A DNA stretch of 64,000 nt, from contig WLKQ01000001.1 of NCBI GenBank assembly GCA_009701185.1, positions 46,430-110,429 on the forward strand. Reading direction: 5' to 3'. Numbering within the stretch: the first letter of the stretch is position 1; each line of letters begins with the position of its first letter. Source of the DNA: Actinomycetota bacterium. Its GTDB lineage: Bacteria; Actinomycetota; Actinomycetes; Nanopelagicales; Nanopelagicaceae. Both the position numbers and the translations under genes were made by a program. The notes under the pieces are model-generated. The model did not search any database and was not told the DNA's origin. It saw nothing but the letters and a program-made list of their open reading frames with translations. Below are positions 1 to 64,000 of this stretch, piece by piece.

Positions 1-2227
1 TTTGGCAATCCTCAACAATTCGTGCCGTTAAGTAATCTGCATCAAGGGCGCTGATTGAACCAACCTGTGCGATCAGATCATTGGCACTAAATGAGATTGG
101 ATAAATAGTCTTAACCGCACTCCAAAGGGTATCTAGATCCCACTCCTCTGAATAACCCTCAGATGTTGCTGCGGCAACGTATGCCTCTAAGGTTTCGCGA
201 ACAAATATAGCGACTTGCTCCTTAATATCCTCACCCTCGAGAACCATGCGGCGCTCACCATAGACAACTTGGCGTTGTCTGTTCATAACATCGTCATATT
301 TCAAAACATTTTTACGCATTTCAAAGTTCTGTGCTTCAACCTGCGTTTGAGCAGATCTAATTGCATTGCTGACCATCTTTGATTCGATTGGCGCATCTTC
401 AGGAATTCCAGCTGCAGTTAAAAAGCGTTCTACCATTCCAGAGTTAAAGCGGCGCATGAGATCATCTTGAAGCGAGAGATAAAAACGTGATTCTCCTGGA
501 TCACCTTGACGTCCAGAACGACCGCGCAGCTGATTATCAATACGACGCGATTCATGTCGCTCTGTACCAAGAACATATAAGCCGCCGAGAGCTACTACTT
601 CTTCATGCCCCTTAGCTACTGCCGCTTTTTGACGGGCAATTTCTTCAGGCCATGCCGCTTCATACTCTTGTGCATTATCTACTGGAGAAATTCCTCGGCG
701 CTGCAGTTCAAAGTCAGCCATAAACTCTGGATTACCACCCAACATAATGTCGGTACCGCGGCCTGCCATATTTGTTGCAACAGTTACTGCGCCCTTAACG
801 CCAGCACGCGCGATGATTGCTGCTTCGCGCTCATGATGCTTTGCATTTAAAACTTCATGTGCAACGCCAGATTTTCTTAAAAACGCTGAAAGCTCTTCGG
901 ATTTTTCAACACTGACGGTACCGACCAAGACAGGTTGGCCCTTGCGATGCTTTTCAACAATATCTAAGGTGACCGCTGCAAATTTTCCCACCTCAGTCTT
1001 GTAGACAAGGTCTGAAGCATCGATGCGAACCATTTCGCGGTTAGTAGGAATAGGCACAACGCCGAGCTTATAAATCTGATGAAATTCTGATGCCTCGGTC
1101 ATGGCCGTACCGGTCATGCCAGAAAGCTTGCTATACAGGCGGAAATAGTTCTGCAACGTGATTGTTGCAAGAGTTTGGTTTTCATCTTTAATTTCAATAC
1201 GTTCTTTAGCTTCAAGGGCTTGGTGTAGACCCTCGCTATAGCGACGCCCAGCCAACATACGGCCTGTGTGCTCATCAACAATAAGGAGTTCGCCATTCAT
1301 GACAACATAATCTTTGTCGCGCTTAAATAACTCTTTAGCACGTACAGCATTGTTGAGGTAGCCAATCATGGGAGTATTGGCAGCTTCGTAAAGATTCCCG
1401 ATCTGCAACAACTCTTCAACCTTTGTGACGCCTTCTTCAAGAATTCCTATAGTCTTCTTTTTCTCATCAACTTCATAATGAACATCACGTTGTAATTTGC
1501 CAACATGGTTTGCGAACTCTACGTACCACTTTGTTGCCTTGTCGGCAGGTCCGCTGATAATCAGCGGTGTACGAGCTTCATCGATTAAAATTGAGTCAAC
1601 TTCATCTACAACTGCAAAAAAGTGATCGCGCTGGACGCACTCTTCGAGAGACCAAGCCATGTTGTCACGTAGGTAGTCAAAACCAAATTCATTATTTGTT
1701 CCATATGTAATGTCTGCTGCATATGCTTCACGTCGTTCAGCCGGTGTCATGTTGGCAAGAATGACGCCAACTTTTAATCCAAGGAATCGATGAATACGAC
1801 CCATCCATTCACTATCGCGTTCTGCTAAATAATCATTTGTAGTGACAACGTGTACTCCACGACCAGCGAGCGCGTTCAAATATGAAGGAAGCGTTGCAAC
1901 TAAAGTTTTACCTTCACCTGTTCGCATTTCAGCGATATTTCCACGGTGCAATGCTGAGCCACCCATGATTTGTACGTCATAGTGGCGTTGGCCTAACGTT
2001 CTTTTTGCTGCTTCACGGACAACGGCATAAGCCTCCGGCAAAAGTGAATCCAATGACTCACCATTGGCATAACGACTCTGAAAAAGGGTGGTCTGTTCAC
2101 GAAGTTGCGAATCTGATAGCGCGCTGATTCGGGCCTCTTGGGCGTTTACAGCATCAACGATCTTGCCCAGCTCACGAAGGAGTCGACCTTCTCCGGCACG
2201 CATGATCTTGTCTAAAAACGCTGACAT
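1..2227 (-). CDS. secA: Preprotein translocase ATPase SecA (3' end cut by window)
   Basis: Motor ATPase that drives unfolded preproteins through SecYEG at the membrane. The reading frame is open from an ATG at 2227 to the window edge, giving the first 742 or so of about 900 residues; it is absent from the ORF track because it has no stop here. Visible are MRTGEGKT (Walker A, near residue 104), [12 protein letters not shown] (Walker B, near 210) and NMAGRGTDI of the second nucleotide-binding fold. The C-terminal linker and any zinc tail lie outside. It follows comF by 37 bp; the hpf/raiA gene commonly found between them in Actinobacteria is absent. Identification is secure. Confidence 0.97.
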
Positions 2228-2264
2228 CGCCTAAAACCTTTCAAAAACATTGAGCTTGTGGCTC

Positions 2265-2900
2265 CTATCGTAGAGGTTGGGCCACGCAAGCGGTAACTGA
2301 GCCAATAACGTGGCATCCAGCGGCAGTCAGGGCTCGTGCGGCCTCTCTCAGGGTTGCCCCGGTGGTCACGACATCATCGACAAGGATTAAATCGGCCAGA
2401 GGTATTCGCCCGGGTTTAAGGGCCAGAGCACCCTCCATATTCTTCACGCGTTCTCCTGCATGTAAACCACTCTGGTCCTTTACTGGGCGAATAACGTGCA
2501 GGCAGTCACTTACTGACATGAAACCCTGCTGCGCAACTTGTTCGGCAATATCAACCATAAAGCTCCTGCCCCGACGCCGTTTAACTGAGAGAGAGGATGG
2601 AATGGGAACTAGCGAAATATGCCGGGACTGTAAATCTCTTGTATGTAGAACGTGGATGATTGAATCAATAATTAACTGATCTGCAGCCTTTATCCCATTT
2701 TCTTTGGCGGCCAAGAGAATCTTTCGAGCTGTGCCTGAATATGGAATTGCAGAATGAACTTTCAATGTTGACACATTCGTTAGGTAGTAGTGCGGATGCC
2801 ATTCACTGCGACATTTGGAACAAATTGATAAACCAATAGAATTGCAACCAAAACATCGGGTAGGAAAAATCAATTGACTAAACTCAGAGAATAGATTCAT
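2265..2900 (-). CDS. comF: ComF family phosphoribosyltransferase-like protein
   Basis: 211 residues, usual for ComF/GntX proteins. An N-terminal zinc knuckle (C16, C19, C27, C30) is followed by a phosphoribosyltransferase fold with the PRPP loop VDDVVTTGAT near residue 175. ComF helps single-stranded DNA uptake in competent bacteria, but in Actinobacteria its role is unproven; I see no other competence genes here. It lies between mtrB and secA as in other Actinobacteria. A TATCGT box 6 nt before the ATG suggests its own leaderless transcript. Confidence 0.88.
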   Translation of the reverse strand: MNLFSEFSQLIFPTRCFGCNSIGLSICSKCRSEWHPHYYLTNVSTLKVHSAIPYSGTARKILLAAKENGIKAADQLIIDSIIHVLHTRDLQSRHISLVPIPSSLSVKRRRGRSFMVDIAEQVAQQGFMSVSDCLHVIRPVKDQSGLHAGERVKNMEGALALKPGRIPLADLILVDDVVTTGATLREAARALTAAGCHVIGSVTACVAQPLR

Positions 2901-2906
2901 CCCTGG

Positions 2907-2912
2907 ACGATA
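2907..2912 (-). promoter_or_regulatory. -10 box of leaderless comF
   Basis: TATCGT ends 6 nt before the comF ATG (2900), so transcription would start at or next to the start codon. No Shine-Dalgarno sequence is present. Confidence 0.5.
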
Positions 2913-2948
2913 AACTTACTTTGTAAGAGCTAAAAGTCGTTGTGGAAA

Positions 2949-4499
2949 CTATTCATGATAATCATCGGGTGTAAGTTTTATTAATCTCGAATTAATGCCG
3001 TGTCCAGCGTGACGAGGCAGCGTTAGTACAAAGTGTGCGCCTTTTCTAGGTCTTCCCCATGCCTCTAGTTCACCGTTGTGAAGTCGAGCATCTTCCAGAG
3101 CGATAGAGAGTCCCAATCCTGTGCCCCCTCTGGTGCGAGCACGTGAAGGATCAGCACGCCAGAATCGATCAAAGACTCTTGGTAATGCACTCTCATCAAG
3201 TCCAATACCAAAATCTCGAACTCCAATTGCAACATCTTCATCACTTGCGACGACCGTAATAGAGATTGGCTTTTCTTCTGCGTAATCAATCGCATTCGTG
3301 AACAAATTTCGTAAAATACGCTCAACTCGGCGAATATCGGCGGTAACTGGCAGCGTTTCACTGATGCTATAAATACGCAGATCAGTGGAATGCTGTTTAG
3401 CCACCCAATCAAGATCGTCGGCACAGCGATTTATCAATCCAATAATGTCGAACTCCACGGGCTCCAAGACTGCAACTTCTGCATCAAATCGACTAATTTC
3501 AAGTAAATCTTCCAGCAAGCGTTCAAATCTATCTAGTTGCGCCACCATTAATTCGCTACTTCTGGCAAGAATTGGATCAAAACTTTCACCGAACGAGTTA
3601 ATCACCTCAGATGCCATTCTCAATGTTGTCAATGGAGTACGAAGTTCATGAGAAACATCAGATACGAAGCGCTGCTGTACCAGTGAAAGGTTTTCGAGTC
3701 GAGCAATCTGTTTTTCTAAAGACTCGGCCATCTCATTGAATGCACTTCCAAGAGTTGCAATCTCATCGCTAGAGCGAACATTCATTCTTTGTCTAAAATC
3801 ACCCGCAGTAAATTGTGTTGCAATTTGAGCGGCTTGGCGAACCGGGCGCACTACTTGCCTTACTACAAACCAAGTAATTAATGCAATTAAAAGAACGAGA
3901 AATAAACCAGTCAAGTAAAGATATTTTTGAATCAAGATTAGCGTTGCATTTTGATTTGCTAATGAAAAAAGCATATACATCTCATATTTGCCGGCATTGG
4001 GTATAAAAACATTTTGCCCAATAGCAAGTCCCGGAATATCTTCTCCGCCTGAATAATTGACGCGGATATAACTCCACTCTAACTTATCTGTCTTCTGGAC
4101 CTGTTTCCGTAATGTTTTGGGAATAGAATTCAGATCAACTCCATTTGAGGAGACTTCATAATTAATTCTGTAGGCATTTCCAGGACTACGAAGGAAGATA
4201 ACTTCACGAGCATTTTCATTTGATGTTAATGTGGTTGCAGAACTAATAATCTCTTCAACGACTTTCTTTATCACGGCATCACTTTGGGTTTGTGCTAAAA
4301 CAAAACGATATTGAGCGCTGAAAATCGTAGATCGAGCTTCTATGACTGCTGAATCAATATTCACCTGTTTAATGCCATTGGCTAACTGAGAATTCAGGGC
4401 TGAGCCAGCTATGTAAATAACCACCAATGAGAGGACGAGCGTTGAAATTACGACTTTAAAGGCTAGTGAGTTCCTAACTGTGGTAGCTATTCGGTTCAT
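2949..4499 (-). CDS. mtrB: Sensor histidine kinase MtrB
   Basis: Membrane sensor kinase that phosphorylates MtrA; in Actinobacteria the pair links cell-wall state, division and osmotic stress. 516 residues: membrane helix about 14-34, extracytoplasmic sensor about 35-185, second helix about 193-213, HAMP to about 265, HisKA with the phospho-accepting H284 in VSHELRTP, then an HATPase domain with DFGIGLD and GGTGLGLSIA. It starts 2 nt after the mtrA stop, so the two are co-transcribed. The lipoprotein gene lpqB, which normally follows mtrB, is missing: only 48 bp separate mtrB from comF. Confidence 0.95.
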   Translation of the reverse strand: MNRIATTVRNSLAFKVVISTLVLSLVVIYIAGSALNSQLANGIKQVNIDSAVIEARSTIFSAQYRFVLAQTQSDAVIKKVVEEIISSATTLTSNENAREVIFLRSPGNAYRINYEVSSNGVDLNSIPKTLRKQVQKTDKLEWSYIRVNYSGGEDIPGLAIGQNVFIPNAGKYEMYMLFSLANQNATLILIQKYLYLTGLFLVLLIALITWFVVRQVVRPVRQAAQIATQFTAGDFRQRMNVRSSDEIATLGSAFNEMAESLEKQIARLENLSLVQQRFVSDVSHELRTPLTTLRMASEVINSFGESFDPILARSSELMVAQLDRFERLLEDLLEISRFDAEVAVLEPVEFDIIGLINRCADDLDWVAKQHSTDLRIYSISETLPVTADIRRVERILRNLFTNAIDYAEEKPISITVVASDEDVAIGVRDFGIGLDESALPRVFDRFWRADPSRARTRGGTGLGLSIALEDARLHNGELEAWGRPRKGAHFVLTLPRHAGHGINSRLIKLTPDDYHE

Positions 4500-4501
4500 C
4501 C

Positions 4502-5188
4502 TTACGAACCGCCCATCACTCCAGCTTTGTATCCAACGCCTCTTACTGTAACGACTATTTCAGGACGTTCGGCATCATGTTCAATTTTGGAGCGAAGTCG
4601 CTGTACGTGAACATTTACTAAGCGGGTATCAGTTGAGTGACGGTAACCCCAAACCTCACCAAGAAGTGCATCTCGCGAAAAAACTCGCCCCGGCTCTTTA
4701 GCTAGAGCGACAAGTAGATCGAATTCTAAACGGGTTAGAAAAATCTCTTTTCCTGCACGCAATACTTGGTGAGCTTGTACATCAATGGCTAAATCACTGA
4801 TAGTTAAAAGTCCAGAGATATCAGAATTAGTCCGGCGTAGACGTGTGCGGATGCGGGCAACAAGTTCTGACGGGTGTCTAAAAGGTTTGACCATATAGTC
4901 ATCAGCGCCAGCCTCTAACCCGCGGACTACATCGTAGGTATCTCCCCGTGCACTGAGCATGATGATGGGAACCATTGATTCAGCACGAATTAATTTACAT
5001 ACCTCGATGCCATCTAACCCTGGAAGCATGACATCGAGTAAAACTAAATCCGGAGGATTGCTTCTAAAAACCTCAAGAACTTCATCACCGCGACTTACAA
5101 GGTCAACATCAATTCCTGCTCCGGTTAAAACAATACCGAGCATTTCAGAAAGGTCTTGATCGTCATCGACGACCATAACCAATGTCAT
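4502..5188 (-). CDS. mtrA: Response regulator MtrA
   Basis: OmpR/PhoB-type DNA-binding response regulator, 228 residues, partner of MtrB. The receiver domain shows the acidic pocket VDDD (7-10), phospho-acceptor D52 in LLDVMLPG and K101 in MVKPF; a winged-helix domain follows with VRGVGYKAG at its end. Its ATG overlaps the ahcY stop as TAATG, so translation is probably coupled to ahcY. tmk, which lies between ahcY and mtrA in Mycobacterium, is not here. Confidence 0.96.
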   Translation of the reverse strand: MTLVMVVDDDQDLSEMLGIVLTGAGIDVDLVSRGDEVLEVFRSNPPDLVLLDVMLPGLDGIEVCKLIRAESMVPIIMLSARGDTYDVVRGLEAGADDYMVKPFRHPSELVARIRTRLRRTNSDISGLLTISDLAIDVQAHQVLRAGKEIFLTRLEFDLLVALAKEPGRVFSRDALLGEVWGYRHSTDTRLVNVHVQRLRSKIEHDAERPEIVVTVRGVGYKAGVMGGS

Positions 5189-6474
5189 TAGCTACCGTGC
5201 TCCCAAGAGTTTAGGTACATATCTTGGGCGGGTGTAAGTACATCGATTCGCCCACCCATGCTTATTAATTTAAGGCTTGCAACTTCCTTATCAATATATG
5301 TAGGAACCTCGTGTACTCCTGGCTTTAGATTCTTAGCTTCCTTCACTAAGTACTCTGCCGTTAATGCTTGATCAGAGAAAGACATATCCATCACTGATGC
5401 TGGGTGGCCCTCGGCAGCACCAAGGTTTACAAGGCGACCCTCAGCTAAAAGCAGCAGTCTGCGACCATCGGCAAGGACGTATTCATCAGTTTGGTGGCGC
5501 ATCTTGGAATTCTTAACCTTGGCATGTTGTTCAAGCCATGCAACGTCGATTTCAATATCAAAGTGACCTGAGTTGGCCATGATTGCGCCATCCTTCATCA
5601 CTGCAAAATGCTCATCTCGTAATACGTCACGATTACCAGTAACTGTAATAAATACATCACCAACCTTTGCTGCATCTAGCATAGGCATCACGCGGAAACC
5701 TTGCATCATCGCATCCAGAGCTTTAGTTGGATCAATTTCAGTGACAATTACATCTGCACCCATTCCCTTGGCACGCTCTGCAACACCTTTTCCGCAGTAA
5801 CCAAATCCTGCAACAACGAGAATTCTGCCTGCAAGTAAGAAGTTAGTTGAACGAAATACTGCATCGAGCGTTGATTGACCAGTTCCGTAACGGTTATCAA
5901 ACATATGCTTGGTATCTGTGTCATTGACGGCAATCATTGGGAACTGAAGTGCACCATCTTTTGCCATTTGGTTGAGGCGAATGACGCCAGTTGTTGTCTC
6001 TTCGCAGCCACCAGCAATATTAGGGATTAACTCTTTACGAGTTGTGTGAAGTGTGTTGACTAGATCGCAACCATCATCGAAAACTTGATGAGGTTCGATA
6101 TCTAGAGCTGCATTGATATGTACGTAGTAACCATCACGGTCAACTGCGTTGCGTGCGAAAACACTAATTCCATATTCATGTACGAGTGCAGCGGCAGTGT
6201 CATCTTGAGTTGAGAGCGGATTTGATGCACACAATGCAATTTCAGCGCCACCAGCCTTCAGCACGCGCATGAGATTTGCTGTCTCGGTTGTGACGTGCAT
6301 ACACGCTGCAATGCGAACACCGGCAAATGGTTGGGATTTTTCAAAACGCTCACGAATTTGAGCAAGGACAGGCATATTGCGCTCTGCCCACTCAATGCGC
6401 TTACGACCTTGTGATGCAAGTGATGCATCCGCGATGTCATGGCGTGGAAGAGTTGCTGTAATCGGTACGTTCAC
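5188..6474 (-). CDS. ahcY: S-adenosylhomocysteine hydrolase
   Basis: Cytosolic NAD-dependent enzyme splitting S-adenosylhomocysteine into adenosine and homocysteine, which clears the inhibitory product of methylation. 428 residues with the NAD-binding loop GFGYCGKG and substrate motifs GTGQSTLDA and HPDVM-like [10 protein letters not shown]. It is clearly shorter than the about 490-residue mycobacterial enzyme and ends in YLNSWEHGS rather than the KPDHYRY tail of classical forms, so it resembles the short Thermotoga/archaeal type. Starts at GTG 6474 with a good AAAGGAG site. Its adenosine product could feed the nucleoside enzymes further along the window. Confidence 0.94.
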
Positions 6475-6553
6475 AAATAGCTCCTTTGAGTAAAATCCTG
6501 TAGGAGCCTAGGTTACTGCCCTGTGAGGGAAAGTGAGTACTTGAAAGTGATTT

Positions 6554-7912
6554 CTAGCCTCTGATGAGGGCGAGAACCTCATCGCGCAGGGCGGCTAACG
6601 CAGCCTGCGTCTTAGCCTCAACATTTAAGCGTAGTAGCGGCTCGGTATTTGAGGGGCGTACGTTAAACCACCAGGTATCCCCAATAACACTCAGACCATC
6701 TAAGTGATCAATGCTGACTCCACCTTTTCCGGTAAAAGTGTTTTCGATTAAATCCATCGTTGCATCAGCATCATCGACTTTTGAATTGATTTCACCACTT
6801 AGAACATAGCGCTGATAGGGCTTTAGGATTTCTGACATGGAATTCTTGTTCAAGCCAAGTGCCGCAATTGCATGTAAGGCTGCCAGAGCTCCAGAATCCG
6901 CCCGCCAAAAATCATTGAAATAGAAATGCCCAGAGTGTTCACCACCAAAAATAGCTCCAGAGTCTGCCATCATCTTCTTGATATACGAGTGACCTACTCG
7001 GCTTCGGAGTCCAACCCCACCATTTTCTTCTATGGTTTCAAGTACGGCTCGTGAAGAGATTAGATTATAAATTATTGTTGAACCTGGATGTTTAACTAAT
7101 TCTCTGTGAGCAATCAAAGAAGTTACATCTGATGGATTAACGACCATACCTTTTTCATCAACTAAAAAGCAGCGATCTGCATCGCCATCAAAAGCTAATC
7201 CGAGATCAGCTTTATGTTTAACAACGGCTTTCTGTAGGTCAACTAAATTTGCTGAATCAATTGGATTGGCTTCATGATTTGGAAAACTACCATCTAGCTC
7301 AAAATAAAGTGGAATCAATTCGCAGTTAAGGCGGTTAAAAATCGCTGGAGCAGTATGACCAGCCATTCCATTTCCAGCATCTACGACGATTTTAAGTCGA
7401 CGAATACTTGTGAGATCTACTAAAAAAAGCAGGTAATCAACGTATTCCTCGAGCATCTCACGATTACTCTCGACTCCAACTGAGCGAATCTCTAATGGCG
7501 AACCTGAGCGAACAAAGTTCTCGATTGTTGCGAGCCCCGATTCTTTGCCTATCGGTCGCGCACTGCTTAGGCAGAGCTTAATTCCGTTGTATTCAGCGGG
7601 ATTGTGACTTGCAGTAAACATTGCACCAGGTAATCCCAACTTACCTGAAGCAAAATACAACATATCGGTAGATGCAAGACCGATACGTATGACGTCCATA
7701 CCTTGCGACGTTACTCCAGCAGAAAATGCATCAGCTAATGCCGGCGATGATGGACGCATATCTTGTCCAATAACAACTGTGCCGGGTTCACGAACTTGCT
7801 GCAGGTAACGTGCAAAGGCTAGACCAGTTGCAAAAGTAAAATCAGGTGTAATTTCAGAGTCAACTAAGCCTCGGATGTCATATGCCTTGAAAATATTCGG
7901 AATTGAATTCAC
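6554..7912 (-). CDS. manB: Phosphomannomutase/phosphoglucomutase
   Basis: Alpha-D-phosphohexomutase that interconverts hexose 6- and 1-phosphates; by context it makes mannose 1-phosphate for GDP-mannose and cell-envelope glycans. 452 residues. Visible are the phosphoserine loop TASHNP (S102), the Mg site DGDADRC near 240, the sugar loop GGEHSGH near 322 and the C-terminal phosphate loop RPSNTEPL. GTG start at 7912 with AGGA 6 nt upstream, 8 bp after DUF3499. Position matches pmmA/manB (Rv3257c) next to DUF3499 in Mycobacterium. Confidence 0.93.
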   Translation of the reverse strand: MNSIPNIFKAYDIRGLVDSEITPDFTFATGLAFARYLQQVREPGTVVIGQDMRPSSPALADAFSAGVTSQGMDVIRIGLASTDMLYFASGKLGLPGAMFTASHNPAEYNGIKLCLSSARPIGKESGLATIENFVRSGSPLEIRSVGVESNREMLEEYVDYLLFLVDLTSIRRLKIVVDAGNGMAGHTAPAIFNRLNCELIPLYFELDGSFPNHEANPIDSANLVDLQKAVVKHKADLGLAFDGDADRCFLVDEKGMVVNPSDVTSLIAHRELVKHPGSTIIYNLISSRAVLETIEENGGVGLRSRVGHSYIKKMMADSGAIFGGEHSGHFYFNDFWRADSGALAALHAIAALGLNKNSMSEILKPYQRYVLSGEINSKVDDADATMDLIENTFTGKGGVSIDHLDGLSVIGDTWWFNVRPSNTEPLLRLNVEAKTQAALAALRDEVLALIRG

Positions 7913-7920
7913 AAATAATC

Positions 7921-8301
7921 CTAAGAAGGAACAGCGCGAAGATGACCCCGTCGGCCGATTGGCGATTGCTCCGTCGCTGTTGGCGCATGAGTAAGTACTT
8001 CTGAATCCATTTTTTCTGGCATTGCAACTTCACGAACTGCATCTGCGATTGCCATTAAGTCATCTTCTGATGGACCTTGCTCATCACCAGATAACTCTTG
8101 CTTAATTACATTCCAACCATGCGGAACCTTGAGTCTCTCGGCATGCATTATGCAAAGATCATATGCATGAGGTTCGCTAAACGTTGCTAATGGACCAACC
8201 ACGGCAGTTGACTCTGCATATATATAAGTCAAAGTCATGGTGGCCGCCGTACGGCACCCGACGCGGGAACACCCGCGCCCTAACTTTGCCATTGAACTCA
8301 T
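7921..8301 (-). CDS. DUF3499 family protein
   Basis: 126-residue actinobacterial protein of unknown function. The N-terminus CSRVGCRTAATMTLTY and DLCIMHAERL are family hallmarks; the paired cysteines plus Cys/His suggest a small zinc ribbon. The C-terminus RRGHLRAVPS is also typical. It is conserved beside manB in Actinobacteria (Rv3258c). The ATG at 8301 is 7 nt after TAATGT, consistent with a leaderless transcript. Confidence 0.9.
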   Translation of the reverse strand: MSSMAKLGRGCSRVGCRTAATMTLTYIYAESTAVVGPLATFSEPHAYDLCIMHAERLKVPHGWNVIKQELSGDEQGPSEDDLMAIADAVREVAMPEKMDSEVLTHAPTATEQSPIGRRGHLRAVPS

Positions 8302-8308
8302 GTAAAGA

Positions 8309-8314
8309 ACATTA
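8309..8314 (-). promoter_or_regulatory. -10 box of leaderless DUF3499 gene
   Basis: TAATGT lies 7 nt before the ATG at 8301, and no ribosome-binding site is visible. This would also drive manB downstream. Confidence 0.45.
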
Positions 8315-8343
8315 GTGGGAAGTCAGTCACATTGTGGGGATTC

Positions 8344-9654
8344 TTAGGGATTTAATACTCGAATGTTTGAATGAGGTATCTCAATTTTGGTTAAAGAACT
8401 GCCGGCAATAATTGGAAAATATCCGTAGCCACTATCTGAAAGTACTAAGGCGCTTGCGTAGTTGTCTTTATTGGCGCGCAGAATAGTTAGCGATCGGGCG
8501 GACTGTGGGGCCCGCCACGTAGCAATATCAGATGCCTTGATGGTGGATCGAATGTTCTTTCCATTAGTCAAGGTGACTTCAAGCTGTACCGCAATCGCGT
8601 CCCCTGCAAAAACGATCAATGGGGACAGCCCGGTGAGCGCAATTTTCAAAGGAACCAGGGGTGTTGCAGGGGTACTCCACACGAAATCTTTATGCGATTT
8701 CACGTTAACCAATGTTGAGACTGATGCCACAACTGGTTGGTCACTCGTAATGCGAAGTGCAAAAGCCTTTGTTGAGATCTTCGGTGCCAAAGAAAGTTCA
8801 ATTACTTTGCCTGGTGCTAAAGAATGTGCGCTAAAACCTAGTGGCACAAATCGTCCATCTGAGGATAAAACCTCTGCTGTAAAACTGGCGCCCACATCTG
8901 ATGGTGTCATGATCCGTAATATGTGAGCGTTTGAGGAACGCTTATTCCCCTTTGTTACTTGGTTTGGAATTCCAGGTATAACTAAGGTTTTCTTTGCTTC
9001 CACTAGAGGATTAACTAAATCACCACCCAGAGCTTTAAGACCAGAGCCTTGCTCATCCACCATAAATGAATTGATTCGCCCAGAACGTGGAACTACATGA
9101 ACTACTAAATTTCTATCCCCCGTGGCTAACGTATCAAGTGAAAGAACTCCGTAGCTTTTGGATTTTAAATTTATAGACTTCAGAGGTTGCTTTCCATTCT
9201 CTGAAAAAGCTTGAATATCTACAATTGCATTGCTCAGCCCACTATTTACAACGATGAGACGTCCTCGTGACTTAACGTCCGAACGTCCACCCACGAACCA
9301 TTGTGAAATTGCTGGCCCAGTACAAATAACACCACCTGCCCAACTTCCTGAGCGGCTTTGCCAATCTACTGGCGTTACTCCTTCTGAAGAAATTACGAGA
9401 GAATCCTTGGCAACCGCATATCGCAAAACTTTAAAAGGAATTGTTTTACTACTTCTGTTTGATAAGCGCTGGAACTGAGTTTTCTTAGATGAAATTGAGA
9501 CTGCAGATGCTAAGCCTGGCAGAGTGGGTGGGCAGACAACTGCAGGATATGCCTCTGAATAGCCCGTAGAAGTTACGGTTGAACCAAGCCCAGTTGCAAT
9601 AGCCCATGAAAGTAGGAGGATCCCTGAACTAATAAAGGCGTTCTTGAATTTCAT
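8344..9654 (-). CDS. Secreted DUF5719-like protein
   Basis: 436 residues with an N-terminal hydrophobic segment (about 8-26) that looks like a signal peptide or anchor, then a beta-rich, cysteine-poor extracytoplasmic region. Position between a large membrane glycosyltransferase and DUF3499 matches the DUF5719 genes of Streptomyces. It overlaps the glycosyltransferase gene by 4 nt, so the two are likely made together and may act together on a surface glycan. The family assignment rests partly on context; no catalytic motif is visible. Confidence 0.7.
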   Translation of the reverse strand: MKFKNAFISSGILLLSWAIATGLGSTVTSTGYSEAYPAVVCPPTLPGLASAVSISSKKTQFQRLSNRSSKTIPFKVLRYAVAKDSLVISSEGVTPVDWQSRSGSWAGGVICTGPAISQWFVGGRSDVKSRGRLIVVNSGLSNAIVDIQAFSENGKQPLKSINLKSKSYGVLSLDTLATGDRNLVVHVVPRSGRINSFMVDEQGSGLKALGGDLVNPLVEAKKTLVIPGIPNQVTKGNKRSSNAHILRIMTPSDVGASFTAEVLSSDGRFVPLGFSAHSLAPGKVIELSLAPKISTKAFALRITSDQPVVASVSTLVNVKSHKDFVWSTPATPLVPLKIALTGLSPLIVFAGDAIAVQLEVTLTNGKNIRSTIKASDIATWRAPQSARSLTILRANKDNYASALVLSDSGYGYFPIIAGSSLTKIEIPHSNIRVLNP

Positions 9655-12600
9655 GCAAGCTCCTTTTCGGAGATTTCACGCTTACGGCGCCCTGCTGGCA
9701 GCGCCATAACAACCACAACGACCCAGGCTATTAACGCGAAGGATAGCCAAGCCCTGCGAATTGTTCCGTCGTGAATGAGTGATATTTCTCCAGCCTCGGT
9801 TGCGTTAAAGACAGGGAGGCCGAATTCACTCTTGGTTCGATCTAGTCGATAACCATTTTCAAGCACTTGCCATGATCGATCATAAGCTTCGGTGACAGTG
9901 ATATTACCTAATGATGGAACCGTAGTGCGCGCGCCAACTTCACCGGAATCTAATAGTAGTTGTGAGCCATCGGTAGAAGTAAATACCAACCGGCCTATAA
10001 CTCCATTTACTCGCCAAACAATTCCTGCCGAAGTTGCCGAAGCTCGCGCAAAGCCACCTAATCCATCAATAGTTTGAATAACGTTCGGGTCAAAAGGATT
10101 CTTAACAAAAACATATTTAATTCCATACTGTGCTAAAACTTTACTGCTTGTAATTCCAGATCCATCTATAAGTGATTGCGCTGCATCAGCCAGCATCGGA
10201 ATCTGGCGTGGAGCTACATCTGGTTCACCAAGTTCGATATCTGCGCCACGCGAAATATAGTATTGAACGGCCTTTAAGTTTTCGCTTCCAATTTCACGAA
10301 TTACCAATATTTTCGTTTCGCGCTCAGTGCTCAAAAAGGCAGGCATCACGGTTGCTCGATTACTTTGAACTGGGGAATCTGCGCCTGCCGTAATGGACCA
10401 ACTCAGTGTCAAGATTGAATACAAAGCGGTCGCAAGGAGTAGTAGAGCTGCCAAAATATGTCGGAAATGGATATTGGTTGAAATCAGTACTGCTCGAAGT
10501 TGATCCAAAATAATTACCGCCGATACAACTGCGGCTATTGTCGCCCCAACAAGAAAGGTTCCAACCCATACACGTGTACCAGCTGAGTTTCCGTGCACCG
10601 AGATGGAAAATGCCGAAAAGAAAACTGCTCCTGAAAGAAAACCCACACCATATTGGGCAATTCTTCGTGCTGAGTTAGATACAAAAAGTGAAACAAGTAA
10701 AACGAGAAGAACTGGGCTAATAATCCACCACGGTAATGCCCCTACTCCGCCAGGGTTAGCTAGAAATACTAGGTTTGTATCTCCGCCGGCTGTACTTATA
10801 CCGGGCTCAGCTAAGAACCTAGACGGAAAAATAAATGCTTCAAGAGAATATGGAGCGGTCAACAACAGAGGAAGAGTTACGATTGTTAAACGCTTATATA
10901 GCCGCTCCAGAAAAAGAGGCTTATTCGTTGAAATTCTAAACTCTTGGTAGTCAAATAAGATTGCAATAAGAGTGGCACCTAGGGCGATAACAAAAGTTAC
11001 TAAGGTGAAAGCATAAAGAAGCGCAAAAAGTATTGAAAGTCCAAATACCTTTCGCCGCGTAAGAAGTTCGATGCCACGCCAATGCCACAAAAGTGGCGGT
11101 ATCACCGGTGCAACCATCAGAACTACTACAGTTGCTAAGCGTCCTGAATTAATTGCGGCTATTGAGACTGGGGAAATTGCATACAGGAAACTGGCTGGAA
11201 CTTTAATCCAACTATTTGTTGTGAAGTTTTTTAATAAGTTAAGAATTGACCACATCATAATTATTGGTGCGACTAAAAATAATAGTGTGACTAATAGTCC
11301 AGCTTTTCCTAATAGAACGCTGGCGATCAATGCCAAGATTGCGATCCACGGAGGTGAAGCATTTGAGCTTCCCATTCCAACTTGGTGCCATGATTCAAAA
11401 TAAGCGCGCCATAGATCTCTTGCGCCACTAGGTGAGGTAGGTAATGCCCCACCAATAAGAGAATCGAATCTATTTCTAGATGACATCAAAGTGAAGACAC
11501 CTAAAATCAAAAACCCTAAAACTTCAGGCTTACGAAGGAGTGCAAACCAATGGTGACTTTTTGTAGGAACTAATAAATCCTCATCCTCGTCTGGATCAAG
11601 CACCGATTTTGTAGATTCTTCGCTACTTGGAAGCAATGTGACCCGAACTTTTTCAACTACGCGTGAAAAGCTAAGACGAAGTTGTGAACCCCGTGGCGGA
11701 ATAAATGAGGCAACAATTCGTGAGGAGACAAAACGTTTTTCTCTACGCGCTTTACGTGCCTTAATAATTAAGCCTGGTCTAATAATCAAGGAAGCGACGG
11801 CTAGAATTTCATCACTTGCATAGCCTGGGAGTTTTGCTAGTAAATACCCTAAAGAACGGGCTAAAGATGTACTCAAAAGTTGAATAGCTAACCAGGGCAA
11901 TATCCACCACGATGAATTAGCCAATAAAACGTAGGCAGCATTTCGGCGATCCAAAAGTAGGGGGCGATGCAAGAAGGCACCTTCTACATCTACCACTCGT
12001 CTCTCAGTAGCTGAAGCTTGAGCATGAAAAACCACAGCGCTTGTAGCAGCTAAAACTGAATGACCTGCAACGCGAGCCCGCCAACCAAAATCTACATCGT
12101 CACGAAAGAGTGAGAGATTTAAATCGAATCCACCAATTTCTTCAAAAATATCTCGACGAATAAGTGCACCTGCTGTGCTTACCGAAAGTACTTCATGAAT
12201 TCCATCGTGTTGGCCTTGATCATATTCAAGTGGTTCTAAGCCAGTCCAACGTGCACCATTTCCAGCGATACTTATTCCAGCTTCAAGTAAGTGCGTACGG
12301 TCATGCCAGCCGAGAAGTTTTGGTCCAACCATGGCAACTTGAGGACGGTCCTGAATTGAATCAAGTAAAAACTCCAGCGCAGTCGCAGCAGGAGCACTGT
12401 CGTCATGGATTAACCAAATCCATTCACTTCGTTCATCTGTAGATTTTTTTATTGCGGCAACTGCTTGGGCCACAGCTTCACCAAAACCACAATTGCGTTG
12501 AGCGTTAATAGTTGAGATACGAGCTGACTTCAATAGTTGTTTAGATGAATCCTTGGAACCCGTATCAACTGCAATTATTTGATCAAGGGGGCGGGATTGT

Positions 12601-12701
12601 GAAGCTAGCGCTGCAACAGTTTCAGGTAGCCACAATGCACCATCATGACTAACGAGTATCGCAGTGACACGATACTTATCTAATGCCGCTTGTGCAGCCA
12701 T
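9651..12701 (-). CDS. Large membrane glycosyltransferase (GT2 fused to multi-TM region)
   Basis: 1016 residues. The first about 250 form a family 2 GT-A domain: a nucleotide-binding start, the acidic LIHDDSAP motif and FRDDVDFGWR typical of rhamnosyl/galactofuranosyl-type enzymes. A hydrophobic region with about a dozen predicted membrane segments occupies roughly 395-780, followed by a soluble extracytoplasmic part and a last membrane helix before a KRE-rich tail. It probably builds or transfers an envelope polysaccharide; donor and acceptor cannot be told. Conserved next to whiB and DUF5719 in Actinobacteria. Confidence 0.85.
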   Translation of the reverse strand: MAAQAALDKYRVTAILVSHDGALWLPETVAALASQSRPLDQIIAVDTGSKDSSKQLLKSARISTINAQRNCGFGEAVAQAVAAIKKSTDERSEWIWLIHDDSAPAATALEFLLDSIQDRPQVAMVGPKLLGWHDRTHLLEAGISIAGNGARWTGLEPLEYDQGQHDGIHEVLSVSTAGALIRRDIFEEIGGFDLNLSLFRDDVDFGWRARVAGHSVLAATSAVVFHAQASATERRVVDVEGAFLHRPLLLDRRNAAYVLLANSSWWILPWLAIQLLSTSLARSLGYLLAKLPGYASDEILAVASLIIRPGLIIKARKARREKRFVSSRIVASFIPPRGSQLRLSFSRVVEKVRVTLLPSSEESTKSVLDPDEDEDLLVPTKSHHWFALLRKPEVLGFLILGVFTLMSSRNRFDSLIGGALPTSPSGARDLWRAYFESWHQVGMGSSNASPPWIAILALIASVLLGKAGLLVTLLFLVAPIIMMWSILNLLKNFTTNSWIKVPASFLYAISPVSIAAINSGRLATVVVLMVAPVIPPLLWHWRGIELLTRRKVFGLSILFALLYAFTLVTFVIALGATLIAILFDYQEFRISTNKPLFLERLYKRLTIVTLPLLLTAPYSLEAFIFPSRFLAEPGISTAGGDTNLVFLANPGGVGALPWWIISPVLLVLLVSLFVSNSARRIAQYGVGFLSGAVFFSAFSISVHGNSAGTRVWVGTFLVGATIAAVVSAVIILDQLRAVLISTNIHFRHILAALLLLATALYSILTLSWSITAGADSPVQSNRATVMPAFLSTERETKILVIREIGSENLKAVQYYISRGADIELGEPDVAPRQIPMLADAAQSLIDGSGITSSKVLAQYGIKYVFVKNPFDPNVIQTIDGLGGFARASATSAGIVWRVNGVIGRLVFTSTDGSQLLLDSGEVGARTTVPSLGNITVTEAYDRSWQVLENGYRLDRTKSEFGLPVFNATEAGEISLIHDGTIRRAWLSFALIAWVVVVVMALPAGRRKREISEKELA

Positions 12702-12728
12702 AGTTCTAACCCGCTTAAGGTTGCAGTA

Positions 12729-13028
12729 TTAGGCAGTGCGACGCTTGAGGCGACGACGTTCGCGCTCTGATAGTCCGCCCCAAATTCCAAAACGTTCATC
12801 GTGTGCAAGGGCATATTCCAAACACTCAGATCGAACTTCGCAAGAAAGACAGACACGCTTTGCTTCACGCGTTGATCCACCTTTTTCTGGAAAAAAAGCT
12901 TCAGGGTCGGTTTGTGCGCACAGTGAGCGCTCTTGCCAAGAGAGTTCAACATTCTCTCCATTGGCTAGGGTGATTTTGGGGCCAGTCGTGGGGAGCGGGG
13001 AGTTCGTGGCTTCAGGTCGGATCGGCAT
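12729..13028 (-). CDS. whiB: WhiB family iron-sulfur transcription regulator
   Basis: 99-residue Wbl protein with four cluster cysteines C37, C60, C63 and C69, the GIWGG turn (81-85) and a basic C-terminal tail RRRLKRR that contacts DNA. Wbl proteins hold an O2/NO-sensitive 4Fe-4S cluster and act with the primary sigma factor. Its place beside this glycosyltransferase and the ManC-like gene matches WhiB2/WblB-WhmD, which controls septation and division; that subfamily call is by synteny. Unlike many neighbours it has a real leader with AAGGAG 7 nt before the ATG and its own strong promoter. Confidence 0.94.
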   Translation of the reverse strand: MPIRPEATNSPLPTTGPKITLANGENVELSWQERSLCAQTDPEAFFPEKGGSTREAKRVCLSCEVRSECLEYALAHDERFGIWGGLSERERRRLKRRTA

Positions 13029-13089
13029 ACCGATTCTCCTTAATAGCTTTGTGTCTCGTCCCTCGTGGAAAAGACTTACTTAAGAATGA

Positions 13090-13118
13090 ATTACACGCGT
13101 GTAAGTCCCATATGTCAA
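13090..13118 (-). promoter_or_regulatory. whiB promoter (TTGACA / TGTAAT, 17-bp spacer)
   Basis: On the minus strand TTGACA (13113-13118) and TGTAAT (13090-13095) are separated by exactly 17 bp. This is the best sigma-70 promoter in the window. Transcription should begin near 13083, giving a leader of about 55 nt with a Shine-Dalgarno site before whiB. Confidence 0.8.
13091..13104. promoter_or_regulatory. 14-bp palindrome over the whiB -10 box (candidate operator)
   Basis: TTACACGCGTGTAA is a perfect palindrome covering most of the -10 hexamer and the adjacent spacer. A dimeric factor bound here would block the promoter. The half-site TTACAC loosely resembles GTTACA-type repeats described for MtrA, but the head-to-head arrangement differs, so the regulator is unknown. 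Confidence 0.55.
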
Positions 13119-13155
13119 GTTAAATGAGCGCTCTCAACAGCAAAAATAAGAAAAA

Positions 13156-14163
13156 TCAGGCTGGAATGGGAAGAATCTCATCTTTTGTGACACATGAAGC
13201 CACAATTCTCGAGTTTTCTGGAATATGCGCCGCCGATGAGATAAATGAATCTATTACGGTAGCTCCAGCGCCAATGTGTGCCCCATGTTCAACTATCGAT
13301 CCCGAAATGTGCGCTCCGGTGCCGACGAACACGCCAGCCCCGATGCTTGAGCCTAGATCTATCACTGCACTCTGATCAACATGTGCACCACTCATGATGA
13401 GTTTCTGGTCTGTATGAATCGCAACTTCGGCCATAGATAAGGCGCTGGAGTCTGCGCGACCGCTCACTAGATCAGTCGAGCCTTTGAGTAAAGCCTTTGG
13501 TGTACCAATATCTAACCAATAAGAATCATCAATATAGCCAAATAATCTGCCGTGATTAGAAATTATGTCTGGAAAGATTTCCCGCTCAACACTACTCACT
13601 GAATTGTGTGGAATTGTAGAAATAATTTGTGGGCTAAATACATAGCAGCCGGCATTTATTGTATTAGTGATCGGATTCTCCATTTTTTCCAAAAAAGCAA
13701 TCACGCGTCCGTCGGAATCAGTTGGAACGCAACCATATGCTCTAGCATCTTCAACGGAGGTTAAGTGCAAAGTAACATCGGCTTGATTATCTTGGTGCTG
13801 TCGAATTTGTTCGCTCAAATTATGCGAGCTCAAAACATCCCCGTTAAAAACTACAACAGTCTCGTTAGCATTCAGTAACTGCGCCGCATGCGCGATTGCT
13901 CCCCCAGTACCTAAGGGTTGCTTTTCTACCGCATACAGGAGCTTCATTCCCCATTTAGAACCATCACCAAAGTATGGAATGAATACTTCTGAAAGATATG
14001 ACGTTGCAAGTACAATTGTTGTAATTCCAGCATTACGTGCCATAGCAAGTTGGTGTTCAGTCACTGGCAGTCCAGCGACATTGAGCATTGGTTTTGGCGT
14101 GTATTTAGTTAATGGCATTAAGCGCGTACCGAGGCCTCCGACAAGCAGAATTCCAGCTGCCAT
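13156..14163 (-). CDS. manC: NDP-sugar pyrophosphorylase, probable mannose-1-phosphate guanylyltransferase
   Basis: 335 residues. The N-terminal nucleotidyltransferase domain has the signature GGLGTRLMPLTKYTPKPML (9-27) and the acidic FNGDVLS motif; the last about 85 residues are hexapeptide-like repeats forming a left-handed beta helix. It most likely makes GDP-mannose from the mannose 1-phosphate supplied by the manB product nearby. The family includes glucose-1-phosphate enzymes, so the sugar is inferred from synteny with Rv3264c. It lies 2 bp after dapC on the same strand. Confidence 0.85.
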   Translation of the reverse strand: MAAGILLVGGLGTRLMPLTKYTPKPMLNVAGLPVTEHQLAMARNAGITTIVLATSYLSEVFIPYFGDGSKWGMKLLYAVEKQPLGTGGAIAHAAQLLNANETVVVFNGDVLSSHNLSEQIRQHQDNQADVTLHLTSVEDARAYGCVPTDSDGRVIAFLEKMENPITNTINAGCYVFSPQIISTIPHNSVSSVEREIFPDIISNHGRLFGYIDDSYWLDIGTPKALLKGSTDLVSGRADSSALSMAEVAIHTDQKLIMSGAHVDQSAVIDLGSSIGAGVFVGTGAHISGSIVEHGAHIGAGATVIDSFISSAAHIPENSRIVASCVTKDEILPIPA

Positions 14164-14165
14164 CT

Positions 14166-15230
14166 TTAAGCCTCTAAGCGTAAAACTGCATCTTTTATGT
14201 GGTCATCTGTTGCAGTCATGGCGATGCGAATATGACGCGCACCTTTATCACCATAAAAACTTCCGGGGGTTGCAAGAATTCCTTTATGAGCTAACCATTC
14301 AACACTCGTCCATGCATCTTCATCGCGAGTGCACCAGATATAAAGTCCTGAATTACTAAATTCAATTCTAAAACCAACTGCCTTAAGGGCAGGACTCAAT
14401 AATTCTCGCCGAGCGTTATATCGGGCGCGCTGTATGGCTACATGTTTGTCATCGGCCAAGGCGGCAGTCATTGCTTTCTGAACAGGTAAGGGCACGATCA
14501 TTCCTGCATGTTTTCTAAATTCGCGAATACGTGAGATTAATTGTGAATCACCAATCATAAATGCGGCCCGATAACCTGCCATCGACGAACGCTTCGATAA
14601 TGAATGAACAGCCAATATATTTGAGTTGTCACTACCTGTTTGAGATAACACAGAAATTGATTGAGCAGTGTGGTCGAACTCCAAATAACATTCATCTGAG
14701 GCAAGTATTGAACCTGAATCTCGTGACCACTGAATACAAGCTTTAACTTCATCAATGCTGTGTACTCGACCTGTTGGATTTGATGGCGAATTTAGCCAGG
14801 CTAAATCGGCAGAGGGCCATGTTGATGAATCAATGCCTACTGGAATTGATTCAGCTCCCCCAATCAATGCCCCCACGTGATAGGTGGGATATGCAATCTC
14901 TGGAATAAGAACTTTCTTGGCTTCAAGAATTGTTGGAAGCCACGCAACAAGCTCCTTGGACCCGATGACTGGTAAGACGTCAAACTCTCCACTGGCACCA
15001 AGTCGCTCACGTGCCCACTTCGAAATCGCCGCACGTAATTCTGGTGTACCTGCAGTTAAAGGATAACTAGGAGAGTTTGATGCTCGTCCAAATACTTCCT
15101 GAATAAAATCTGGAGTTGGATCAACGGGTGTGCCTTGGGATAAATCAATGATGCCACCTGGGTGCGAGCGCGCAATCTCGCCGTATGGAGCTAATGCATC
15201 CCAAGGAAAATCAGGGAGCGGTGCGCGCAA
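14166..15230 (-). CDS. dapC: Succinyldiaminopimelate transaminase
   Basis: PLP-dependent class I/II aminotransferase, 354 residues. NSPSNPTGR (147-155) and the Schiff-base lysine K213 in SLSKRSSMAGYR are clear. It makes N-succinyl-LL-diaminopimelate for lysine and peptidoglycan. Assignment follows from the fdxA-dapC gene pair conserved in Actinobacteria (Rv1177-Rv1178) and from dapD elsewhere in this window, the step just before it. It starts 6 bp after the ferredoxin stop. Confidence 0.9.
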   Translation of the reverse strand: MRAPLPDFPWDALAPYGEIARSHPGGIIDLSQGTPVDPTPDFIQEVFGRASNSPSYPLTAGTPELRAAISKWARERLGASGEFDVLPVIGSKELVAWLPTILEAKKVLIPEIAYPTYHVGALIGGAESIPVGIDSSTWPSADLAWLNSPSNPTGRVHSIDEVKACIQWSRDSGSILASDECYLEFDHTAQSISVLSQTGSDNSNILAVHSLSKRSSMAGYRAAFMIGDSQLISRIREFRKHAGMIVPLPVQKAMTAALADDKHVAIQRARYNARRELLSPALKAVGFRIEFSNSGLYIWCTRDEDAWTSVEWLAHKGILATPGSFYGDKGARHIRIAMTATDDHIKDAVLRLEA

Positions 15231-15236
15231 GGATTA

Positions 15237-15557
15237 TTACTCGCTTTTAGGCGGCATAGTGATGATTAAAGCGTGGTCCGTATTAGATGGACCCATTTTT
15301 GCGGCTCCACCAGGTGAACCGATTTCAACAAAGAACTCTGTATTTACTTTGCCAAACTCAACCCACTTGGCTGGAACATCATCTTCATAATAAATAGCTT
15401 CAACCGGACAGACTGGCTCGCATGCACCACAGTCAACACACTCATCAGGCTGGATGTATAGCATCCGTCCACCTTCATAGATACAGTCCACAGGACACTC
15501 AGCGATGCACGACTTATCTTTCACATCGATACATGGCTCTGCAATTATGTACGTCAC
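15237..15557 (-). CDS. fdxA: 7Fe ferredoxin
   Basis: 106-residue electron carrier with one 3Fe-4S and one 4Fe-4S cluster: C9, C17, C21, C25 and then C40, C43, C46, C50 in CVDCGACEPVCP. The ORF track starts 15 codons too early; the family begins TYIIAEPCID, and a GTG at 15557 has GGAGG seven bases upstream, so I choose that start. It is the first gene of the fdxA-dapC unit. A possible electron partner is the cytochrome P450 at 52 kb, but nothing here proves it. Confidence 0.94.
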   Translation of the reverse strand: MTYIIAEPCIDVKDKSCIAECPVDCIYEGGRMLYIQPDECVDCGACEPVCPVEAIYYEDDVPAKWVEFGKVNTEFFVEIGSPGGAAKMGPSNTDHALIITMPPKSE

Positions 15558-15635
15558 GGGTAAGCCTCCACACTCATTGGAATGGGATGATTCTAATCGC
15601 ATACCGCCATTACGCGCGATATTGGGGTAAAGGTT

Positions 15636-15641
15636 TATCGT
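15636..15641 (+). promoter_or_regulatory. -10 box of leaderless SH3-like gene
   Basis: TATCGT ends 6 nt before the ATG at 15648; no Shine-Dalgarno sequence. Confidence 0.5.
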
Positions 15642-15647
15642 TGAGCC

Positions 15648-15848
15648 ATGTCACAGGATCTTGCTAGTCAATTTCAAGCCCTGATTGGTAAGCGGGTAAC
15701 GATTCGATTGCATGATGAAGGCTCAGGCTTTCGCGACATAGTTGGCTTTCTTGAAAGCCCTACATCCTTAAGAAATCGGCATGGCCAGCTCATCGAGTTC
15801 TCATACAGTGAGATTTTTATTTGGCGTGAGGTTATTGCGAAAGCTTAA
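15648..15848 (+). CDS. Small SH3-like protein (Rv0428c N-terminal domain type)
   Basis: 66 residues. GKRVTIRLHDEGSGFRDIVGFLES followed by a second strand-rich half and FIWREV resembles the SH3-like N-terminal domain found on a group of actinobacterial GNAT acetyltransferases (Rv0428c type), which often lie next to fdxA. Here only that domain exists, with a clean stop; no acetyltransferase frame follows, and DUF6113 begins 9 bp away on the other strand. Function unknown. The assignment is by motif similarity and position only. Confidence 0.6.
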   Translation: MSQDLASQFQALIGKRVTIRLHDEGSGFRDIVGFLESPTSLRNRHGQLIEFSYSEIFIWREVIAKA

Positions 15849-15857
15849 AACTTTACT

Positions 15858-16169
15858 TTATGCAGGAAGCAGCACGGCTAGAACTAGACAGAGAACGCCT
15901 AAGTTTAAGAACGAGATTCCTATACGACTTCCCTCGATTAAAAACTCCTGACCCATCCCCGGAAACCCTGCGCGCACTATGACAAACATCCATGCAAGGG
16001 CTGCGATTGTTCTATAGGCCCTGCCTCCCCACCTTCGGCCAATTGCCCAAATTCCAGCAACGGTAGAGATCAAAGCAAGTGCTAATCCAACTGGTGGAAG
16101 CGAAGAATGTACAAGAACGGATCCAAGTCCTAATACGGAACCAATAACGAATGAGTACAACAGACGCAT
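15858..16169 (-). CDS. DUF6113-like small membrane protein
   Basis: 103 residues, four predicted membrane helices, almost no charged residues apart from GRRWGGRAYR between helices 2 and 3. It directly abuts mshB (no gap) and such proteins follow mshB in other Actinobacteria. Function unknown; a link to mycothiol is suggested only by its position. Confidence 0.72.
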   Translation of the reverse strand: MRLLYSFVIGSVLGLGSVLVHSSLPPVGLALALISTVAGIWAIGRRWGGRAYRTIAALAWMFVIVRAGFPGMGQEFLIEGSRIGISFLNLGVLCLVLAVLLPA

Positions 16170-17021
16170 TTAAAGAACTACTCCTGCGGTTAAATCACTC
16201 TCTCGACCCTGTTCATCAAATGGAGCAGATTTTTCACCTTTAACAAGTGTGTAGTACTCATGTCCCCACACTTGAAGACCTAAATTATTTGAGAGAGCAA
16301 AGAATGGCCCATCGACTGCTATCTGTGTCTCATGTGCCTTCATTGCTAACATCTTTTGTTCTACATAATCATTACCATCGATTAACGTTGTAACAAATGA
16401 ATCATCTTTAGCAAAAGGAATGTCATCAACATTGTCAGAACCAAAGAAATCCGAACCCAGCTCTTTCATCGCTTCCATTCCTGCAGCAATAACCGACTTT
16501 GGCATCGTGTTCCAATAGATTTTTTGAATCTCCCACTGTGAAAGTTCGCTGGCTCTCATCGCTACTCGATGGGCTTGTATGTGATCTGGATGCCCATAAC
16601 CACCGATTTCATCATAAGTAATGAGAATATGTGGTTTTACTTCTTCGATGACTTTCACTAACAAGGCCGCGGCTATATCTACATCAACTTGCCAAAAAAC
16701 ATCTGGCCTCTCATTCTGAGGCATACCCATCATTCCGCTATCTCGATAGTGAGCTAAAAACCTGTGATCACTTACGCCTAATGCCTTCATTGCTGCCTTA
16801 AGTTCGATTTCTCGATGTGCGCCAAGTTGATCTTCATGGGTGCTGGCTAAGTGCGATAGGCCAGGAACAAGAATCTCTCCCTCTTCTCCGCGCGTACACG
16901 TTATTAAAGTAACGTCGGCTCCACGATCAGCGTAAAGCGCCATCGTTGCACCGTTATTAATAGTCTCATCATCAGGATGAGCGTGCACGAGCAGAATTCG
17001 ATAACCTGCATATTTCTTCAT
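16170..17021 (-). CDS. mshB: Mycothiol biosynthesis deacetylase MshB
   Basis: Zinc-dependent deacetylase of the LmbE/PIG-L fold that removes acetate from GlcNAc-inositol in mycothiol synthesis. 283 residues from the ATG at 17021, chosen because AGGAG lies 7 nt upstream and because it overlaps the moeZ stop as TAATG; the ORF-track start is 13 codons upstream inside moeZ. Metal ligands are AHPDDE (14-19) and a later GHPDH. The mycothiol conjugate amidase Mca is a close relative; the DUF6113 neighbour favours MshB. Confidence 0.87.
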   Translation of the reverse strand: MKKYAGYRILLVHAHPDDETINNGATMALYADRGADVTLITCTRGEEGEILVPGLSHLASTHEDQLGAHREIELKAAMKALGVSDHRFLAHYRDSGMMGMPQNERPDVFWQVDVDIAAALLVKVIEEVKPHILITYDEIGGYGHPDHIQAHRVAMRASELSQWEIQKIYWNTMPKSVIAAGMEAMKELGSDFFGSDNVDDIPFAKDDSFVTTLIDGNDYVEQKMLAMKAHETQIAVDGPFFALSNNLGLQVWGHEYYTLVKGEKSAPFDEQGRESDLTAGVVL

Positions 17022-18172
17022 TAATACGCTCCTAGCTCTGGCTGAATATGTGCAATCCAAGAAAGTATTCCACCCTCTACGTGTCTGACGTTTGTGTATC
17101 CCTGAGACTTAAGAATATCTAAAGCCGTCGCTGAACGAATTCCAGCCTTACAGTACAAAATTATCTCACGCTCCCTTGGAAGCGACGCCAATGCACGTCC
17201 CTCAAAAAAACTACTCAAGGGCATTAAATGTGAATCTGGGATGCGTACTAATTCATACTCGTAAGGTTGGCGAACATCTACTAATAAGAAATCTCTGCCA
17301 TTTTCAATAAAATCTTTTAACTCATATACTGAAATCTCATCTTCTATAGTGCTCGCACAAAACGCTTCATAATCATCTAGTAGGCCCACTTGTTGAGGAT
17401 TGTCGCTACAGAGAACGCAGTGAGGATCTTTTTTAATTTGAATCTTTTCAAAACTCGTATTCAAAGCGTTATAAATTATTAAATTCCCAACGATGGGTGT
17501 ACCTATACCGGTAATGATCTTTATTGCCTCGGTTGCTTGAATAGCTCCAATGGATGCACACAGAACCCCGAGAACTCCTGCTTCTGCACAACTTGCAACA
17601 TCAATTGCCGGCTTTGGATGTAGGCATCTATAGCAAGGCCCATAATCAGACCAAAAAACACTTGCTTGTCCATCAAAGCGATAAATAGAGCCCCATACAT
17701 ATGGCTTTCCCAAAAGTACGGCCGCATCATTAATGAGGTATCGGGTCGCAAAATTATCTGTTCCATCGATGATTAAGTCGTACTGCCCAAGTATATCTAG
17801 TGCATTACTTTTACTTAACTCAACATTATGTACTACAACATTTATAAATGAATTGATTTCAAGAATCGAATTACGAGCACTCTCGGCTTTACTCTTACCA
17901 ATTTCACTTTCACTGTGAATTACTTGACGTTGCAGATTCGTTTCATCTACAACATCAAAGTCAACAATTCCAAGTGTGCCTATTCCAGCGGCGGCTAGAT
18001 ACATCAGAACCGGCGAACCCAAGCCACCTGCGCCAATACATACAACTTTAGATTTCTTTAATCTCTCCTGGCCTTTTGTTGAAATATCTGGCAGCGCTAA
18101 GTGGCGGCTATAGCGACGCAATTCCTCTGCACTGAGCGCCGTGCCGTCTTCAACTAGTGGCGGGATTTCCAT
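17021..18172 (-). CDS. moeZ: Adenylyltransferase/sulfurtransferase MoeZ
   Basis: 383 residues: an N-terminal ThiF/MoeB E1-like domain with the ATP loop GAGGLGSP, two CxxC zinc pairs (CYRC, CVLC), and a C-terminal rhodanese domain with the persulfide cysteine in YCKAGIRSA. It activates and thiolates small sulfur-carrier proteins for molybdopterin, thiamine or cysteine synthesis. Start at ATG 18172 (EIPPLVE is the family N-terminus); the track start at 18220 would run into tetR. Same order as Mycobacterium: moeZ facing tetR, DUF3107 and rhlE. Confidence 0.9.
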   Translation of the reverse strand: MEIPPLVEDGTALSAEELRRYSRHLALPDISTKGQERLKKSKVVCIGAGGLGSPVLMYLAAAGIGTLGIVDFDVVDETNLQRQVIHSESEIGKSKAESARNSILEINSFINVVVHNVELSKSNALDILGQYDLIIDGTDNFATRYLINDAAVLLGKPYVWGSIYRFDGQASVFWSDYGPCYRCLHPKPAIDVASCAEAGVLGVLCASIGAIQATEAIKIITGIGTPIVGNLIIYNALNTSFEKIQIKKDPHCVLCSDNPQQVGLLDDYEAFCASTIEDEISVYELKDFIENGRDFLLVDVRQPYEYELVRIPDSHLMPLSSFFEGRALASLPREREIILYCKAGIRSATALDILKSQGYTNVRHVEGGILSWIAHIQPELGAY

Positions 18173-18190
18173 AGAAGAGTGATTCTGCCG

Positions 18191-18196
18191 TACGAT
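18191..18196 (+). promoter_or_regulatory. -10 box of leaderless tetR
   Basis: TACGAT lies 7 nt before the tetR ATG at 18204, inside the 31-bp gap to moeZ. No ribosome-binding site. Confidence 0.45.
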
Positions 18197-18203
18197 TCCC
18201 CTA

Positions 18204-18815
18204 ATGACTACCGCAGACACTTCAAATAAGGCACGTCTCCCTCGTGATGAACGTCGGGCGTTACTTCTTTCGGCTGCTTTAGAAGTATTTACAGTTGCTG
18301 GGTATCACTCAGCCGCAATGGATGAAATTGCTGATCGTGCAAATGTGAGCAAGCCAGTTCTCTATCAACATTTTCCTTCAAAGCTTGAACTCTATTTGGC
18401 CGTATTAGATTTACACATTGATTCACTGGTCTTTGAAATCCAAAAGGCGATTGCATCTACTCCAGATAATGCGAATCGTGTTCATGCAACCGTTAATGCA
18501 TATTTCAGTTTTATTGAAAAAGAGGGTGAAGCTTTCAGGCTGCTCTTTGAAAGCGACATGAGTGTGGAACCCTCAGTCCGTGAGCGATTGAATCGCATGA
18601 CTTATGACTGTGCGGCTGCGGCAAGTGCAGTTATTTCTATTGATACTGGTCTTCCAAAGGAGGCTTCAATGCTTCTTGGTGTCGGCATGATCGGATATGC
18701 GCAAGTAACGGCTCGTCATTGGCTTGATAGAGATAGCACGTTAACTCGCGATCAAGCAGTAGAGCTCGTCAATAACCTCATGTGGAGAGGTATTTCTGGT
18801 TTCCCACGCAATTAA
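18204..18815 (+). CDS. TetR family transcription regulator
   Basis: 203 residues with an N-terminal helix-turn-helix (MDEIADRANVSKPVLYQHFPSK, about 35-56) and a helical ligand/dimer domain. It matches by position the conserved Rv3208 regulator that faces moeZ and precedes DUF3107 and rhlE. Ligand and targets unknown; with only 31 bp between it and moeZ it could repress both genes. Confidence 0.87.
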   Translation: MTTADTSNKARLPRDERRALLLSAALEVFTVAGYHSAAMDEIADRANVSKPVLYQHFPSKLELYLAVLDLHIDSLVFEIQKAIASTPDNANRVHATVNAYFSFIEKEGEAFRLLFESDMSVEPSVRERLNRMTYDCAAAASAVISIDTGLPKEASMLLGVGMIGYAQVTARHWLDRDSTLTRDQAVELVNNLMWRGISGFPRN

Positions 18816-18822
18816 AGGCCGA

Positions 18823-18828
18823 TAGGAT
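18823..18828 (+). promoter_or_regulatory. -10 box of leaderless DUF3107 gene
   Basis: TAGGAT lies 7 nt before the ATG at 18836, in the 20-bp gap after tetR. Confidence 0.5.
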
Positions 18829-18835
18829 TATCCAT

Positions 18836-19093
18836 ATGAGTACTAAGAAAACCGACTCCACTGTAAAATCAGAGGTTCGAATCGCTGTTGCACGCGTTGC
18901 CTCTGATCTCTTTTTTGAAAGCGCACAAAGTGCCGCAGAAATTAAGAGCGCAGTTGCCGATGCACTTGCATCAGGTAAACCATTGTCATTAACCGATGTT
19001 CGTGGCCATGAGATTATTGTTCCGGCAGACAAAATCGGCTATGTCGAGGTCGGCGTAGCCGCATCTCGTCGTGTCGGTTTCGGCGCTGCATAA
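18836..19093 (+). CDS. DUF3107 family protein
   Basis: 85 residues from ATG 18836; the ORF-track start 18 codons upstream lies within tetR and is discarded. VRIAVARVASDLFFES and the ending VGVAASRRVGFGA are typical of this actinobacterial family (Rv3208A, an antigen known as TB9.4), whose function is unknown. Always found between a TetR regulator and an RhlE helicase. The gene ends one base before a GTG start of the helicase. Confidence 0.88.
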   Translation: MSTKKTDSTVKSEVRIAVARVASDLFFESAQSAAEIKSAVADALASGKPLSLTDVRGHEIIVPADKIGYVEVGVAASRRVGFGAA

Positions 19094-19094
19094 C

Positions 19095-20435
19095 GTGGCA
19101 CCTACTTTCGCTGAACTTCCACTTCGTCCACAAACGATTGAGGCTCTTCATGCACATGGATTTATTGCGCCATTTGCAATTCAAGAGATGGTTTTGCCTA
19201 TAGCCCTCAGTGATGGCGATGTAATTGGTCAAGCTAAAACTGGCACCGGAAAAACTTTAGCTTTTGGTATCCCGGTTATTGAACGTGTCATTGCTCCAAA
19301 CGATGCAGAATGGGAGGCTTTCGCTAATAAAGGAATGCCGCAAGTCTTAATCGTTGTTCCAACACGTGAGCTTTGCACCCAAGTAACACGCGATATTGAA
19401 GAATTAGCATCTAATCGCGGCATCAGAACATTGGCTGTTTATGGTGGTCGCGCATTTGAGCCACAAATCGAAGCTCTTAACGCTGGTGTTGAAATTGTCG
19501 TTGGTACCCCTGGACGTCTTTTAGATTTATCGCGCCAAGGTCAACTCAAACTTAAAGAGGTTTCTCGCCTGGTATTAGATGAAGCTGATGAAATGCTTGA
19601 TCTTGGATTCTTACCTGATGTTGAAAAGATTTTGGCCAATACTCCAAATAGAACGCAGACCATGCTCTTTTCGGCCACTATGCCGGGCGACATTATTGCT
19701 CTAGCACGCCGCTTTATGAATCAACCGATTCATATACGCACGCAAGATAGTGAAGATGAGGGTGCAGTCGTAACCCGCATCAAGCAGCATGTTTTGCGTG
19801 CACATGCCATGGATAAGATTGAAATGCTGGCACGCATTTTGCAGGCCGATGGTCGCGGACCAACAATTGTTTTTTGCCGCACTAAGCGAACATGTCAAAA
19901 AACTGCTAATGATCTGCTTGAGCGTGGCTTTCGCGCTGCCACAATTCACGGTGATTTAGGTCAGGGTGCACGTGAAAAAGCTTTAGGTGATTTCAAGGCT
20001 GGAAAATCTGATGTGCTTGTTGCAACTGATGTTGCTGCACGTGGAATTGATATTGAAGGAATTACTCACGTTATTAACTATCAATGCCCTGAAGATGAGA
20101 AAACCTATGTTCACCGAATCGGCCGTACTGCTCGTGCAGGTGCCGATGGTATTGCCGTAACTTTTGTTGACTGGGATGAATTAGCGAGATGGAAGATGAT
20201 TAATCAAACATTAGATTTGGGATTAGCAGAACCTGAAGAGACTTATTCATCATCTCCACATCTCTATGAAGTTCTTAATATTCCAGCTGGTTCAACTGGT
20301 CGTATGACTAAAGCAAAACCTGTTGTTCGAGTAGAAAGTAAAGCTCCAGCAAAAACTGCTTCAGTAAAAGCTGCTACTCCCAAAGAAAAAACTGAGCGCA
20401 CACGTACTCGAACTAAAAAGTTTAAAGAGAGCTAA
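19095..20435 (+). CDS. rhlE: DEAD-box RNA helicase (RhlE-like)
   Basis: ATP-dependent RNA helicase, about 446 residues. Q-motif and phosphate loop AKTGTGKT, the DEAD box in LDEADEML, SAT, and C-terminal motifs ATDVAARGIDI and HRIGRTAR are all intact; a lysine/threonine-rich tail probably binds RNA. Likely role is ribosome assembly or mRNA turnover. Two GTG starts are possible, 19071 and 19095; I prefer 19095, just after the DUF3107 stop, because it leaves the short N-terminus usual for the family. Its stop codon overlaps that of marC on the other strand. Confidence 0.92.
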   Translation: MAPTFAELPLRPQTIEALHAHGFIAPFAIQEMVLPIALSDGDVIGQAKTGTGKTLAFGIPVIERVIAPNDAEWEAFANKGMPQVLIVVPTRELCTQVTRDIEELASNRGIRTLAVYGGRAFEPQIEALNAGVEIVVGTPGRLLDLSRQGQLKLKEVSRLVLDEADEMLDLGFLPDVEKILANTPNRTQTMLFSATMPGDIIALARRFMNQPIHIRTQDSEDEGAVVTRIKQHVLRAHAMDKIEMLARILQADGRGPTIVFCRTKRTCQKTANDLLERGFRAATIHGDLGQGAREKALGDFKAGKSDVLVATDVAARGIDIEGITHVINYQCPEDEKTYVHRIGRTARAGADGIAVTFVDWDELARWKMINQTLDLGLAEPEETYSSSPHLYEVLNIPAGSTGRMTKAKPVVRVESKAPAKTASVKAATPKEKTERTRTRTKKFKES

Positions 20436-21052
20436 GAAGCTACAAAGATTCGGATTGCATCAACGAGCATTTGAACGGCAATTGCTGCAAGCAGTAATCC
20501 GGCAATCCGAGCGACTAAGGTCACTCCAGATTCTTTAATTACCTTCAAAATTGATGTAGATGCCATAAGCGCACCGGCAATTGCTAGGTGTACCGCAATA
20601 ATCGCGCCAACAAGACCTGCAACCATTGCGGCATTGTCGGCTTGTTGAACAAAAATCATTGTGGCAACGATGGCACCTGGACCTGCTAATAATGGCGTGC
20701 CGAGTGGAACTAATGCGATATTTGCATCTGCACTCTCGTTCCTACCGCCGCCTTTGCCGCCCGTTAAGAGATCTAAGGAGATCAGAAGTAACAGCAGCGC
20801 GCCAGCGGCTTGAAGTGCGGCCATAGAAACACTTAAGTAACTGAGAATGAAACGTCCAAATAATGCAAAGAGTGTAATGACAAAGAATGAAACAGCGGCG
20901 GCTTTAAGCGCCAGCATGCGTCGCTCGCGTGCAGGTTTATCAGCAACGAGAGCTAAGAAAATTGGTGTGGCTCCGGGTGGATCCATAATTACAAAGAGGG
21001 TTACAAAAGACTGGATGGCAAAAGTAAGAGCGCTAATCTGAGCAACTTTCAC
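20432..21052 (-). CDS. marC: MarC family membrane protein
   Basis: 206 residues, six predicted membrane helices, with the family features FVIMDPPGATPIF near the first helix and GTPLLAGPGAI in the middle. MarC/UPF0056 proteins are widespread and their transported substrate, if any, is unknown. Overlaps the PHP gene by 4 nt and shares a CTAA stop overlap with the convergent helicase. Confidence 0.88.
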   Translation of the reverse strand: MKVAQISALTFAIQSFVTLFVIMDPPGATPIFLALVADKPARERRMLALKAAAVSFFVITLFALFGRFILSYLSVSMAALQAAGALLLLLISLDLLTGGKGGGRNESADANIALVPLGTPLLAGPGAIVATMIFVQQADNAAMVAGLVGAIIAVHLAIAGALMASTSILKVIKESGVTLVARIAGLLLAAIAVQMLVDAIRIFVAS

Positions 21053-21894
21053 AGTCTGACGACCCTTCGACTATTTGATTGTGCTTCTAGCTTTTCCCAT
21101 TGTTCTGGGCTAGTGCCGTATTCACCTAATGAATTTAGTTTACCGCTTCCGTGATAATCGCTGGCACCAGTTATCACTAAATCAAGATCATGAGCAATCG
21201 CTCGTAACATCGCTCTTTCATCAGGATTTTGATCACGGTGGTCGACCTCAATGCCATGTAATCCTGCATCAACTAAAGTGTGAAAGTCAGACGGAACAAG
21301 AATTTTTCCCCTCAGTGAAGCAAATGGGTGGGCAATAACAGCAACTCCACCTGCACGTCGAATCACGCCAATCGCATCTTCTGGAGTTGGTGCGGCATGT
21401 GAAACATAAAACTCTGAATCATTATTGAGCATGCCCTGAAATGCTTCGTCTCGCGATTTAATGATTCCTTTGTTAACGAGTGCATCTGCAAGGTGTGGGC
21501 GGCCAAGAGTTGCCCCATCGGGTAAAGCATTGTGAACATCCTCCATTGAAATATCAATTCCAGCGTGCTGCATTTTTTCAATCATTTTCCGCATGCGTGG
21601 AAGACGACCATCGCGTGTCTCTTCGAGCATGATCTGCATCTCTTCATGTGCACCATCAAAAAGTAAGCCAAGCATATGAACACTTACGCCATCTTTTGTT
21701 AAGCAAGATATCTCGCTACCCAGCGCCAGTGTTAAATTACTCCGTAAACTTTCAATCGCTTGCGCCCAACCCGATGTCGTATCGTGATCGGTCACTCCAA
21801 TGACACTCATCCCTAAGGAAATAGCCTTATTAATTAGTTCGCGCGGAGAATCAGTACCGTCGCTTTTATTGGTATGTGTGTGCAAATCAATCAT
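21049..21894 (-). CDS. PHP-domain phosphoesterase
   Basis: 281 residues with the PHP metal motifs HTHTNKSDG at the N-terminus, VTDHDT, and a distal SDYHG. Relatives hydrolyse 3',5'-nucleoside bisphosphates or remove nucleotides from 5'-phosphorylated RNA ends (RNase AM type). It lies in a DMT permease - PHP - MarC run with 4-nt overlaps on both sides. Substrate not testable from sequence. Confidence 0.85.
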   Translation of the reverse strand: MIDLHTHTNKSDGTDSPRELINKAISLGMSVIGVTDHDTTSGWAQAIESLRSNLTLALGSEISCLTKDGVSVHMLGLLFDGAHEEMQIMLEETRDGRLPRMRKMIEKMQHAGIDISMEDVHNALPDGATLGRPHLADALVNKGIIKSRDEAFQGMLNNDSEFYVSHAAPTPEDAIGVIRRAGGVAVIAHPFASLRGKILVPSDFHTLVDAGLHGIEVDHRDQNPDERAMLRAIAHDLDLVITGASDYHGSGKLNSLGEYGTSPEQWEKLEAQSNSRRVVRL

Positions 21895-22793
21895 GAAGCA
21901 CTTTCAATCTGGTTTGTGCGACCTCGCGTTACTACTAAAACACAGCCAATTAATATTAGGGCTATTCCGGGAAGAATTCCTAACGGTGGCTTTTGTCCCA
22001 TCCACCAAATTGCAAGGATAGAACTCACTGGAACTTCAAAAAAGATAATGAGCGAAACTATCGCAGGTGATACTCGCTTTAGTGCTGCATTAAACATTGT
22101 GTGGCCAAGAATCTGCGCACCTAAAATTAAACCTAAAAGAATCCACCACTCACGTGCAGAGAAATCAAATAGTGCCACACCTGAAATTACTGCGACTGGG
22201 AGCACGGTAATTGCACAAACAAAATAACAGATGGTCGTATAAGTAGTTGTCTCTAACGTTCGCTGGGCTCTAGATCCAGACATCATGTATAGCGCTGCCA
22301 ACGCTGCAGATATTAAAGCAGCAATATCTCCAAGAAAAGATTTAAGCGAGATATGAAGATCTACTCCAGAAATGAGCAAGACTCCAGAAAAACTTACAAT
22401 CATGCCCAGCCACACCGAAGATGGAATATGACCTCCACTTAACTTCACAAAGAGAGCTGCAAAAATCGGTTGTAGGGCAACGAGAGCGGTTCCAGCTGCG
22501 ACTGTGGTCCATCGCATGGCGAGGAAGAATCCAATAAAGTGAATTGCTAACAAAACGCCTGCACCTATTGCCCACTTGATTCCATCACGATCAGCACGAT
22601 GGCGCAGCGCAAAAGGAAGAGTTAATAGCGCTCCCCCTAAATTTCTCCAGAAAATTAACGTCGTGATTGGCATAGCGCTCATTGCAATAAGCGGACCAGA
22701 AGTACCAATACCGATGATCCCAACTCCCAAGCGGATTAAGTCCGGCCGAGCTGGAATAGCTGTATGGCTCTGCAATTGTTCTCCGGCATTCAT
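21891..22793 (-). CDS. EamA/DMT-type permease
   Basis: 300 residues, about ten membrane helices in two EamA repeats, with FWRNLGGALLTLPFAL near the start and FEVPVSSILAIWWMGQ near the end. This superfamily exports metabolites such as amino acids or nucleobases; the substrate is unknown. First gene of a three-gene run. TACCTT lies 6 nt before its ATG. Confidence 0.82.
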   Translation of the reverse strand: MNAGEQLQSHTAIPARPDLIRLGVGIIGIGTSGPLIAMSAMPITTLIFWRNLGGALLTLPFALRHRADRDGIKWAIGAGVLLAIHFIGFFLAMRWTTVAAGTALVALQPIFAALFVKLSGGHIPSSVWLGMIVSFSGVLLISGVDLHISLKSFLGDIAALISAALAALYMMSGSRAQRTLETTTYTTICYFVCAITVLPVAVISGVALFDFSAREWWILLGLILGAQILGHTMFNAALKRVSPAIVSLIIFFEVPVSSILAIWWMGQKPPLGILPGIALILIGCVLVVTRGRTNQIESAS

Positions 22794-22799
22794 GAGGTA

Positions 22800-22809
22800 A
22801 AGGTACCCT
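22800..22809. promoter_or_regulatory. Overlapping divergent -10 boxes, DMT permease / MgtE-CBS gene
   Basis: In the 22-bp gap, minus-strand TACCTT (22800-22805) is 6 nt before the permease ATG, and plus-strand TACCCT (22804-22809) is 6 nt before the ATG at 22816. The two hexamers share 2 bp, so both genes appear leaderless and served by one polymerase site at a time. Confidence 0.5.
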
Positions 22810-22815
22810 TAACCT

Positions 22816-24087
22816 ATGAGCAGCAATCTCCTCAACCGAGTATTTCTTGCCCGTCTTGCAGGCACCGCGGTTTTTGACCCAAATGGTGATCCAGTAGGAA
22901 AGGTGCGAGATGCAGTGGCGACCCTTCGCACTAATAACTTACCGCCACGAGTTCTTGGTTTAGTTGTAGAAGTACCGCTGCGTCGTCGTGTGTTTGTTCC
23001 GATAACTCGAGTGACATCAATTGAAAGTGGTGCAGTAGTAATAACTGGCCTCTTAAACATGCGCCGTTATGAAACACGCCCTGGTGAAGTTTTGATTTTG
23101 GGTGACATGCTCGATCGATCAATCACACATATTGCATCCAACGAACGTGTGATTGTTGAAGACATGGGTATGGAGCAAAATCGAACTGGCGACTGGTTGA
23201 TCAATCGTGTTCACATCATGCGTCCTGGTCGGGGGCTTCGCCGAAAAGGTGCAACCTCAACCGTTGCCTGGGAAGAAGTTGTTGGCTTTGCACATACCGA
23301 ACAAAATCAAGGTGTAACAAATTTATTGTCAACTCTTGCAAATTTGCGCGCTGCAGATTTAGCTACAGTGCTTCAAGATTTACCGGAAAAGCGCCGAGTA
23401 GAAATTGCTGGTGCTTTAGATGATGAACGACTTGCCGATGTGCTAGAAGAAATGGATGAAGACGATCGCGTATCTTTGCTTGCAGCTCTAGAAGGTGAAC
23501 GCGCGGCAGATGTACTTGGTGAGATGGATCCAGATGATGCTGCCGACTTATTGCGAGAAATCGGTCAAGAGCGCGCTGAAGCTCTTCTGGAGTTGATGGA
23601 GCCTGAAGATGCAGAAGATGTTTTGCGTCTGATGACTTATGAAGATTATTCAGCGGGCGGCATGATGACAACAGAGCCAATCGTAATGAGCGCCGATTAT
23701 TCAGTTGCTGATGCATTGGCTGCGGTAAGGCAAAAAGAGATCTCCCCTGCTCTTGCGTCCCAAATATTTATCTGCCGTCAGCCACTTGAAACTCCTACGG
23801 GGCGCTTCATTGGGACCGTGCATTACCAGCGCTTATTGCGCGAACCGCCTTCAATTTTGCTTGGTTCTATCGTTGATACTGATTCTAAAGGAGTTAAGCC
23901 AGATGCATCTCTGCATGAAGTTTCATCGCATTTAGCCAGCTACAACATGCTGTCATTACCTGTGATCGATGCCAATGAACGGCTATTAGGGGCAATCACC
24001 GTAGACGATGTTTTAGACCACTTACTGCCAGATAACTGGCGCCATGATCACCGCGAGAAATCGCCAGTCAATTACAAGGAGGTGTAG
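22816..24087 (+). CDS. MgtE N-domain and CBS-domain cytoplasmic protein
   Basis: 423 residues: an N-terminal PRC-barrel-like region with RRRVFVPITRV, an acidic helical repeat region of MgtE-N type (about 175-285, repeated DDERLADVLEEM-like units), and a pair of CBS motifs (about 290-405). There is no membrane channel, so it is not an MgtE transporter but a soluble relative of Rv1232c. It probably senses Mg or nucleotides and may act on the DUF1003 membrane protein encoded next to it. Same neighbours (mrp, tatB, htrA) as in Mycobacterium. Confidence 0.85.
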   Translation: MSSNLLNRVFLARLAGTAVFDPNGDPVGKVRDAVATLRTNNLPPRVLGLVVEVPLRRRVFVPITRVTSIESGAVVITGLLNMRRYETRPGEVLILGDMLDRSITHIASNERVIVEDMGMEQNRTGDWLINRVHIMRPGRGLRRKGATSTVAWEEVVGFAHTEQNQGVTNLLSTLANLRAADLATVLQDLPEKRRVEIAGALDDERLADVLEEMDEDDRVSLLAALEGERAADVLGEMDPDDAADLLREIGQERAEALLELMEPEDAEDVLRLMTYEDYSAGGMMTTEPIVMSADYSVADALAAVRQKEISPALASQIFICRQPLETPTGRFIGTVHYQRLLREPPSILLGSIVDTDSKGVKPDASLHEVSSHLASYNMLSLPVIDANERLLGAITVDDVLDHLLPDNWRHDHREKSPVNYKEV

Positions 24088-24089
24088 TG

Positions 24090-24587
24090 ATGGCACGTGC
24101 ATTTGGTTTGGATACACCTCGTGAGACTCGACGTTCACTGCGCCCAAATTTCGACCCAGAAACTTTTGGACGTTTATCGGAACGCTTTGCGCGTTTCTTG
24201 GGCACTGCTCGTTTCTTGGTATACATGACCGTTTTTGTGCTGTCATGGGTTGCGTGGAACTTTTTGGCACCCCGAGATATGCGCTTTGATGACTATCCAT
24301 TTATTTTCTTAACCCTTATTCTTTCGCTTCAAGCATCTTATGCGGCTCCACTGATTTTGCTGGCGCAAAATCGGCAAGCAGATAGAGACCGAATTCAACT
24401 CAATGAAGATCGTGCTCGAAATGAGCGCAGTATTGCCGATGCTGAATATTTGACTCGCGAAATTGCATCGTTGCGCATCTCATTAGGAGAGGTTGCGACT
24501 CGTGATTTTGTACGCAGCGAACTTTCAGATATTGCAAAGGAAGTAATTACTGAATTACGTGGCAATCCCCAAGCGGACTCCAAGTAA
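24090..24587 (+). CDS. DUF1003 membrane protein
   Basis: 165 residues with two membrane helices (about 45-65 and 75-95) separated by a short loop FLAPRDMRFDDYPF, then LLAQNRQADRDR and a coiled-coil-like tail, as in DUF1003. ATG 24090 is preferred over the track GTG at 24087 because AAGGAGG lies at proper distance. Function unknown. Its last 33 bp overlap the convergent mrp gene. Confidence 0.86.
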   Translation: MARAFGLDTPRETRRSLRPNFDPETFGRLSERFARFLGTARFLVYMTVFVLSWVAWNFLAPRDMRFDDYPFIFLTLILSLQASYAAPLILLAQNRQADRDRIQLNEDRARNERSIADAEYLTREIASLRISLGEVATRDFVRSELSDIAKEVITELRGNPQADSK

Positions 24588-25676
24588 TGACTTACTTCGC
24601 TTTATTAATTTTTCTGTAATTTCTATCAAAGCTCGCGCACTTGCCGATTCTGGTTCAGCAATTACTACTGGAATGCCTTGATCTCCGCCCATGCGCAGGT
24701 CGATGCTAAATGGAACTTTCCCAAGAAGAGGTACATCGATTCCAACAAGGGTAGAAAGTCGCTTGGCAGTTTCTTCGCCGCCACCATTTCCAAAGAGTGA
24801 AATTGTTTGACCTGTCCCAGCATCAATGTATTCAGACATATTTTCAACTACACCAATAACATGCTGATGAATTTGATGTGCAATGCGGCCGGCTCTTTCG
24901 GCAACTTCAGCGGCGGCAATCTGTGGTGTGGTGACAACCAAAATCTCTGATGTAGGAATTAATTGACCAAGAGAGATAGCAAGATCGCCCGTGCCGGGTG
25001 GAAGATCAATGAGAAGTAGGTCCAAGTCGCCCCAATAGGCATCTGATAACAGCTGCTCAAGGACTCGATGAAGAAGCGGGCCACGATATGCAACGGCATC
25101 GCTGCGCTCTGGCTTAAACATCTCCATCGATACAGTCTTTACGCCATATGACTCCAAAGGTATGAACATTTGATCGATAGCCGTTGGGCGTTGACCCATG
25201 ATCCCCATAAGGCGCGGAATTGAGTGTCCATAAACGTCGGCATCTAAAATTCCAACTCGTAATCCTTTAGATGCAGCCGCGACAGCAAGATTTACAGTGA
25301 GCGAGGATTTTCCGACGCCACCTTTTCCAGACGCGATGCCGATTACGCGAGTAAGTGAATCTGGTTGAGCAAATGGAATGAATTTTTCGCGGCCATTGCG
25401 CATAATCTTTTTAACATTATCGCGTTGCTCTTGATTCATGACACCAAAATCTAATTGCACGGATTTCACTCCAGCTATTTTGGTGAGTGCGCTTGTGATA
25501 TCGGTACGCAAGCGATCTTGCATTGGGCAGCCAGAAATAGTTAAAAGAATTCGCACAGATACTTCACCATGCGCTTCCGAGAGATCTTCGACCATGCCAA
25601 GTTCAGTAATTGAACGGTGAAGTTCTGGATCTTGAACTGTTGTGAGCGCGTTAGCTAGTTCATCTAATAAACTCAT
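24555..25676 (-). CDS. mrp: Mrp/NBP35-type iron-sulfur cluster carrier ATPase
   Basis: 373 residues: an N-terminal MIP18/DUF59 domain (about 1-90) and a P-loop ATPase with the deviant Walker A GKGGVGKSS (near 115) and DLPPGTGD. It carries and delivers Fe-S clusters. The CxxC pair that bridges a cluster in many ApbC proteins is not visible in the NMSEYIDAGTG region. Overlaps tatB by 4 nt and the convergent DUF1003 gene by 33 bp. Matches Rv1229c by position. Confidence 0.92.
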   Translation of the reverse strand: MSLLDELANALTTVQDPELHRSITELGMVEDLSEAHGEVSVRILLTISGCPMQDRLRTDITSALTKIAGVKSVQLDFGVMNQEQRDNVKKIMRNGREKFIPFAQPDSLTRVIGIASGKGGVGKSSLTVNLAVAAASKGLRVGILDADVYGHSIPRLMGIMGQRPTAIDQMFIPLESYGVKTVSMEMFKPERSDAVAYRGPLLHRVLEQLLSDAYWGDLDLLLIDLPPGTGDLAISLGQLIPTSEILVVTTPQIAAAEVAERAGRIAHQIHQHVIGVVENMSEYIDAGTGQTISLFGNGGGEETAKRLSTLVGIDVPLLGKVPFSIDLRMGGDQGIPVVIAEPESASARALIEITEKLIKRSKSLLGVRLGIAT

Positions 25677-25978
25677 ATTAAATCAGGATCGATTCGTGCC
25701 TCGGGCCGCTTTGGTTTTGCCACTGGTTTTTCCTCCATAAGATCGGCCAACTGTTTCTTTACAAAAGTTTTAGGGTGCAAATCTTGGGGTTGTAGATTTT
25801 CAAAGCCTGGGCCTAAATTCTCTTTCAATTCAGCCGTCGCAATTTGAGACAAATTACGAATCTTCTTAACCCATTTCGCTGCTTCGACAGCAACTTTAGG
25901 CAAACGGTCTGGGCCAACTAATACCATTGCCAAAAGAGCAAGGCCGAGTAGTTCGCCAGCACCGATATCAAAGAACAT
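25673..25978 (-). CDS. tatB: Twin-arginine translocase subunit TatB
   Basis: 101 residues: one N-terminal membrane helix, the VGPDRLP hinge, an amphipathic helix and a charged tail, as in TatA/B. TatB rather than TatA is favoured by the glutamate in GAGELL and by its place between htrA and mrp (Rv1224). It receives folded preproteins with TatC, which is not in the window. TAGGCT lies 6 nt before its ATG. Confidence 0.88.
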   Translation of the reverse strand: MFFDIGAGELLGLALLAMVLVGPDRLPKVAVEAAKWVKKIRNLSQIATAELKENLGPGFENLQPQDLHPKTFVKKQLADLMEEKPVAKPKRPEARIDPDLI

Positions 25979-25984
25979 AAGGTA

Positions 25985-25990
25985 AGCCTA
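25985..25990 (-). promoter_or_regulatory. -10 box of leaderless tatB
   Basis: TAGGCT ends 6 nt before the tatB ATG (25978), within the 26-bp gap after htrA. Confidence 0.5.
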
Positions 25991-26004
25991 CCTGCCAACT
26001 ATGC

Positions 26005-27126
26005 TTAATTTTTCGCGGCAATTAAGGTCATAGTTGCGCTGAATTCCTTACCATTGCGCAGATATGTAACACGTACGCGATCGCCTACATTTTTGGCGCG
26101 AACAGCGACAATCAACTCTTCCGGAGCATTTATCTCACGGTCTTCAAATTTTATAATGACATCTCCAGGTTTTAGGCCGGCCTTTTGTGCAGGACCGCCC
26201 GCCATAATTGCTGAGCCGCTCTTTGCAATCAGCGCACCTGTGCCGGTAAAGCGCATATCTAATGCAACACCCAGTACGGGATACGTTGCTTTGCCTGATG
26301 TAATAAGTTGATCAGCTGTCTTGCGCGCTTGATTAATTGGAATTGCAAAACCAAGACCGATTGAACCCGTTTGAGATGAAGTTCCAAGCGATGCAATTGC
26401 TGAGTTTACTCCAATGACTGCGCCAGTGGAATCAACTAGTGGACCACCCGAGTTACCTGGATTAATCGCTGCATCAGTCTGTAAAGCATTTATAAATGAA
26501 CTGTCTGTTGTTGAGTCACCTGCAGTAACCGGACGGTTCTTTGCACTGATAATTCCTAAAGTAACTGTGCCTGATAATCCAAGTGGTGAACCAATTGCAA
26601 TGACTGGATCCCCAACTGCAACTTTGTCACTATTACCAAACTGCAAGGCTGGAAGATTTGTTGCACTAATTTTTAATACAGCTAAATCATAAGAAGAATC
26701 ACGCCCAACTATGGTTCCATTATAAACATCGCCATTATTGAGAGCTACACGAATGCTGCCACCATTTACTGCAGCTGCGGCAATAACGTGGTTATTAGTT
26801 AAAATGTAACCACTGCTATCAATAACAAACCCGGAACCCGTTCCGCCACCACTGTTGGATTCTGTTGTAATCGAAACTACAGATGGAAGCACTCTTTGTG
26901 CAATCCCTGCAACGGAATCTGGAGCTCGTTCAATCGTGCTAGAAGAAGAGACTAGATGTGCATTATGAAACAAAGTAGTTCCAGTGGAGTTAACTCCGAG
27001 AAAGCCACCTACTGTTCCAGCAAGCACGGCGACAAGGACGATAGTTGCTTTAGAATTTTTAGGAGCGTTGTTAATTTCCCACCATGCTGGTGTAACCATC
27101 GACTTCTTTGCTTTAGGAAAAATCAT
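26005..27126 (-). CDS. htrA: HtrA-like serine protease with PDZ domain
   Basis: 373 residues: a short cytoplasmic segment, one membrane anchor (about 27-45), a trypsin-like domain with His in LTNNHVIA, Asp in SSYDLAVLK and Ser in NPGNSGGPLVD, then a PDZ domain from about 280. It degrades or refolds damaged proteins outside the membrane. In Mycobacterium the neighbouring sigE and rseA control it; both are absent here, so its stress control must differ. It follows the O-methyltransferase by 12 bp. Confidence 0.92.
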   Translation of the reverse strand: MIFPKAKKSMVTPAWWEINNAPKNSKATIVLVAVLAGTVGGFLGVNSTGTTLFHNAHLVSSSSTIERAPDSVAGIAQRVLPSVVSITTESNSGGGTGSGFVIDSSGYILTNNHVIAAAAVNGGSIRVALNNGDVYNGTIVGRDSSYDLAVLKISATNLPALQFGNSDKVAVGDPVIAIGSPLGLSGTVTLGIISAKNRPVTAGDSTTDSSFINALQTDAAINPGNSGGPLVDSTGAVIGVNSAIASLGTSSQTGSIGLGFAIPINQARKTADQLITSGKATYPVLGVALDMRFTGTGALIAKSGSAIMAGGPAQKAGLKPGDVIIKFEDREINAPEELIVAVRAKNVGDRVRVTYLRNGKEFSATMTLIAAKN

Positions 27127-27138
27127 GTTTTTATTCTG

Positions 27139-27783
27139 CTACAACTTGGTTGCAACTAACAAACCATCACCTGATGAAATCAAGACACTCACCCAATGCT
27201 CTGTGTCATTTTTAATGATTTTCCCAGCATCTCGAAGTGCTACAGTCTTGGGATCGCGTTGGGCTGGATCATTAACTTTTGAGCCACCAAAATAGTTATC
27301 AATAACAAGAGCGCCTCCGCTACGTAAGATTCGTTGAGCCTCACCAATAACGAAGGCTAAATCCTCGGGATTGTGTCGTAGGACCACTAAATCATAAGCA
27401 CGGTCGGTTAATTTTGAAATGACATCAAGAACTGAGTTAGTAATTAAGCGATAACGAGTCTGAGGAATATCAGCCTCGGCAAAAGCTAACTTAGCAATCT
27501 GAGTGTGCTCCATTTCGTCATCAATCGATGTCAAGGTTCCACTTGTTAGCATGCCATCGAGCAACCATAAACTTCCAACACCAGATCCAGTTCCCACTTC
27601 AACAACTGCTTGGGCTGAAAGCGAGAATGCTAAATGCCGCAGGTAAGCACCGGCACCTGGGGTTGCATCTACGGCGCCTACTTCAACGCCTCGTGCACGA
27701 GCCTGTGACTTAAAATGATCTTCGGTAATAAAGTTTTCAGCAAATGTGTGTGGATCTATTTTCATGAGAGATTCATAATCCAT
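27139..27783 (-). CDS. SAM-dependent O-methyltransferase
   Basis: 214 residues, class I Rossmann methyltransferase of the caffeoyl-CoA/catechol O-methyltransferase family: VEVGTGSGVGSLWLL binds SAM, and VIDNYFGG is near the metal site. It corresponds in position to Rv1220c. Substrate unknown. It overlaps the 3' end of pepA by 22 bp. Confidence 0.85.
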   Translation of the reverse strand: MDYESLMKIDPHTFAENFITEDHFKSQARARGVEVGAVDATPGAGAYLRHLAFSLSAQAVVEVGTGSGVGSLWLLDGMLTSGTLTSIDDEMEHTQIAKLAFAEADIPQTRYRLITNSVLDVISKLTDRAYDLVVLRHNPEDLAFVIGEAQRILRSGGALVIDNYFGGSKVNDPAQRDPKTVALRDAGKIIKNDTEHWVSVLISSGDGLLVATKL

Positions 27784-29252
27784 TCAGTGAGTAAGCGAAC
27801 TCCAAAACCTGTTCCACCCTTTGGATTTTCACCAGCATCAACTTCGCTACGCCCTGTACCAGCAATATCTAGGTGAACCCATCTACGGTTGCCGGCAAAG
27901 TGTTCTAAAAATAGCGCTGCGGTAACCGAACCGGCAGAGAAGGCACCTTTCTTAGCGTTATGGTTAAAATCTGCAATGTCACTAACAAGGGCTACTTTGT
28001 AATCATCGATAAGTGGCATATGCCAAACGCGATCTCCAGATTTTTCGCCAGCTTGTGATAGCTGCTGTGCAAGTTTTTCGTCGCGTGTGTACATGGCTGC
28101 ATATTGACGACCTAAGCCAATAGTTGCAGATCCTGTTAACGTTGCAATATCTACTAAATAATCTGGATCTAAATGTAGATCGGCATATGCAAGACCATCG
28201 GCAAGAACTAATCGACCCTCAGCATCAGTATCGATGACTTCTACTGTGGTTCCTCCATAGTGCGAGATGACATCACTTGGGCGTTGGGCCGTGCCAGAGA
28301 TAGCATTTTCAGCACACATCATGAGCGCTGTTACTCGAACATGGGGCTGAAGTTCTTCAAGTGCAGTCAAAGTTGCAAGAATTGCAGCCGCACCAGCCAT
28401 GTCTGATTTCATTGGAATCATAAGATCATATGGTCGCTTTAGATTAATTCCACCAGTATCAAAGGTAATTCCTTTACCAACCAAAACTACGTGCGGAAGC
28501 GCACCGTGTGAGGCCTTCTTGCTCCTAGGTGAATAAGAGACTCCAATAAAGCGTGGGCCAGGGTTAGGTGAAGAGTTTCCTACTGCACGTAAGCCACCGA
28601 AATCTTTTAGCTCTTTACCTGCGAGTACTCTAACTTTTAAATCGTTTCCTTTGGCGAACTCTTTCGCTTGTGTAGCCATCCACGCAGGAGTTTTAATATT
28701 AGAAGGCGTGTGAGCCATATTGCGAGCACGCGCAATCGCTTTCGAAATAGTGATAGCAGCATCTACTGTCTCCTTCTTATCTGTAGCAACATAAAAAATA
28801 GGTACATCTGCAGGCTTACCGCTCTTTAGACTCCACAAGTAGGCGCCTAAAGTAAGCGAGATTGCATGTTCACGAATATCATGACTCTTAATCGCACATG
28901 CAGAATAAACACTTACTTTTTTACCACGTACTTTTCGGGCAATAGCAGTTGCTGCAATTCGTAGCGCTGGGGTTGAGGCGTCACCGAGTGATGTTAAATA
29001 CAAGCGATCGGTTTGTGCGTTTTGAGCGCTGACTGGGATTTCAAAAATCTCTGCATTTTTGCCAGTAGGAGAAAAAAATGAGAGTTCATCCACTAAATCA
29101 ATTGCAAATAGTTTTTCAATCTCTGAAATTAAGTTCCCGGGGGCTTGAAATGAAAAATCACCAGATTCGTTTTTAATGAAACCAATTGCGATTGAATCTG
29201 CCGTAATGGCATGAGTCAGGTCTACTGGCGCGCCATAAAGTGTGGATGACAT
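27762..29252 (-). CDS. pepA: Leucyl aminopeptidase
   Basis: M17 family dizinc aminopeptidase, 496 residues, cytosolic and hexameric in the family. The metal and active-site motifs are GKGITFDTGGINLK, MKSDMAGAA and DTDAEGRL, in the expected order in the C-terminal half. It releases N-terminal amino acids during peptide turnover. TAGCCT lies 7 nt before the ATG, so it probably starts a leaderless transcript that runs into the methyltransferase and htrA. Confidence 0.93.
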   Translation of the reverse strand: MSSTLYGAPVDLTHAITADSIAIGFIKNESGDFSFQAPGNLISEIEKLFAIDLVDELSFFSPTGKNAEIFEIPVSAQNAQTDRLYLTSLGDASTPALRIAATAIARKVRGKKVSVYSACAIKSHDIREHAISLTLGAYLWSLKSGKPADVPIFYVATDKKETVDAAITISKAIARARNMAHTPSNIKTPAWMATQAKEFAKGNDLKVRVLAGKELKDFGGLRAVGNSSPNPGPRFIGVSYSPRSKKASHGALPHVVLVGKGITFDTGGINLKRPYDLMIPMKSDMAGAAAILATLTALEELQPHVRVTALMMCAENAISGTAQRPSDVISHYGGTTVEVIDTDAEGRLVLADGLAYADLHLDPDYLVDIATLTGSATIGLGRQYAAMYTRDEKLAQQLSQAGEKSGDRVWHMPLIDDYKVALVSDIADFNHNAKKGAFSAGSVTAALFLEHFAGNRRWVHLDIAGTGRSEVDAGENPKGGTGFGVRLLTEWIMNLS

Positions 29253-29259
29253 GCGTTGA

Positions 29260-29265
29260 AGGCTA
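29260..29265 (-). promoter_or_regulatory. -10 box of leaderless pepA
   Basis: TAGCCT lies 7 nt before the pepA ATG (29252), in the 27-bp gap after the DUF3117 gene. Confidence 0.5.
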
Positions 29266-29279
29266 TCGCCCTGCCTGGA

Positions 29280-29459
29280 TTACTTCTTGACTAAAGCAAC
29301 CGCGGCATGAAGTGCGGCGCTGAGATTATTTGCTTCCTCTGCATTGAGTTCTACGACCAAACGGCCGCCACCTTCTAGAGGGATTCGCATGACTAGGGAG
29401 CGAGCCTCTTTTGTAACCTCCATAGGACCATCACCAGTACGGGGTTTCATGGCTGCCAT
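29280..29459 (-). CDS. DUF3117 small protein (missed by ORF track)
   Basis: 59 residues, one short of the track cut-off. MAAMKPRTGDGPMEVT at the start and RLVVELNAEEA near the middle are the hallmark of this actinobacterial family (Rv1211 type), whose function is unknown. ATG at 29459 has AAGGAG 7 nt upstream; a second in-frame ATG lies three codons later. It lies between the sigma-like gene and pepA. Confidence 0.93.
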   Translation of the reverse strand: MAAMKPRTGDGPMEVTKEARSLVMRIPLEGGGRLVVELNAEEANNLSAALHAAVALVKK

Positions 29460-29546
29460 GGGAAGACTCCTTCGTGCGATGTGTGTGGGGTAAGAGGAGA
29501 AGTATCTCGCATTGTGCGCTTGCGTGGGAAATCGGCCAGGAGGGAT

Positions 29547-29738
29547 TTACAGCCCAAAAATCTGGCTCAAACGCGCCTTTCCAGAGGCAATAACGCCTTC
29601 AACAGCCTGCTCTGGTACCGAAAGTAGCTGAGCGATCTGGTCAGGTGACATCTGCCTGAGGTAATGCATGGTCAGGATAAAGCGCTCCTCTTCTGGCAAC
29701 GCAGCTAATACATCAGCCAGCGTTGAAGGTTCGCTCAT
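29547..29738 (-). CDS. Orphan sigma-70 region 4-like protein
   Basis: 63 residues. ALPEEERFILTMHYLRQMSPDQIAQLL followed by a second helix looks like sigma region 4.2 of ECF factors, the helix-turn-helix that reads the -35 box and touches the RNA polymerase beta flap. Region 2 is absent and there is no room for it: the frame opens at ATG 29738, 46 bp after the SRPBCC stop. It cannot act as a full sigma factor. It may be a small regulator or a reduced factor. TAACCT 6 nt upstream suggests a separate leaderless transcript. Confidence 0.72.
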   Translation of the reverse strand: MSEPSTLADVLAALPEEERFILTMHYLRQMSPDQIAQLLSVPEQAVEGVIASGKARLSQIFGL

Positions 29739-29744
29739 ACTCCA

Positions 29745-29750
29745 AGGTTA
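29745..29750 (-). promoter_or_regulatory. -10 box of leaderless sigma-like gene
   Basis: TAACCT ends 6 nt before the ATG at 29738. Confidence 0.45.
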
Positions 29751-29784
29751 CTGGCATTGCCCTTCTGGACGGCTCACCCTTGAT

Positions 29785-30210
29785 TTAGCGGAATGTTCGA
29801 GCAAACCTAAAGAGAGAGATTCGAACGCCACTATAGAGTCCTGGCAATAGCGCTAAGAAAATCAAGCGTGGAGCGATTATTTCCTCTGACCAATTAAAAC
29901 GTGTTGTTGTAGCACTTGTTGCGACTAATTCAAACCTTCCGGTCCCTTTAATAATTGATCCGGTGTGAATTACATCAGCGCTATAAGGTGGATCCCACGA
30001 TGTCACGCGCATAACATCTAATATTCCAAGTTTTCCAAAACCCGTTAAAGCTTCAATCTCTGTTCCGACACCTTCTCTAATTTCAGAAGTCACCCAAATC
30101 TTTGTTGCCAACATCCAGTCTCCTTGGCGCTCCCACGCTGAGAGCTCATCCCAAACTCTTTGTACTGGTGCATTAATAATAATTGAAATAGCAATGTGAT
30201 TACTTGTCAT
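29785..30210 (-). CDS. SRPBCC (START-like) family protein
   Basis: 141 residues from ATG 30210; the track start 10 codons earlier is inside the LOG gene. INAPVQRVWDELSAWERQGDWM is the usual first strand-helix of polyketide-cyclase-like SRPBCC proteins, which hold a hydrophobic ligand in a helix-grip fold. The last 20 residues contain LIFLALLPGLYSGVRISL. Ligand unknown. It overlaps the LOG gene by 11 nt, so the two are probably co-translated. Confidence 0.78.
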   Translation of the reverse strand: MTSNHIAISIIINAPVQRVWDELSAWERQGDWMLATKIWVTSEIREGVGTEIEALTGFGKLGILDVMRVTSWDPPYSADVIHTGSIIKGTGRFELVATSATTTRFNWSEEIIAPRLIFLALLPGLYSGVRISLFRFARTFR

Positions 30211-30739
30211 TTTTACAAGCAGCCAATGCATCGTCGACATTTGTAGTCCAAGTGATCAATTCACGCATTCCTGGCTTAATAAAGTTTTCACTCTCAAGAT
30301 GAATAACTAATTCATGCAGCGGTCCATAAAGTCCAAATGGATCTAGAATGACTACTGGCTTTTTGTGAAACTTTAAATAACGTCCAACCCAGATTTCAAA
30401 AAACTCTTCTAAAGTTCCTGCTCCACCGGGCAAAGTGATAAAAGCATCAGAAATATCTGTGATCATTGCTTTGCGCTCGCCCATAGTTTCAACAATGTGT
30501 AACTCATCATTGTCGTGATCTGCAAACTCAATATCAACTAATGCTTGTGGAATGACTCCTACAGTCTTGCCACCAACTGCACGTGCACCTCGAGAAATAG
30601 CACCCATCATAGAAATGTGACCGCCACCTGTAATAAGTTCCCAGGATTGACGTCCGATACCTTCTCCCAGTTGGTAGGCAAGATCAACATATTTAGGGTC
30701 GATGGTCGCAGATGAGGAGCAAAAAACACCTATACGCAT
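30200..30739 (-). CDS. LOG family nucleotide phosphoribohydrolase
   Basis: 179 residues from ATG 30739; 47 residues of the track ORF upstream belong to the dapD side. The lysine-decarboxylase-like fold shows PGGAGTLEEFFE, the catalytic motif of LOG enzymes that cleave AMP or cytokinin ribotides to base and ribose 5-phosphate. Rv1205 is the Mycobacterium counterpart near dapD. Both this gene and dapD look leaderless and are divergent across 30 bp. Confidence 0.88.
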   Translation of the reverse strand: MRIGVFCSSSATIDPKYVDLAYQLGEGIGRQSWELITGGGHISMMGAISRGARAVGGKTVGVIPQALVDIEFADHDNDELHIVETMGERKAMITDISDAFITLPGGAGTLEEFFEIWVGRYLKFHKKPVVILDPFGLYGPLHELVIHLESENFIKPGMRELITWTTNVDDALAACKNDK

Positions 30740-30746
30740 GCCCGCA

Positions 30747-30763
30747 AGGATAGGGGTTAGGCT
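30747..30763. promoter_or_regulatory. Divergent -10 boxes between LOG gene and dapD
   Basis: Minus-strand TATCCT (30747-30752) is 7 nt before the LOG ATG; plus-strand TAGGCT (30758-30763) is 6 nt before the dapD ATG. Both genes appear leaderless within a 30-bp gap. Confidence 0.5.
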
Positions 30764-30769
30764 TAGCCC

Positions 30770-31687
30770 ATGACGACTATCGCTTCTGGCCACGCAATTG
30801 CAACGTATGCACATGGAAAACTTCTGGATGCCTGGTTTCCACAACCGGCTCTGAGTCCACTTACCGCAGACGTTCCTCAAGGCTTAGCTGAACTTGTCGG
30901 GGTTGATAACGCGCGAGGCGTGAGCCGAGAATTAGCAAGCATTGAAATAAATCTCTCTGATGCTCCAACGTCAGCACTAGATGCCTATCTTCGCCTGCAC
31001 TTACTCTCCCATCGTTTAATTAAGCCACATGGTGCTTCACTTGATGGCGTCTTTGGATTACTAAGCAACGTTGTATGGACATCTGCTGGTCCCTGTGCGA
31101 TTGAAGATTTTGAAATGACTCGTGCCCGGCTAAAAGCTCAACATGGCCACGTTACGGTTTATTCAGTCGATAAGTTTCCCCGAATGGTTGATTATGTAAT
31201 TCCAAGTGGTGTCCGCATTGCAGATGCTGATCGCGTGCGCTTAGGTGCACATCTTGCATCTGGTACCACTGTCATGCACGAGGGCTTTGTTAACTTTAAT
31301 GCTGGAACTCTTGGTGCATCGATGGTTGAAGGACGAATCTCTGCCGGAGTTGTCGTTGGGGATGGAACCGATGTTGGTGGTGGTGCATCAATTATGGGAA
31401 CCCTTAGCGGTGGCGGTAAAGAAGTAATCTCAATCGGAGAAAAATCTCTGCTTGGCGCAAACTCTGGATGCGGAATATCTCTTGGAGATAACTGCGTCAT
31501 TGAGGCAGGAACTTACATCACTGCCGCATCCAAACTTCGACTTCCCGATGGTGAAATCGTTAAGGCAGCAACATTGTCAGGTGCCAGTAACCTGCTATTT
31601 CGTCGAAACTCTGTTGATGGGGCGTTAGAAGTTGTGAGCCGTACCGGCACGTGGGGTGGACTTAATTCAATTCTGCACTCGAACTAA
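30770..31687 (+). CDS. dapD: Tetrahydrodipicolinate N-succinyltransferase
   Basis: 305 residues, the actinobacterial long type (Rv1201c). It succinylates tetrahydrodipicolinate on the way to lysine and peptidoglycan diaminopimelate. The central and C-terminal parts are hexapeptide-like repeats of a left-handed beta helix (GVRIADADRVRLGAHLASG, MVEGRISAGVVVGDG, GANSGCGISLGDNCVIEAG). With dapC in this window it covers two successive steps. Its last 21 bp overlap the convergent SpoIID-like gene. Confidence 0.93.
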   Translation: MTTIASGHAIATYAHGKLLDAWFPQPALSPLTADVPQGLAELVGVDNARGVSRELASIEINLSDAPTSALDAYLRLHLLSHRLIKPHGASLDGVFGLLSNVVWTSAGPCAIEDFEMTRARLKAQHGHVTVYSVDKFPRMVDYVIPSGVRIADADRVRLGAHLASGTTVMHEGFVNFNAGTLGASMVEGRISAGVVVGDGTDVGGGASIMGTLSGGGKEVISIGEKSLLGANSGCGISLGDNCVIEAGTYITAASKLRLPDGEIVKAATLSGASNLLFRRNSVDGALEVVSRTGTWGGLNSILHSN

Positions 31688-32899
31688 GGTAAACCACGCA
31701 GAAGGAATTTTAGTTCGGCTTCTGAAAGTCTCTCCGCGCAATACCGCTTTTACTCCAGCACTAGAAGTTGCTTGAATCTGGGCAACTGTGCCACTTTCGT
31801 TGTTACCTAAGATATCCAGATTTACAACGTCCTGTAATTGAAAAGCAGCAGCAATTAACGCTTGGGATACTTCGCGGTCCCACACAACAAAGCGAGGATT
31901 CAAGGCGATATCGAGTGAGCCCGGATCATCAACAACGTGAGTGAAGGTTCTCTCACTCCCCCATGCGTTGAGCGCTGATTCTGTTTTACCACCCGAGGAT
32001 GAGAAAAAGTAAGCCGTAATGGGTTGTGAATTTTGAGTGATTGTTAGTCCGGCAGTCCGCGTCACCGTTTCTTTCCAAATAATTCCATATTTCTTTTCAA
32101 TCTCTTTGGCATATCCCAAGAAAGTTTGGTCCGTAATTTCTCCGTACAGATCGCAATCACATGCACTTCTATAGTTACCAGCCTTACTAAATGCATAGGT
32201 TCGTGAAGCAATTGCTTGAGCTTCTAGCGCAGCAACTGGCCAATATGAAGGCATCTCACTTACGCCCCATAGGTACTCATCGGCAAGACGAACAGAGTTT
32301 GTAATTTCTAGACGGTAACCGGACGGGCTTTTAACTGCTTTAATTTGCATCTGGCCATATCGATACTTCTGTGTTGCGCCCGAATGATTAACCGAAATTA
32401 GTGTATCTGCACCTTGTAAATATCTAGTTCCACTCCAGCGAACCGTGAAAACTTTATTTCTATTGAATACTTGAATAGATTTTCCAATTTTTACTTGTGG
32501 GCTCACCGTAGAACCAATAATTGAAAATGTTATGGAATCGGCCTTGGTATTGAGGGGTGTTGAGATTTGATCGCCGAGGTCACCCTGAAAGATTTGTAAC
32601 GGGCTATCTTTGGTTGAGCTTGAGAATTTTGCAGAAGCGAGTAAATGCCCGATATTTACGCGTAAAATCTTTGAATCATCCAGTTTTTCAATTTCTACAT
32701 CTTTATAGTAGTACTTCAGAATTTCCTCTGATGTATGGCCCGCCAGCGCCAGAGACCGAGCGCCCATCTGGCTCAAGCCAACGCCATGTCCATAACCAGA
32801 GCCATGAAAAAAGAAAGAGGCCGGGGAATCTGCATTAGCCTGCGTAACAAAAGTAAAAGTTAAGAGCAGTAAAATAGAGATGCTTTTAAAAATCCTCAT
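31667..32899 (-). CDS. Secreted SpoIID/LytB domain protein
   Basis: 410 residues with a cleavable-looking signal peptide (about 4-23, ending ANA). GSGYGHGVGLSQMGA sits at the N-terminus of the mature protein and ASRTYAFSKA with SSSGGKTESALNAWG are typical of SpoIID/LytB domains, which cut glycan strands of peptidoglycan or modulate autolysins. Nothing here suggests sporulation. It overlaps the Wzt gene by 14 bp, placing it with surface-polysaccharide export. Confidence 0.86.
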   Translation of the reverse strand: MRIFKSISILLLLTFTFVTQANADSPASFFFHGSGYGHGVGLSQMGARSLALAGHTSEEILKYYYKDVEIEKLDDSKILRVNIGHLLASAKFSSSTKDSPLQIFQGDLGDQISTPLNTKADSITFSIIGSTVSPQVKIGKSIQVFNRNKVFTVRWSGTRYLQGADTLISVNHSGATQKYRYGQMQIKAVKSPSGYRLEITNSVRLADEYLWGVSEMPSYWPVAALEAQAIASRTYAFSKAGNYRSACDCDLYGEITDQTFLGYAKEIEKKYGIIWKETVTRTAGLTITQNSQPITAYFFSSSGGKTESALNAWGSERTFTHVVDDPGSLDIALNPRFVVWDREVSQALIAAAFQLQDVVNLDILGNNESGTVAQIQATSSAGVKAVLRGETFRSRTKIPSAWFTLVRVQN

Positions 32900-33683
32900 C
32901 GATAACTGCGCTCTTTCCGACCTTTAAAAACTCTTGGTATGCATCTATCACCACATTGGGTTCACCACGCTGAATGACTTTCCCTTTATGGATCCACACA
33001 ACATCGTTACAAACATCTCTCAAGGTTGCCATCGCATGGCTTACCAAAATAAGCGCACGATCGTCACTGCGTAATTCCTTAATTCGATTGAGTGACTTCT
33101 CTTTAAATTTTGCATCTCCGGTGCTCAAGGCTTCATCAATAATTAAGATATCTGGCCGCACTGTTGCTGCGACAGAAAATGCAAGGCGAGCAAACATTCC
33201 AGATGAATAAGTACGCATCGGCGCATCTATAGCATCGCCTAGCTCAGAAAACTCTGCGATCTCAGCAAAGCTATTTTCAATCTCTTCGCGCCTCATTCCG
33301 GCTGCAAGTCCACCTAAAAATACATTGTCACGACCAGACATTGATGGGTTAAATCCAACACCTAAGGCGAGCAAGGTACTAACACTTCCATGAACTTCAA
33401 TTCGACCTTGCGAAGGTGGAAGAATTCCAGCGATGACGCGCATAAGCGTTGATTTACCTGCACCATTGCTGCCAATCACACCAAGCACCTGACCATATTC
33501 GACATCTAAATTCACGTTATCTAGCGCGCGTATAACTCGTGTCTGTTTTCCACCTCCACCAAGGGCTTTTACTCGCGCTTTAAGCGTGGGTCTGCGATCA
33601 ATTGCGGTGGTGTACGTGAGACCAAGACCACGCACCGATACTGCAATTTCACTGGTCTTATGTGAGTTAGAGACGGACGGCAA
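32886..33683 (-). CDS. wzt: Polysaccharide ABC exporter ATPase (Wzt-like)
   Basis: About 265 residues: Walker A GSNGAGKST, signature YSSGM, Walker B ILIIDEAL and the H-loop VSHAM. Closest type is the ATPase of ABC-2 exporters for O-antigen, teichoic acid or galactan chains. The extra C-terminal sugar-binding domain of some Wzt proteins is missing. The start is uncertain: I favour TTG 33683, with GGGAG 6-7 nt upstream, overlapping the permease 3' end by 17 bp; the track start at 33734 lies deeper inside the permease gene. Confidence 0.86.
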   Translation of the reverse strand: MPSVSNSHKTSEIAVSVRGLGLTYTTAIDRRPTLKARVKALGGGGKQTRVIRALDNVNLDVEYGQVLGVIGSNGAGKSTLMRVIAGILPPSQGRIEVHGSVSTLLALGVGFNPSMSGRDNVFLGGLAAGMRREEIENSFAEIAEFSELGDAIDAPMRTYSSGMFARLAFSVAATVRPDILIIDEALSTGDAKFKEKSLNRIKELRSDDRALILVSHAMATLRDVCNDVVWIHKGKVIQRGEPNVVIDAYQEFLKVGKSAVIDEDF

Positions 33684-34494
33684 ATTCGCGCTCCCTTGAT
33701 AAGAAAAAGTAAGAACCAATAATAAATATTCCAACTGCCCATGCTAAGCCTTGAAGGACGCTGCTGGTTTGTGGTGCTTGACCATGCACCATCGTGCGTG
33801 ACCAACTGTCCAAGATCGGAAAGAGTGGATTAAAAACTTCTAGTGCGCGAATATTGGACTTTAACGACGAAGCTTCATAAAGGATTGGTGACAAGTACAA
33901 AAGTGTCCGTGTCATATAAGGCAAGAAACTTGCGATATCTCGAAAATAAACGTTTATGCACGATATCGTGATTGCCAATCCAAGCGCCAAAAGAATTGAA
34001 ATACCTAAAATAGGGATTGCCCACAACATTTCCCATGTAAATGACAATCCGACACATACTCGAATCACGATAAATACGATAAGAGTTGGAAGAAACTTAA
34101 AGATTGCAATAACAACAGCAGAAATAGGCAACATGATTCTAGGAAAAGCAGTATTAAGAATTAAACGCTGGCCAGCAGTGATGGACTTGACTCCACCCGT
34201 TAACGAGTTGGCGATTAAATAAAACAGAAAGAGCGTGGCCGTAAGATGGGCATATCGAGTGCTATCTGATGAACCTTGAATAATCACAATCAACAAGTAA
34301 TACACGGCCGAAAGCAATAAGGGGTTTAGCACTAGCCACAACTGTCCAAAAACAGAATCAAAGTGCTGCTCTCTAAGCTCTGACCGAGAGTATTCTGAGA
34401 TAAAAGTCCGACGCCCCCACAAAGATTTCCAATAGCGTTTAAGCGGTGGCAGACCAGCCCTAAAGGGCTCATAAACCTGAAGTGGGGCGTTCAC
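33667..34494 (-). CDS. wzm: Polysaccharide ABC exporter permease (Wzm-like)
   Basis: 275 residues, ABC-2 membrane domain with about six helices; RREFISEYSRSEL-like N-terminal amphipathic segment (FISEYSRSELREQ), VFGQLWLVLNPLL and YLSPILYE are typical. It pairs with the Wzt ATPase to move lipid-linked glycan chains across the membrane. It overlaps the glycosyltransferase gene upstream by 4 nt, so glycan synthesis and export are encoded as one unit. Confidence 0.88.
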   Translation of the reverse strand: MNAPLQVYEPFRAGLPPLKRYWKSLWGRRTFISEYSRSELREQHFDSVFGQLWLVLNPLLLSAVYYLLIVIIQGSSDSTRYAHLTATLFLFYLIANSLTGGVKSITAGQRLILNTAFPRIMLPISAVVIAIFKFLPTLIVFIVIRVCVGLSFTWEMLWAIPILGISILLALGLAITISCINVYFRDIASFLPYMTRTLLYLSPILYEASSLKSNIRALEVFNPLFPILDSWSRTMVHGQAPQTSSVLQGLAWAVGIFIIGSYFFLSREREFAVRL

Positions 34495-35501
34495 GGTCGC
34501 AAGGCTACCTTAGGAGCAAGTGACTTCGGCGAAGTAAGAAAGCCAGTCCCCCAGGAAAAATGCATTGTCAGAAGAATAAGCGGCATTGCAACAAATTCGC
34601 TTATGGATTCTGAGATTTTAAAAGATGCAATCAGAATAAATAAGCCATATATAAGTGCAGGTACTAGAAAAATCGTGCCGAAATTTAACCCAATAACTAG
34701 CGATGTAAGTGTGGCTAATACTGTAAAAGGTGGAGCTAAATATCTGTAGTTGATTGTTCCTTCATGTCGACGGGAAACAACACGTCTCCATCGACCATAT
34801 TCAAAATACTGCTTAGCGAGCGCTTTCACTGTTGAACGTGGTCTATATGTAACTACTAATCGTGGATCGAAATAAACTACGCCACCGGCTGCCCGTAAAC
34901 GAAAATTGAGTTCCCAATCTTGTGCTCGAGTGAATCGTTCATCAAAACCACCCGCTGCATTCAATGCTTCTTTTCTAAACACCCCTAAATAGACGGTATC
35001 CACCTCGCCTGCCAAGCCACCAGTATGAAAGCGAGATGCTCCAACTCCTAAGGGGCTTCGCATCGCACGCGCAACTGCACATTCAAAAATACTTTCTCCT
35101 ACGGCAGCCATAACGCCACCAACATTTACAGCTCCGGTTTCATTTAAAACTTCAAAAGCTAGTGATAAATAATTCTTTGGAATCTGCGCGTGCCCATCGA
35201 CGCGAGCAATTACCGCAAACTGGGAGGCTGCAACGGCAATATTGAGTCCGGCTGCCGTGCGACCAGTGGGGTTGTGAACAACCACAACACGAGGATCTTT
35301 TCTTGAGAGATTTCTAGCAATCTCCTCAGTCCCATCGTGCGATGGCCCGATAGCCAGAATAATCTCAATAGCCCCATCAAAGTCTGACTCTACAATTGCA
35401 TTCACAGCCGACTCTAAATACTTGGCCTCATTGAGAACCGGCAAGATAACCGAGATTTCTCGCCGCGGTGAGCCAAATAACTCATTTGCTGATGTCGTCA
35501 T
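34491..35501 (-). CDS. Family 2 glycosyltransferase
   Basis: 336 residues. An N-terminal GT-A domain starts ISVILPVLNEAKYL, with the metal-binding RVDGHAQIP and the FTRAQDWELNFRLRAAGG acceptor motif; two or three C-terminal membrane helices (about 255-325) anchor it. It resembles succinoglycan/exopolysaccharide synthases. First gene of the GT - wzm - wzt - SpoIID run. TACGGT lies 9 nt before its ATG, so the leader would be at most a few bases. Confidence 0.85.
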   Translation of the reverse strand: MTTSANELFGSPRREISVILPVLNEAKYLESAVNAIVESDFDGAIEIILAIGPSHDGTEEIARNLSRKDPRVVVVHNPTGRTAAGLNIAVAASQFAVIARVDGHAQIPKNYLSLAFEVLNETGAVNVGGVMAAVGESIFECAVARAMRSPLGVGASRFHTGGLAGEVDTVYLGVFRKEALNAAGGFDERFTRAQDWELNFRLRAAGGVVYFDPRLVVTYRPRSTVKALAKQYFEYGRWRRVVSRRHEGTINYRYLAPPFTVLATLTSLVIGLNFGTIFLVPALIYGLFILIASFKISESISEFVAMPLILLTMHFSWGTGFLTSPKSLAPKVALRP

Positions 35502-35525
35502 AACCCCACCACCGTATCGCTGAAG

Positions 35526-35531
35526 TAGTCT
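35526..35531 (+). promoter_or_regulatory. -10 box of leaderless lytR/LCP gene
   Basis: TAGTCT ends 6 nt before the GTG at 35538, in the 36-bp gap to the divergent glycosyltransferase. Confidence 0.5.
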
Positions 35532-35537
35532 TCGCCT

Positions 35538-36653
35538 GTGAAAGCGACGCGACCTATTCGAATTATTACATCACTGTCTATCGCCATCGTCGCAATTTCG
35601 GCAATTTCTTGGCTCGGACTTGGCCGAGTCAGCGGAGCCATTAATCGAATCGATGTTTTTGGCTCACTGACTGATCGCCCAGATAAACCAAATAAAGCAC
35701 TGAACTATCTACTTGTTGGTTCTGATACTCGCGTCGGGCTAACTAAAGAACAGTCCAAACTCTTGCGTGTGGGAACGACTAAGAGTGCAGCTGGCGCACG
35801 ATCTGACACGATGCTACTTATTCATATAAGTAAATCGCGCGACAAAGCAACCATCATTTCAATCCCACGAGATTCACTTGTGACTATTCCTGAACATCAA
35901 TCATCTTTATATAAAGATCGAACTGTTGCAGCAGGTCACGGAAAGATAAATGCAGCTTACGCGTGGGGTGGGGCACCATTACTTATTCAGACTATTGAGC
36001 AAGAAACTGGTATTCGTATAGATCACTATATTGAGATTGGTTTTGCGGGATTTGCCGGCATGGTTGACGCACTAGGTGGAATTCAAGTGTGTACTAAGAA
36101 AAACATCAACGATCCAAATAGCCACTTAATTTTAGAAGCCGGTATCCATACTCTTGATGGCGTCGAAGCACTTAAATATGTTCGTACACGTGATTTTGAT
36201 GGCATGGGCGATCTTGGACGAATGCAGCGCCAGCAACAATTTATGAGTGCAGTTTTGCGAAAAGTTACAAGTACTGGCGTTTTATTGAATCCAATTAAGT
36301 TAGTGAACTTCTTTAATGCGGCAATCGCGACAGTTCAAACAGATTCTCAACTAAACCGAAGCGATCTGATCACTTTGGCTAAACAACTAAAGAATCTTTC
36401 TGCAAGTAAGGTGCGCACCCTGACGATTCCTCTCGGAAATGCAAATGCGCGGGTTCCAGGATTGGGCTCAGTAGTTACATGGGACGAGGTGTTAGCCCCT
36501 GATCTCTTCAACCGTTTGCGAGAAGACTTACCGCTAGTAGATGAAGTAACGCCTTCGCCATCGGCATCTTCTGATACATCGACCACGCCAACCGTGATTG
36601 ATAAGTTTAAGACTCGTACCGCCGATGAAAATCCTTGCGGCGCACTGAAGTAA
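35538..36653 (+). CDS. LytR-CpsA-Psr (LCP) family glycopolymer ligase
   Basis: 371 residues: N-terminal membrane anchor (about 7-27), then the LCP domain with GSDTRVG, RSDTMLLIHI and SIPRDSLV, whose arginines and aspartates bind a polyprenyl pyrophosphate glycan. LCP proteins join secondary polymers to peptidoglycan. The serine/threonine-rich tail is probably disordered. The divergent glycan export genes and the following UDP-glucose dehydrogenase support this role. Confidence 0.9.
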   Translation: MKATRPIRIITSLSIAIVAISAISWLGLGRVSGAINRIDVFGSLTDRPDKPNKALNYLLVGSDTRVGLTKEQSKLLRVGTTKSAAGARSDTMLLIHISKSRDKATIISIPRDSLVTIPEHQSSLYKDRTVAAGHGKINAAYAWGGAPLLIQTIEQETGIRIDHYIEIGFAGFAGMVDALGGIQVCTKKNINDPNSHLILEAGIHTLDGVEALKYVRTRDFDGMGDLGRMQRQQQFMSAVLRKVTSTGVLLNPIKLVNFFNAAIATVQTDSQLNRSDLITLAKQLKNLSASKVRTLTIPLGNANARVPGLGSVVTWDEVLAPDLFNRLREDLPLVDEVTPSPSASSDTSTTPTVIDKFKTRTADENPCGALK

Positions 36654-36656
36654 ACT
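36651..36656 (+). promoter_or_regulatory. -10 box of leaderless ugd
   Basis: TAAACT overlaps the LCP stop codon and lies 7 nt before the ugd ATG at 36664. Confidence 0.4.
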
Positions 36657-36663
36657 GCCCACT

Positions 36664-37974
36664 ATGGATTTAACTCTCTCGGTTGTCGGATGCGGATACC
36701 TCGGCGCAACACATGCAGCATGCATGTCATCACTAGGCTTTAGCGTTATTGGCGTCGACACTGACCCAGACAAAGTAGCCATGCTTTCACGAGGTGAACT
36801 TCCCTTTTATGAGCCTGGCCTAGATACGTTACTGGCCCAAGAGATAAAGACTGGTCGACTTACATTTACAACTGATTTTTCTGCAGTAGCCGATGCAGAT
36901 GTGCACTTCGTATGTGTAGGAACTCCACAAAGTAAAGATGGATTAGCCGCAGACCTTACTTATGTCAAAGCGGCAGTGGCTGAGATTGCTCCTTACTTAA
37001 AAGAGGGCGCATTGGTTGTTGGTAAATCAACTGTTCCGGTAGGTACTGCGCAATCACTTCGTCAAGAACTCGCACAGTCCGCACCACAAGCAGATTTAGC
37101 ATGGAACCCAGAGTTCTTACGTGAAGGTTTTGCAGTTGAAGATACCTTGACTCCAAACCGTTTGGTTGTAGGTGTGGCAAATGACAGAGCAGAAGAGATC
37201 CTCAAGAGAGTTTATGAACCAGTAATCGCACTTGGTACTCCATGGATTCGTGCCGACCTTCCGACTGCAGAACTTGTAAAAGTTGCAGCCAATTCATTTC
37301 TTGCAACAAAGATCTCTTTTATAAATGCTATGGCTGAAGTGTGCGAAGCAGCAGGTGGAGATGTAACTGTGCTTGCAAAAGCTATTGGTTACGACCCCCG
37401 AATCGGTAATCGATTCTTACAGGCTGGTATTGGTTTTGGTGGTGGATGTTTACCAAAAGATATCCGCGCCTTCATGGCACGTGCTGAAGAGTTAGGTGCT
37501 AAACAAGCACTCGAATTTCTCCGTGAAATCGATGCCATTAATTTACGTGCTCGCCAACGTGTCATTGACGTTGTGCGTAGCGAACTTTCTGAGGACTTAA
37601 CTCAATACAAAATCGCAGTTTTAGGAGCCACCTTTAAACCAGATAGCGATGATGTTCGCGACTCCCCTGCTCTAGATATCGCTGCACAATTACAAGCAGC
37701 TGGTGCAACCGTTGTCGTCCATGACCCTAAAGGCATTGAGCCCGCACGTAAGCGATTCCCCAATCTTCAATACAGCGAAAATGTTGCAGAATGCATAAAG
37801 GCTGCTGATTTGATTTTGCACTTAACTGAGTGGCGTGAATATCGTGAGTTAGATCCATCGCTTCTTGGTCCCTTGGTTAAAAATAAGATCATTATCGATG
37901 GACGAAATGCCCTGGATAGAGATTTATGGCGCAACGCTGGTTGGAAGTTCCACGCATTAGGACGCACAGATTAA
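36664..37974 (+). CDS. ugd: UDP-glucose 6-dehydrogenase
   Basis: 436 residues; two-step NAD oxidation of UDP-glucose to UDP-glucuronate. The Rossmann start VVGCGYLGATHA, the central GKSTVPVGT and the catalytic cysteine in GFGGGCLPKDIRAF are present, with the C-terminal UDP-binding domain (GATFKPDSDDVRDSP). It provides acidic sugar for the surface glycan made by nearby genes. GDP-mannose dehydrogenase is a related alternative but the motifs favour Ugd. Confidence 0.92.
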   Translation: MDLTLSVVGCGYLGATHAACMSSLGFSVIGVDTDPDKVAMLSRGELPFYEPGLDTLLAQEIKTGRLTFTTDFSAVADADVHFVCVGTPQSKDGLAADLTYVKAAVAEIAPYLKEGALVVGKSTVPVGTAQSLRQELAQSAPQADLAWNPEFLREGFAVEDTLTPNRLVVGVANDRAEEILKRVYEPVIALGTPWIRADLPTAELVKVAANSFLATKISFINAMAEVCEAAGGDVTVLAKAIGYDPRIGNRFLQAGIGFGGGCLPKDIRAFMARAEELGAKQALEFLREIDAINLRARQRVIDVVRSELSEDLTQYKIAVLGATFKPDSDDVRDSPALDIAAQLQAAGATVVVHDPKGIEPARKRFPNLQYSENVAECIKAADLILHLTEWREYRELDPSLLGPLVKNKIIIDGRNALDRDLWRNAGWKFHALGRTD

Positions 37975-38005
37975 CGAAGAGGCAACTATAGAAGCAGTCC
38001 TGGGA

Positions 38006-38368
38006 ATGAAGACTTGGGCTGTTGTGGGTCTTGGAAATAATCCCGAACGTGCAGCTTTCGGTGTAGCTAAGTTATTGCTCGACAAAGGTCATGACATCAT
38101 CCCTGTCTATCCACGAGCCGAAGAAGTGCATGGACGAACCGGATATAAAACACTTGAAGAGATTCCCGTACCGGTCGATGTCGTTGATTGCTTTGTAAAT
38201 TCATCACTCGTTGGAAAAGTTGTAGATCAAGCGATTGCAATCGGCGCTAAGGCTGTCTGGCTGCAGTTAGATGTTATTGATGAAAGCGCAATTGCACGGG
38301 CTGAAGCTGCTGGTTTATTAGCTGTAATGAATCGATGTCCAGCAATTGAGTATAAAGCCAGAGGTTAA
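38006..38368 (+). CDS. CoA-binding domain protein (YccU-like)
   Basis: 120 residues, a single Rossmann-like CoA_binding_2 domain: [19 protein letters not shown], then YPRAEEVHG and MNRCPAIEY at the end. Family function unknown; these proteins bind CoA. Its stop codon overlaps the convergent purE stop as TTAA. The 31-bp gap after ugd holds no clear ribosome site. Confidence 0.85.
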
Positions 38369-38871
38369 AAACCGGTTTTTTGATTTCTTCGCGACGTTAA
38401 GTTCGCACCTTTTGCTTTTGCATCCAAATTAATTTCTTTCAATGCTTGACCTACTTTTTCGCTGATTGCAGCATCTGATACACCCAAAATTCGGGCGGCT
38501 AATAGTGCAGCATTCTTAGCATTGCCAACACCAACAGTTGCAACCGGAATTCCAGCCGGCATCTGCACAATTGAAAGAAGAGAATCCATTCCATCAAGGT
38601 TTTTTAATGGAACTGGTACACCAATTACTGGCAACGTAGTGAGTGAGGCGACCATACCTGGAAGATGTGCCGCGCCACCGGCCCCAGCAATTATTACTTT
38701 GTAACCTTTTGATTGTGCGCTTTGTGCAAACTCGACCATTTCAAGTGGCATACGGTGAGCCGAAACAACATCGGCATCATAGGAAATACCTAGCGAATCT
38801 AGAACCTTCGCGGCATCTTCCATAATGGGCCAATCCGAATCTGAACCCATGATGATTGCGACATCACTCAT
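38365..38871 (-). CDS. purE: N5-carboxyaminoimidazole ribonucleotide mutase
   Basis: 168 residues; converts N5-CAIR made by PurK to CAIR in purine synthesis. GSDSDWPIM (near 8-16) and the SAHRMP loop are the active-site motifs. Start at ATG 38871 with GGAG upstream, four codons inside the track ORF; it overlaps the purK stop by 8 nt, so the two enzymes are coupled. Octameric in the family. Confidence 0.95.
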
Positions 38872-39976
38872 TGACTTCTCCACTCATGTAATCAAGGGCA
38901 TGTTGAATCTCTTGAGTTAATTCTACGATGTCATCACCCAAGAGATTTACGTGGCCGATTTTTCGACCTTTTCGTGCCTCTTTCTTGTAGTGGTGGAACT
39001 TAAGGCGGGGATTGCGTGCCATTAAATGTAAATATGGCCGATACATGTCGGCTTTCTCGCTACCCAAAATATTGCCCATAACTGCGATCGGCGCAGTCAT
39101 GGATGGATCACCTAGTGGAAGATCTAAAACTGCCCGCAGATGTTGTTCAAACTGACTTGTCACTGAACCTTCTATCGTCCAGTGACCTGAATTGTGCGGC
39201 CTCATCGCGAGTTCATTAACATAAAGCTCTGAACCTTTAACAAAGAGTTCTACAGCCATTACCCCGACAACCCCTATGGCTTGTGCGATATCTAGCGCTA
39301 ATTTTTGAGCGCGCTCACTTAACTCTGCCGATAGTTGTGGCGCAGGTGTGATGGTCATCGTACAAATACCATCTCGTTGAATGGTCTGTGTTGGAGCCCA
39401 TGTTGTTGCTTGGCCATGTGGTGAGCGAGCAACCATGACTGCAATTTCATAATCAAAGTCGACTAGATCTTCAACTAGTACGCGACCCACTTGCGAAATA
39501 ATCTCATCGAGTTCTAGTTTTGAGGAAACCTTCCACACTCCACGGCCGTCATATCCGCCAGAAATAGCTTTAGCAATGCATGGGTAATTCTTAATCTCAC
39601 TGGCGCTAGTTACCACACTTGAATGTGGAGATGGAAAATTAGCTAATTTAATTCGCATTTCAGCTTTATCTTGTGAATAGATAAAGGCTTCAGAGCTTGG
39701 TCTAACAACCACGCCTTGAGCCTCAAGAGTTTTAATTATGCTCAGAGGAATTAACTCATGCTCAAAAGTTATAACGTCACATTTTTTTGCAAAGTTCAAG
39801 ACTGTAGTTAAGTCTCGATAATCGCCAACAATGTGGTTTGCGATTTGTGCCCCAGAGTCTTGTGCATCTTGTGCAAGAAGCAGCAAATTGATGCCTAGGG
39901 CTTCTGCCGGAGCAATACTCATACGTGCTAATTGGCCAGCACCAATTATTCCTACGGTAGGAAATGAATCATTCAC
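38864..39976 (-). CDS. purK: N5-carboxyaminoimidazole ribonucleotide synthase
   Basis: ATP-grasp enzyme that carboxylates AIR with bicarbonate. About 370 residues from GTG 39976: [12 protein letters not shown] at the N-terminus, [10 protein letters not shown] in the ATP lid and [16 protein letters not shown] near the metal site. The track start 16 codons upstream lies inside birA; the GTG has TACGAT 6 nt upstream and no ribosome site. Order birA-purK-purE resembles Mycobacterium. Confidence 0.93.
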
Positions 39977-39980
39977 TGGA

Positions 39981-40739
39981 TTATCGTAGATGAATAATGT
40001 CTGCAGCCAGAACATGAACTCCATCAGCTAAGACCAACTCGCCACTGGGTGAGATTGATACAGCTGTACCGCTTTCAACTCTTCCATCGGGATAATGCAC
40101 TTCTACGCTCTGGCCAAGGGTTGCGCTGAAATCCCTATAAATTGCCTGGATGTGATCATTGCCTTGATCCCATGCCGTGAAGTTAGTTTCAAAGGTGTTA
40201 AGAAGATTTATTAAAAGTTCATTGCGAGAAATATTCACGGTGCCTTCAATTGCAAGCGAGGTAGCGTGAGGTACAGGTAGTTCACTCGACTGCATCCCTA
40301 CATTTATACCAATGCCAATAACTACACCGTCATTTACAACCTGGGCTATTAATCCAGAAATCTTTTTTTCATTTACTAAAATATCATTTGGCCACTTAAC
40401 GCGTGGATCCACTCCAGGCAAACTTTGTGCAACGCAAACCCCTGCGATTAAAGGAATCCAACCCCAATCATCTTTGTTTCTAGTTGGTCTAATATAAAAA
40501 GAACATAGCAGCGCAGTTCCTGGTGCAGCTTCAAAAGTTCGCGTGAGGCGTCCGCGTCCAGAACTTTGATAATCAGCGACCACAACATCACCGGCTTGCG
40601 CACTGCCACGTGTAACTAATTCAATGAGGTCACTCTGTGTTGAACTCGTGAGTTCGACCACGCTTACTCGCCAGTACTGCGTCAGCGATGCATTGATGGC
40701 TCGACTATCGAGTGCCGCTCTTAGCATTTCTATGTCCAC
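39981..40739 (-). CDS. birA: Biotin-protein ligase
   Basis: 252 residues; attaches biotin to the carrier domain of AccA encoded just across the divergent gap. SSGRGRLTRTFEAAPG is the biotinyl-AMP loop (GRGR), and WPNDILVNEKKISG is the second hallmark. No N-terminal helix-turn-helix, so it is not the repressor type. I place the start at GTG 40739, 7 nt after TACGGT; the track start lies inside accD on the other strand. Confidence 0.92.
   Translation of the reverse strand: MDIEMLRAALDSRAINASLTQYWRVSVVELTSSTQSDLIELVTRGSAQAGDVVVADYQSSGRGRLTRTFEAAPGTALLCSFYIRPTRNKDDWGWIPLIAGVCVAQSLPGVDPRVKWPNDILVNEKKISGLIAQVVNDGVVIGIGINVGMQSSELPVPHATSLAIEGTVNISRNELLINLLNTFETNFTAWDQGNDHIQAIYRDFSATLGQSVEVHYPDGRVESGTAVSISPSGELVLADGVHVLAADIIHLR
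39983..39988 (-). promoter_or_regulatory. -10 box of leaderless purK
   Basis: TACGAT lies 6 nt before the proposed purK GTG (39976), over the end of birA. It supports the GTG start choice. Confidence 0.4.
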
Positions 40740-40745
40740 GCCTAG

Positions 40746-40752
40746 TACCGTA
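40746..40752. promoter_or_regulatory. Symmetric overlapping -10 boxes, birA / accD
   Basis: The core TACCGTA reads TACCGT on the plus strand (40746-40751), 6 nt before the accD ATG, and TACGGT on the minus strand (40747-40752), 7 nt before the birA GTG. The whole gap is 18 bp. Both transcripts would be leaderless and compete for the same melted region. Confidence 0.55.
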
Positions 40753-40757
40753 GGGGT

Positions 40758-42329
40758 ATGAGTCGTAATCTGCATACAACTGCCGGAAAAATCGAAGATC
40801 TGCGCGCCCGTGTCGAAGAGGCGGTGCATGCCGGTTCAGCTCGCGCAGTGGAGAAGCAACATGCAAAAGGCAAACACACCGCCCGTGAGCGTATTGAGAT
40901 GCTGGTCGATGCCGATTCATTTACGGAGATTGATGAGTTTGCACGCCACCGATCAACGCAGTTCGGTATGGAAAAAAATCGACCTTATGGAGATGGTGTC
41001 GTTATTGGAACCGCAACAGTTGATGGCCGCCCGATAGCTTTGTATTCACAGGATTTTACGATCATGGGTGGTTCACTAGGTGAAGTGCATGCCGAAAAGA
41101 TTGTAAAGATTGCCGAGTTTGCACTAAAAAGTGGAATTCCATTAGTTGGCATCAATGATTCTGGTGGTGCGCGTATTCAAGAAGGTGTCGCTTCATTAGC
41201 TGGCTACGGAAAAATCTTTCGCTTAAACACTCGCTCTTCGGGGGTGATCCCGCAGATCTCTTTGATTCTTGGACCATGTGCAGGTGGCTCGGCTTACTCA
41301 CCTGCGCTCACAGATTTTACAGTGATGGTGAATGAAACATCACATATGTTTATTACAGGACCCGATGTGATCAAAACTGTCACGGGCGAAGAAGTCGAAA
41401 TGGAAGAGCTTGGTGGTGCGCGTACGCACAATACGCGAACAGGAAATTCCCATTACCTAGCTGAGAGTGAAGCTGACGCGATTGATTACGTAAAGGCTCT
41501 GCTTTCTTATTTGCCATCAAATAATATGGACAGCTCGCCTCATCTTCCACCTACGGAATCGTTAGATAAAAAAGCTAGTGACTTAGCCCTTGATGCATTA
41601 ATTCCTGATAGTCCAAATCAGCCATATGACATGAAGGTACTTATTCAAGCCCTTGTAGATGAGGGTGAATTTCTAGAAGTCCACGCTCTATATGCACCAA
41701 ATATCGTTGTAGGTTTTGCACGCATTGAAGGTGAATCGATTGGAATTATTGCCAATCAGCCTTCACAGCTTGCTGGCACATTAGATATTAACTCCAGCGA
41801 AAAAGCAGCGCGATTCTTGCGCTTCTGCGATGCATTCAATATTCCAATTTTAACGCTGGTGGATGTACCTGGATTCCTTCCAGGAACGGAGCAAGAGTGG
41901 GATGGAATTATTCGTCGTGGAGCGAAACTGCTCTATGCCTATGCGGAAGCATCTGTACCTCTTGTTACCTTAATTACTCGAAAAGCTTACGGTGGTGCCT
42001 TTATCGTGATGGGTTCAAAATATCTTGGCAGCGATATTAACTTTGCGTGGCCAAGTGCTGAAATTGCCGTAATGGGCGCTCAAGGTGCAGTCAATATTCT
42101 CTATCGTAAAGAGCTATCCGAAGCTAAAGATCCCGTTGCAAAGCGTGCAGAACTTGTTGATGAGTACAACGAATCTTTAGCAAATCCGTATCTTGCTGCC
42201 GAGCGTGGAACTATCGACACCGTAATTGAGCCTAATCAATCCCGTGCCTACATTACAAAAGCATTTAGAACCTTGCGAACCAAGCGAGATACCTTGCCTG
42301 CGCGCAAACATGGAAATATTCCTCTGTAA
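40758..42329 (+). CDS. accD: Acyl-CoA carboxylase carboxyltransferase (beta) subunit
   Basis: 523 residues, PccB/AccD5 type; transfers CO2 from carboxybiotin to acetyl- or propionyl-CoA. Two crotonase-fold halves are visible, with [15 protein letters not shown] and [16 protein letters not shown] in the first and [12 protein letters not shown] and [11 protein letters not shown] in the second, which line the acyl-CoA and biotin pockets. It overlaps accE by 1 nt. Substrate preference cannot be read from sequence by eye. Confidence 0.95.
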
Positions 42330-42505
42330 TGAAATACTCAATCGTGCGAGGAACTCCAACTGAAGAAGAACTTGTCGCGATTGAGCATGCAATGAAAATG
42401 CATAAAAGGCAGGAAATGGTGCCAATTATCCGTAAAAGTCTCTTTGGACGTCCACAACTTCGTCGGCCATTAAATCAACGTTTCCGCTTTGGAAACACAA
42501 AGTAA
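42329..42505 (+). CDS. accE: Acyl-CoA carboxylase epsilon subunit (missed by ORF track)
   Basis: 58 residues, too short for the track. SIVRGTPTEEELVAIEHAM is the epsilon-subunit hallmark; the tail FGRPQLRRPLNQRFRFG is basic. Epsilon stabilises the alpha-beta complex in Actinobacteria. Starts as TAATG with accD and ends 7 bp before maf. Confidence 0.92.
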   Translation: MKYSIVRGTPTEEELVAIEHAMKMHKRQEMVPIIRKSLFGRPQLRRPLNQRFRFGNTK

Positions 42506-42512
42506 TTTAGAC

Positions 42513-43115
42513 ATGCCAAAAATAATTTTAGCCTCTGCTTCCACATCTCGTCGTCGCTTACTTGAATCTGCCGGCTTGCCAATTTCAGTGATGGTGAGTC
42601 ACGTAGATGAAGAAACCGATTTTTTTAATTCGCTTCCTCCTGCCGACATGGTGATTGCACTCGCAATTACCAAGGCACATACAATCCGTGAGCAGATAGA
42701 TTTCCCAGCAATAATCATTGGCTGCGATTCTACTTTTGAGTTCGATGGACAATCTCTCGGAAAGCCAGGGATACCAGAGATAGCAGTTGAGCGCGCTAAG
42801 CGTGTTCAAGGAAAATCAGGGCTCTTGCACACAGGACATTGTGTGATTGATACGTCAAAGGATCGAGAAATCTCAAGTATTGTCACAACCAAAGTAAGTT
42901 TTGATGCAATGAGTGATGCCGAGATTGATGATTACGTGGCTAGTGGAGAACCGCTCCACGTCGCAGGCGGATTCACTCTTGATGGTTTTAGCTCACCATT
43001 CATTCCTCACATTGAAGGCGACTACACAAATGTTGTTGGGATCTCCATGCCATTCATCCGTAAAGCAATGGCCCAACTGGGTTATTCCTGGCCAGAAGTG
43101 AAGGTAATGCGATGA
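42513..43115 (+). CDS. maf: Maf family nucleotide pyrophosphatase
   Basis: 200 residues from ATG 42513 ([15 protein letters not shown] is the family N-terminus; the track adds eight codons overlapping accE). Catalytic motifs [10 protein letters not shown] and KPGIPEIA are present. Maf proteins remove non-canonical or modified NTPs and affect septation. It lies between accE and accA as in Mycobacterium, and overlaps accA by 4 nt. Confidence 0.93.
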
Positions 43116-44830
43116 AGTGCGTACTAATTGCTAACCGAGGCGAAATTGCAGTTCGAGTTATTCGTGCTTGCAGAGATCATGGTTTGGAATCAGTTGCTGT
43201 GTACTCTGATGAAGATCGCGACGCGCTACACACAACAATGGCCGACTCGGCATATTCTTTACATGGAACAAGTGCAACTCAGACATATCTAAACATCGAA
43301 AAACTTATTGACGTTGCCAAACAATCAGGTGCTGATGCAGTCCATCCGGGATATGGTTTTTTATCAGAAAACGCTAACTTTGCCCAAGCCGTAATTGATG
43401 CTGGTTTAATTTGGATAGGCCCACCACCTACTGCCATTCGTGCGCTTGGAGATAAAGTTTCAGCAAGAAAAATTGCTTCAAAAGCTGGCGCACCACTCGT
43501 CGCAGGAACTAAAGATCCAGTTGCCGGACATGCTGAAGTAACTGCATTTGCTAAGGAGCACGGTCTTCCTGTTGCGATTAAAGCGGCACATGGTGGAGGC
43601 GGACGTGGATTAAAAGTTGCACGCACCATGGAGGAGATTCCAGAACTCTTTGACTCTGCAGTACGTGAGGCGATATCTGGATTTGGGCGTGGAGAGTGTT
43701 TTGTTGAGCGTTATTTAGATAAGCCCCGACACGTAGAAACCCAAGTTCTTGTCGATATGCATGGACATGCAGTTGTGGTTAGTACCCGCGACTGCTCCCT
43801 ACAACGCCGCCATCAAAAGCTAGTCGAAGAAGCGCCTGCTCCCTTTTTAACCGATGCACAAAATGAAGAGCTCTATCGTTCTAGTAAAGCCATTATGAAA
43901 GAGGCGGGTTATATTGGTGCCGGAACGTGCGAATTTCTTATTGGCACAGATGGAACCATATCTTTCTTAGAAGTAAATACACGATTGCAAGTAGAGCACC
44001 CAGTCAGTGAAGAAGTTACCGGCATTGACTTGGTTCGCCAGCAATTCCGAATCGCTATGGGCGAATCACTTGGTTTTGATGATCCACTTATTCGAGGCCA
44101 CTCGATTGAATTTAGAATTAATGGTGAAGATCCAGGACGATCATTCCTGCCTGCACCTGGGCGCATTACAGGTTGGGTCATACCAACTGGCCCTGGAGTA
44201 AGAGTTGATGCTGGATTTAGAAATGGCGACACCATTGGTGGAAACTTTGATTCACTGCTCGCAAAACTTATTGTTACTGGAGCAACTCGCCAAGAAGCTA
44301 TAGAACGTGCACGGCGGGCCTTAGCTGAATTTACTATTGATGGTCTTGCTACTGCACTACCTTTTCACCAAGCCATTGTTGAAGATTCTGCATTTACAGA
44401 GCAATTTAAGGTCTATACGAGTTACATTGAAAATGAATTCGTTAATGAAATTCCTGCCTTTACTTTGACTGCGCCGGCCTTGCAGTCACACATGGCCCCT
44501 GAGCATCTGATTACTGAGGTCAATGGAAAGCGCTTCGAGATTCTGGTTCATGCGCCACAACCGATTGTTAAGCGCCATCGCGCTAAAGCCAGCATGACTG
44601 GTGCCTCTGGATCATCTGGCCTCACCAGCCCTATGCAAGGAACAGTGGTCAAGATTGCAGCAGAAGAAGGCACTCATGTTGAAGTCGGAGATTTAGTAAT
44701 TGTGCTCGAAGCTATGAAGATGGAGCAGCCTTTAATGGCGCATAGAGCAGGTGCAATAACTAATCTCACTGCAGTCATTGGTGCCACAGTTTCAAGTGGA
44801 ACCATTCTGTGTGACATTATTGATGCATGA
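43112..44830 (+). CDS. accA: Acyl-CoA carboxylase biotin-carboxylase/carrier (alpha) subunit
   Basis: 572 residues. Biotin carboxylase part: [15 protein letters not shown], the ATP lid [11 protein letters not shown], and [16 protein letters not shown] at the catalytic end; the last 75 residues are a biotin carrier with the biotinylated lysine in LEAMKMEQP. It uses ATP and bicarbonate to carboxylate biotin, supplied by BirA. Corresponds to AccA3. The stop overlaps the PNP start by 4 nt, tying fatty-acid carboxylation to the nucleoside genes. Confidence 0.95.
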
Positions 44831-45651
44831 GCGAACTCCTTTATACAGATCCAATAGCTGCGGCGACTCGTGCAGCATCAGAAATTGCAGAACGCACCGG
44901 TGTTCCCTCGCACGATGTGGCGCTAGTAATGGGCTCCGGCTGGGTCAGTGCAGTTGACGCTCTTGGCATGCCAGCCTACGAATGCAATGCAGAAGAACTA
45001 ACTGGTTTTCTGCCTCCAACCGTAGTTGGACACTCAGGAAAAGTACGTTCGTATGAGATTGAAAGTAATGGTAAAAAAATTCGCGCCTTGGTATTTTTAG
45101 GGCGAACTCACCTCTATGAAGGCAAAGGTGTTGAACCCGTAGTACATAGTGTTCGAGTCGCAGTTAAGTCTGGTGCAAAAATAATAATTCTTACTAACGC
45201 CTGTGGTGGCATCAACACTTCATATAAAGTTGGTCAACCTGTATTAATTCGCGACCATATTTCTCTGACAGCAGTATCACCACTTTCTGGTGCAACTTTT
45301 GTTGATTTAACGGATTTGTATAGTAAAAGAATTCGCGACATTGTTAAACGGGAAGATGCCTCACTTGAAGAAGGTGTATATGTGCATTGGCGTGGTCCCA
45401 CATATGAAACTCCCGCAGAAATCCTTATGATGCGAACTATGGGCGCCGACTTAGTGGGAATGTCAACGGTCCCAGAAGCAATCGCTGCACACGCACTCGG
45501 TGCTGAAGTTTTAGGCATATCGCTAGTAACAAATGCTGCCGCTGGAGTAACAGGTGAAAAACTCAACCATGAAGAAGTAATTGCCGCTGGTAAGGCTGCC
45601 GCAGATCGCATGGGCGCACTTCTCAAAGCAGTCATCCCAAAGTTATTCTAA
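44827..45651 (+). CDS. punA: Purine nucleoside phosphorylase
   Basis: 274 residues, trimeric PNP family acting on inosine and guanosine: [11 protein letters not shown] near the phosphate site, [17 protein letters not shown] and AVSPLSGA-type loops, and TNAAAG near the base site ([18 protein letters not shown]). It yields free base and (deoxy)ribose 1-phosphate, which the next gene product could isomerise. Matches deoD next to pmmB in Mycobacterium. Confidence 0.93.
45644..45649 (+). promoter_or_regulatory. -10 box of leaderless phospho-sugar mutase gene
   Basis: TATTCT lies 6 nt before the ATG at 45656, overlapping the end of the PNP gene. Confidence 0.4.
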
Positions 45652-45655
45652 GAAC

Positions 45656-47266
45656 ATGGATCTACGTACCCAAGCACAAGAGTGGATTGCAGATGATCCC
45701 GATCCACAAACTGCAGCTCAGCTCCAACAGTGGTTAGACACTAATAACGAGCATGAACTAGCAATCTCTTTTGCAGGCTTTCTACAGTTCGGAACAGCTG
45801 GCCTGCGTGGACCTGTGCGACCAGGTCCATCTGGAATGAACCGTGCAGTTGTCGGAAGAACTGCTGCAGGAATTGTGGCTTACATGCAAGAGCGCAATTT
45901 AACTTCAGTAGTAATTGGCCGCGATGCTAGACATGGCTCTGAAGATTTCACTTTTGAAACAGCTGAAATAATGAGTGGTGCTGGCATGGAGGTCTACGTA
46001 CTTCCCCGTCCTTTGCCAACACCAGTATTGGCATTTGCAACTAATGAATTGAAGTGTGACGTCGGCATTATGGTTACTGCTAGCCATAATCCCCCACAAG
46101 ATAATGGTTATAAAGTTTATTTAGGCGGCACCGCTGATGGAGTTATTTATCGCGGATCACAAATTATTTCACCAACCGATGAGTTCATCGCAGCCAAGAT
46201 TGCAGCAGTGACCTCGTTGGCTGCACAGCCACGTGGCACCGAGTGGACAGTACTTGGTGAAGAAATTATCGAAAAATATATAGATATTTCTGCTGCCATT
46301 GCAACGCAACCAGGAAATCTCAAAATTGTTTACACCGCTATGCATGGTGTCGGTACTGAGACTTTGTTACGTGTATTCCACAAGGCTGGCTTTCAATCTC
46401 CAATATTGGTTGATGCTCAAGCACAACCAGATCCAGATTTTCCAACTGTAGCTTTTCCAAATCCTGAAGAGCCAGGGGCGATTGACCTAGCCTTAGAAAC
46501 TGCTAGAAACTTTGATGCTGATTTAGTGATTGCTAATGATCCCGATGCTGATCGTTGTGCTGCAGCCATTAAAGATCCAATAACGGGATGGCGAATGCTG
46601 CGTGGCGATGAACTTGGAGTAATCCTAGGTGAATCAATTGCCCGCACAACCTCTCGAGGTATCTTTGCTAACTCCATCGTTTCATCATCGATTTTGAGCA
46701 AAATTGCACAGCACTATAAGCTCGAATTTAGAGAAACTCTCACTGGTTTTAAATGGTTAGCAAAGATTCCGGGCCTCACTTTCGGCTATGAAGAAGCACT
46801 TGGCTATTGTGTAGATTCAGATACGGTAAATGATAAAGATGGAATTTCTGCTGCAATCAAGTTAGCCCAGATTGCAACAGATTTAGCTGCACAAGGAAAA
46901 ACTCTTCAAGATTTACTGGATGAGGTGTGGGAACGCCATGGCTTCCATGCAACTGAACAGATTTCAATTCGTCTGACTGATCTGTCAAAAGTCGGTGTTA
47001 TTTTGAGTAAATTGCGAACTAATCCTCCGACTTCAATTGCAGGGCGCCATGTACTATCAATCGATGATCTGGCACAACCCACAGATGCACTACCGCCTAC
47101 CGATGGCATTCGACTGTGGCTTCAAGGCGGAGTTCGAATCATCATTCGCCCTAGCGGAACTGAAGCAAAAATGAAGTGCTATGTCGAAGCCATTGAAAGT
47201 AATGCCACAATTGCACAAGAGGTACTCAACCAACTACGTGCACCATTAAAGGAAATACTCTCGTGA
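45656..47266 (+). CDS. Phospho-sugar mutase (PmmB type; likely phosphopentomutase/phosphoglucomutase)
   Basis: 536 residues from ATG 45656; the track start is inside the PNP gene. GTAGLRG near residue 46, the phosphoserine loop TASHNP (S143), DPDADRCA, and the C-terminal RPSGTEAK are intact. Annotated relatives (Rv3308) are called phosphomannomutase, but its place between PNP and DeoC suggests it converts (deoxy)ribose 1-phosphate to the 5-phosphate. Overlaps deoC by 4 nt. Confidence 0.88.
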   Translation: MDLRTQAQEWIADDPDPQTAAQLQQWLDTNNEHELAISFAGFLQFGTAGLRGPVRPGPSGMNRAVVGRTAAGIVAYMQERNLTSVVIGRDARHGSEDFTFETAEIMSGAGMEVYVLPRPLPTPVLAFATNELKCDVGIMVTASHNPPQDNGYKVYLGGTADGVIYRGSQIISPTDEFIAAKIAAVTSLAAQPRGTEWTVLGEEIIEKYIDISAAIATQPGNLKIVYTAMHGVGTETLLRVFHKAGFQSPILVDAQAQPDPDFPTVAFPNPEEPGAIDLALETARNFDADLVIANDPDADRCAAAIKDPITGWRMLRGDELGVILGESIARTTSRGIFANSIVSSSILSKIAQHYKLEFRETLTGFKWLAKIPGLTFGYEEALGYCVDSDTVNDKDGISAAIKLAQIATDLAAQGKTLQDLLDEVWERHGFHATEQISIRLTDLSKVGVILSKLRTNPPTSIAGRHVLSIDDLAQPTDALPPTDGIRLWLQGGVRIIIRPSGTEAKMKCYVEAIESNATIAQEVLNQLRAPLKEILS

Positions 47267-48210
47267 GTTTTTATGGACTAGTTGATGGCACTGATGCCTC
47301 ATTGAAGCGTTATTTAGATGCACTTCCTGGCGTCGATCAAGTTGGTGCTGATGCGCGTGCGGCGATGTTAGCTACTCGAAGTATTAAAACCACGTCAAAG
47401 CGCTGGGCGATTGATACCGCAATTTCAATGGTGGATCTAACAACTTTAGAGGGCGCAGATACGGTCGGCAAAGTGCAAGCTCTGTGCGCTAAAGCAGTGC
47501 GGCCAGATCCTACGGACTTAACAATTCCTAGCGTTGGCGCGGTATGCGTTTACAACGACATGGTTGCAACTGCTCGTACTCACTTAGATTCAATCGGTGG
47601 CCACCATGTTGGAGTTGCTGCGGTTTCCACTGCTTTCCCATCAGGGCGAGCATCTATGGCAGTGAAGATTCAAGATACTCAAGATGCACTGAATGCCGGA
47701 GCATCTGAAATTGATATGGTCATTGATCGTGGTGCATTTCTTAGTGGCCAGTACATTGATGTCTTTAATGAGATTGTTGAAATCAAAGAGCTATGTGGTG
47801 ATCGAGCACATCTGAAGGTAATTTTTGAGACTGGTGAACTAGTTACATATGACAATGTACGTAAAGCATCGTTTCTTGCGATGGCCGCAGGTGCTGATTT
47901 CATTAAGACATCTACGGGTAAAGTTGCCCCTGCAGCAACAGCCCCTGTTGTCTTAGTGATGCTGGAAGCTGTTCGTGACTTTTACTCCATGACTAAGACA
48001 CGTATTGGGGTAAAGCCTGCAGGTGGAATCAGAAATACTAAAGATGCCATTAAGCAGTTGGTTTTAGTCAATGAAACCGCTGGGCCAGAATGGCTGACAC
48101 CATCGCTGTTTCGGATTGGTGCCAGCGCCTTGCTCAATGATTTATTGATGCAACGCATGAAAATGGATGATGGCTACTACGCTAGTCCTGCCTACGTAAC
48201 GATCGATTAA
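47263..48210 (+). CDS. deoC: Deoxyribose-phosphate aldolase
   Basis: 315 residues, the long DeoC type rather than the about 220-residue form. Splits deoxyribose 5-phosphate to acetaldehyde and glyceraldehyde 3-phosphate. The catalytic lysine is in DFIKTSTGK and the second lysine in VKPAGGIR; EIDMVIDRG is also characteristic. GTG start overlapping the mutase stop by 4 nt. The next gene, an aldehyde dehydrogenase, can take the acetaldehyde. Confidence 0.94.
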   Translation: MSFYGLVDGTDASLKRYLDALPGVDQVGADARAAMLATRSIKTTSKRWAIDTAISMVDLTTLEGADTVGKVQALCAKAVRPDPTDLTIPSVGAVCVYNDMVATARTHLDSIGGHHVGVAAVSTAFPSGRASMAVKIQDTQDALNAGASEIDMVIDRGAFLSGQYIDVFNEIVEIKELCGDRAHLKVIFETGELVTYDNVRKASFLAMAAGADFIKTSTGKVAPAATAPVVLVMLEAVRDFYSMTKTRIGVKPAGGIRNTKDAIKQLVLVNETAGPEWLTPSLFRIGASALLNDLLMQRMKMDDGYYASPAYVTID

Positions 48211-48221
48211 TGGAGATGCCC

Positions 48222-49661
48222 GTGAGCTTTGACTATGCACCAGCCCCTGAATCGCGGGCAGTCGTATCGATTAAGCCTAAATACGGCCATTTCATTGCCG
48301 GTAAATTCGTAGCAGGCAGCAAGCACTTCCCCACCATTAATCCAGCGACAGAGGAAGTTTTAAGCCATATCGCTCTAGCCGGTAAAGCTGAGGTCGATGC
48401 CGCTGTGAAGGCCGCCCGCAAGGCATATACGACCACATGGTCAAAAATGAGCGGTAAAGAGCGTGGAAAATATTTGTTCCGAGTAGCTCGCATTATGCAA
48501 GAGCGTGCACGAGAGTTTGCCGTCCTTGAAACGCTAGATAACGGAAAACCAATCCGTGAATCACGTGATGTCGATGTTCCACTAGCAGCTGCACATTTTT
48601 TCTATCACGCAGGTTGGGCCGATAAATTAGAGTTTGCAGGACTTGGAACTTCCACTAAGCCACATGGCGTTGCTGGCCAAATTATTCCTTGGAACTTTCC
48701 ACTACTTATGTTGGCATGGAAAGTCGCGCCAGCTCTTGCTGCTGGTAACACTGTTGTGCTGAAGCCTGCTGAAAGCACATCACTTACCGCATTATTATTT
48801 GCCGAAGTCTGCCAACAAGCAGAGCTGCCTGCAGGTGTTGTAAATATTGTTACAGGTGATGGATCAACTGGTGCATTGATAGTTAATCACCCAGGAATAG
48901 ATAAAATCGCATTCACTGGTTCAACTGAGGTTGGCAAGATTATTGCCCGTGCAGTAGCACCAACACATAAAAGTGTAACTCTGGAGCTCGGCGGTAAAGC
49001 TGCCAATATCATCTTTGAAGATGCAGCTATCGATGAAGCAGTTGAGGGAATTGTTAATGGCATCTTCTTTAACCAAGGCCATGTTTGTTGCGCCGGCTCT
49101 CGTTTAATTCTTCAAGAGAGCGTTGCTGATGAGGTTTTAGAAAAATTAAAGTCTCGTATGGCAAAAATTCGCGTTGGTGATCCTATGGATAAAAACACTG
49201 ACGTTGGTGCAATTAATAGTAAAGAGCAGTTAATCAAGATTACTGAACTCACAGCTGCTGGAGATGCCGAAGGTGCCCAGCGATGGAGTGCTCCTTGTGA
49301 ACTTCCAACTAAGGGTTTCTGGTTTGCGCCGACTATTTTCACTGGTGTCACTCAAGCTCATCGCATTGCCCGCGAAGAGATCTTTGGTCCCGTGCTCTCA
49401 GTTCTCACCTTTAGAACACCACAAGAGGCCATAGATAAGGCAAATAACACGCCTTTTGGCCTCTCGGCTGGAGTTTGGAGTGAGAAAGGCTCTCGTATTT
49501 TATGGGCGACGCAACAGTTGCGCGCCGGAGTTGTATGGGCCAATACATTTAATAAGTTTGATCCGACGTCACCTTTTGGTGGATATAAGGAATCTGGCTG
49601 GGGTCGAGAAGGTGGACGACACGGCTTAAGTGCATATTTGAAGGGAGTCGGTCATGAGTAA
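48222..49661 (+). CDS. NAD-dependent aldehyde dehydrogenase
   Basis: About 479 residues, full-length ALDH: IIPWNFPLLML with the catalytic Asn, KPAES for cofactor, FTGSTEVGK, LELGGKAANI with the general-base Glu, and the nucleophile in GHVCCAGSR. Context points to oxidation of the acetaldehyde from DeoC. Start choice: GTG 48222 has GGAG 6 nt upstream; ATG 48210 (overlapping the deoC stop as TAATG) adds four residues and cannot be excluded. It overlaps the next ALDH-like gene by 8 nt. Confidence 0.93.
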   Translation: MSFDYAPAPESRAVVSIKPKYGHFIAGKFVAGSKHFPTINPATEEVLSHIALAGKAEVDAAVKAARKAYTTTWSKMSGKERGKYLFRVARIMQERAREFAVLETLDNGKPIRESRDVDVPLAAAHFFYHAGWADKLEFAGLGTSTKPHGVAGQIIPWNFPLLMLAWKVAPALAAGNTVVLKPAESTSLTALLFAEVCQQAELPAGVVNIVTGDGSTGALIVNHPGIDKIAFTGSTEVGKIIARAVAPTHKSVTLELGGKAANIIFEDAAIDEAVEGIVNGIFFNQGHVCCAGSRLILQESVADEVLEKLKSRMAKIRVGDPMDKNTDVGAINSKEQLIKITELTAAGDAEGAQRWSAPCELPTKGFWFAPTIFTGVTQAHRIAREEIFGPVLSVLTFRTPQEAIDKANNTPFGLSAGVWSEKGSRILWATQQLRAGVVWANTFNKFDPTSPFGGYKESGWGREGGRHGLSAYLKGVGHE

Positions 49662-50496
49662 TCGTATAGATGTGAAAAAGACATATAAGTTGTTTATTAA
49701 TGGAGCTTTTCCACGCACTGAATCTGGCCGCACCTATGAAGTGAAAAATGCTAAGGGTGTATTCGTTGCAAATCCCTGCTTAGCATCACGTAAAGATCTA
49801 AAGGATGCGGTAGTAGCAGCACGCGCTGCGCAACCTGGTTGGAATAAAGCAACGGCTTATAACAAGGGGCAGATTCTTTACCGGCTTGCCGAAATGCTTG
49901 AAGGTCGACGTGCGCAGTTTGTTGATGAAATAGCGTCAATAACTGGTGTAAGCAAAGTTAAGGCCGATAAAGAACTCAGCGACTCTGTTGACCGATTAGT
50001 TTGGTATGCAGGATGGTCAGACAAAATCTCTTCACTTTCTGGTGCACTTAATCCAGTTGCTGGCCCTTATTACAACTTTACAATTCCAGAGAGTATGGGA
50101 GTCATCGCAGCGATTGCGCCTGAAACCCCATCACTTTTGGGATTCATAGATGTGATTGCACCAATTATCGTATCTGGAAATACAGTTGTTGTGCTGGCGA
50201 GCACCAAGGCACCATTATCTGCCATGAGTTTTGCAGAAGTAATTGCAACTAGTGATGTCCCTGCGGGAGTCATTAATATTTTAACTGGCAAGAAAGATGA
50301 AATCGCGCCTTGGATGGCATCACATATGGACATCGATGGATTAGATATCACTGGTCTCGCCACTAAAAAGCATGCAGAGCTTCGCATAGCAGGGGCTGAA
50401 AACTTGAAGCGAATCTTCTCTTTTAAGTCACATGATCCAGCTCGCATTCTCGCCTTCATGGAGGCTAAGACGGTCTGGCACCCAATAGGGCTCTAA
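49654..50496 (+). CDS. Short ALDH-like protein without catalytic centre
   Basis: 280 residues aligned to the first half of ALDHs (LFINGAFPRTESGRTYEV, then the first Rossmann half). The parts needed for catalysis are gone: PWNFP is replaced by PETPS, KPAE by ASTKAP, the FTGSTEVGK loop by ITGLATKKH, and the nucleophilic Cys domain is missing. The frame closes cleanly in KTVWHPIGL and has no decay, so it is not a simple pseudogene. Overlap with the active ALDH gene suggests a hetero-complex partner or regulator. Its stop overlaps the nucleoside hydrolase stop. Confidence 0.85.
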   Translation: MSNRIDVKKTYKLFINGAFPRTESGRTYEVKNAKGVFVANPCLASRKDLKDAVVAARAAQPGWNKATAYNKGQILYRLAEMLEGRRAQFVDEIASITGVSKVKADKELSDSVDRLVWYAGWSDKISSLSGALNPVAGPYYNFTIPESMGVIAAIAPETPSLLGFIDVIAPIIVSGNTVVVLASTKAPLSAMSFAEVIATSDVPAGVINILTGKKDEIAPWMASHMDIDGLDITGLATKKHAELRIAGAENLKRIFSFKSHDPARILAFMEAKTVWHPIGL

Positions 50497-51446
50497 GACC
50501 AGCCTTTATCAATGGTTTTTAGCCACAACTGGCGCACAGCTTCGACATCTAGATCCATGACGACTCGAACTTTGGCTGAGTCTTCTAAATCTAAAGGCTC
50601 TAGCTCTTTAAGAAATGAATCGCGACGATCACAGATAGTTTGACCACGTGCGGGGCCTGATGAAGTATCAACTACAACATCAAACATCTCCGTAGTAAAA
50701 AGTTCAGGGTGAATCGCAGTTGCAACTGCTCCATAATCCCCCAGAGTGATTGGCGATACACCTAATCGTTCAATGAAGGCGTTAATAAGCGCTCCTCCAA
50801 ATTGGGCAGAAGTTTGAGCTGATTGTACTAACCGGTTTGCTTCTTCGCGCGTGACCCCTGGTCGCATAAATACATCTAGGCCATACATCGTGATTGGTAC
50901 TCCGCTTTGAAAGACTATCGCTGCAGCTTCTGGATCATGCCAAACATTAAACTCAGCAGCAGCCGTTGCATTACCCGCCGAAGCCGAACCACCCATTAAT
51001 ACAATTCTATGAAGTTTTTTAGCGGTCTCTGGAAAAGCGCGTAAGAAAAGTGCAACGTTTGTCAGTGGTGCCAATGGAACAAGCGTTACTGGGTCGACGG
51101 ATTCTTCTATTAAGTCGCGAAGAAGCTCAACTGCAGAGCGTTTATCAATTCTGCGTTGTGACGGAGCTATTCCAAGATCTCCCATTCCATCTGCACCATG
51201 GACATATTCGGCGTACTTGGATTCACCCAATAGAGGTCGAACTGCGCCGCGTGCAACGGGAATATCTCCTGCGCCAGCAGCATCTAAAACTTTCAAAGTA
51301 TTTGCGACAACTTGATCGACATTGGTGTTTCCATCGACACACGTGACCCCTAAAAGTCTGATCGCTGGGTGCATTGCAGCAAAAAGCACAGCAAATGCGT
51401 CATCTACTCCCGTATCGACATCCAAAATCATTGAAGTTTTATTCAT
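50493..51446 (-). CDS. Inosine-uridine type nucleoside hydrolase
   Basis: 317 residues. DVDTGVDDAFAV at the N-terminus is the calcium-binding aspartate cluster of the family; LAPLTNVALFL and EFNVWHDPEAA follow in order. Hydrolyses N-ribosides to base and free ribose, which the divergent ribokinase would phosphorylate. TAGGCT lies 7 nt before its ATG. Confidence 0.93.
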   Translation of the reverse strand: MNKTSMILDVDTGVDDAFAVLFAAMHPAIRLLGVTCVDGNTNVDQVVANTLKVLDAAGAGDIPVARGAVRPLLGESKYAEYVHGADGMGDLGIAPSQRRIDKRSAVELLRDLIEESVDPVTLVPLAPLTNVALFLRAFPETAKKLHRIVLMGGSASAGNATAAAEFNVWHDPEAAAIVFQSGVPITMYGLDVFMRPGVTREEANRLVQSAQTSAQFGGALINAFIERLGVSPITLGDYGAVATAIHPELFTTEMFDVVVDTSSGPARGQTICDRRDSFLKELEPLDLEDSAKVRVVMDLDVEAVRQLWLKTIDKGWS

Positions 51447-51452
51447 ACCCGA

Positions 51453-51459
51453 TAGCCTA
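51453..51459. promoter_or_regulatory. Symmetric overlapping -10 boxes, nucleoside hydrolase / ribokinase
   Basis: The core TAGCCTA gives TAGCCT on the plus strand (51453-51458), 6 nt before the ribokinase ATG, and TAGGCT on the minus strand (51454-51459), 7 nt before the hydrolase ATG. A plus-strand TTGAAG lies 16 bp upstream (51431-51436). The gap is 18 bp; the layout is the same as at birA/accD. Confidence 0.55.
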
Positions 51460-51464
51460 GCGTC

Positions 51465-52361
51465 ATGAGTAAATCAGTTATAGCCATCGTTGGAAGTGCC
51501 ACCATGGATCTAACGGCGTACACGGACACTGTGCCCGAGGCTGGCCAAACGCTACTGGGCAGGGATTTCACGACTGGTTTTGGCGGAAAAGGTGCAAATC
51601 AAGCTGTAATAGCTGCGCATTGTGGAGCTGATGTGTACTTTATTGGAACATTGGGGCGGGATTCATTCGGTGATGCAATCTCTGTAAATTTTTCAGCCGT
51701 TGGAATTAATACTGACTATCTAGAACGTAGTGATAGCCCATCTGGCGTTGCCCATATTTGGGTGGATGGGAATGGCGAAAATCGAATCATTATTGTTCCT
51801 GGTGCCAATCACGACATTGAGATTGCAAAAGTCGTGAGTGCAATCAGTGACATCCCCGAATTAGCAATTGTTATAGCCCAATGTGAAATCAAACAAGAAG
51901 TTACGATCGCCGCATTCGTGGCAGCTAAAGCTAGAGGCTGTATTACCATTTTAAATCCAGCACCTTTTGAAGAGCTAAGTCCGCAGTTGCTTGACGTAAC
52001 TGATTGGTTGATCCCAAATGAAACTGAGTTTCAATCAATTACTCACACAAATGCTGACGACGATAGTAACCTGGCAAATTTTAGACCAGGTAAAAACTCA
52101 ATTGTTACACTTGGATCTCAAGGAGCGGTGTTGATTGGTTCGGACCGAACGCTTACGCGTTCTAGTGCACCGAGCGTTCATGTCGAAGATACGACGGGAG
52201 CTGGGGATGCCTTTGTTGGAACGTTTGCGTATTGCTTAGCTAGTGGAATGCCATCAATTGATGCCCTAAAGTTTGGAATTAAAGTAGCTTCTTTAAGTGT
52301 TACACGAAAAGGCGCCCAATCCTCCTACCCTTCTCAGGCTGAGATTAAGACACTTTCATAG
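51465..52361 (+). CDS. rbsK: Ribokinase-like PfkB sugar kinase
   Basis: 298 residues, PfkB family: GFGGKGANQAV in the sugar-binding N-terminal part and DTTGAGDAFVGTF (catalytic Asp, anion hole) at the C-terminus. Likely makes ribose 5-phosphate from ribose released by the divergent nucleoside hydrolase. A nucleoside kinase of the same fold is the main alternative. The last 28 bp overlap the convergent P450 gene. Confidence 0.9.
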   Translation: MSKSVIAIVGSATMDLTAYTDTVPEAGQTLLGRDFTTGFGGKGANQAVIAAHCGADVYFIGTLGRDSFGDAISVNFSAVGINTDYLERSDSPSGVAHIWVDGNGENRIIIVPGANHDIEIAKVVSAISDIPELAIVIAQCEIKQEVTIAAFVAAKARGCITILNPAPFEELSPQLLDVTDWLIPNETEFQSITHTNADDDSNLANFRPGKNSIVTLGSQGAVLIGSDRTLTRSSAPSVHVEDTTGAGDAFVGTFAYCLASGMPSIDALKFGIKVASLSVTRKGAQSSYPSQAEIKTLS

Positions 52362-53518
52362 CCTCGTAGAACGAATGTAGGTCTACGAATCGGTTCACTA
52401 GATAACTCCATTGAAGGATATTTCTCCCACAGCGCCGGAAGTGAAACGCTCATTTCTAGGCGAGCAAGTGGTGCACCCAAACAGAAATGGATTCCTGCAC
52501 CAAAACCAATATGCGGATTAGGATCTCGAGTTAAATCCATCTCACCGGCATCTGCGAACACTCCATTGTCACGATTAGCAGCTCCGATAAGGGCTGCAAT
52601 CTTCTGTCCGGCCGCTATATCTACGCCGCCGATCTGTGTATCTTTCGTCGCCGTACGCTCAAATAGCTGCAAAGGCGCATCAAAACGCATGAACTCCTCC
52701 AGTGCGGTTTCGGTAATTGCACGAGGATTCTCTCGAAGGAGCCTGGCTTGGTCTGGCCGTTTTAGCGCAGCCACCATTCCATTTCCAAAAGCATTCACAC
52801 TTGCCTCATGACCGGCATTTAACAAAAGGATGCATGTAGCAACTAATTCATGTGAGTTTAGCTTTTCACCGTTTTCTTCAACCATAGCTAAATCTGTAAT
52901 TAAATCACTGCCGGGATTTTTCTTGCGATGCTCTGCTAAACCACGTACATAAGCAGCGAATTCACCAGCAGCTGCTTGAGCTTCTAATTGATACTGCTTA
53001 GATGGGTTAACCTCATACATTTTTACTATTGCTTGCGACCAAGGTCGTAGCAGATGCTCATCAGATTCTGGAAAGCCTAACAAGTCAGCGATAATCTTTA
53101 CCGGTAATGGCTCTGCATAATCTGCAATTAAATCAAAGCTCTCTCCTGCTTTTACTTTCAGATCAATATCATCGAGTAACTGTTGAGTAATCCGTTCAAT
53201 AGCAGGGCGCATATCTTCAATTTTCTGACGATTAAAAGCTTTGGCAACCAATGAACGTAAACGTGTGTGCTTGGGTGGTTCGCTATCTAAAATTGAATCT
53301 GAATGTAGCCAGTTAAAAGTTTCCCACTCAAAATCAGGTTTTTTATCTACAAATATTCGACCGAGGGATTTATTTCGAAAAACATCATTCGCATCGCCAT
53401 GTACCGCAGCTAAAAACATATTCATGTCATTGTGCCAGACAGGTTTCCCCTGACTTCGCAGTTCTCCCAGATGCGAATAAGGATCAGCTACAAAAGCTGC
53501 GTCGTTAAAATCAATCAT
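52334..53518 (-). CDS. Cytochrome P450
   Basis: 394 residues, soluble bacterial type. Heme loop FGAGIHFCLGAPLARLE with the thiolate Cys, K-helix ExxR in EEFMRFDAP, and I-helix LNAGHEASVN. The usual I-helix Thr after the acid is Ala here, as in P450eryF, where the substrate assists oxygen activation. Its ATG overlaps the adenosine deaminase stop as TAATG, so it is translated with nucleoside enzymes. No dedicated reductase is adjacent; the 7Fe ferredoxin at 15 kb is a possible donor. Substrate unknown. Confidence 0.93.
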   Translation of the reverse strand: MIDFNDAAFVADPYSHLGELRSQGKPVWHNDMNMFLAAVHGDANDVFRNKSLGRIFVDKKPDFEWETFNWLHSDSILDSEPPKHTRLRSLVAKAFNRQKIEDMRPAIERITQQLLDDIDLKVKAGESFDLIADYAEPLPVKIIADLLGFPESDEHLLRPWSQAIVKMYEVNPSKQYQLEAQAAAGEFAAYVRGLAEHRKKNPGSDLITDLAMVEENGEKLNSHELVATCILLLNAGHEASVNAFGNGMVAALKRPDQARLLRENPRAITETALEEFMRFDAPLQLFERTATKDTQIGGVDIAAGQKIAALIGAANRDNGVFADAGEMDLTRDPNPHIGFGAGIHFCLGAPLARLEMSVSLPALWEKYPSMELSSEPIRRPTFVLRGYESVLISA

Positions 53519-54612
53519 TATTCCGAAGAGATTTTCGCATAACCGGGCTTAATGATGCCTTCGATAATCTTTAGACGGTCAGGGTATGAGATAAATGCGC
53601 TCTTCATCGCGTTAATTGTGATGCGCTGTAGCTCGGCAAAATCCCAATTAAATGCCTTCACTGCTTCGCGCATCTCAAGACTCATCGATGTCTGACTCAT
53701 GAGGCGATTATCGGTATTGAGAGTTACTCGAAAACGTAGACGGGCTAGAGCGCCAATAGGGTGCTCGGCGTAGCTTTTTGCCGCTCCAGTCTGCAGATTC
53801 GACGTCGGGCAAAGCTCCAATGGAATTCGTCGATCACGAACATAGGATGCCAATTGGCCTAGTTTGGGCTCTGGGCCAGAGAAATCAATGTCATCAATAA
53901 TGCGAACACCATGGCCTAGACGCTCAGCACCACAGATTTGAATCGCTTCCCAGATAGATGGAATTCCATAGGCTTCACCAGCGTGAATCGTGTAATGCGC
54001 ATCCTCTTTGCGTAGGTAATCAAAACTCTCTTTTTGATCACTTGGTGGAAATCCATCTTCAGGTCCCGCAATATCAAAACCAACAACACCTTGTCCTCGA
54101 TATTTAACAACTAATTCGGCTACCTCTTGTGATTTTTTATTCTGACGCATTCCGCACAACAGAGAAAAGACTGAGATTGTAAAACCCTCGGCGGCAGCAT
54201 CTGCCATACCTAATCGGTATCCCTCAATAGTCGCTTCGACAACATCAGACATAGTAAGGCCTTGTTCAGTAAAGAGCTCTGGTGCTCCACGGACTTCGGC
54301 ATAAACAACACCGTCGCGTGCAAGATCAAGTGCGCACTCACGAGCCACGCGAATAATATCTTCACGGCGTTGCATGACCGCAATGGTGTGTGAAAAAGTC
54401 TCCAAATAACGTACAAGTGAGCCCGAATCACATGATTCACGGAACCACGTTGCTAACTCTTCAGCATCATGAGTGGGCAACGCTGTATACCCAATCTCTT
54501 TAGCTATATCAATAATTGTTTGTGGGCGCAGACCACCATCTAAATGGTCATGGAGCAATACTTTAGGAAGTCGCTTAATCTGATCCTCTGATGGAATGCT
54601 GGTCATAGCCAT
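53518..54612 (-). CDS. add: Adenosine deaminase
   Basis: 364 residues; hydrolyses (deoxy)adenosine to (deoxy)inosine. Zinc motifs HDHLDG (H21, H23), HAGEAYG with the catalytic Glu, and NTDNRLMS with the metal Asp are intact. ATG 54612 lies after AGGGG; it is 12 bp behind deoA. Its product is a substrate for the PNP encoded 9 kb away. Position matches the cdd-deoA-add cluster of Mycobacterium. Confidence 0.95.
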   Translation of the reverse strand: MAMTSIPSEDQIKRLPKVLLHDHLDGGLRPQTIIDIAKEIGYTALPTHDAEELATWFRESCDSGSLVRYLETFSHTIAVMQRREDIIRVARECALDLARDGVVYAEVRGAPELFTEQGLTMSDVVEATIEGYRLGMADAAAEGFTISVFSLLCGMRQNKKSQEVAELVVKYRGQGVVGFDIAGPEDGFPPSDQKESFDYLRKEDAHYTIHAGEAYGIPSIWEAIQICGAERLGHGVRIIDDIDFSGPEPKLGQLASYVRDRRIPLELCPTSNLQTGAAKSYAEHPIGALARLRFRVTLNTDNRLMSQTSMSLEMREAVKAFNWDFAELQRITINAMKSAFISYPDRLKIIEGIIKPGYAKISSE

Positions 54613-54624
54613 GGCGTGTGCCCC

Positions 54625-55929
54625 TTAATCAATAATTCGTTCTACTACTAATGGCAATCTATCAATTTTTCCATTCGCAGGTAGTTCGCCGATAGTGACG
54701 CTATCAATAAGGGCTTCCTGTGCTCGAACAAAAGCCGCCGGTGTATCTGTATGTAAAGTAAATAATGGCGCTCCAGCTTTAATAATGTCACCTGGTTTAG
54801 CGTGAATTTCAATGCCCGCACCGGCTTGGACTGCTTCGCCCTGGCGAGTACGTCCAGCACCAAGGCGCCATGCTGCAAGGCCAACGGCCATAGCATCCAT
54901 CGCTAGAACAGTTCCAGAGCTTTGTGCGGTCACAACAATATTTTCCTTGGCTACGGGAAGCGTGGCATCTGGATCTCCACCTTGCGCACTAATCATTCGG
55001 CGCCATACATCCATAGCTTTGCCATTCTTTAGCGCATCGGCCGGATCCATTCCATTGATGCCGGCTATTTCTAACATTTCGCGTGCAAGTAAAACCGTCA
55101 GCTCAACAATGTCAGAAGGCCCACCGCCTGCAAGAACTTCAACAGACTCACGAACTTCTAAAGCATTGCCGGCAGTCAAACCAAGTGGAACATCCATCGC
55201 AGTGACTAGAGCTAAGGTTTTTACACCGGCACGTTTTCCTAGACCCACCATCACGTGGGCTAATTCAGCCGCCTTAGCTGGATCACTCATAAATGCGCCT
55301 GCACCGGTTTTAACATCGAGTACTAAAGCGCTCGTACCCTCAGCAATCTTTTTGCTCATGATTGATGATGCAATAAGAGGAATTGCTTCTACGGTTGCAG
55401 TCACATCTCGTAATGCATATAGTTTTTTATCTGCGGGTGCTAAGCCTGCTCCTGCTGCGCAAATAACTGCGCCTACATCTTGTAAAACTTTTAACATCTC
55501 ATCATTAGATAGCGATGCGCGCCACCCTGGAATCGACTCTAACTTATCGAGAGTTCCACCCGTATGCCCTAAACCGCGACCCGATAACTGTGGAACTGCG
55601 GCGCCACATGCTGCAACTAACGGAGCTAAAGGTAATGTTATTTTGTCACCGACTCCCCCCGTTGAATGTTTATCTACTGTTGGGCGAGAAAGTGCTGACC
55701 AGTTCATGCGTTCACCACTGCTGATCATGGCGTCGGTCCAACGTGAGATTTCCCGTGACTCCATACCGTTGAGCAAAATCGCCATCAATAGCGCTGACAT
55801 CTGTTCGTCAGCTACGGCACCCCGTGTGTAAGCATCAATAATCCAGTCGATTTGCGGATCACTGAGTGAGTGCCGATCTCGCTTAGCGGCGATAATTTCA
55901 GTTGCAGAGAAGGCTTCTATCGATGACAT
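54625..55929 (-). CDS. deoA: Thymidine phosphorylase
   Basis: 434 residues, pyrimidine nucleoside phosphorylase: DKHSTGGVGDKITLPLAP binds phosphate, SGRGLGHTGGTLDKLES follows, and a C-terminal alpha/beta domain ends near ALFTLHTD. Converts thymidine and deoxyuridine to base and deoxyribose 1-phosphate. It directly abuts cdd. The long plus-strand ORF opposite it is a shadow. Confidence 0.95.
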   Translation of the reverse strand: MSSIEAFSATEIIAAKRDRHSLSDPQIDWIIDAYTRGAVADEQMSALLMAILLNGMESREISRWTDAMISSGERMNWSALSRPTVDKHSTGGVGDKITLPLAPLVAACGAAVPQLSGRGLGHTGGTLDKLESIPGWRASLSNDEMLKVLQDVGAVICAAGAGLAPADKKLYALRDVTATVEAIPLIASSIMSKKIAEGTSALVLDVKTGAGAFMSDPAKAAELAHVMVGLGKRAGVKTLALVTAMDVPLGLTAGNALEVRESVEVLAGGGPSDIVELTVLLAREMLEIAGINGMDPADALKNGKAMDVWRRMISAQGGDPDATLPVAKENIVVTAQSSGTVLAMDAMAVGLAAWRLGAGRTRQGEAVQAGAGIEIHAKPGDIIKAGAPLFTLHTDTPAAFVRAQEALIDSVTIGELPANGKIDRLPLVVERIID

Positions 55930-56331
55930 TTACCGCTCGTTACGGTCTAAATCATCTGGACCAAAGGCCCATGGCAACATAGTGGCCATAGTCTGTGCCC
56001 CATCATCAGTCATTAAGAGTGCATTAGCTCCACCGTGTTCGAATAATAATTGTCGGCATCGACCACATGGTGCTAAATAATTTCCCTGTCCATCGACGCA
56101 GAGAATGGCGACTAAACGTCCACCGCCAGTTGCAATTAGGTTTGATACAAGTCCACATTCAGCGCAAAGCCCTAAACCATAACTGGCATTTTCAACATTA
56201 CATCCCGAAACTATTCGACCATCATTGACTAGCGCTGCAACGCCAACTGGAAATTTTGAATAAGGAGCATAAGCGGTTTTCATTGCAGCAATTGCTGAAC
56301 TGCGTAGCTGCTCCCAATTAATCTCGCTCAT
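55930..56331 (-). CDS. cdd: Cytidine deaminase
   Basis: 133 residues, small tetrameric type. CNVENASYGLGLCAE holds the first zinc Cys and the proton-shuttle Glu, and PCGRCRQLL the other two zinc cysteines. Makes (deoxy)uridine for deoA. Overlaps the upstream permease gene by 4 nt, so uptake and deamination are coupled. Confidence 0.95.
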   Translation of the reverse strand: MSEINWEQLRSSAIAAMKTAYAPYSKFPVGVAALVNDGRIVSGCNVENASYGLGLCAECGLVSNLIATGGGRLVAILCVDGQGNYLAPCGRCRQLLFEHGGANALLMTDDGAQTMATMLPWAFGPDDLDRNER

Positions 56332-57566
56332 CGCAAACCACCGCGGCGATATGGAATACCGTCGGCGGCAGGCATCCGTAATCGTTGCGATGCAACCGCC
56401 ATTACCAGAAGAGTTGTGATGTAAGGAGTCATTGTTACCAACTGTCCTGGGAGTTCATCCACGGCTAAGAAATACCACAGTGATAATCCAGCAAAGCCTA
56501 GAGTTAGGGCCGCTTTGCGCAACTTGCCTTTACGAAGATCTCGTACAACTAAAAACAGTAAAATTATTACAACTAATAGAATCAAAGCGTGAATCGATGC
56601 TGAGTCTCGCAGTTGCAGAGCGTCGGCAAAACCAAAGAGACCCGCACCCATCAAAATTCCTCCTGGTCGATAATTACCAAAGAGAAGTGCGGCAAGACCA
56701 ATGTAGCCACGACCCGCCACTTGATTTTCTTGATAGTGATTTGCCGCCACAATTGCTAAGAAACCTCCACCAAGCCCGGCGAGTGCTCCTGAAATCATTA
56801 CTCCGGCATACTTCATTGCATAGACATTGACACCAAGAGATTCAGCGGCAGTCGGTGCCTCCCCTGCACTTCGCAGACGAAGCCCAAATGAAGTCTTCCA
56901 CAATACAAAAACAGAGAGTGGAACAAAGATAATTGCGATAAGTGTGACGTAGGAAAGATCCCCCGTCAGACCACGCAGAATTGCAGCTAAGTCGGAGATA
57001 AAAAACCAGTGTTTTTCAGCTATAGCGCTAAGTAAATCAGGGCTCTTCCAGCCAAAATAGGTTCCGCCCGATAATACAGGCAGACCATTCAAGCCAATTG
57101 AAGTTACATCTGGTGATTGTGATGGTCCAAGCCATGTGCCGCTCTTATACAAGATAGTAGACATGTATCGCACAAGCCCAGCAGCAATAATATTAATTGC
57201 TACACCTGATACGACATGGTCAACGCCAAAAGTAACTGTCGCTATTGCGTGAAGGAGAGCGCCAGTGGCACCAAATAAGACCGCAGCAAGTAAGCCGACC
57301 CAGGGGCCATGTTGAGTGCCGATCATTCCTCCGGCCCACGCACCCATGATCATCATTCCCTCTAAGCCGATGTTAACAACACCTGCGCGTTCAGAGAAAA
57401 GTCCACCGAGTCCGGCTAAAACGATTGGCACAGAGAGTAGTAATGCAGCAGATGCAGTGCCTACGCTTGTTAAGTCTGTCGCACCAGTTATTTGGCGAAC
57501 AATCGACAAGATTAAAACAACAGCCAAAGCATTAACAACAATCTTTGGGAATTTCATCAACTTCAT
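56328..57566 (-). CDS. Nucleoside ABC transporter permease (second)
   Basis: 412 residues, about ten membrane helices, BPD_transp_2 family. AGVVNIGLEGMMIMGAW and LRSAGEAPTAAESLGVNV are typical of YufQ/NupQ permeases in BmpA-type importers. The N-terminal and C-terminal extensions add helices. Overlaps the first permease by 4 nt; forms the channel with it. Confidence 0.9.
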   Translation of the reverse strand: MKLMKFPKIVVNALAVVLILSIVRQITGATDLTSVGTASAALLLSVPIVLAGLGGLFSERAGVVNIGLEGMMIMGAWAGGMIGTQHGPWVGLLAAVLFGATGALLHAIATVTFGVDHVVSGVAINIIAAGLVRYMSTILYKSGTWLGPSQSPDVTSIGLNGLPVLSGGTYFGWKSPDLLSAIAEKHWFFISDLAAILRGLTGDLSYVTLIAIIFVPLSVFVLWKTSFGLRLRSAGEAPTAAESLGVNVYAMKYAGVMISGALAGLGGGFLAIVAANHYQENQVAGRGYIGLAALLFGNYRPGGILMGAGLFGFADALQLRDSASIHALILLVVIILLFLVVRDLRKGKLRKAALTLGFAGLSLWYFLAVDELPGQLVTMTPYITTLLVMAVASQRLRMPAADGIPYRRGGLR

Positions 57567-58666
57567 ACTTGAACCGCCTTTGCAAGTTCTTTACTCTGCA
57601 GCGTGAGTTTGTATCGGCGAAGAACTTCATAAGCGATAACTGAGGACAAGAGAATCGACCCTTGCATAATCACATAAGTCTCGGGTGCAATATCAATGAG
57701 CTCCAAAGAACGTGAGCTGACTTCTAGGAACCCAAAGAGCAGTGCGCTGATTGCCATACCAACTGCATTATTTCGACCCAAGAGAGCTACGGCGATTGCA
57801 GAGAAACCAATACCTGTTCGAAAGCCCATATTAAATGCATGAGTTTCACCTAAGACTGCGGGTAAACCAGCCAAACCTGCAATAGCACCTGAAGCTGCAA
57901 GGGCCACAAATGTCATGCGCTTTGAATTAACTCCACTGACTCGTGCAGCAATTGGATTTGCACCAGATGCGCGAAGCTCAAAACCAAAGCGGGTGCGATT
58001 GATAACAAACCAAAAGACTATGCCTAAAACGATGGCAAAAATAAGCATTCCATGGACTCCGCCACCGGGTTGATCCTCGATGCCTAACTTATTAAGTAAC
58101 GGCATTAAATCAGGTATCTGGCCTGATGCAGGCAGCGTCTTGGTTGATAAGTTGTTTGAATTTGTTGTGGTATCTACAAAGTAATTGGCAAGTAAATATG
58201 AGGACAGTCCGCCGGCCAAACTATTGAGCATAATTGTGGAGATAACTTCACTCACACCGCGCTTAACTTTTAAATAACCCGCGATTGCCGCCCAGAGTCC
58301 GCCAACGCTCATTGCAATAATCATGATGATGAGAACATGAAGTACTGGTGGTAGAACAAACATGGCACCAAAGTAGGCACCAAATAGAGCGCCTAAACGT
58401 AACTGACCTTCAACACCGATATTAAATAAACCTGCACGAAAAGTAATTGCTATCGCGATTGCTGCTATGTAATACGGCGTGGCTGTATTAAGCGCCTGCA
58501 TCAAAGATCCCGACTCGGTTCCAAAATCCCACATGGTCTTATAAGCATCCATAGGTGACTTATGGGTTGCGAGTACAGCCAAGCTAGAGATGACTATTGA
58601 TACAACTGCTGCTGCAAGCGGTGCTGCTGTAGCTAATAAAAAAGTCGAAAGTTTAAATTTTCTCAC
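57563..58666 (-). CDS. Nucleoside ABC transporter permease (first)
   Basis: 367 residues, about nine membrane helices, YufP/NupP type: GLFNIGVEGQLRLGALFGA and ELRASGANPIAARVSGV are the family motifs, including the EAA-like loop that contacts the ATPase. Overlaps the ATPase gene upstream and the second permease downstream by 4 nt each. Confidence 0.9.
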   Translation of the reverse strand: MRKFKLSTFLLATAAPLAAAVVSIVISSLAVLATHKSPMDAYKTMWDFGTESGSLMQALNTATPYYIAAIAIAITFRAGLFNIGVEGQLRLGALFGAYFGAMFVLPPVLHVLIIMIIAMSVGGLWAAIAGYLKVKRGVSEVISTIMLNSLAGGLSSYLLANYFVDTTTNSNNLSTKTLPASGQIPDLMPLLNKLGIEDQPGGGVHGMLIFAIVLGIVFWFVINRTRFGFELRASGANPIAARVSGVNSKRMTFVALAASGAIAGLAGLPAVLGETHAFNMGFRTGIGFSAIAVALLGRNNAVGMAISALLFGFLEVSSRSLELIDIAPETYVIMQGSILLSSVIAYEVLRRYKLTLQSKELAKAVQV

Positions 58667-60168
58667 GCTGCACCAGTCATTGCTGAGCCAAGTTGTTCAG
58701 GTGATGTTTTAGCAGGGTCGATCTCTGCCGTGATGACTCCACGCAACATAACAAGAAGGCGATCTGACATTCCAATGAGCTCTTCAAGGTCGGCTGAAAT
58801 GAGCACAATCGCCATTCCCTTTTCGCGAGCTCTGCGCAGCTCTTCCCAAATGGCACCTTGTGCACCGACGTCAACGCCACGTGTTGGATGAGATGCCACA
58901 AGAAGTGCTGGGGCTTTGCTCATTTCTCGTCCAACTATAAATTTCTGCTGATTTCCGCCAGACAACGCTGCAGCCAAGGTTTCTGGGCCAGGTGCGCGTA
59001 CATCGAACTCTTCCATAATTCGTTGCGTATCGGCGATAGTGGATTTCTTATCTAAAACAAAACCGCGCATGACAGGCTTACTTCGTTGATGTCCCAGAAT
59101 TCGGTTCTCCCACAATGGTGAGTTCATCATTAACCCTTGACGCTGGCGATCTTCAGGGATGAAACCAATACCAAGATCGTGGCGATGAGCCACACTGGCG
59201 TGGTCTATTGACGCGCCATTAAATGAGATTGAGCCGGTGTATTCGCGTAGACCTAAAATTGCCTCTACAAGTTCTGCCTGGCCATTACCTTCAACGCCTG
59301 CAATTCCAATGACTTCACCGGCATGTAAGTTAAATGAAATATTTGAAATCAGGTCACGACTTCCGGTGGCTGTTGGAATCGAAACATTATCGAGTGCCAG
59401 AGTGATTTGATCGCGACGAGTGACGCCGTGTGTCGTTGGTTGCGGTAGTTCGCTACCTACCATCAGCTCTGCAAGCTGGCGAGCAGTAACATCTTTTGAT
59501 TTTACTTCTGCCACAGTAGAACCTTGGCGCACTACTGTGACATCGTCGGCGACTCGTAAAACTTCATCTAACTTGTGTGAGATAAAAATGATTGCCATTC
59601 CTTGAGCTCGTAAACCCTTGAGTGCAGTAAAAAGATCGTCGACTTCTTGTGGCACTAGTACTGCAGTTGGTTCATCAAAGATAAGGATGCGAGCACCACG
59701 ATAAAGAACTTTTAAAATCTCTACACGTTGACGCTGACCAACACCAAGCTCTTCCACCAAAATATCTGGATCAATCTCTAATCCATATTGCGCAGCCATC
59801 TCAACAATCGTTGCTCGGGCTTTTTTGAAATCGATAGTTACACCCTGAGTAGGTTCTGAGCCTAAAATTATATTTTCAAGAACGGTGAAGTTATCGGCCA
59901 ACATAAAGTGCTGGTGCACCATTCCAATACTTGCATCGATTGCATCATTAGGATTCTTAAAATGAACTTCTTTTCCATTTACTAAAATCTCCCCGCTATC
60001 GGGGCGCTGCATTCCATACAAAATCTTCATCACGGTAGATTTGCCTGCACCATTTTCACCGACTAATGCATGAACTGTTCCTGTTTCTACGCTCATAGAG
60101 ACATCCTTATTGGCGATGACTCCTGGGAAGCGCTTAGAGATGTGCCGCAGTTCTACCGCTACCGACAC
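58663..60168 (-). CDS. Nucleoside ABC transporter ATPase (two-domain)
   Basis: 501 residues, RbsA/YufO architecture. First domain: GENGAGKST, signature LGVGQRQRVEI, ILIFDEPTAVL. Second domain: degenerate Walker A GVEGNGQAEL, signature LSGGNQQKFIVGREM and Walker B-like VASHPTRGVD, as usual for this class in which one site is weak. GTG start with AAGGAG 7 nt upstream. A strong hairpin separates it from the binding-protein gene. Confidence 0.94.
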   Translation of the reverse strand: MSVAVELRHISKRFPGVIANKDVSMSVETGTVHALVGENGAGKSTVMKILYGMQRPDSGEILVNGKEVHFKNPNDAIDASIGMVHQHFMLADNFTVLENIILGSEPTQGVTIDFKKARATIVEMAAQYGLEIDPDILVEELGVGQRQRVEILKVLYRGARILIFDEPTAVLVPQEVDDLFTALKGLRAQGMAIIFISHKLDEVLRVADDVTVVRQGSTVAEVKSKDVTARQLAELMVGSELPQPTTHGVTRRDQITLALDNVSIPTATGSRDLISNISFNLHAGEVIGIAGVEGNGQAELVEAILGLREYTGSISFNGASIDHASVAHRHDLGIGFIPEDRQRQGLMMNSPLWENRILGHQRSKPVMRGFVLDKKSTIADTQRIMEEFDVRAPGPETLAAALSGGNQQKFIVGREMSKAPALLVASHPTRGVDVGAQGAIWEELRRAREKGMAIVLISADLEELIGMSDRLLVMLRGVITAEIDPAKTSPEQLGSAMTGAA

Positions 60169-60209
60169 AGTGACTCTCCTTTGAGCTAGTTACTTGGTTT
60201 ATGAAAACA

Positions 60210-60252
60210 TTTGGCCCGACAAGTGAAGATTACACTCCATTGCCGGGCCAAA
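60210..60252 (-). promoter_or_regulatory. Intergenic stem-loop between bmpA and its ABC genes
   Basis: On the minus strand TTTGGCCCGGCAA (60240-60252) pairs with TTGTCGGGCCAAA (60210-60222): 13 bp with one G-T wobble, loop 17 nt, followed by TGTTTTC. It can act as a leaky terminator or as a 3' stabiliser so that more binding protein than transporter is made. Confidence 0.75.
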
Positions 60253-60271
60253 CGCCACTACTTAAAGCCGA

Positions 60272-61327
60272 TTATGGCTTTGTTGGAACCACAATCTTGC
60301 CTGACTTGATTGCAGCTGCGGCCTTATCGATCTGGGCCTTGTACTTATTGATATAACCACCTGAGTATGAAACGCCAACTCCGCCAAGTGTTAGATCATA
60401 ATGACGACCGTAGATGCCAGCCTTCTCATCTAGAACATCGTTCACAGATGAACCAGCTACTGCAGTTGCAATAACATCGTAAACAGCTGTATCAACACGC
60501 TTGATCATTGATGTAAGCATGTTCTTCTGCTCAGCCTCAGAAGCTGTTAGGTACTGATCAGAGTCAACTCCGATAGTCCATACCTTCTTGCCTGCTGCTG
60601 CTGCATCAGTTGCTGCTGCAAAGTTACCTGCACCAGAACCGCCAGCTGCTGAGTAAATAACATCTGTACCCTTATCGATCATGCCCTTTGCAATAACCTT
60701 TGCCTTAGCTGGGTCATTGAAGCCAGAGAAATCTGGGAACTCTGTTACATACTTGACATCTACTTTTGCTTTCTTATTTGTTGCCTTAACACCAGCAACG
60801 AAGCCTGCTTCAAACTTCTGTAGTAGAGGAATACGAACTCCACCAATGTAACCGACCTTATTTGACTTTGTTGCAAGTGCTGCTGCAACGCCAGCAAGGT
60901 ATGAGCCCTGCTCTTCAGCGAATACAAGACCAGCTACGTTAAGAAGATCTACTGATGCATCATCGATGATTCCGAACTGAACGTTTGGATAGTCAGAGGC
61001 TACAGCCTTAATTGGACCGGCATATAGGAAACCAACTGCGATGATTGGGTTGTATCCAGCCTTTGCCAACAAGCGAAGCTTGTCTGTGCGCTCTGAATCT
61101 GAACCAGTTGTGACAGTTACTTCTTTAGCAGTAACGCCAAACTTCTTCTTTGCTGCATCAAGACCGGCTGCTGCTGAGTCGTTGAATGACTTGTCGCCAC
61201 GTCCACCGATGTCATAAGCAAGGCCTACTTTTACCTTTGATGCTGCTGTTGCTGATGGCGCAACAAATGCAGTTACTGCAAGAGCTGCTGCAGCTAGTGC
61301 TGCTACGAGACGAAATATCTTCTTCAA
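60272..61327 (-). CDS. bmpA: BmpA-family nucleoside-binding protein
   Basis: About 351 residues from TTG 61327, which has GGAGG just upstream and yields the signal peptide KKIFRLVAALAAAALA ending in ATA-A; the track GTG at 61366 adds 13 unlikely residues. The BMP/PnrA domain starts KVGLAYDIGGRGDKSFND, with the purine-stacking region and a GVDSDQY motif. It captures nucleosides for the ABC importer. It contains no cysteine, so no lipobox, which is unusual for a Gram-positive binding protein. Own promoter upstream. Confidence 0.92.
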   Translation of the reverse strand: MKKIFRLVAALAAAALAVTAFVAPSATAASKVKVGLAYDIGGRGDKSFNDSAAAGLDAAKKKFGVTAKEVTVTTGSDSERTDKLRLLAKAGYNPIIAVGFLYAGPIKAVASDYPNVQFGIIDDASVDLLNVAGLVFAEEQGSYLAGVAAALATKSNKVGYIGGVRIPLLQKFEAGFVAGVKATNKKAKVDVKYVTEFPDFSGFNDPAKAKVIAKGMIDKGTDVIYSAAGGSGAGNFAAATDAAAAGKKVWTIGVDSDQYLTASEAEQKNMLTSMIKRVDTAVYDVIATAVAGSSVNDVLDEKAGIYGRHYDLTLGGVGVSYSGGYINKYKAQIDKAAAAIKSGKIVVPTKP

Positions 61328-61392
61328 TTTTCCTCCAAATGGTCTTTGATATGTACTGAAAAGCACATATAAAAGGTTGATGTGTAATAGTG

Positions 61393-61422
61393 AGCCTAGT
61401 GTTTGAGCCTATAAAAACTCAA
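61393..61422 (-). promoter_or_regulatory. bmpA promoter (TTGAGT / TAGGCT, 18-bp spacer)
   Basis: TTGAGT (61417-61422) and TAGGCT (61393-61398) on the minus strand, 18 bp apart. A start near 61386 would give a leader of about 60 nt with a GGAGG site before the TTG start. It is one of the few spacious promoter regions in the window. Confidence 0.6.
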
Positions 61423-61433
61423 GGACTAGACCA
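61423..61433 (-). promoter_or_regulatory. Candidate GntR/DasR-like operator upstream of bmpA
   Basis: TGGTCTAGTCC touches the -35 box. The left half TGGTCT and the central TAG match the DasR/NagR-type palindrome TGGTCTAGACCA; the right half is degenerate (2 of 6 bases differ). A GntR-family regulator is plausible, but none is encoded in the window. Confidence 0.4.
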
Positions 61434-61499
61434 CATTTTCGATGTCATTGAGATAACATCTGTGAAACCCTCAAGCCGACCTTGATAGTTGGAGGCGCT

Positions 61500-62498
61500 T
61501 TAGAGGACTAGGCCCAGGCTCTTATAGGCCATATTCAGGGTCACGGAGGCGGTTTTTTTAGCCTTTTCAGAGCCTGCATGCAGCATCTGAATTAACTGCT
61601 CCTCATTCTCTAGAAGCTCCAGCGCCCTCGCGCGAATTGGTCGCAGATATTCAACGACTACATCGGCAACTGAGCCTTTAAAGTCGCCGTAACCCTTACC
61701 TGCAAACTCTGCCTCTAATGATGCAATCGACTGGCCTGATAAAGCGCTATGAATCGTCAAGAGATTACTAATGCCTGGCTTTTCTTTTTCATCGAATCGA
61801 ACTTCACGGCCAGCATCAGTTGTTGCACTCTTAATCTTTTTAGCGTTGGCTTCTGGCGTATCCATAATCTCAATAACACCAGCAACCGAGCCCGATGATT
61901 TGCTCATCTTTGAAGTTGGCTCTTGCAAATCATTAATCTTTGCTGCGGTCTTTAAAATGTACCCGCTCGGCTCAGTAAAAACCTGTCCGTAACGCGTATT
62001 GAAGCGGCCCGCTAGATCGCGCGTGAGTTCAATATGTTGGCGTTGATCTTCTCCCACTGGAACTAAATCTGCTTGATACAACAAAATATCGGCGGCCTGC
62101 AACATGGGATAGGTAAATAATGCAACACGAGCACTATCGGCACCAGACTTTGAAGACTTATCTTTGAACTGCGTCATACGACTCGCTTCGCCAAAACCAG
62201 CAAGACACTCCATCAACCAGCCCAATTGATTGTGCTGCGGAACTTGCGATTGAACAAAGAGCGTAGATTTTTCTGGTGAAATCCCGAGTGCTAATAACTG
62301 CGCAGCCGAAGCCAACGTGCGTTTGCGTAGAAGTGCTGGCTCGGTCTCTGCGCTCAATGCATGCAGATCAACAATGCAGTAAAAAGCATCATGTCCATCT
62401 TGTAGCTCTACCCACTGCTTGAGTGCGCCTAAGTAGTTGCCTAGATGAAACGAATCACTGGTGGGTTGTATGCCCGATAGAACTCGCTTCATGCTCAT
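61500..62498 (-). CDS. trpS: Tryptophanyl-tRNA synthetase
   Basis: 332 residues, class I synthetase charging tRNA-Trp. The HIGH-type motif is FHLGNYLG (near 17-24) with GIQPTSD before it, and the KMSKS loop is SKMSKSSGS (near 198-206). Either M1 or M3 can be the start. It follows the CorC-like gene by 19 bp and ends 133 bp before bmpA start region. Confidence 0.95.
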
Positions 62499-62517
62499 GG
62501 TGTGATTCTTTCACACA

Positions 62518-63813
62518 TCATGCAGTTCGAGAGATAAGTAGTTGGCCCGCGCGCTTGCCCTCCATGGACAACACCGTAATTCGTAGGCCATTCAGGTTAA
62601 CAACATCGTGTTCGCGCGGAATTCGTCCTAAATAGTGCATAACAAAGCCACTCGCAGTCTCATAGGGACCATCGGGAATCTGCAGCTGCGTTTGTTCGAT
62701 CAAATCCTCAATCGAAATCAAGCCATCAACTTCAAAATCGCCCGTGCGGGCCTCTAGGTTAACTTCGGCTTCCTCATCATCATATTCATCACGAATATCT
62801 CCGATAAGGCACTCCACTAAATCTTCCAATGTGATGATGCCGTCAGTACCGCCGTATTCATCTAAAACAATTGCAAGGTGTTGACCCTGCATACGCATCT
62901 CAGTCAACGCCGGTAGCACACCTTTTGTGCCAGGCAAAAACATAATGTTGCGAACGAGTTCAACAATCTTGGTTGATTTGCTGGCAAGTGATGTATCTAG
63001 TAAATCTCGTACGTGAATAAAACCTACAACTTCATCTGATGATCCTCGAACAACTGGATAACGCGAATGTGCTTTATCAACGGCTAATTCAATAGCTTTA
63101 CCTACCGATAATGTTGCATCCATAAAATCAACTTCGGTGCGCGGCACCATTACTTCATGCACTTGTCGTTCGGATGCATTGAATACTTCTTCAACAATGT
63201 CGCGCTCTTCTTCCGTCAATGCAGCGTGACCGGCTACTAGATCAAGTAGCTCTTCTTCACTCATTGCACTGCGCTGCTCTTTAGGATCCACGCCAAAGGC
63301 GCGGACGACAAAATCCGTTGACTTAGATAGAAGCCAAATTACGGGGCGAAAAACTTTTGCAATAAGATCGATAATTCCAGCCGAAGCTAAAGAGATTTGT
63401 TCCGAGCGAAATAGTGCCAAGCGTTTTGGAACAAGCTCGCCAAAGACCAATGAGAAATATGCGATAACGAGTGTCACACCAATAATCGACAGAGTTGTAC
63501 TTGCGCCGTGGGAAAGGCCTTGATCTTCTAGCCAAGGAATTACATATCCGCCGAGTTTTTCAGCGCCTAGAGCGGCCGATAAAAATCCACAGACTGTTAC
63601 GCCCACTTGGGCGGCAGCTAAAAAGCGGTTGGGGTTTTCAGCTAACTTAGCAACGCGAGCGCCGGGTTTTCCACGGGTTGCTAGCTGGCGGACTTGGCTA
63701 TCACGCAATGAGATCAGGGCTATTTCGGCGGCAACAAAAAGGGCTGCAGTCAGGATGAGGGCTGCAACGATGCCTAAATCTACAAACAGTGAACTGAGCG
63801 AGTGTGACTCCAT
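62518..63813 (-). CDS. CNNM/CorC-type membrane protein (hemolysin C-like)
   Basis: 431 residues from ATG 63813; the track start adds 15 codons in the promoter region. An N-terminal DUF21/CNNM membrane domain (about 1-180, three to four helices), a CBS pair (about 200-330, MVPRTEVDFMD and LDEYGGTDGIITLEDL), and a C-terminal CorC_HlyC domain. The family is linked to Mg/Co efflux or Mg sensing. TATAGT lies 10 nt before the ATG, so its leader would be at most a few bases. Confidence 0.88.
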   Translation of the reverse strand: MESHSLSSLFVDLGIVAALILTAALFVAAEIALISLRDSQVRQLATRGKPGARVAKLAENPNRFLAAAQVGVTVCGFLSAALGAEKLGGYVIPWLEDQGLSHGASTTLSIIGVTLVIAYFSLVFGELVPKRLALFRSEQISLASAGIIDLIAKVFRPVIWLLSKSTDFVVRAFGVDPKEQRSAMSEEELLDLVAGHAALTEEERDIVEEVFNASERQVHEVMVPRTEVDFMDATLSVGKAIELAVDKAHSRYPVVRGSSDEVVGFIHVRDLLDTSLASKSTKIVELVRNIMFLPGTKGVLPALTEMRMQGQHLAIVLDEYGGTDGIITLEDLVECLIGDIRDEYDDEEAEVNLEARTGDFEVDGLISIEDLIEQTQLQIPDGPYETASGFVMHYLGRIPREHDVVNLNGLRITVLSMEGKRAGQLLISRTA

Positions 63814-63823
63814 TAGGTGGCCA

Positions 63824-63829
63824 ACTATA
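63824..63829 (-). promoter_or_regulatory. -10 box of CNNM/CorC gene
   Basis: TATAGT, 10 nt before the ATG at 63813; no ribosome site between. A transcript would start within about 3-4 nt of the start codon. Confidence 0.4.
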
Positions 63830-63852
63830 CGGTACCCCCAGAAGCCTGGCCT

Positions 63853-63880
63853 TTGCATATTGCACCTTTACGCGTAATCT
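63853..63880 (+). promoter_or_regulatory. Promoter of the MsiK-type ATPase gene
   Basis: TTGCAT (63853-63858) and TAATCT (63875-63880) with a 16-bp spacer. Transcription would start near 63887, just before the structured leader. Confidence 0.55.
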
Positions 63881-63886
63881 TGCCGC

Positions 63887-63961
63887 GTTGGCCCACCCGG
63901 GCCATCACCTTCATCCACGGACCGTCGGGCACGTACCTGCCCGGAGAAGGAGAGCAATCTC
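63887..63961 (+). ncRNA. Structured 5' leader, candidate msiK RNA motif
   Basis: A GC-rich 75-nt leader with two hairpins: GGCCC-ACCC-GGGCC (63890-63903) and CGGGCA-CGTACC-TGCCCG (63926-63943), followed by AAGGAG and the ATG. The msiK RNA motif is an established actinobacterial structure found before msiK ATPase genes; position and gene match. I have not aligned it to the published consensus. Confidence 0.65.
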
Positions 63962-64000
63962 ATGGCATCAGTAGTTTTCGAAGCCGCATCACGTATCTAC
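63962..64000 (+). CDS. msiK: MsiK/UgpC-type sugar ABC transporter ATPase (5' end only)
   Basis: Only 13 codons are inside the window, reading MASVVFEAASRIY. This is the usual first beta strand of MsiK/UgpC/MalK ATPases, shared energisers of several sugar importers. It has AAGGAG upstream and the msiK-like leader. The assignment rests on this short N-terminus and the leader. Confidence 0.7.
   Translation, partial: MASVVFEAASRIY

Follow-up and report, generated by a model that had tools for sequence, protein, structure and literature searches.

Genes flanking the 18-bp gap

How can two divergent genes both be transcribed when only 18 bp separate their start codons? The window analyzed here, a 64,000-nucleotide stretch of DNA from a member of the Nanopelagicaceae, contains such a case between birA and accD, where the entire intergenic region (40740–40757) reads GCCTAGTACCGTAGGGGT. 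The nearest named relatives of the source organism in a protein-based scan are genomes of freshwater actinobacteria, among them IMCC19121 and Candidatus Planktophila, which places it in the acI/Planktophila-like group. Comparative analysis of the locus makes it highly probable that these 18 bp constitute an entire bidirectional promoter for two leaderless transcripts, in which one −10 element would be read on either strand.

The leftward gene, birA (39981–40739, minus strand), encodes a biotin-protein ligase that scores 148 bits against TIGR00121 (cut-off 83) and is predicted to be leaderless, with a GTG start codon at 40739–40737. Across relatives the position of this codon is occupied by either GTG or ATG, and the start codon of accD alternates likewise, which supports a birA start at 40739. 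An alternative ATG at 40727 was rejected because some members of the genus lack it and the codon at 40739 is kept as GTG or ATG. The only domain matches in the protein were BPL_LplA_LipB and BPL_C, and no helix-turn-helix domain was found; the autorepressor and operator arrangement of bifunctional BirA was rejected on this ground.

The rightward gene (40758–42329, plus strand; ATG at 40758–40760) encodes a full-length accD5/pccB-like biotin-dependent carboxyltransferase (Carboxyl_trans match, 653 bits) and is likewise predicted to be leaderless. It is followed on the same strand by a 58-aa ORF overlapping its stop codon (42329–42505), then by a Maf-family gene and a biotin carboxylase-BCCP fusion of the AccA3 type (43112–44830) carrying the biotinylation motif EAMKM. 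The 58-aa ORF has no match among Pfam or NCBIfam models, and from its position it is a candidate for the acyl-CoA carboxylase epsilon subunit. The earlier note had paired the ligase with the enzyme subunit whose complex it biotinylates. The identity of BirA and its carboxylase partner held; AccD itself is not biotinylated, and to judge from the sequence the substrate of BirA is the BC-BCCP fusion encoded in the same rightward run. No carboxyltransferase match was found in the listed complete or near-complete genomes of the family genera g2, g14, and g17, which suggests that the biotin-dependent carboxylase has been lost from these whole genera.

A probable common −10 element for both strands

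Within the gap, the symmetric core TACCGTA (40746–40752), an instance of TAxxxTA, is a near-palindrome whose reverse complement is TACGGTA. On the plus strand it supplies the putative −10 hexamer TACCGT for accD (40746–40751), followed by 6 nt and the ATG; on the minus strand it supplies TACGGT for birA (40747–40752, read from 40752 to 40747), followed by 7 nt and the GTG. This is where the earlier note had placed it, 6 to 7 nt from both start codons, and the coordinates are correct. With transcription starting at 40758 and 40740, the second and sixth bases of the core, A2 and T6, coincide in the reciprocal pairing of −7T with −11A, and the divergent start-site spacing predicted from the start codons is 18–19 bp. 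The base at −18 is T for birA, if its start is 40740, and G for accD (at 40740). T at this position is common, though not obligatory, at bidirectional promoters (PMC12825309, PMC10268837).

The Shine–Dalgarno context of accD is that of a leaderless gene: a GGGG is separated from the ATG by 1 nt, and relatives have CGCC, TGTT, TAGA, or other sequences in its place. AGGGG was accordingly dismissed as a Shine–Dalgarno site, being too near the ATG and unconserved in relatives. A −35/−10 consensus scan of the locus found no canonical sigma-70 promoter, as expected for actinobacteria. Within birA, the block CTTAGCA (40720–40726) precedes the accD −10 hexamer by 19 bp; relatives have CTTGGCG or CTTAACA, and the block shows fewer synonymous-site changes than neighboring sites. 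It is possibly a weak −35 element for accD with a 19-bp spacer, a reading that is confounded by the birA codons it overlaps. The claim that the gap is too small for repressor sites was too strong, as operators or −35 contacts could sit inside the coding ends.

Recurrence of putative doubly leaderless gene pairs

Leaderless promoters of Actinobacteria are described as TANNNT without a recognizable −35 element, with the transcription start site at the start codon (PMC3898074, PMC3160421). We looked for this pattern in two genomes, using 1100 starts from simple gene calls on 1.2 Mb of stretches of G132, a complete congener, and 1022 starts taken in from G143, a second genus. In G132, TANNNT stands 6 nt before 127 of the 1100 starts and 7 nt before 63, against a background of about 8 elsewhere; the corresponding counts for G143 are 101 and 46 of 1022. 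These peaks agree with the published leaderless promoters (PMC3160421, PMC3898074), and the two genome-wide favored distances are exactly the spacings of the TACCGTA core from accD (6 nt) and birA (7 nt).

Among 128 divergent gene pairs of G132, TANNNT occurs 6 or 7 nt from the start codon on both sides in 30 pairs within 300 bp and in 15 within 45 bp, while each of 63 other three-base motifs gave 0 cases within 45 bp. G143 has 26 such pairs within 300 bp and 13 within 45 bp; controls reached at most 1, with a mean of 0.016 against the 13. By these counts, both genes appear to be leaderless in about 20–23% of the divergent pairs of the two genomes. When reading-frame context was removed, the bare pattern CAY-N6-TANNNTA-N5-RTG was no more frequent than its reversed control in 148 class genomes. 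Motif counts alone were therefore dropped as evidence, and significance rests on gene context and conservation.

The short gaps fall into discrete sizes. Doubly leaderless gaps of up to 24 bp in G132 and G143 comprise six of 18 bp (four in G132, two in G143) and four of 22–24 bp (22, 23, 23, and 24), with none at 5–17 or 19–21 bp. The two hexamers overlap by five bases at 18 bp (giving TAxxxTA), by TA at 22–23 bp, and abut at 24 bp. At published bidirectional promoters, divergent start sites preferentially lie 18, 10, or 23 bp apart (PMC12825309), so that the two groups of gaps match the published 18- and 23-bp classes.

The four 18-bp pairs of G132 are crp-like/nth, mobA-like/metallophosphoesterase (the latter named by inspection), nucleoside hydrolase/ribokinase, and birA/accD. 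All four recur in the genome of the window as 24-bp sites (C1:87166, C1:97873, C3:6012, and C12:4338), the last being assigned because its sequence resembles that of the mobA-like site. One of them lies within the window itself: a second 18-bp gap (51447–51464; core 51453–51459), between a nucleoside hydrolase gene on the minus strand and a ribokinase gene on the plus strand, reads CAT-ACCCGA-TAGCCTA-GCGTC-ATG, the gene identities being taken from the G132 orthologs. The two encoded enzymes belong to one salvage route.

A broader proposal would be that in these streamlined, regulator-poor freshwater actinobacteria promoters of the fused, doubly leaderless kind make up a distinct quantized class (start-codon gaps of 18 and 22–24 bp), in which the choice of polymerase orientation itself balances paired genes such as birA/accD or nucleoside hydrolase/ribokinase. 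We put it forward as a speculation with a small chance of being right. It is improbable that the common melting site actually fixes the ratio of BirA to carboxylase, as the earlier note had proposed. The two genes are functionally paired, the carrier protein modified by BirA lies in the same rightward run, and in Mycobacterium tuberculosis birA and accD5 both respond to SigH (PMC4803200). However, those responses are unequal, at 6.4-fold for birA and 2.1-fold for accD5 (PMC4803200). At the bidirectional promoters tested in Escherichia coli, basal activity is too low for either direction to influence the other, and once one direction is strongly activated the opposite one is repressed (PMC12825309). 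A fixed ratio does not follow from directions that are independent when basal, compete when activated, and respond unequally to SigH. Moreover, the variant core TACCTTA alters both hexamers while the arrangement is kept, and the crp/nth and mobA-like/phosphoesterase pairs do not obviously require their products in a set proportion.

Conservation of the core and natural controls

The evidence for the common core comes from its conservation in the family and from a tree of accD. TAxxxTA stands exactly 5 nt before an ATG or GTG in 104 of 107 distinct family loci, which bears out the conservation among relatives that the earlier note had set as a check. Nine different middle triplets occur (CCG, CCT, CGG, CCC, GCG, ACC, TCG, ACG, and CTC). 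On the accD tree of 55 loci, the T, A, T, and A positions underwent 0 changes, against a mean of about three at each of the remaining 14 gap positions; the rows were anchored on the core, and rejected rows were truncated or had the core in another register, so this count is support rather than proof. The 18-bp common core is absent from the named loci of other orders (Streptomyces, Clavibacter, Micropruina, and others).

Some exceptions are instructive. In two g6 genomes (L257 and L258), birA keeps TACCGTA, and accD lies behind a leader of ~45 nt with the Shine–Dalgarno-like sequence GAGGGAG; translation of accD may have changed there from leaderless to led. The ~45-nt insert starts with ATGAATCGGGAAAAATCTCGTATAG or a similar sequence and ends in the Shine–Dalgarno-like site, and in one genome it may contain an 8-codon ORF. 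In one g8 genome (G204) the core has become TAAAGTG, which breaks the hexamer on the birA side although birA still adjoins.

The symmetry of TAxxxTA also permits a strand-specific test, since the first base, T1, is needed by the plus-strand gene only and the seventh, A7, by the minus-strand gene only. A7 is not the default: of 190 leaderless promoters of G132, 36 (about 19%) have A at base 7, and T, the commonest base, stands there in 97. The accD promoters of Enemella, Micropruina, and another propionibacterium, which look leaderless, carry G, C, and G, respectively, at this base. The crp/nth pair offers a natural control. Where its gap is 17–18 bp, A7 is present in 12 of 12 loci; in the sister genus, where the gap is 63–80 bp, base 7 is T or C in 9 of 9 (Fisher p = 3e-6, uncorrected for relatedness of the loci). 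A7 is thus kept at the short gap and replaced at the long one, exactly as a common −10 element predicts.

These data bear on a simpler reading, which we consider very improbable, namely that accD alone uses the site, that birA has its promoter within accD or at a distance, and that A7 is coincidental. A7 by itself does occur in 15–19% of leaderless promoters (G132 and G143), and the g8 genome shows that it can be absent with birA adjacent. However, essentially all other lineages of the family retain A7, 90 of the 104 distinct relatives that carry the core have a birA start codon (CAC or CAT on the plus strand) 6 nt to its left, and the crp/nth control behaves as the common-promoter model requires. 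The least probable reading is that the conserved GTACCGTA is a regulator's operator, instead of or besides a −10 element: conservation reaches one or two bases past the hexamers, with G at −13 and C at −10 invariant in the accD-tree set, but T, A, T, and A are constant around a variable central triplet, the other 18-bp pairs have different cores (TACTTTA, TAGTTTA, TAGCCTA, and TAGGATA) in unchanged geometry, and BirA is without a DNA-binding domain. The proposal that one 7-bp core provides the −10 element for both strands has good support from its geometry, its conservation, and the natural controls.

Predicted mechanism

From the observed anatomy, spacing, conservation, and natural controls of the putative bidirectional promoter, we infer both transcripts, their exact 5′ ends, and exclusion between polymerases. 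The housekeeping sigma factor would recognize TAxxxT on either strand of TACCGTA, with T1 serving accD only, A7 serving birA only, and A2 and T6 serving both. Steric exclusion between orientations is established for bidirectional promoters (PMC12825309), so RNA polymerase would load in one orientation at a time, melting the same seven base pairs. The accD transcript would start at or within 1 nt of the ATG at 40758 and the birA transcript at 40739 or 40740; both mRNAs would then be without a 5′ leader and would rely on leaderless initiation. The basal outputs in the two directions would be independent, and their ratio would not be fixed.

If so, the 18 bp that separate the two start codons, and contain nothing further, would be the shortest promoter region that is plausible for a gene pair. 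As T1 serves one gene and A7 the other, the published symmetry model can be tested by comparative genomics alone. A TAxxxTA core in an 18-bp gap also pins both starts and so constrains the annotation of gene starts in actinobacteria.

Comparison with known promoters

The bidirectional promoter class itself is known. What looks new here, and sets the site apart from published examples (PMC12825309, PMC10268837), is that both products would be leaderless, with the promoter reaching from one start codon to the other, and that this form recurs. The word "leaderless" is absent from these two papers, and none of the literature searched links Planktophila with leaderless genes. There is a reservation as to novelty, in that divergent leaderless pairs have already been reported in M. 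tuberculosis (PMC3898074). Of the genes of that species whose primary start site has been mapped, about a quarter are leaderless, and the same study calls "closely juxtaposed divergent promoters" common (PMC3898074).

The closest mycobacterial parallel is the M. tuberculosis pair Rv3279c/Rv3280 (birA/accD5), adjacent and divergent by locus names, in which both genes belong to the SigH regulon. Like the bidirectional promoters of Warman, Grainger, and colleagues (PMC12825309, PMC10268837), whose start sites lie 18 or 23 bp apart, the birA/accD site would have one −10 element for both strands, with reciprocal −7T and −11A and predicted start sites 18–19 bp apart. Unlike those promoters, which are from E. 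coli and Salmonella, its predicted start sites are the start codons, and the promoter is the entire intergenic region. With the leaderless promoters of Actinobacteria it shares TANNNT, the want of a recognizable −35 element, and a start codon at the predicted start site; unlike the usual ones, it would fuse two such promoters into one common hexamer.

Follow-up and report, generated by a model that had tools for sequence, protein, structure and literature searches.

The 64,000-nucleotide stretch of DNA analysed here (the window) ends in a genuine msiK RNA leader, a member of Rfam family RF01747, followed by the first codons of an msiK gene. The conserved core of this RNA is preceded by a further hairpin, designated P0, which on comparison with related leaders is provisionally regarded as a new, statistically well supported extension of the known msiK leader.

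Based on the arrangement of these elements, a mode of action is proposed. A sigma-70-type promoter would start the transcript at about 63887-63889, thereby putting P0 at the very 5' terminus of the mRNA, where it would most likely shield the message from 5'-end-dependent decay. The msiK core (P1, an 11-nt bulge and P2) would have the Shine-Dalgarno sequence enclosed within its P1 stem, and an effector which stabilises the core fold would be expected to lower MsiK translation. MsiK itself would be an ATPase common to several sugar importers and is the most likely candidate for the effector, acting through its nucleotide-binding domain and so feeding back on the ATPase level. The chances that this whole reading is correct (protection of the mRNA by P0, masking of the Shine-Dalgarno sequence by the core, and feedback by MsiK through the nucleotide-binding domain) are judged to be about even. 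The identity of the RNA, the arrangement of promoter, P0 and core, the conservation of P0, the computed pairing of the Shine-Dalgarno sequence and the nature of the gene in relatives are observations, whereas the transcript start, the mRNA protection, the translational switch and the effector are inferred. Given P0, the published model would seem to be missing a part of the leader, and P0 would provide separable functions in decay and in translation.

The msiK RNA core and its promoter

Weinberg et al. (2010, PMC2864571) described the msiK motif: a hairpin carries a bulge of 11 nt and has the ribosome site in its basal stem, and feedback by MsiK is proposed. The question of the effector dates from the same year, 2010. 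In the papers covered, a response to a ligand or protein was not found for any member of the family. Transcription of the motif is supported by RNA-seq in C. glutamicum and C. diphtheriae, and the transcript start published for C. glutamicum is situated 29 nt upstream of the motif.

A scan of the whole window against Rfam revealed RF01747 as the sole family over threshold. The match, on the forward strand, covered the full length of the covariance model and scored 63.4 bits, well above the gathering score of 33 (E 3e-13). The original prediction had suggested that the leader fits the msiK RNA motif and had proposed this very search as its test; the significant match bears it out. It had also expected the case to help in defining a minimal structure, which it does not, as the core is complete and the first hairpin is an extra element lying beyond the model's base-paired portion. 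The long hairpin with its 11-nt bulge was confirmed in the alignment to the model, spans 63908-63950 and carries one A.A mismatch in P1. The window resembles the family (PMC2864571) in the 11-nt bulge, in a P1 stem enclosing the Shine-Dalgarno sequence, in P2 with its loop and in its location upstream of msiK. Unlike the window and most of its relatives, the RF01747 model has no P0, which overlaps just the unpaired start of the model (positions 1-9).

The fold energy of the window leader taken alone was unexceptional in comparison with shuffled sequences (z -0.82), and the evidence beyond chance is therefore the covariance model match together with conservation in relatives. The core itself yielded little covariation, its conservation within the order being too high. 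In many leaders from outside acI (L153, L158-L176 and L185-L209, from family f19 and others) the apical loop CGUACC is replaced by CGUUCC.

Table 1. Features of the msiK leader, in positions of the window
Feature	Position	Strand	Basis
-35-like hexamer TTGCAT	63853..63858	+	sequence
-10-like hexamer TAATCT (TANNNT), 8 nt before P0	63875..63880	+	sequence; spacing to P0 conserved in relatives
P0, 6-bp hairpin TGGCCC-ACCC-GGGCCA, predicted mRNA 5' end	63889..63904	+	pair probability 0.97; enriched and covarying in relatives
msiK RNA core	63900..63958	+	RF01747, 63.4 bits, model positions 1-60
P1 5' strand, CCUUCAU	63908..63914	+	covariance model alignment, pair probabilities
Conserved 11-nt bulge, CCACGGACCGU	63915..63925	+	covariance model alignment; nearly invariant in the all-genera (A1) and single-genus (A2) alignments
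P2, 6-bp stem with CGUACC loop	63926..63943	+	covariance model alignment; 100% of A2 cells paired
P1 3' strand, GAGAAGG, overlapping the Shine-Dalgarno sequence	63944..63950	+	covariance model alignment
Shine-Dalgarno sequence AAGGAG	63947..63952	+	mean paired probability 0.81
P3, possible SD/anti-SD hairpin GAGA-GCAA-UCUC, directly before ATG	63950..63961	+	pair probability about 0.45
msiK start (MASVVFEAASRIY), cut by contig end	63962..64000	+	same start peptide as relative L011, whose homologue has 359 aa

The promoter of the original prediction, TTGCAT and TAATCT with a spacer of 16 nt, is present as described and sits just upstream of the interval which that prediction covered. Its two hairpins were likewise recovered, as P0 and the msiK hairpin of P1 and P2, and so was its ribosome site, AAGGAG, ahead of the ATG at 63962. 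The leader had further been described as GC-rich in an AT-rich, low-GC background. The first part holds, with a GC content of 64% in the leader against 45.5% in the window; the latter value is low for the phylum yet not AT-rich.

According to the pair probabilities of the window leader, AAGGAG, which overlaps the 3' strand of P1, is paired via P1 and partly via the small hairpin P3 located directly before the ATG. Similar SD/anti-SD pairings with changed inner pairs occur in some lineages (GAGA/UCUC, GAGC/GCUC and GAGUU/AACUC). As a general element P3 was rejected, its occurrence in relatives being patchy.

A 26-base segment of the core was matched exactly in Candidatus Planktophila, Nanopelagicaceae and other freshwater actinobacteria, which suggests that the host is a freshwater actinobacterium of the acI type. 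Within the order of the host the motif is near-universal: it was found in 178 of its 201 genomes, and in 105 of the 108 with a completeness of at least 90% and a contamination of at most 5%. An even draw over the phylum gave 38 genomes with the motif among 397. The genomes of this order are very small, and retention of the element in nearly all of them argues that it is worth its cost.

The downstream gene and the shared ATPase

The contig (110,429 bases) ends at window position 64000, and the leader thus stands in the 5' UTR of a gene of which 13 codons lie in the window and the remainder is known from relatives. The rest of the ATPase was sought in the other contigs of the 84-contig assembly and was not found there, the best match being 65% identical. 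The peptide encoded by the first 13 codons is identical in L011, a relative whose leader is closely similar and whose gene is complete, and in relatives the same leader is followed by an open reading frame some 359-360 aa long. The L011 protein scored above the NCBIfam cut-off for the UgpC subfamily and contains the Pfam domains ABC_tran, OB_MalK and TOBE_2; SugC and MalK are among its closest solved relatives in the PDB. As judged by homology, the downstream gene in the relatives is one for an MsiK/UgpC-type sugar ABC ATPase. The earlier description of a gene starting like MsiK agrees with the 359-aa sugar ABC ATPase of L011, and the possibility that the gene encodes something else, which would have counted against that description, falls away with the relatives.

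A divergent gene for a HlyC/CorC-like CBS-domain protein, named from its sequence, adjoins msiK at 62518-63858 on the reverse strand of the window, and a gene of this type also adjoins msiK in L012, L019 and L023. The assemblies of three related genomes break near msiK codons 13-15 (window position 64000, the end of L137, and contigs C84 and C53 of genome G541), perhaps because the site is repeated or varies between strains.

As the adjacency of permease and ATPase genes is uncertain at the ends of draft contigs, conclusions on transporter context were drawn from two complete genomes, G014 and G015. Five permease pairs of G015 (near 157, 170, 920, 1208 and 1321 kb) were without an ABC ATPase match within 4 kb, and a sugar-binding protein was detected at four of the five. 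The msiK gene of this genome is solitary, at 1112 kb. The layout is as would be expected of an ATPase shared among importers. Known shared ATPases (MsiK, SugC and MalK/UgpC) are similar to the MsiK of the relatives in combining ABC_tran with OB_MalK/TOBE_2 and in passing the UgpC cut-off, and similar to G015 in having a solitary gene alongside ATPase-less importers. They differ from three members of the genus in which the C-terminal domain is entirely missing.

In these three, L012 (complete genome G014), L015 (draft G055) and L023 (draft G027), MsiK has 240-246 aa and ends after the nucleotide-binding domain, without the C-terminal OB/TOBE domain. In L023 the nucleotide-binding domain runs straight into the native C-terminal residues, and both L012 and L023 have an intact convergent neighbour gene; this points to a clean deletion and not to a frameshift. 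The remaining matches in the 98 genomes of the genus were full-length frames, save those cut by contig ends. Loss of ATPase-less transporters was rejected as the cause of the deletion: none were seen in G014, but none were seen either in its sister draft G045, in which MsiK is full length.

The msiK RNA is retained in all three genomes with a short MsiK, at 60.9-63.0 bits. Should MsiK sense its own leader, retention of the RNA would not depend on the C-terminal domain; a recent loss of the domain could also explain it, since the three genomes appear to form one sublineage. A short MsiK behind an intact msiK RNA narrows feedback to the nucleotide-binding domain, or points to another effector. 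Such an effector might be a sugar metabolite or a protein other than MsiK, the core then being a riboswitch or protein target through which a metabolic signal, and not its own level, controls the shared ATPase. The near invariance of the 11-nt bulge and of the CGUACC loop is what a binding pocket would show, and the persistence of the RNA after MsiK has lost its C-terminal regulatory domain is in keeping with a sensor of this kind, although the loss is still compatible with binding through the nucleotide-binding domain. However, the msiK genes were unresponsive to changing glucose in data cited by Weinberg et al. (PMC2864571), and the motif is always tied to one gene, unlike most metabolite riboswitches. 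A sensor other than MsiK is considered to be on the unlikely side, and feedback by MsiK through its nucleotide-binding domain is preferred.

The upstream hairpin P0

In 126 sequence-thinned leaders the 48-nt segment preceding the core folded better than dinucleotide shuffles (mean z -1.12, Wilcoxon p 1.4e-15), which was not the case for a control segment located a further 120 nt upstream (mean z -0.06, p 0.45); thinning reduces the relatedness of the leaders and does not remove it. A stem of at least 5 bp was present near the core in 50 of 72 thinned leaders of the order, against 18.2 +/- 4.0 (maximum 26) in shuffled sequences and 20 in a segment 70 nt upstream. Among leaders of other families the corresponding figures were 28 of 39, against 13.6 +/- 2.6 (maximum 18) and 15. 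With 22 of the 72 order leaders and 11 of the 39 others lacking such a stem, P0 is common, not universal, among msiK leaders.

The MAFFT alignment of all genera (A1) shifts P0 between lineages, and covariation was therefore counted within a single genus (alignment A2), using 44 rows chosen without regard to P0. P0 cells changed on both sides numbered 32, compared with 14.4 in shuffled alignments and no more than 23 in slid versions; the paired share of the P0 cells was 67.9%, compared with at most 42.6% in slid versions. These counts are conservative, as seven rows in which the aligner had shifted P0 (L003, L012, L015, L019, L023, L029 and L211) were counted as unpaired. In two of the five measures applied to A2, the number of double-changed pairs and the number of pair types, P0 did not exceed the shuffles. 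The covariation of P0 is strong on cells, not on every measure. Arm pairs observed within one genus include GGCC/GGCC, GGTC/GACC, GATC/GATC and GAGTCC/GGGCTC.

Based on the -10 consensus TANNNT, the box was found to end 5-10 nt before the stem in 126 of 169 stem-bearing leaders, while about 4% would be expected from the upstream background. Among thinned leaders that contain just one TANNNT, the interquartile range of the distance from the -10 box was 6-8 nt to P0 versus 36-45 to the core; these ranges clearly differ, the standard deviations being inflated by outliers. A hairpin 5-10 nt after TANNNT was present in 68 of 91 thinned msiK leaders, other families included, versus 14 of 177 sites before other genes. 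The 3' end of P0 lies between -10 and -32 relative to the core, depending on the lineage. Because the spacing to the -10 box is tight, that to the core variable and a hairpin rare after the TANNNT of other genes, P0 appears to track the predicted transcription start and not the core. In the window, its position at the 5' end of the transcript is predicted from the -10 box alone, 8 nt from TAATCT.

Since no more than about 3 nt separate P0 from P1 in the genus of the window, P0 might be a second helix of the sensing structure, docking on the core. The looser spacing to the core than to the -10 box, together with a P0 loop conserved in part only (AACC being the commonest), makes this improbable, and P0 would fit better as a hairpin protecting the 5' end than as a component of the sensing core. 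A DNA operator palindrome for a transcription factor, in place of an RNA hairpin, would be located at the promoter start point as P0 is, and the arms do read similarly in family f19 (AGTCCAC/GTGGACT), but within one genus they co-vary to many sequences where a shared operator would stay fixed, which renders this reading very improbable. A role as intrinsic terminator or attenuator was rejected, there being no U run after the hairpin.

Protection of the mRNA, the role preferred for P0, has a precedent in E. coli ompA, where a 5' UTR stem-loop stabilises the mRNA. Stabilising 5' UTR stem-loops have been reviewed (PMC7509114). Those of the ompA type are similar to P0 in that a hairpin is placed at the mRNA start, which for P0 is a predicted one, and in a position fixed with respect to the promoter. 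They differ in that P0 is joined to a conserved cis-regulatory RNA, and its part in decay is one that we infer. A description of P0 was not found in the passages covered that mention msiK RNA, which came from the main text of papers available without subscription.

A broader proposal would be that msiK leaders throughout the class bear an unannotated 5' hairpin variable in sequence and fixed in position, that the nucleotide-binding domain of MsiK senses the RNA, and that the ATPase sets its own level through mRNA protection and masking of the Shine-Dalgarno sequence. In this generality it is regarded as unlikely to hold. In five leaders of family f34 (L150, L151, L154, L157 and L173) there are apparently two successive hairpins upstream of the core, not one.
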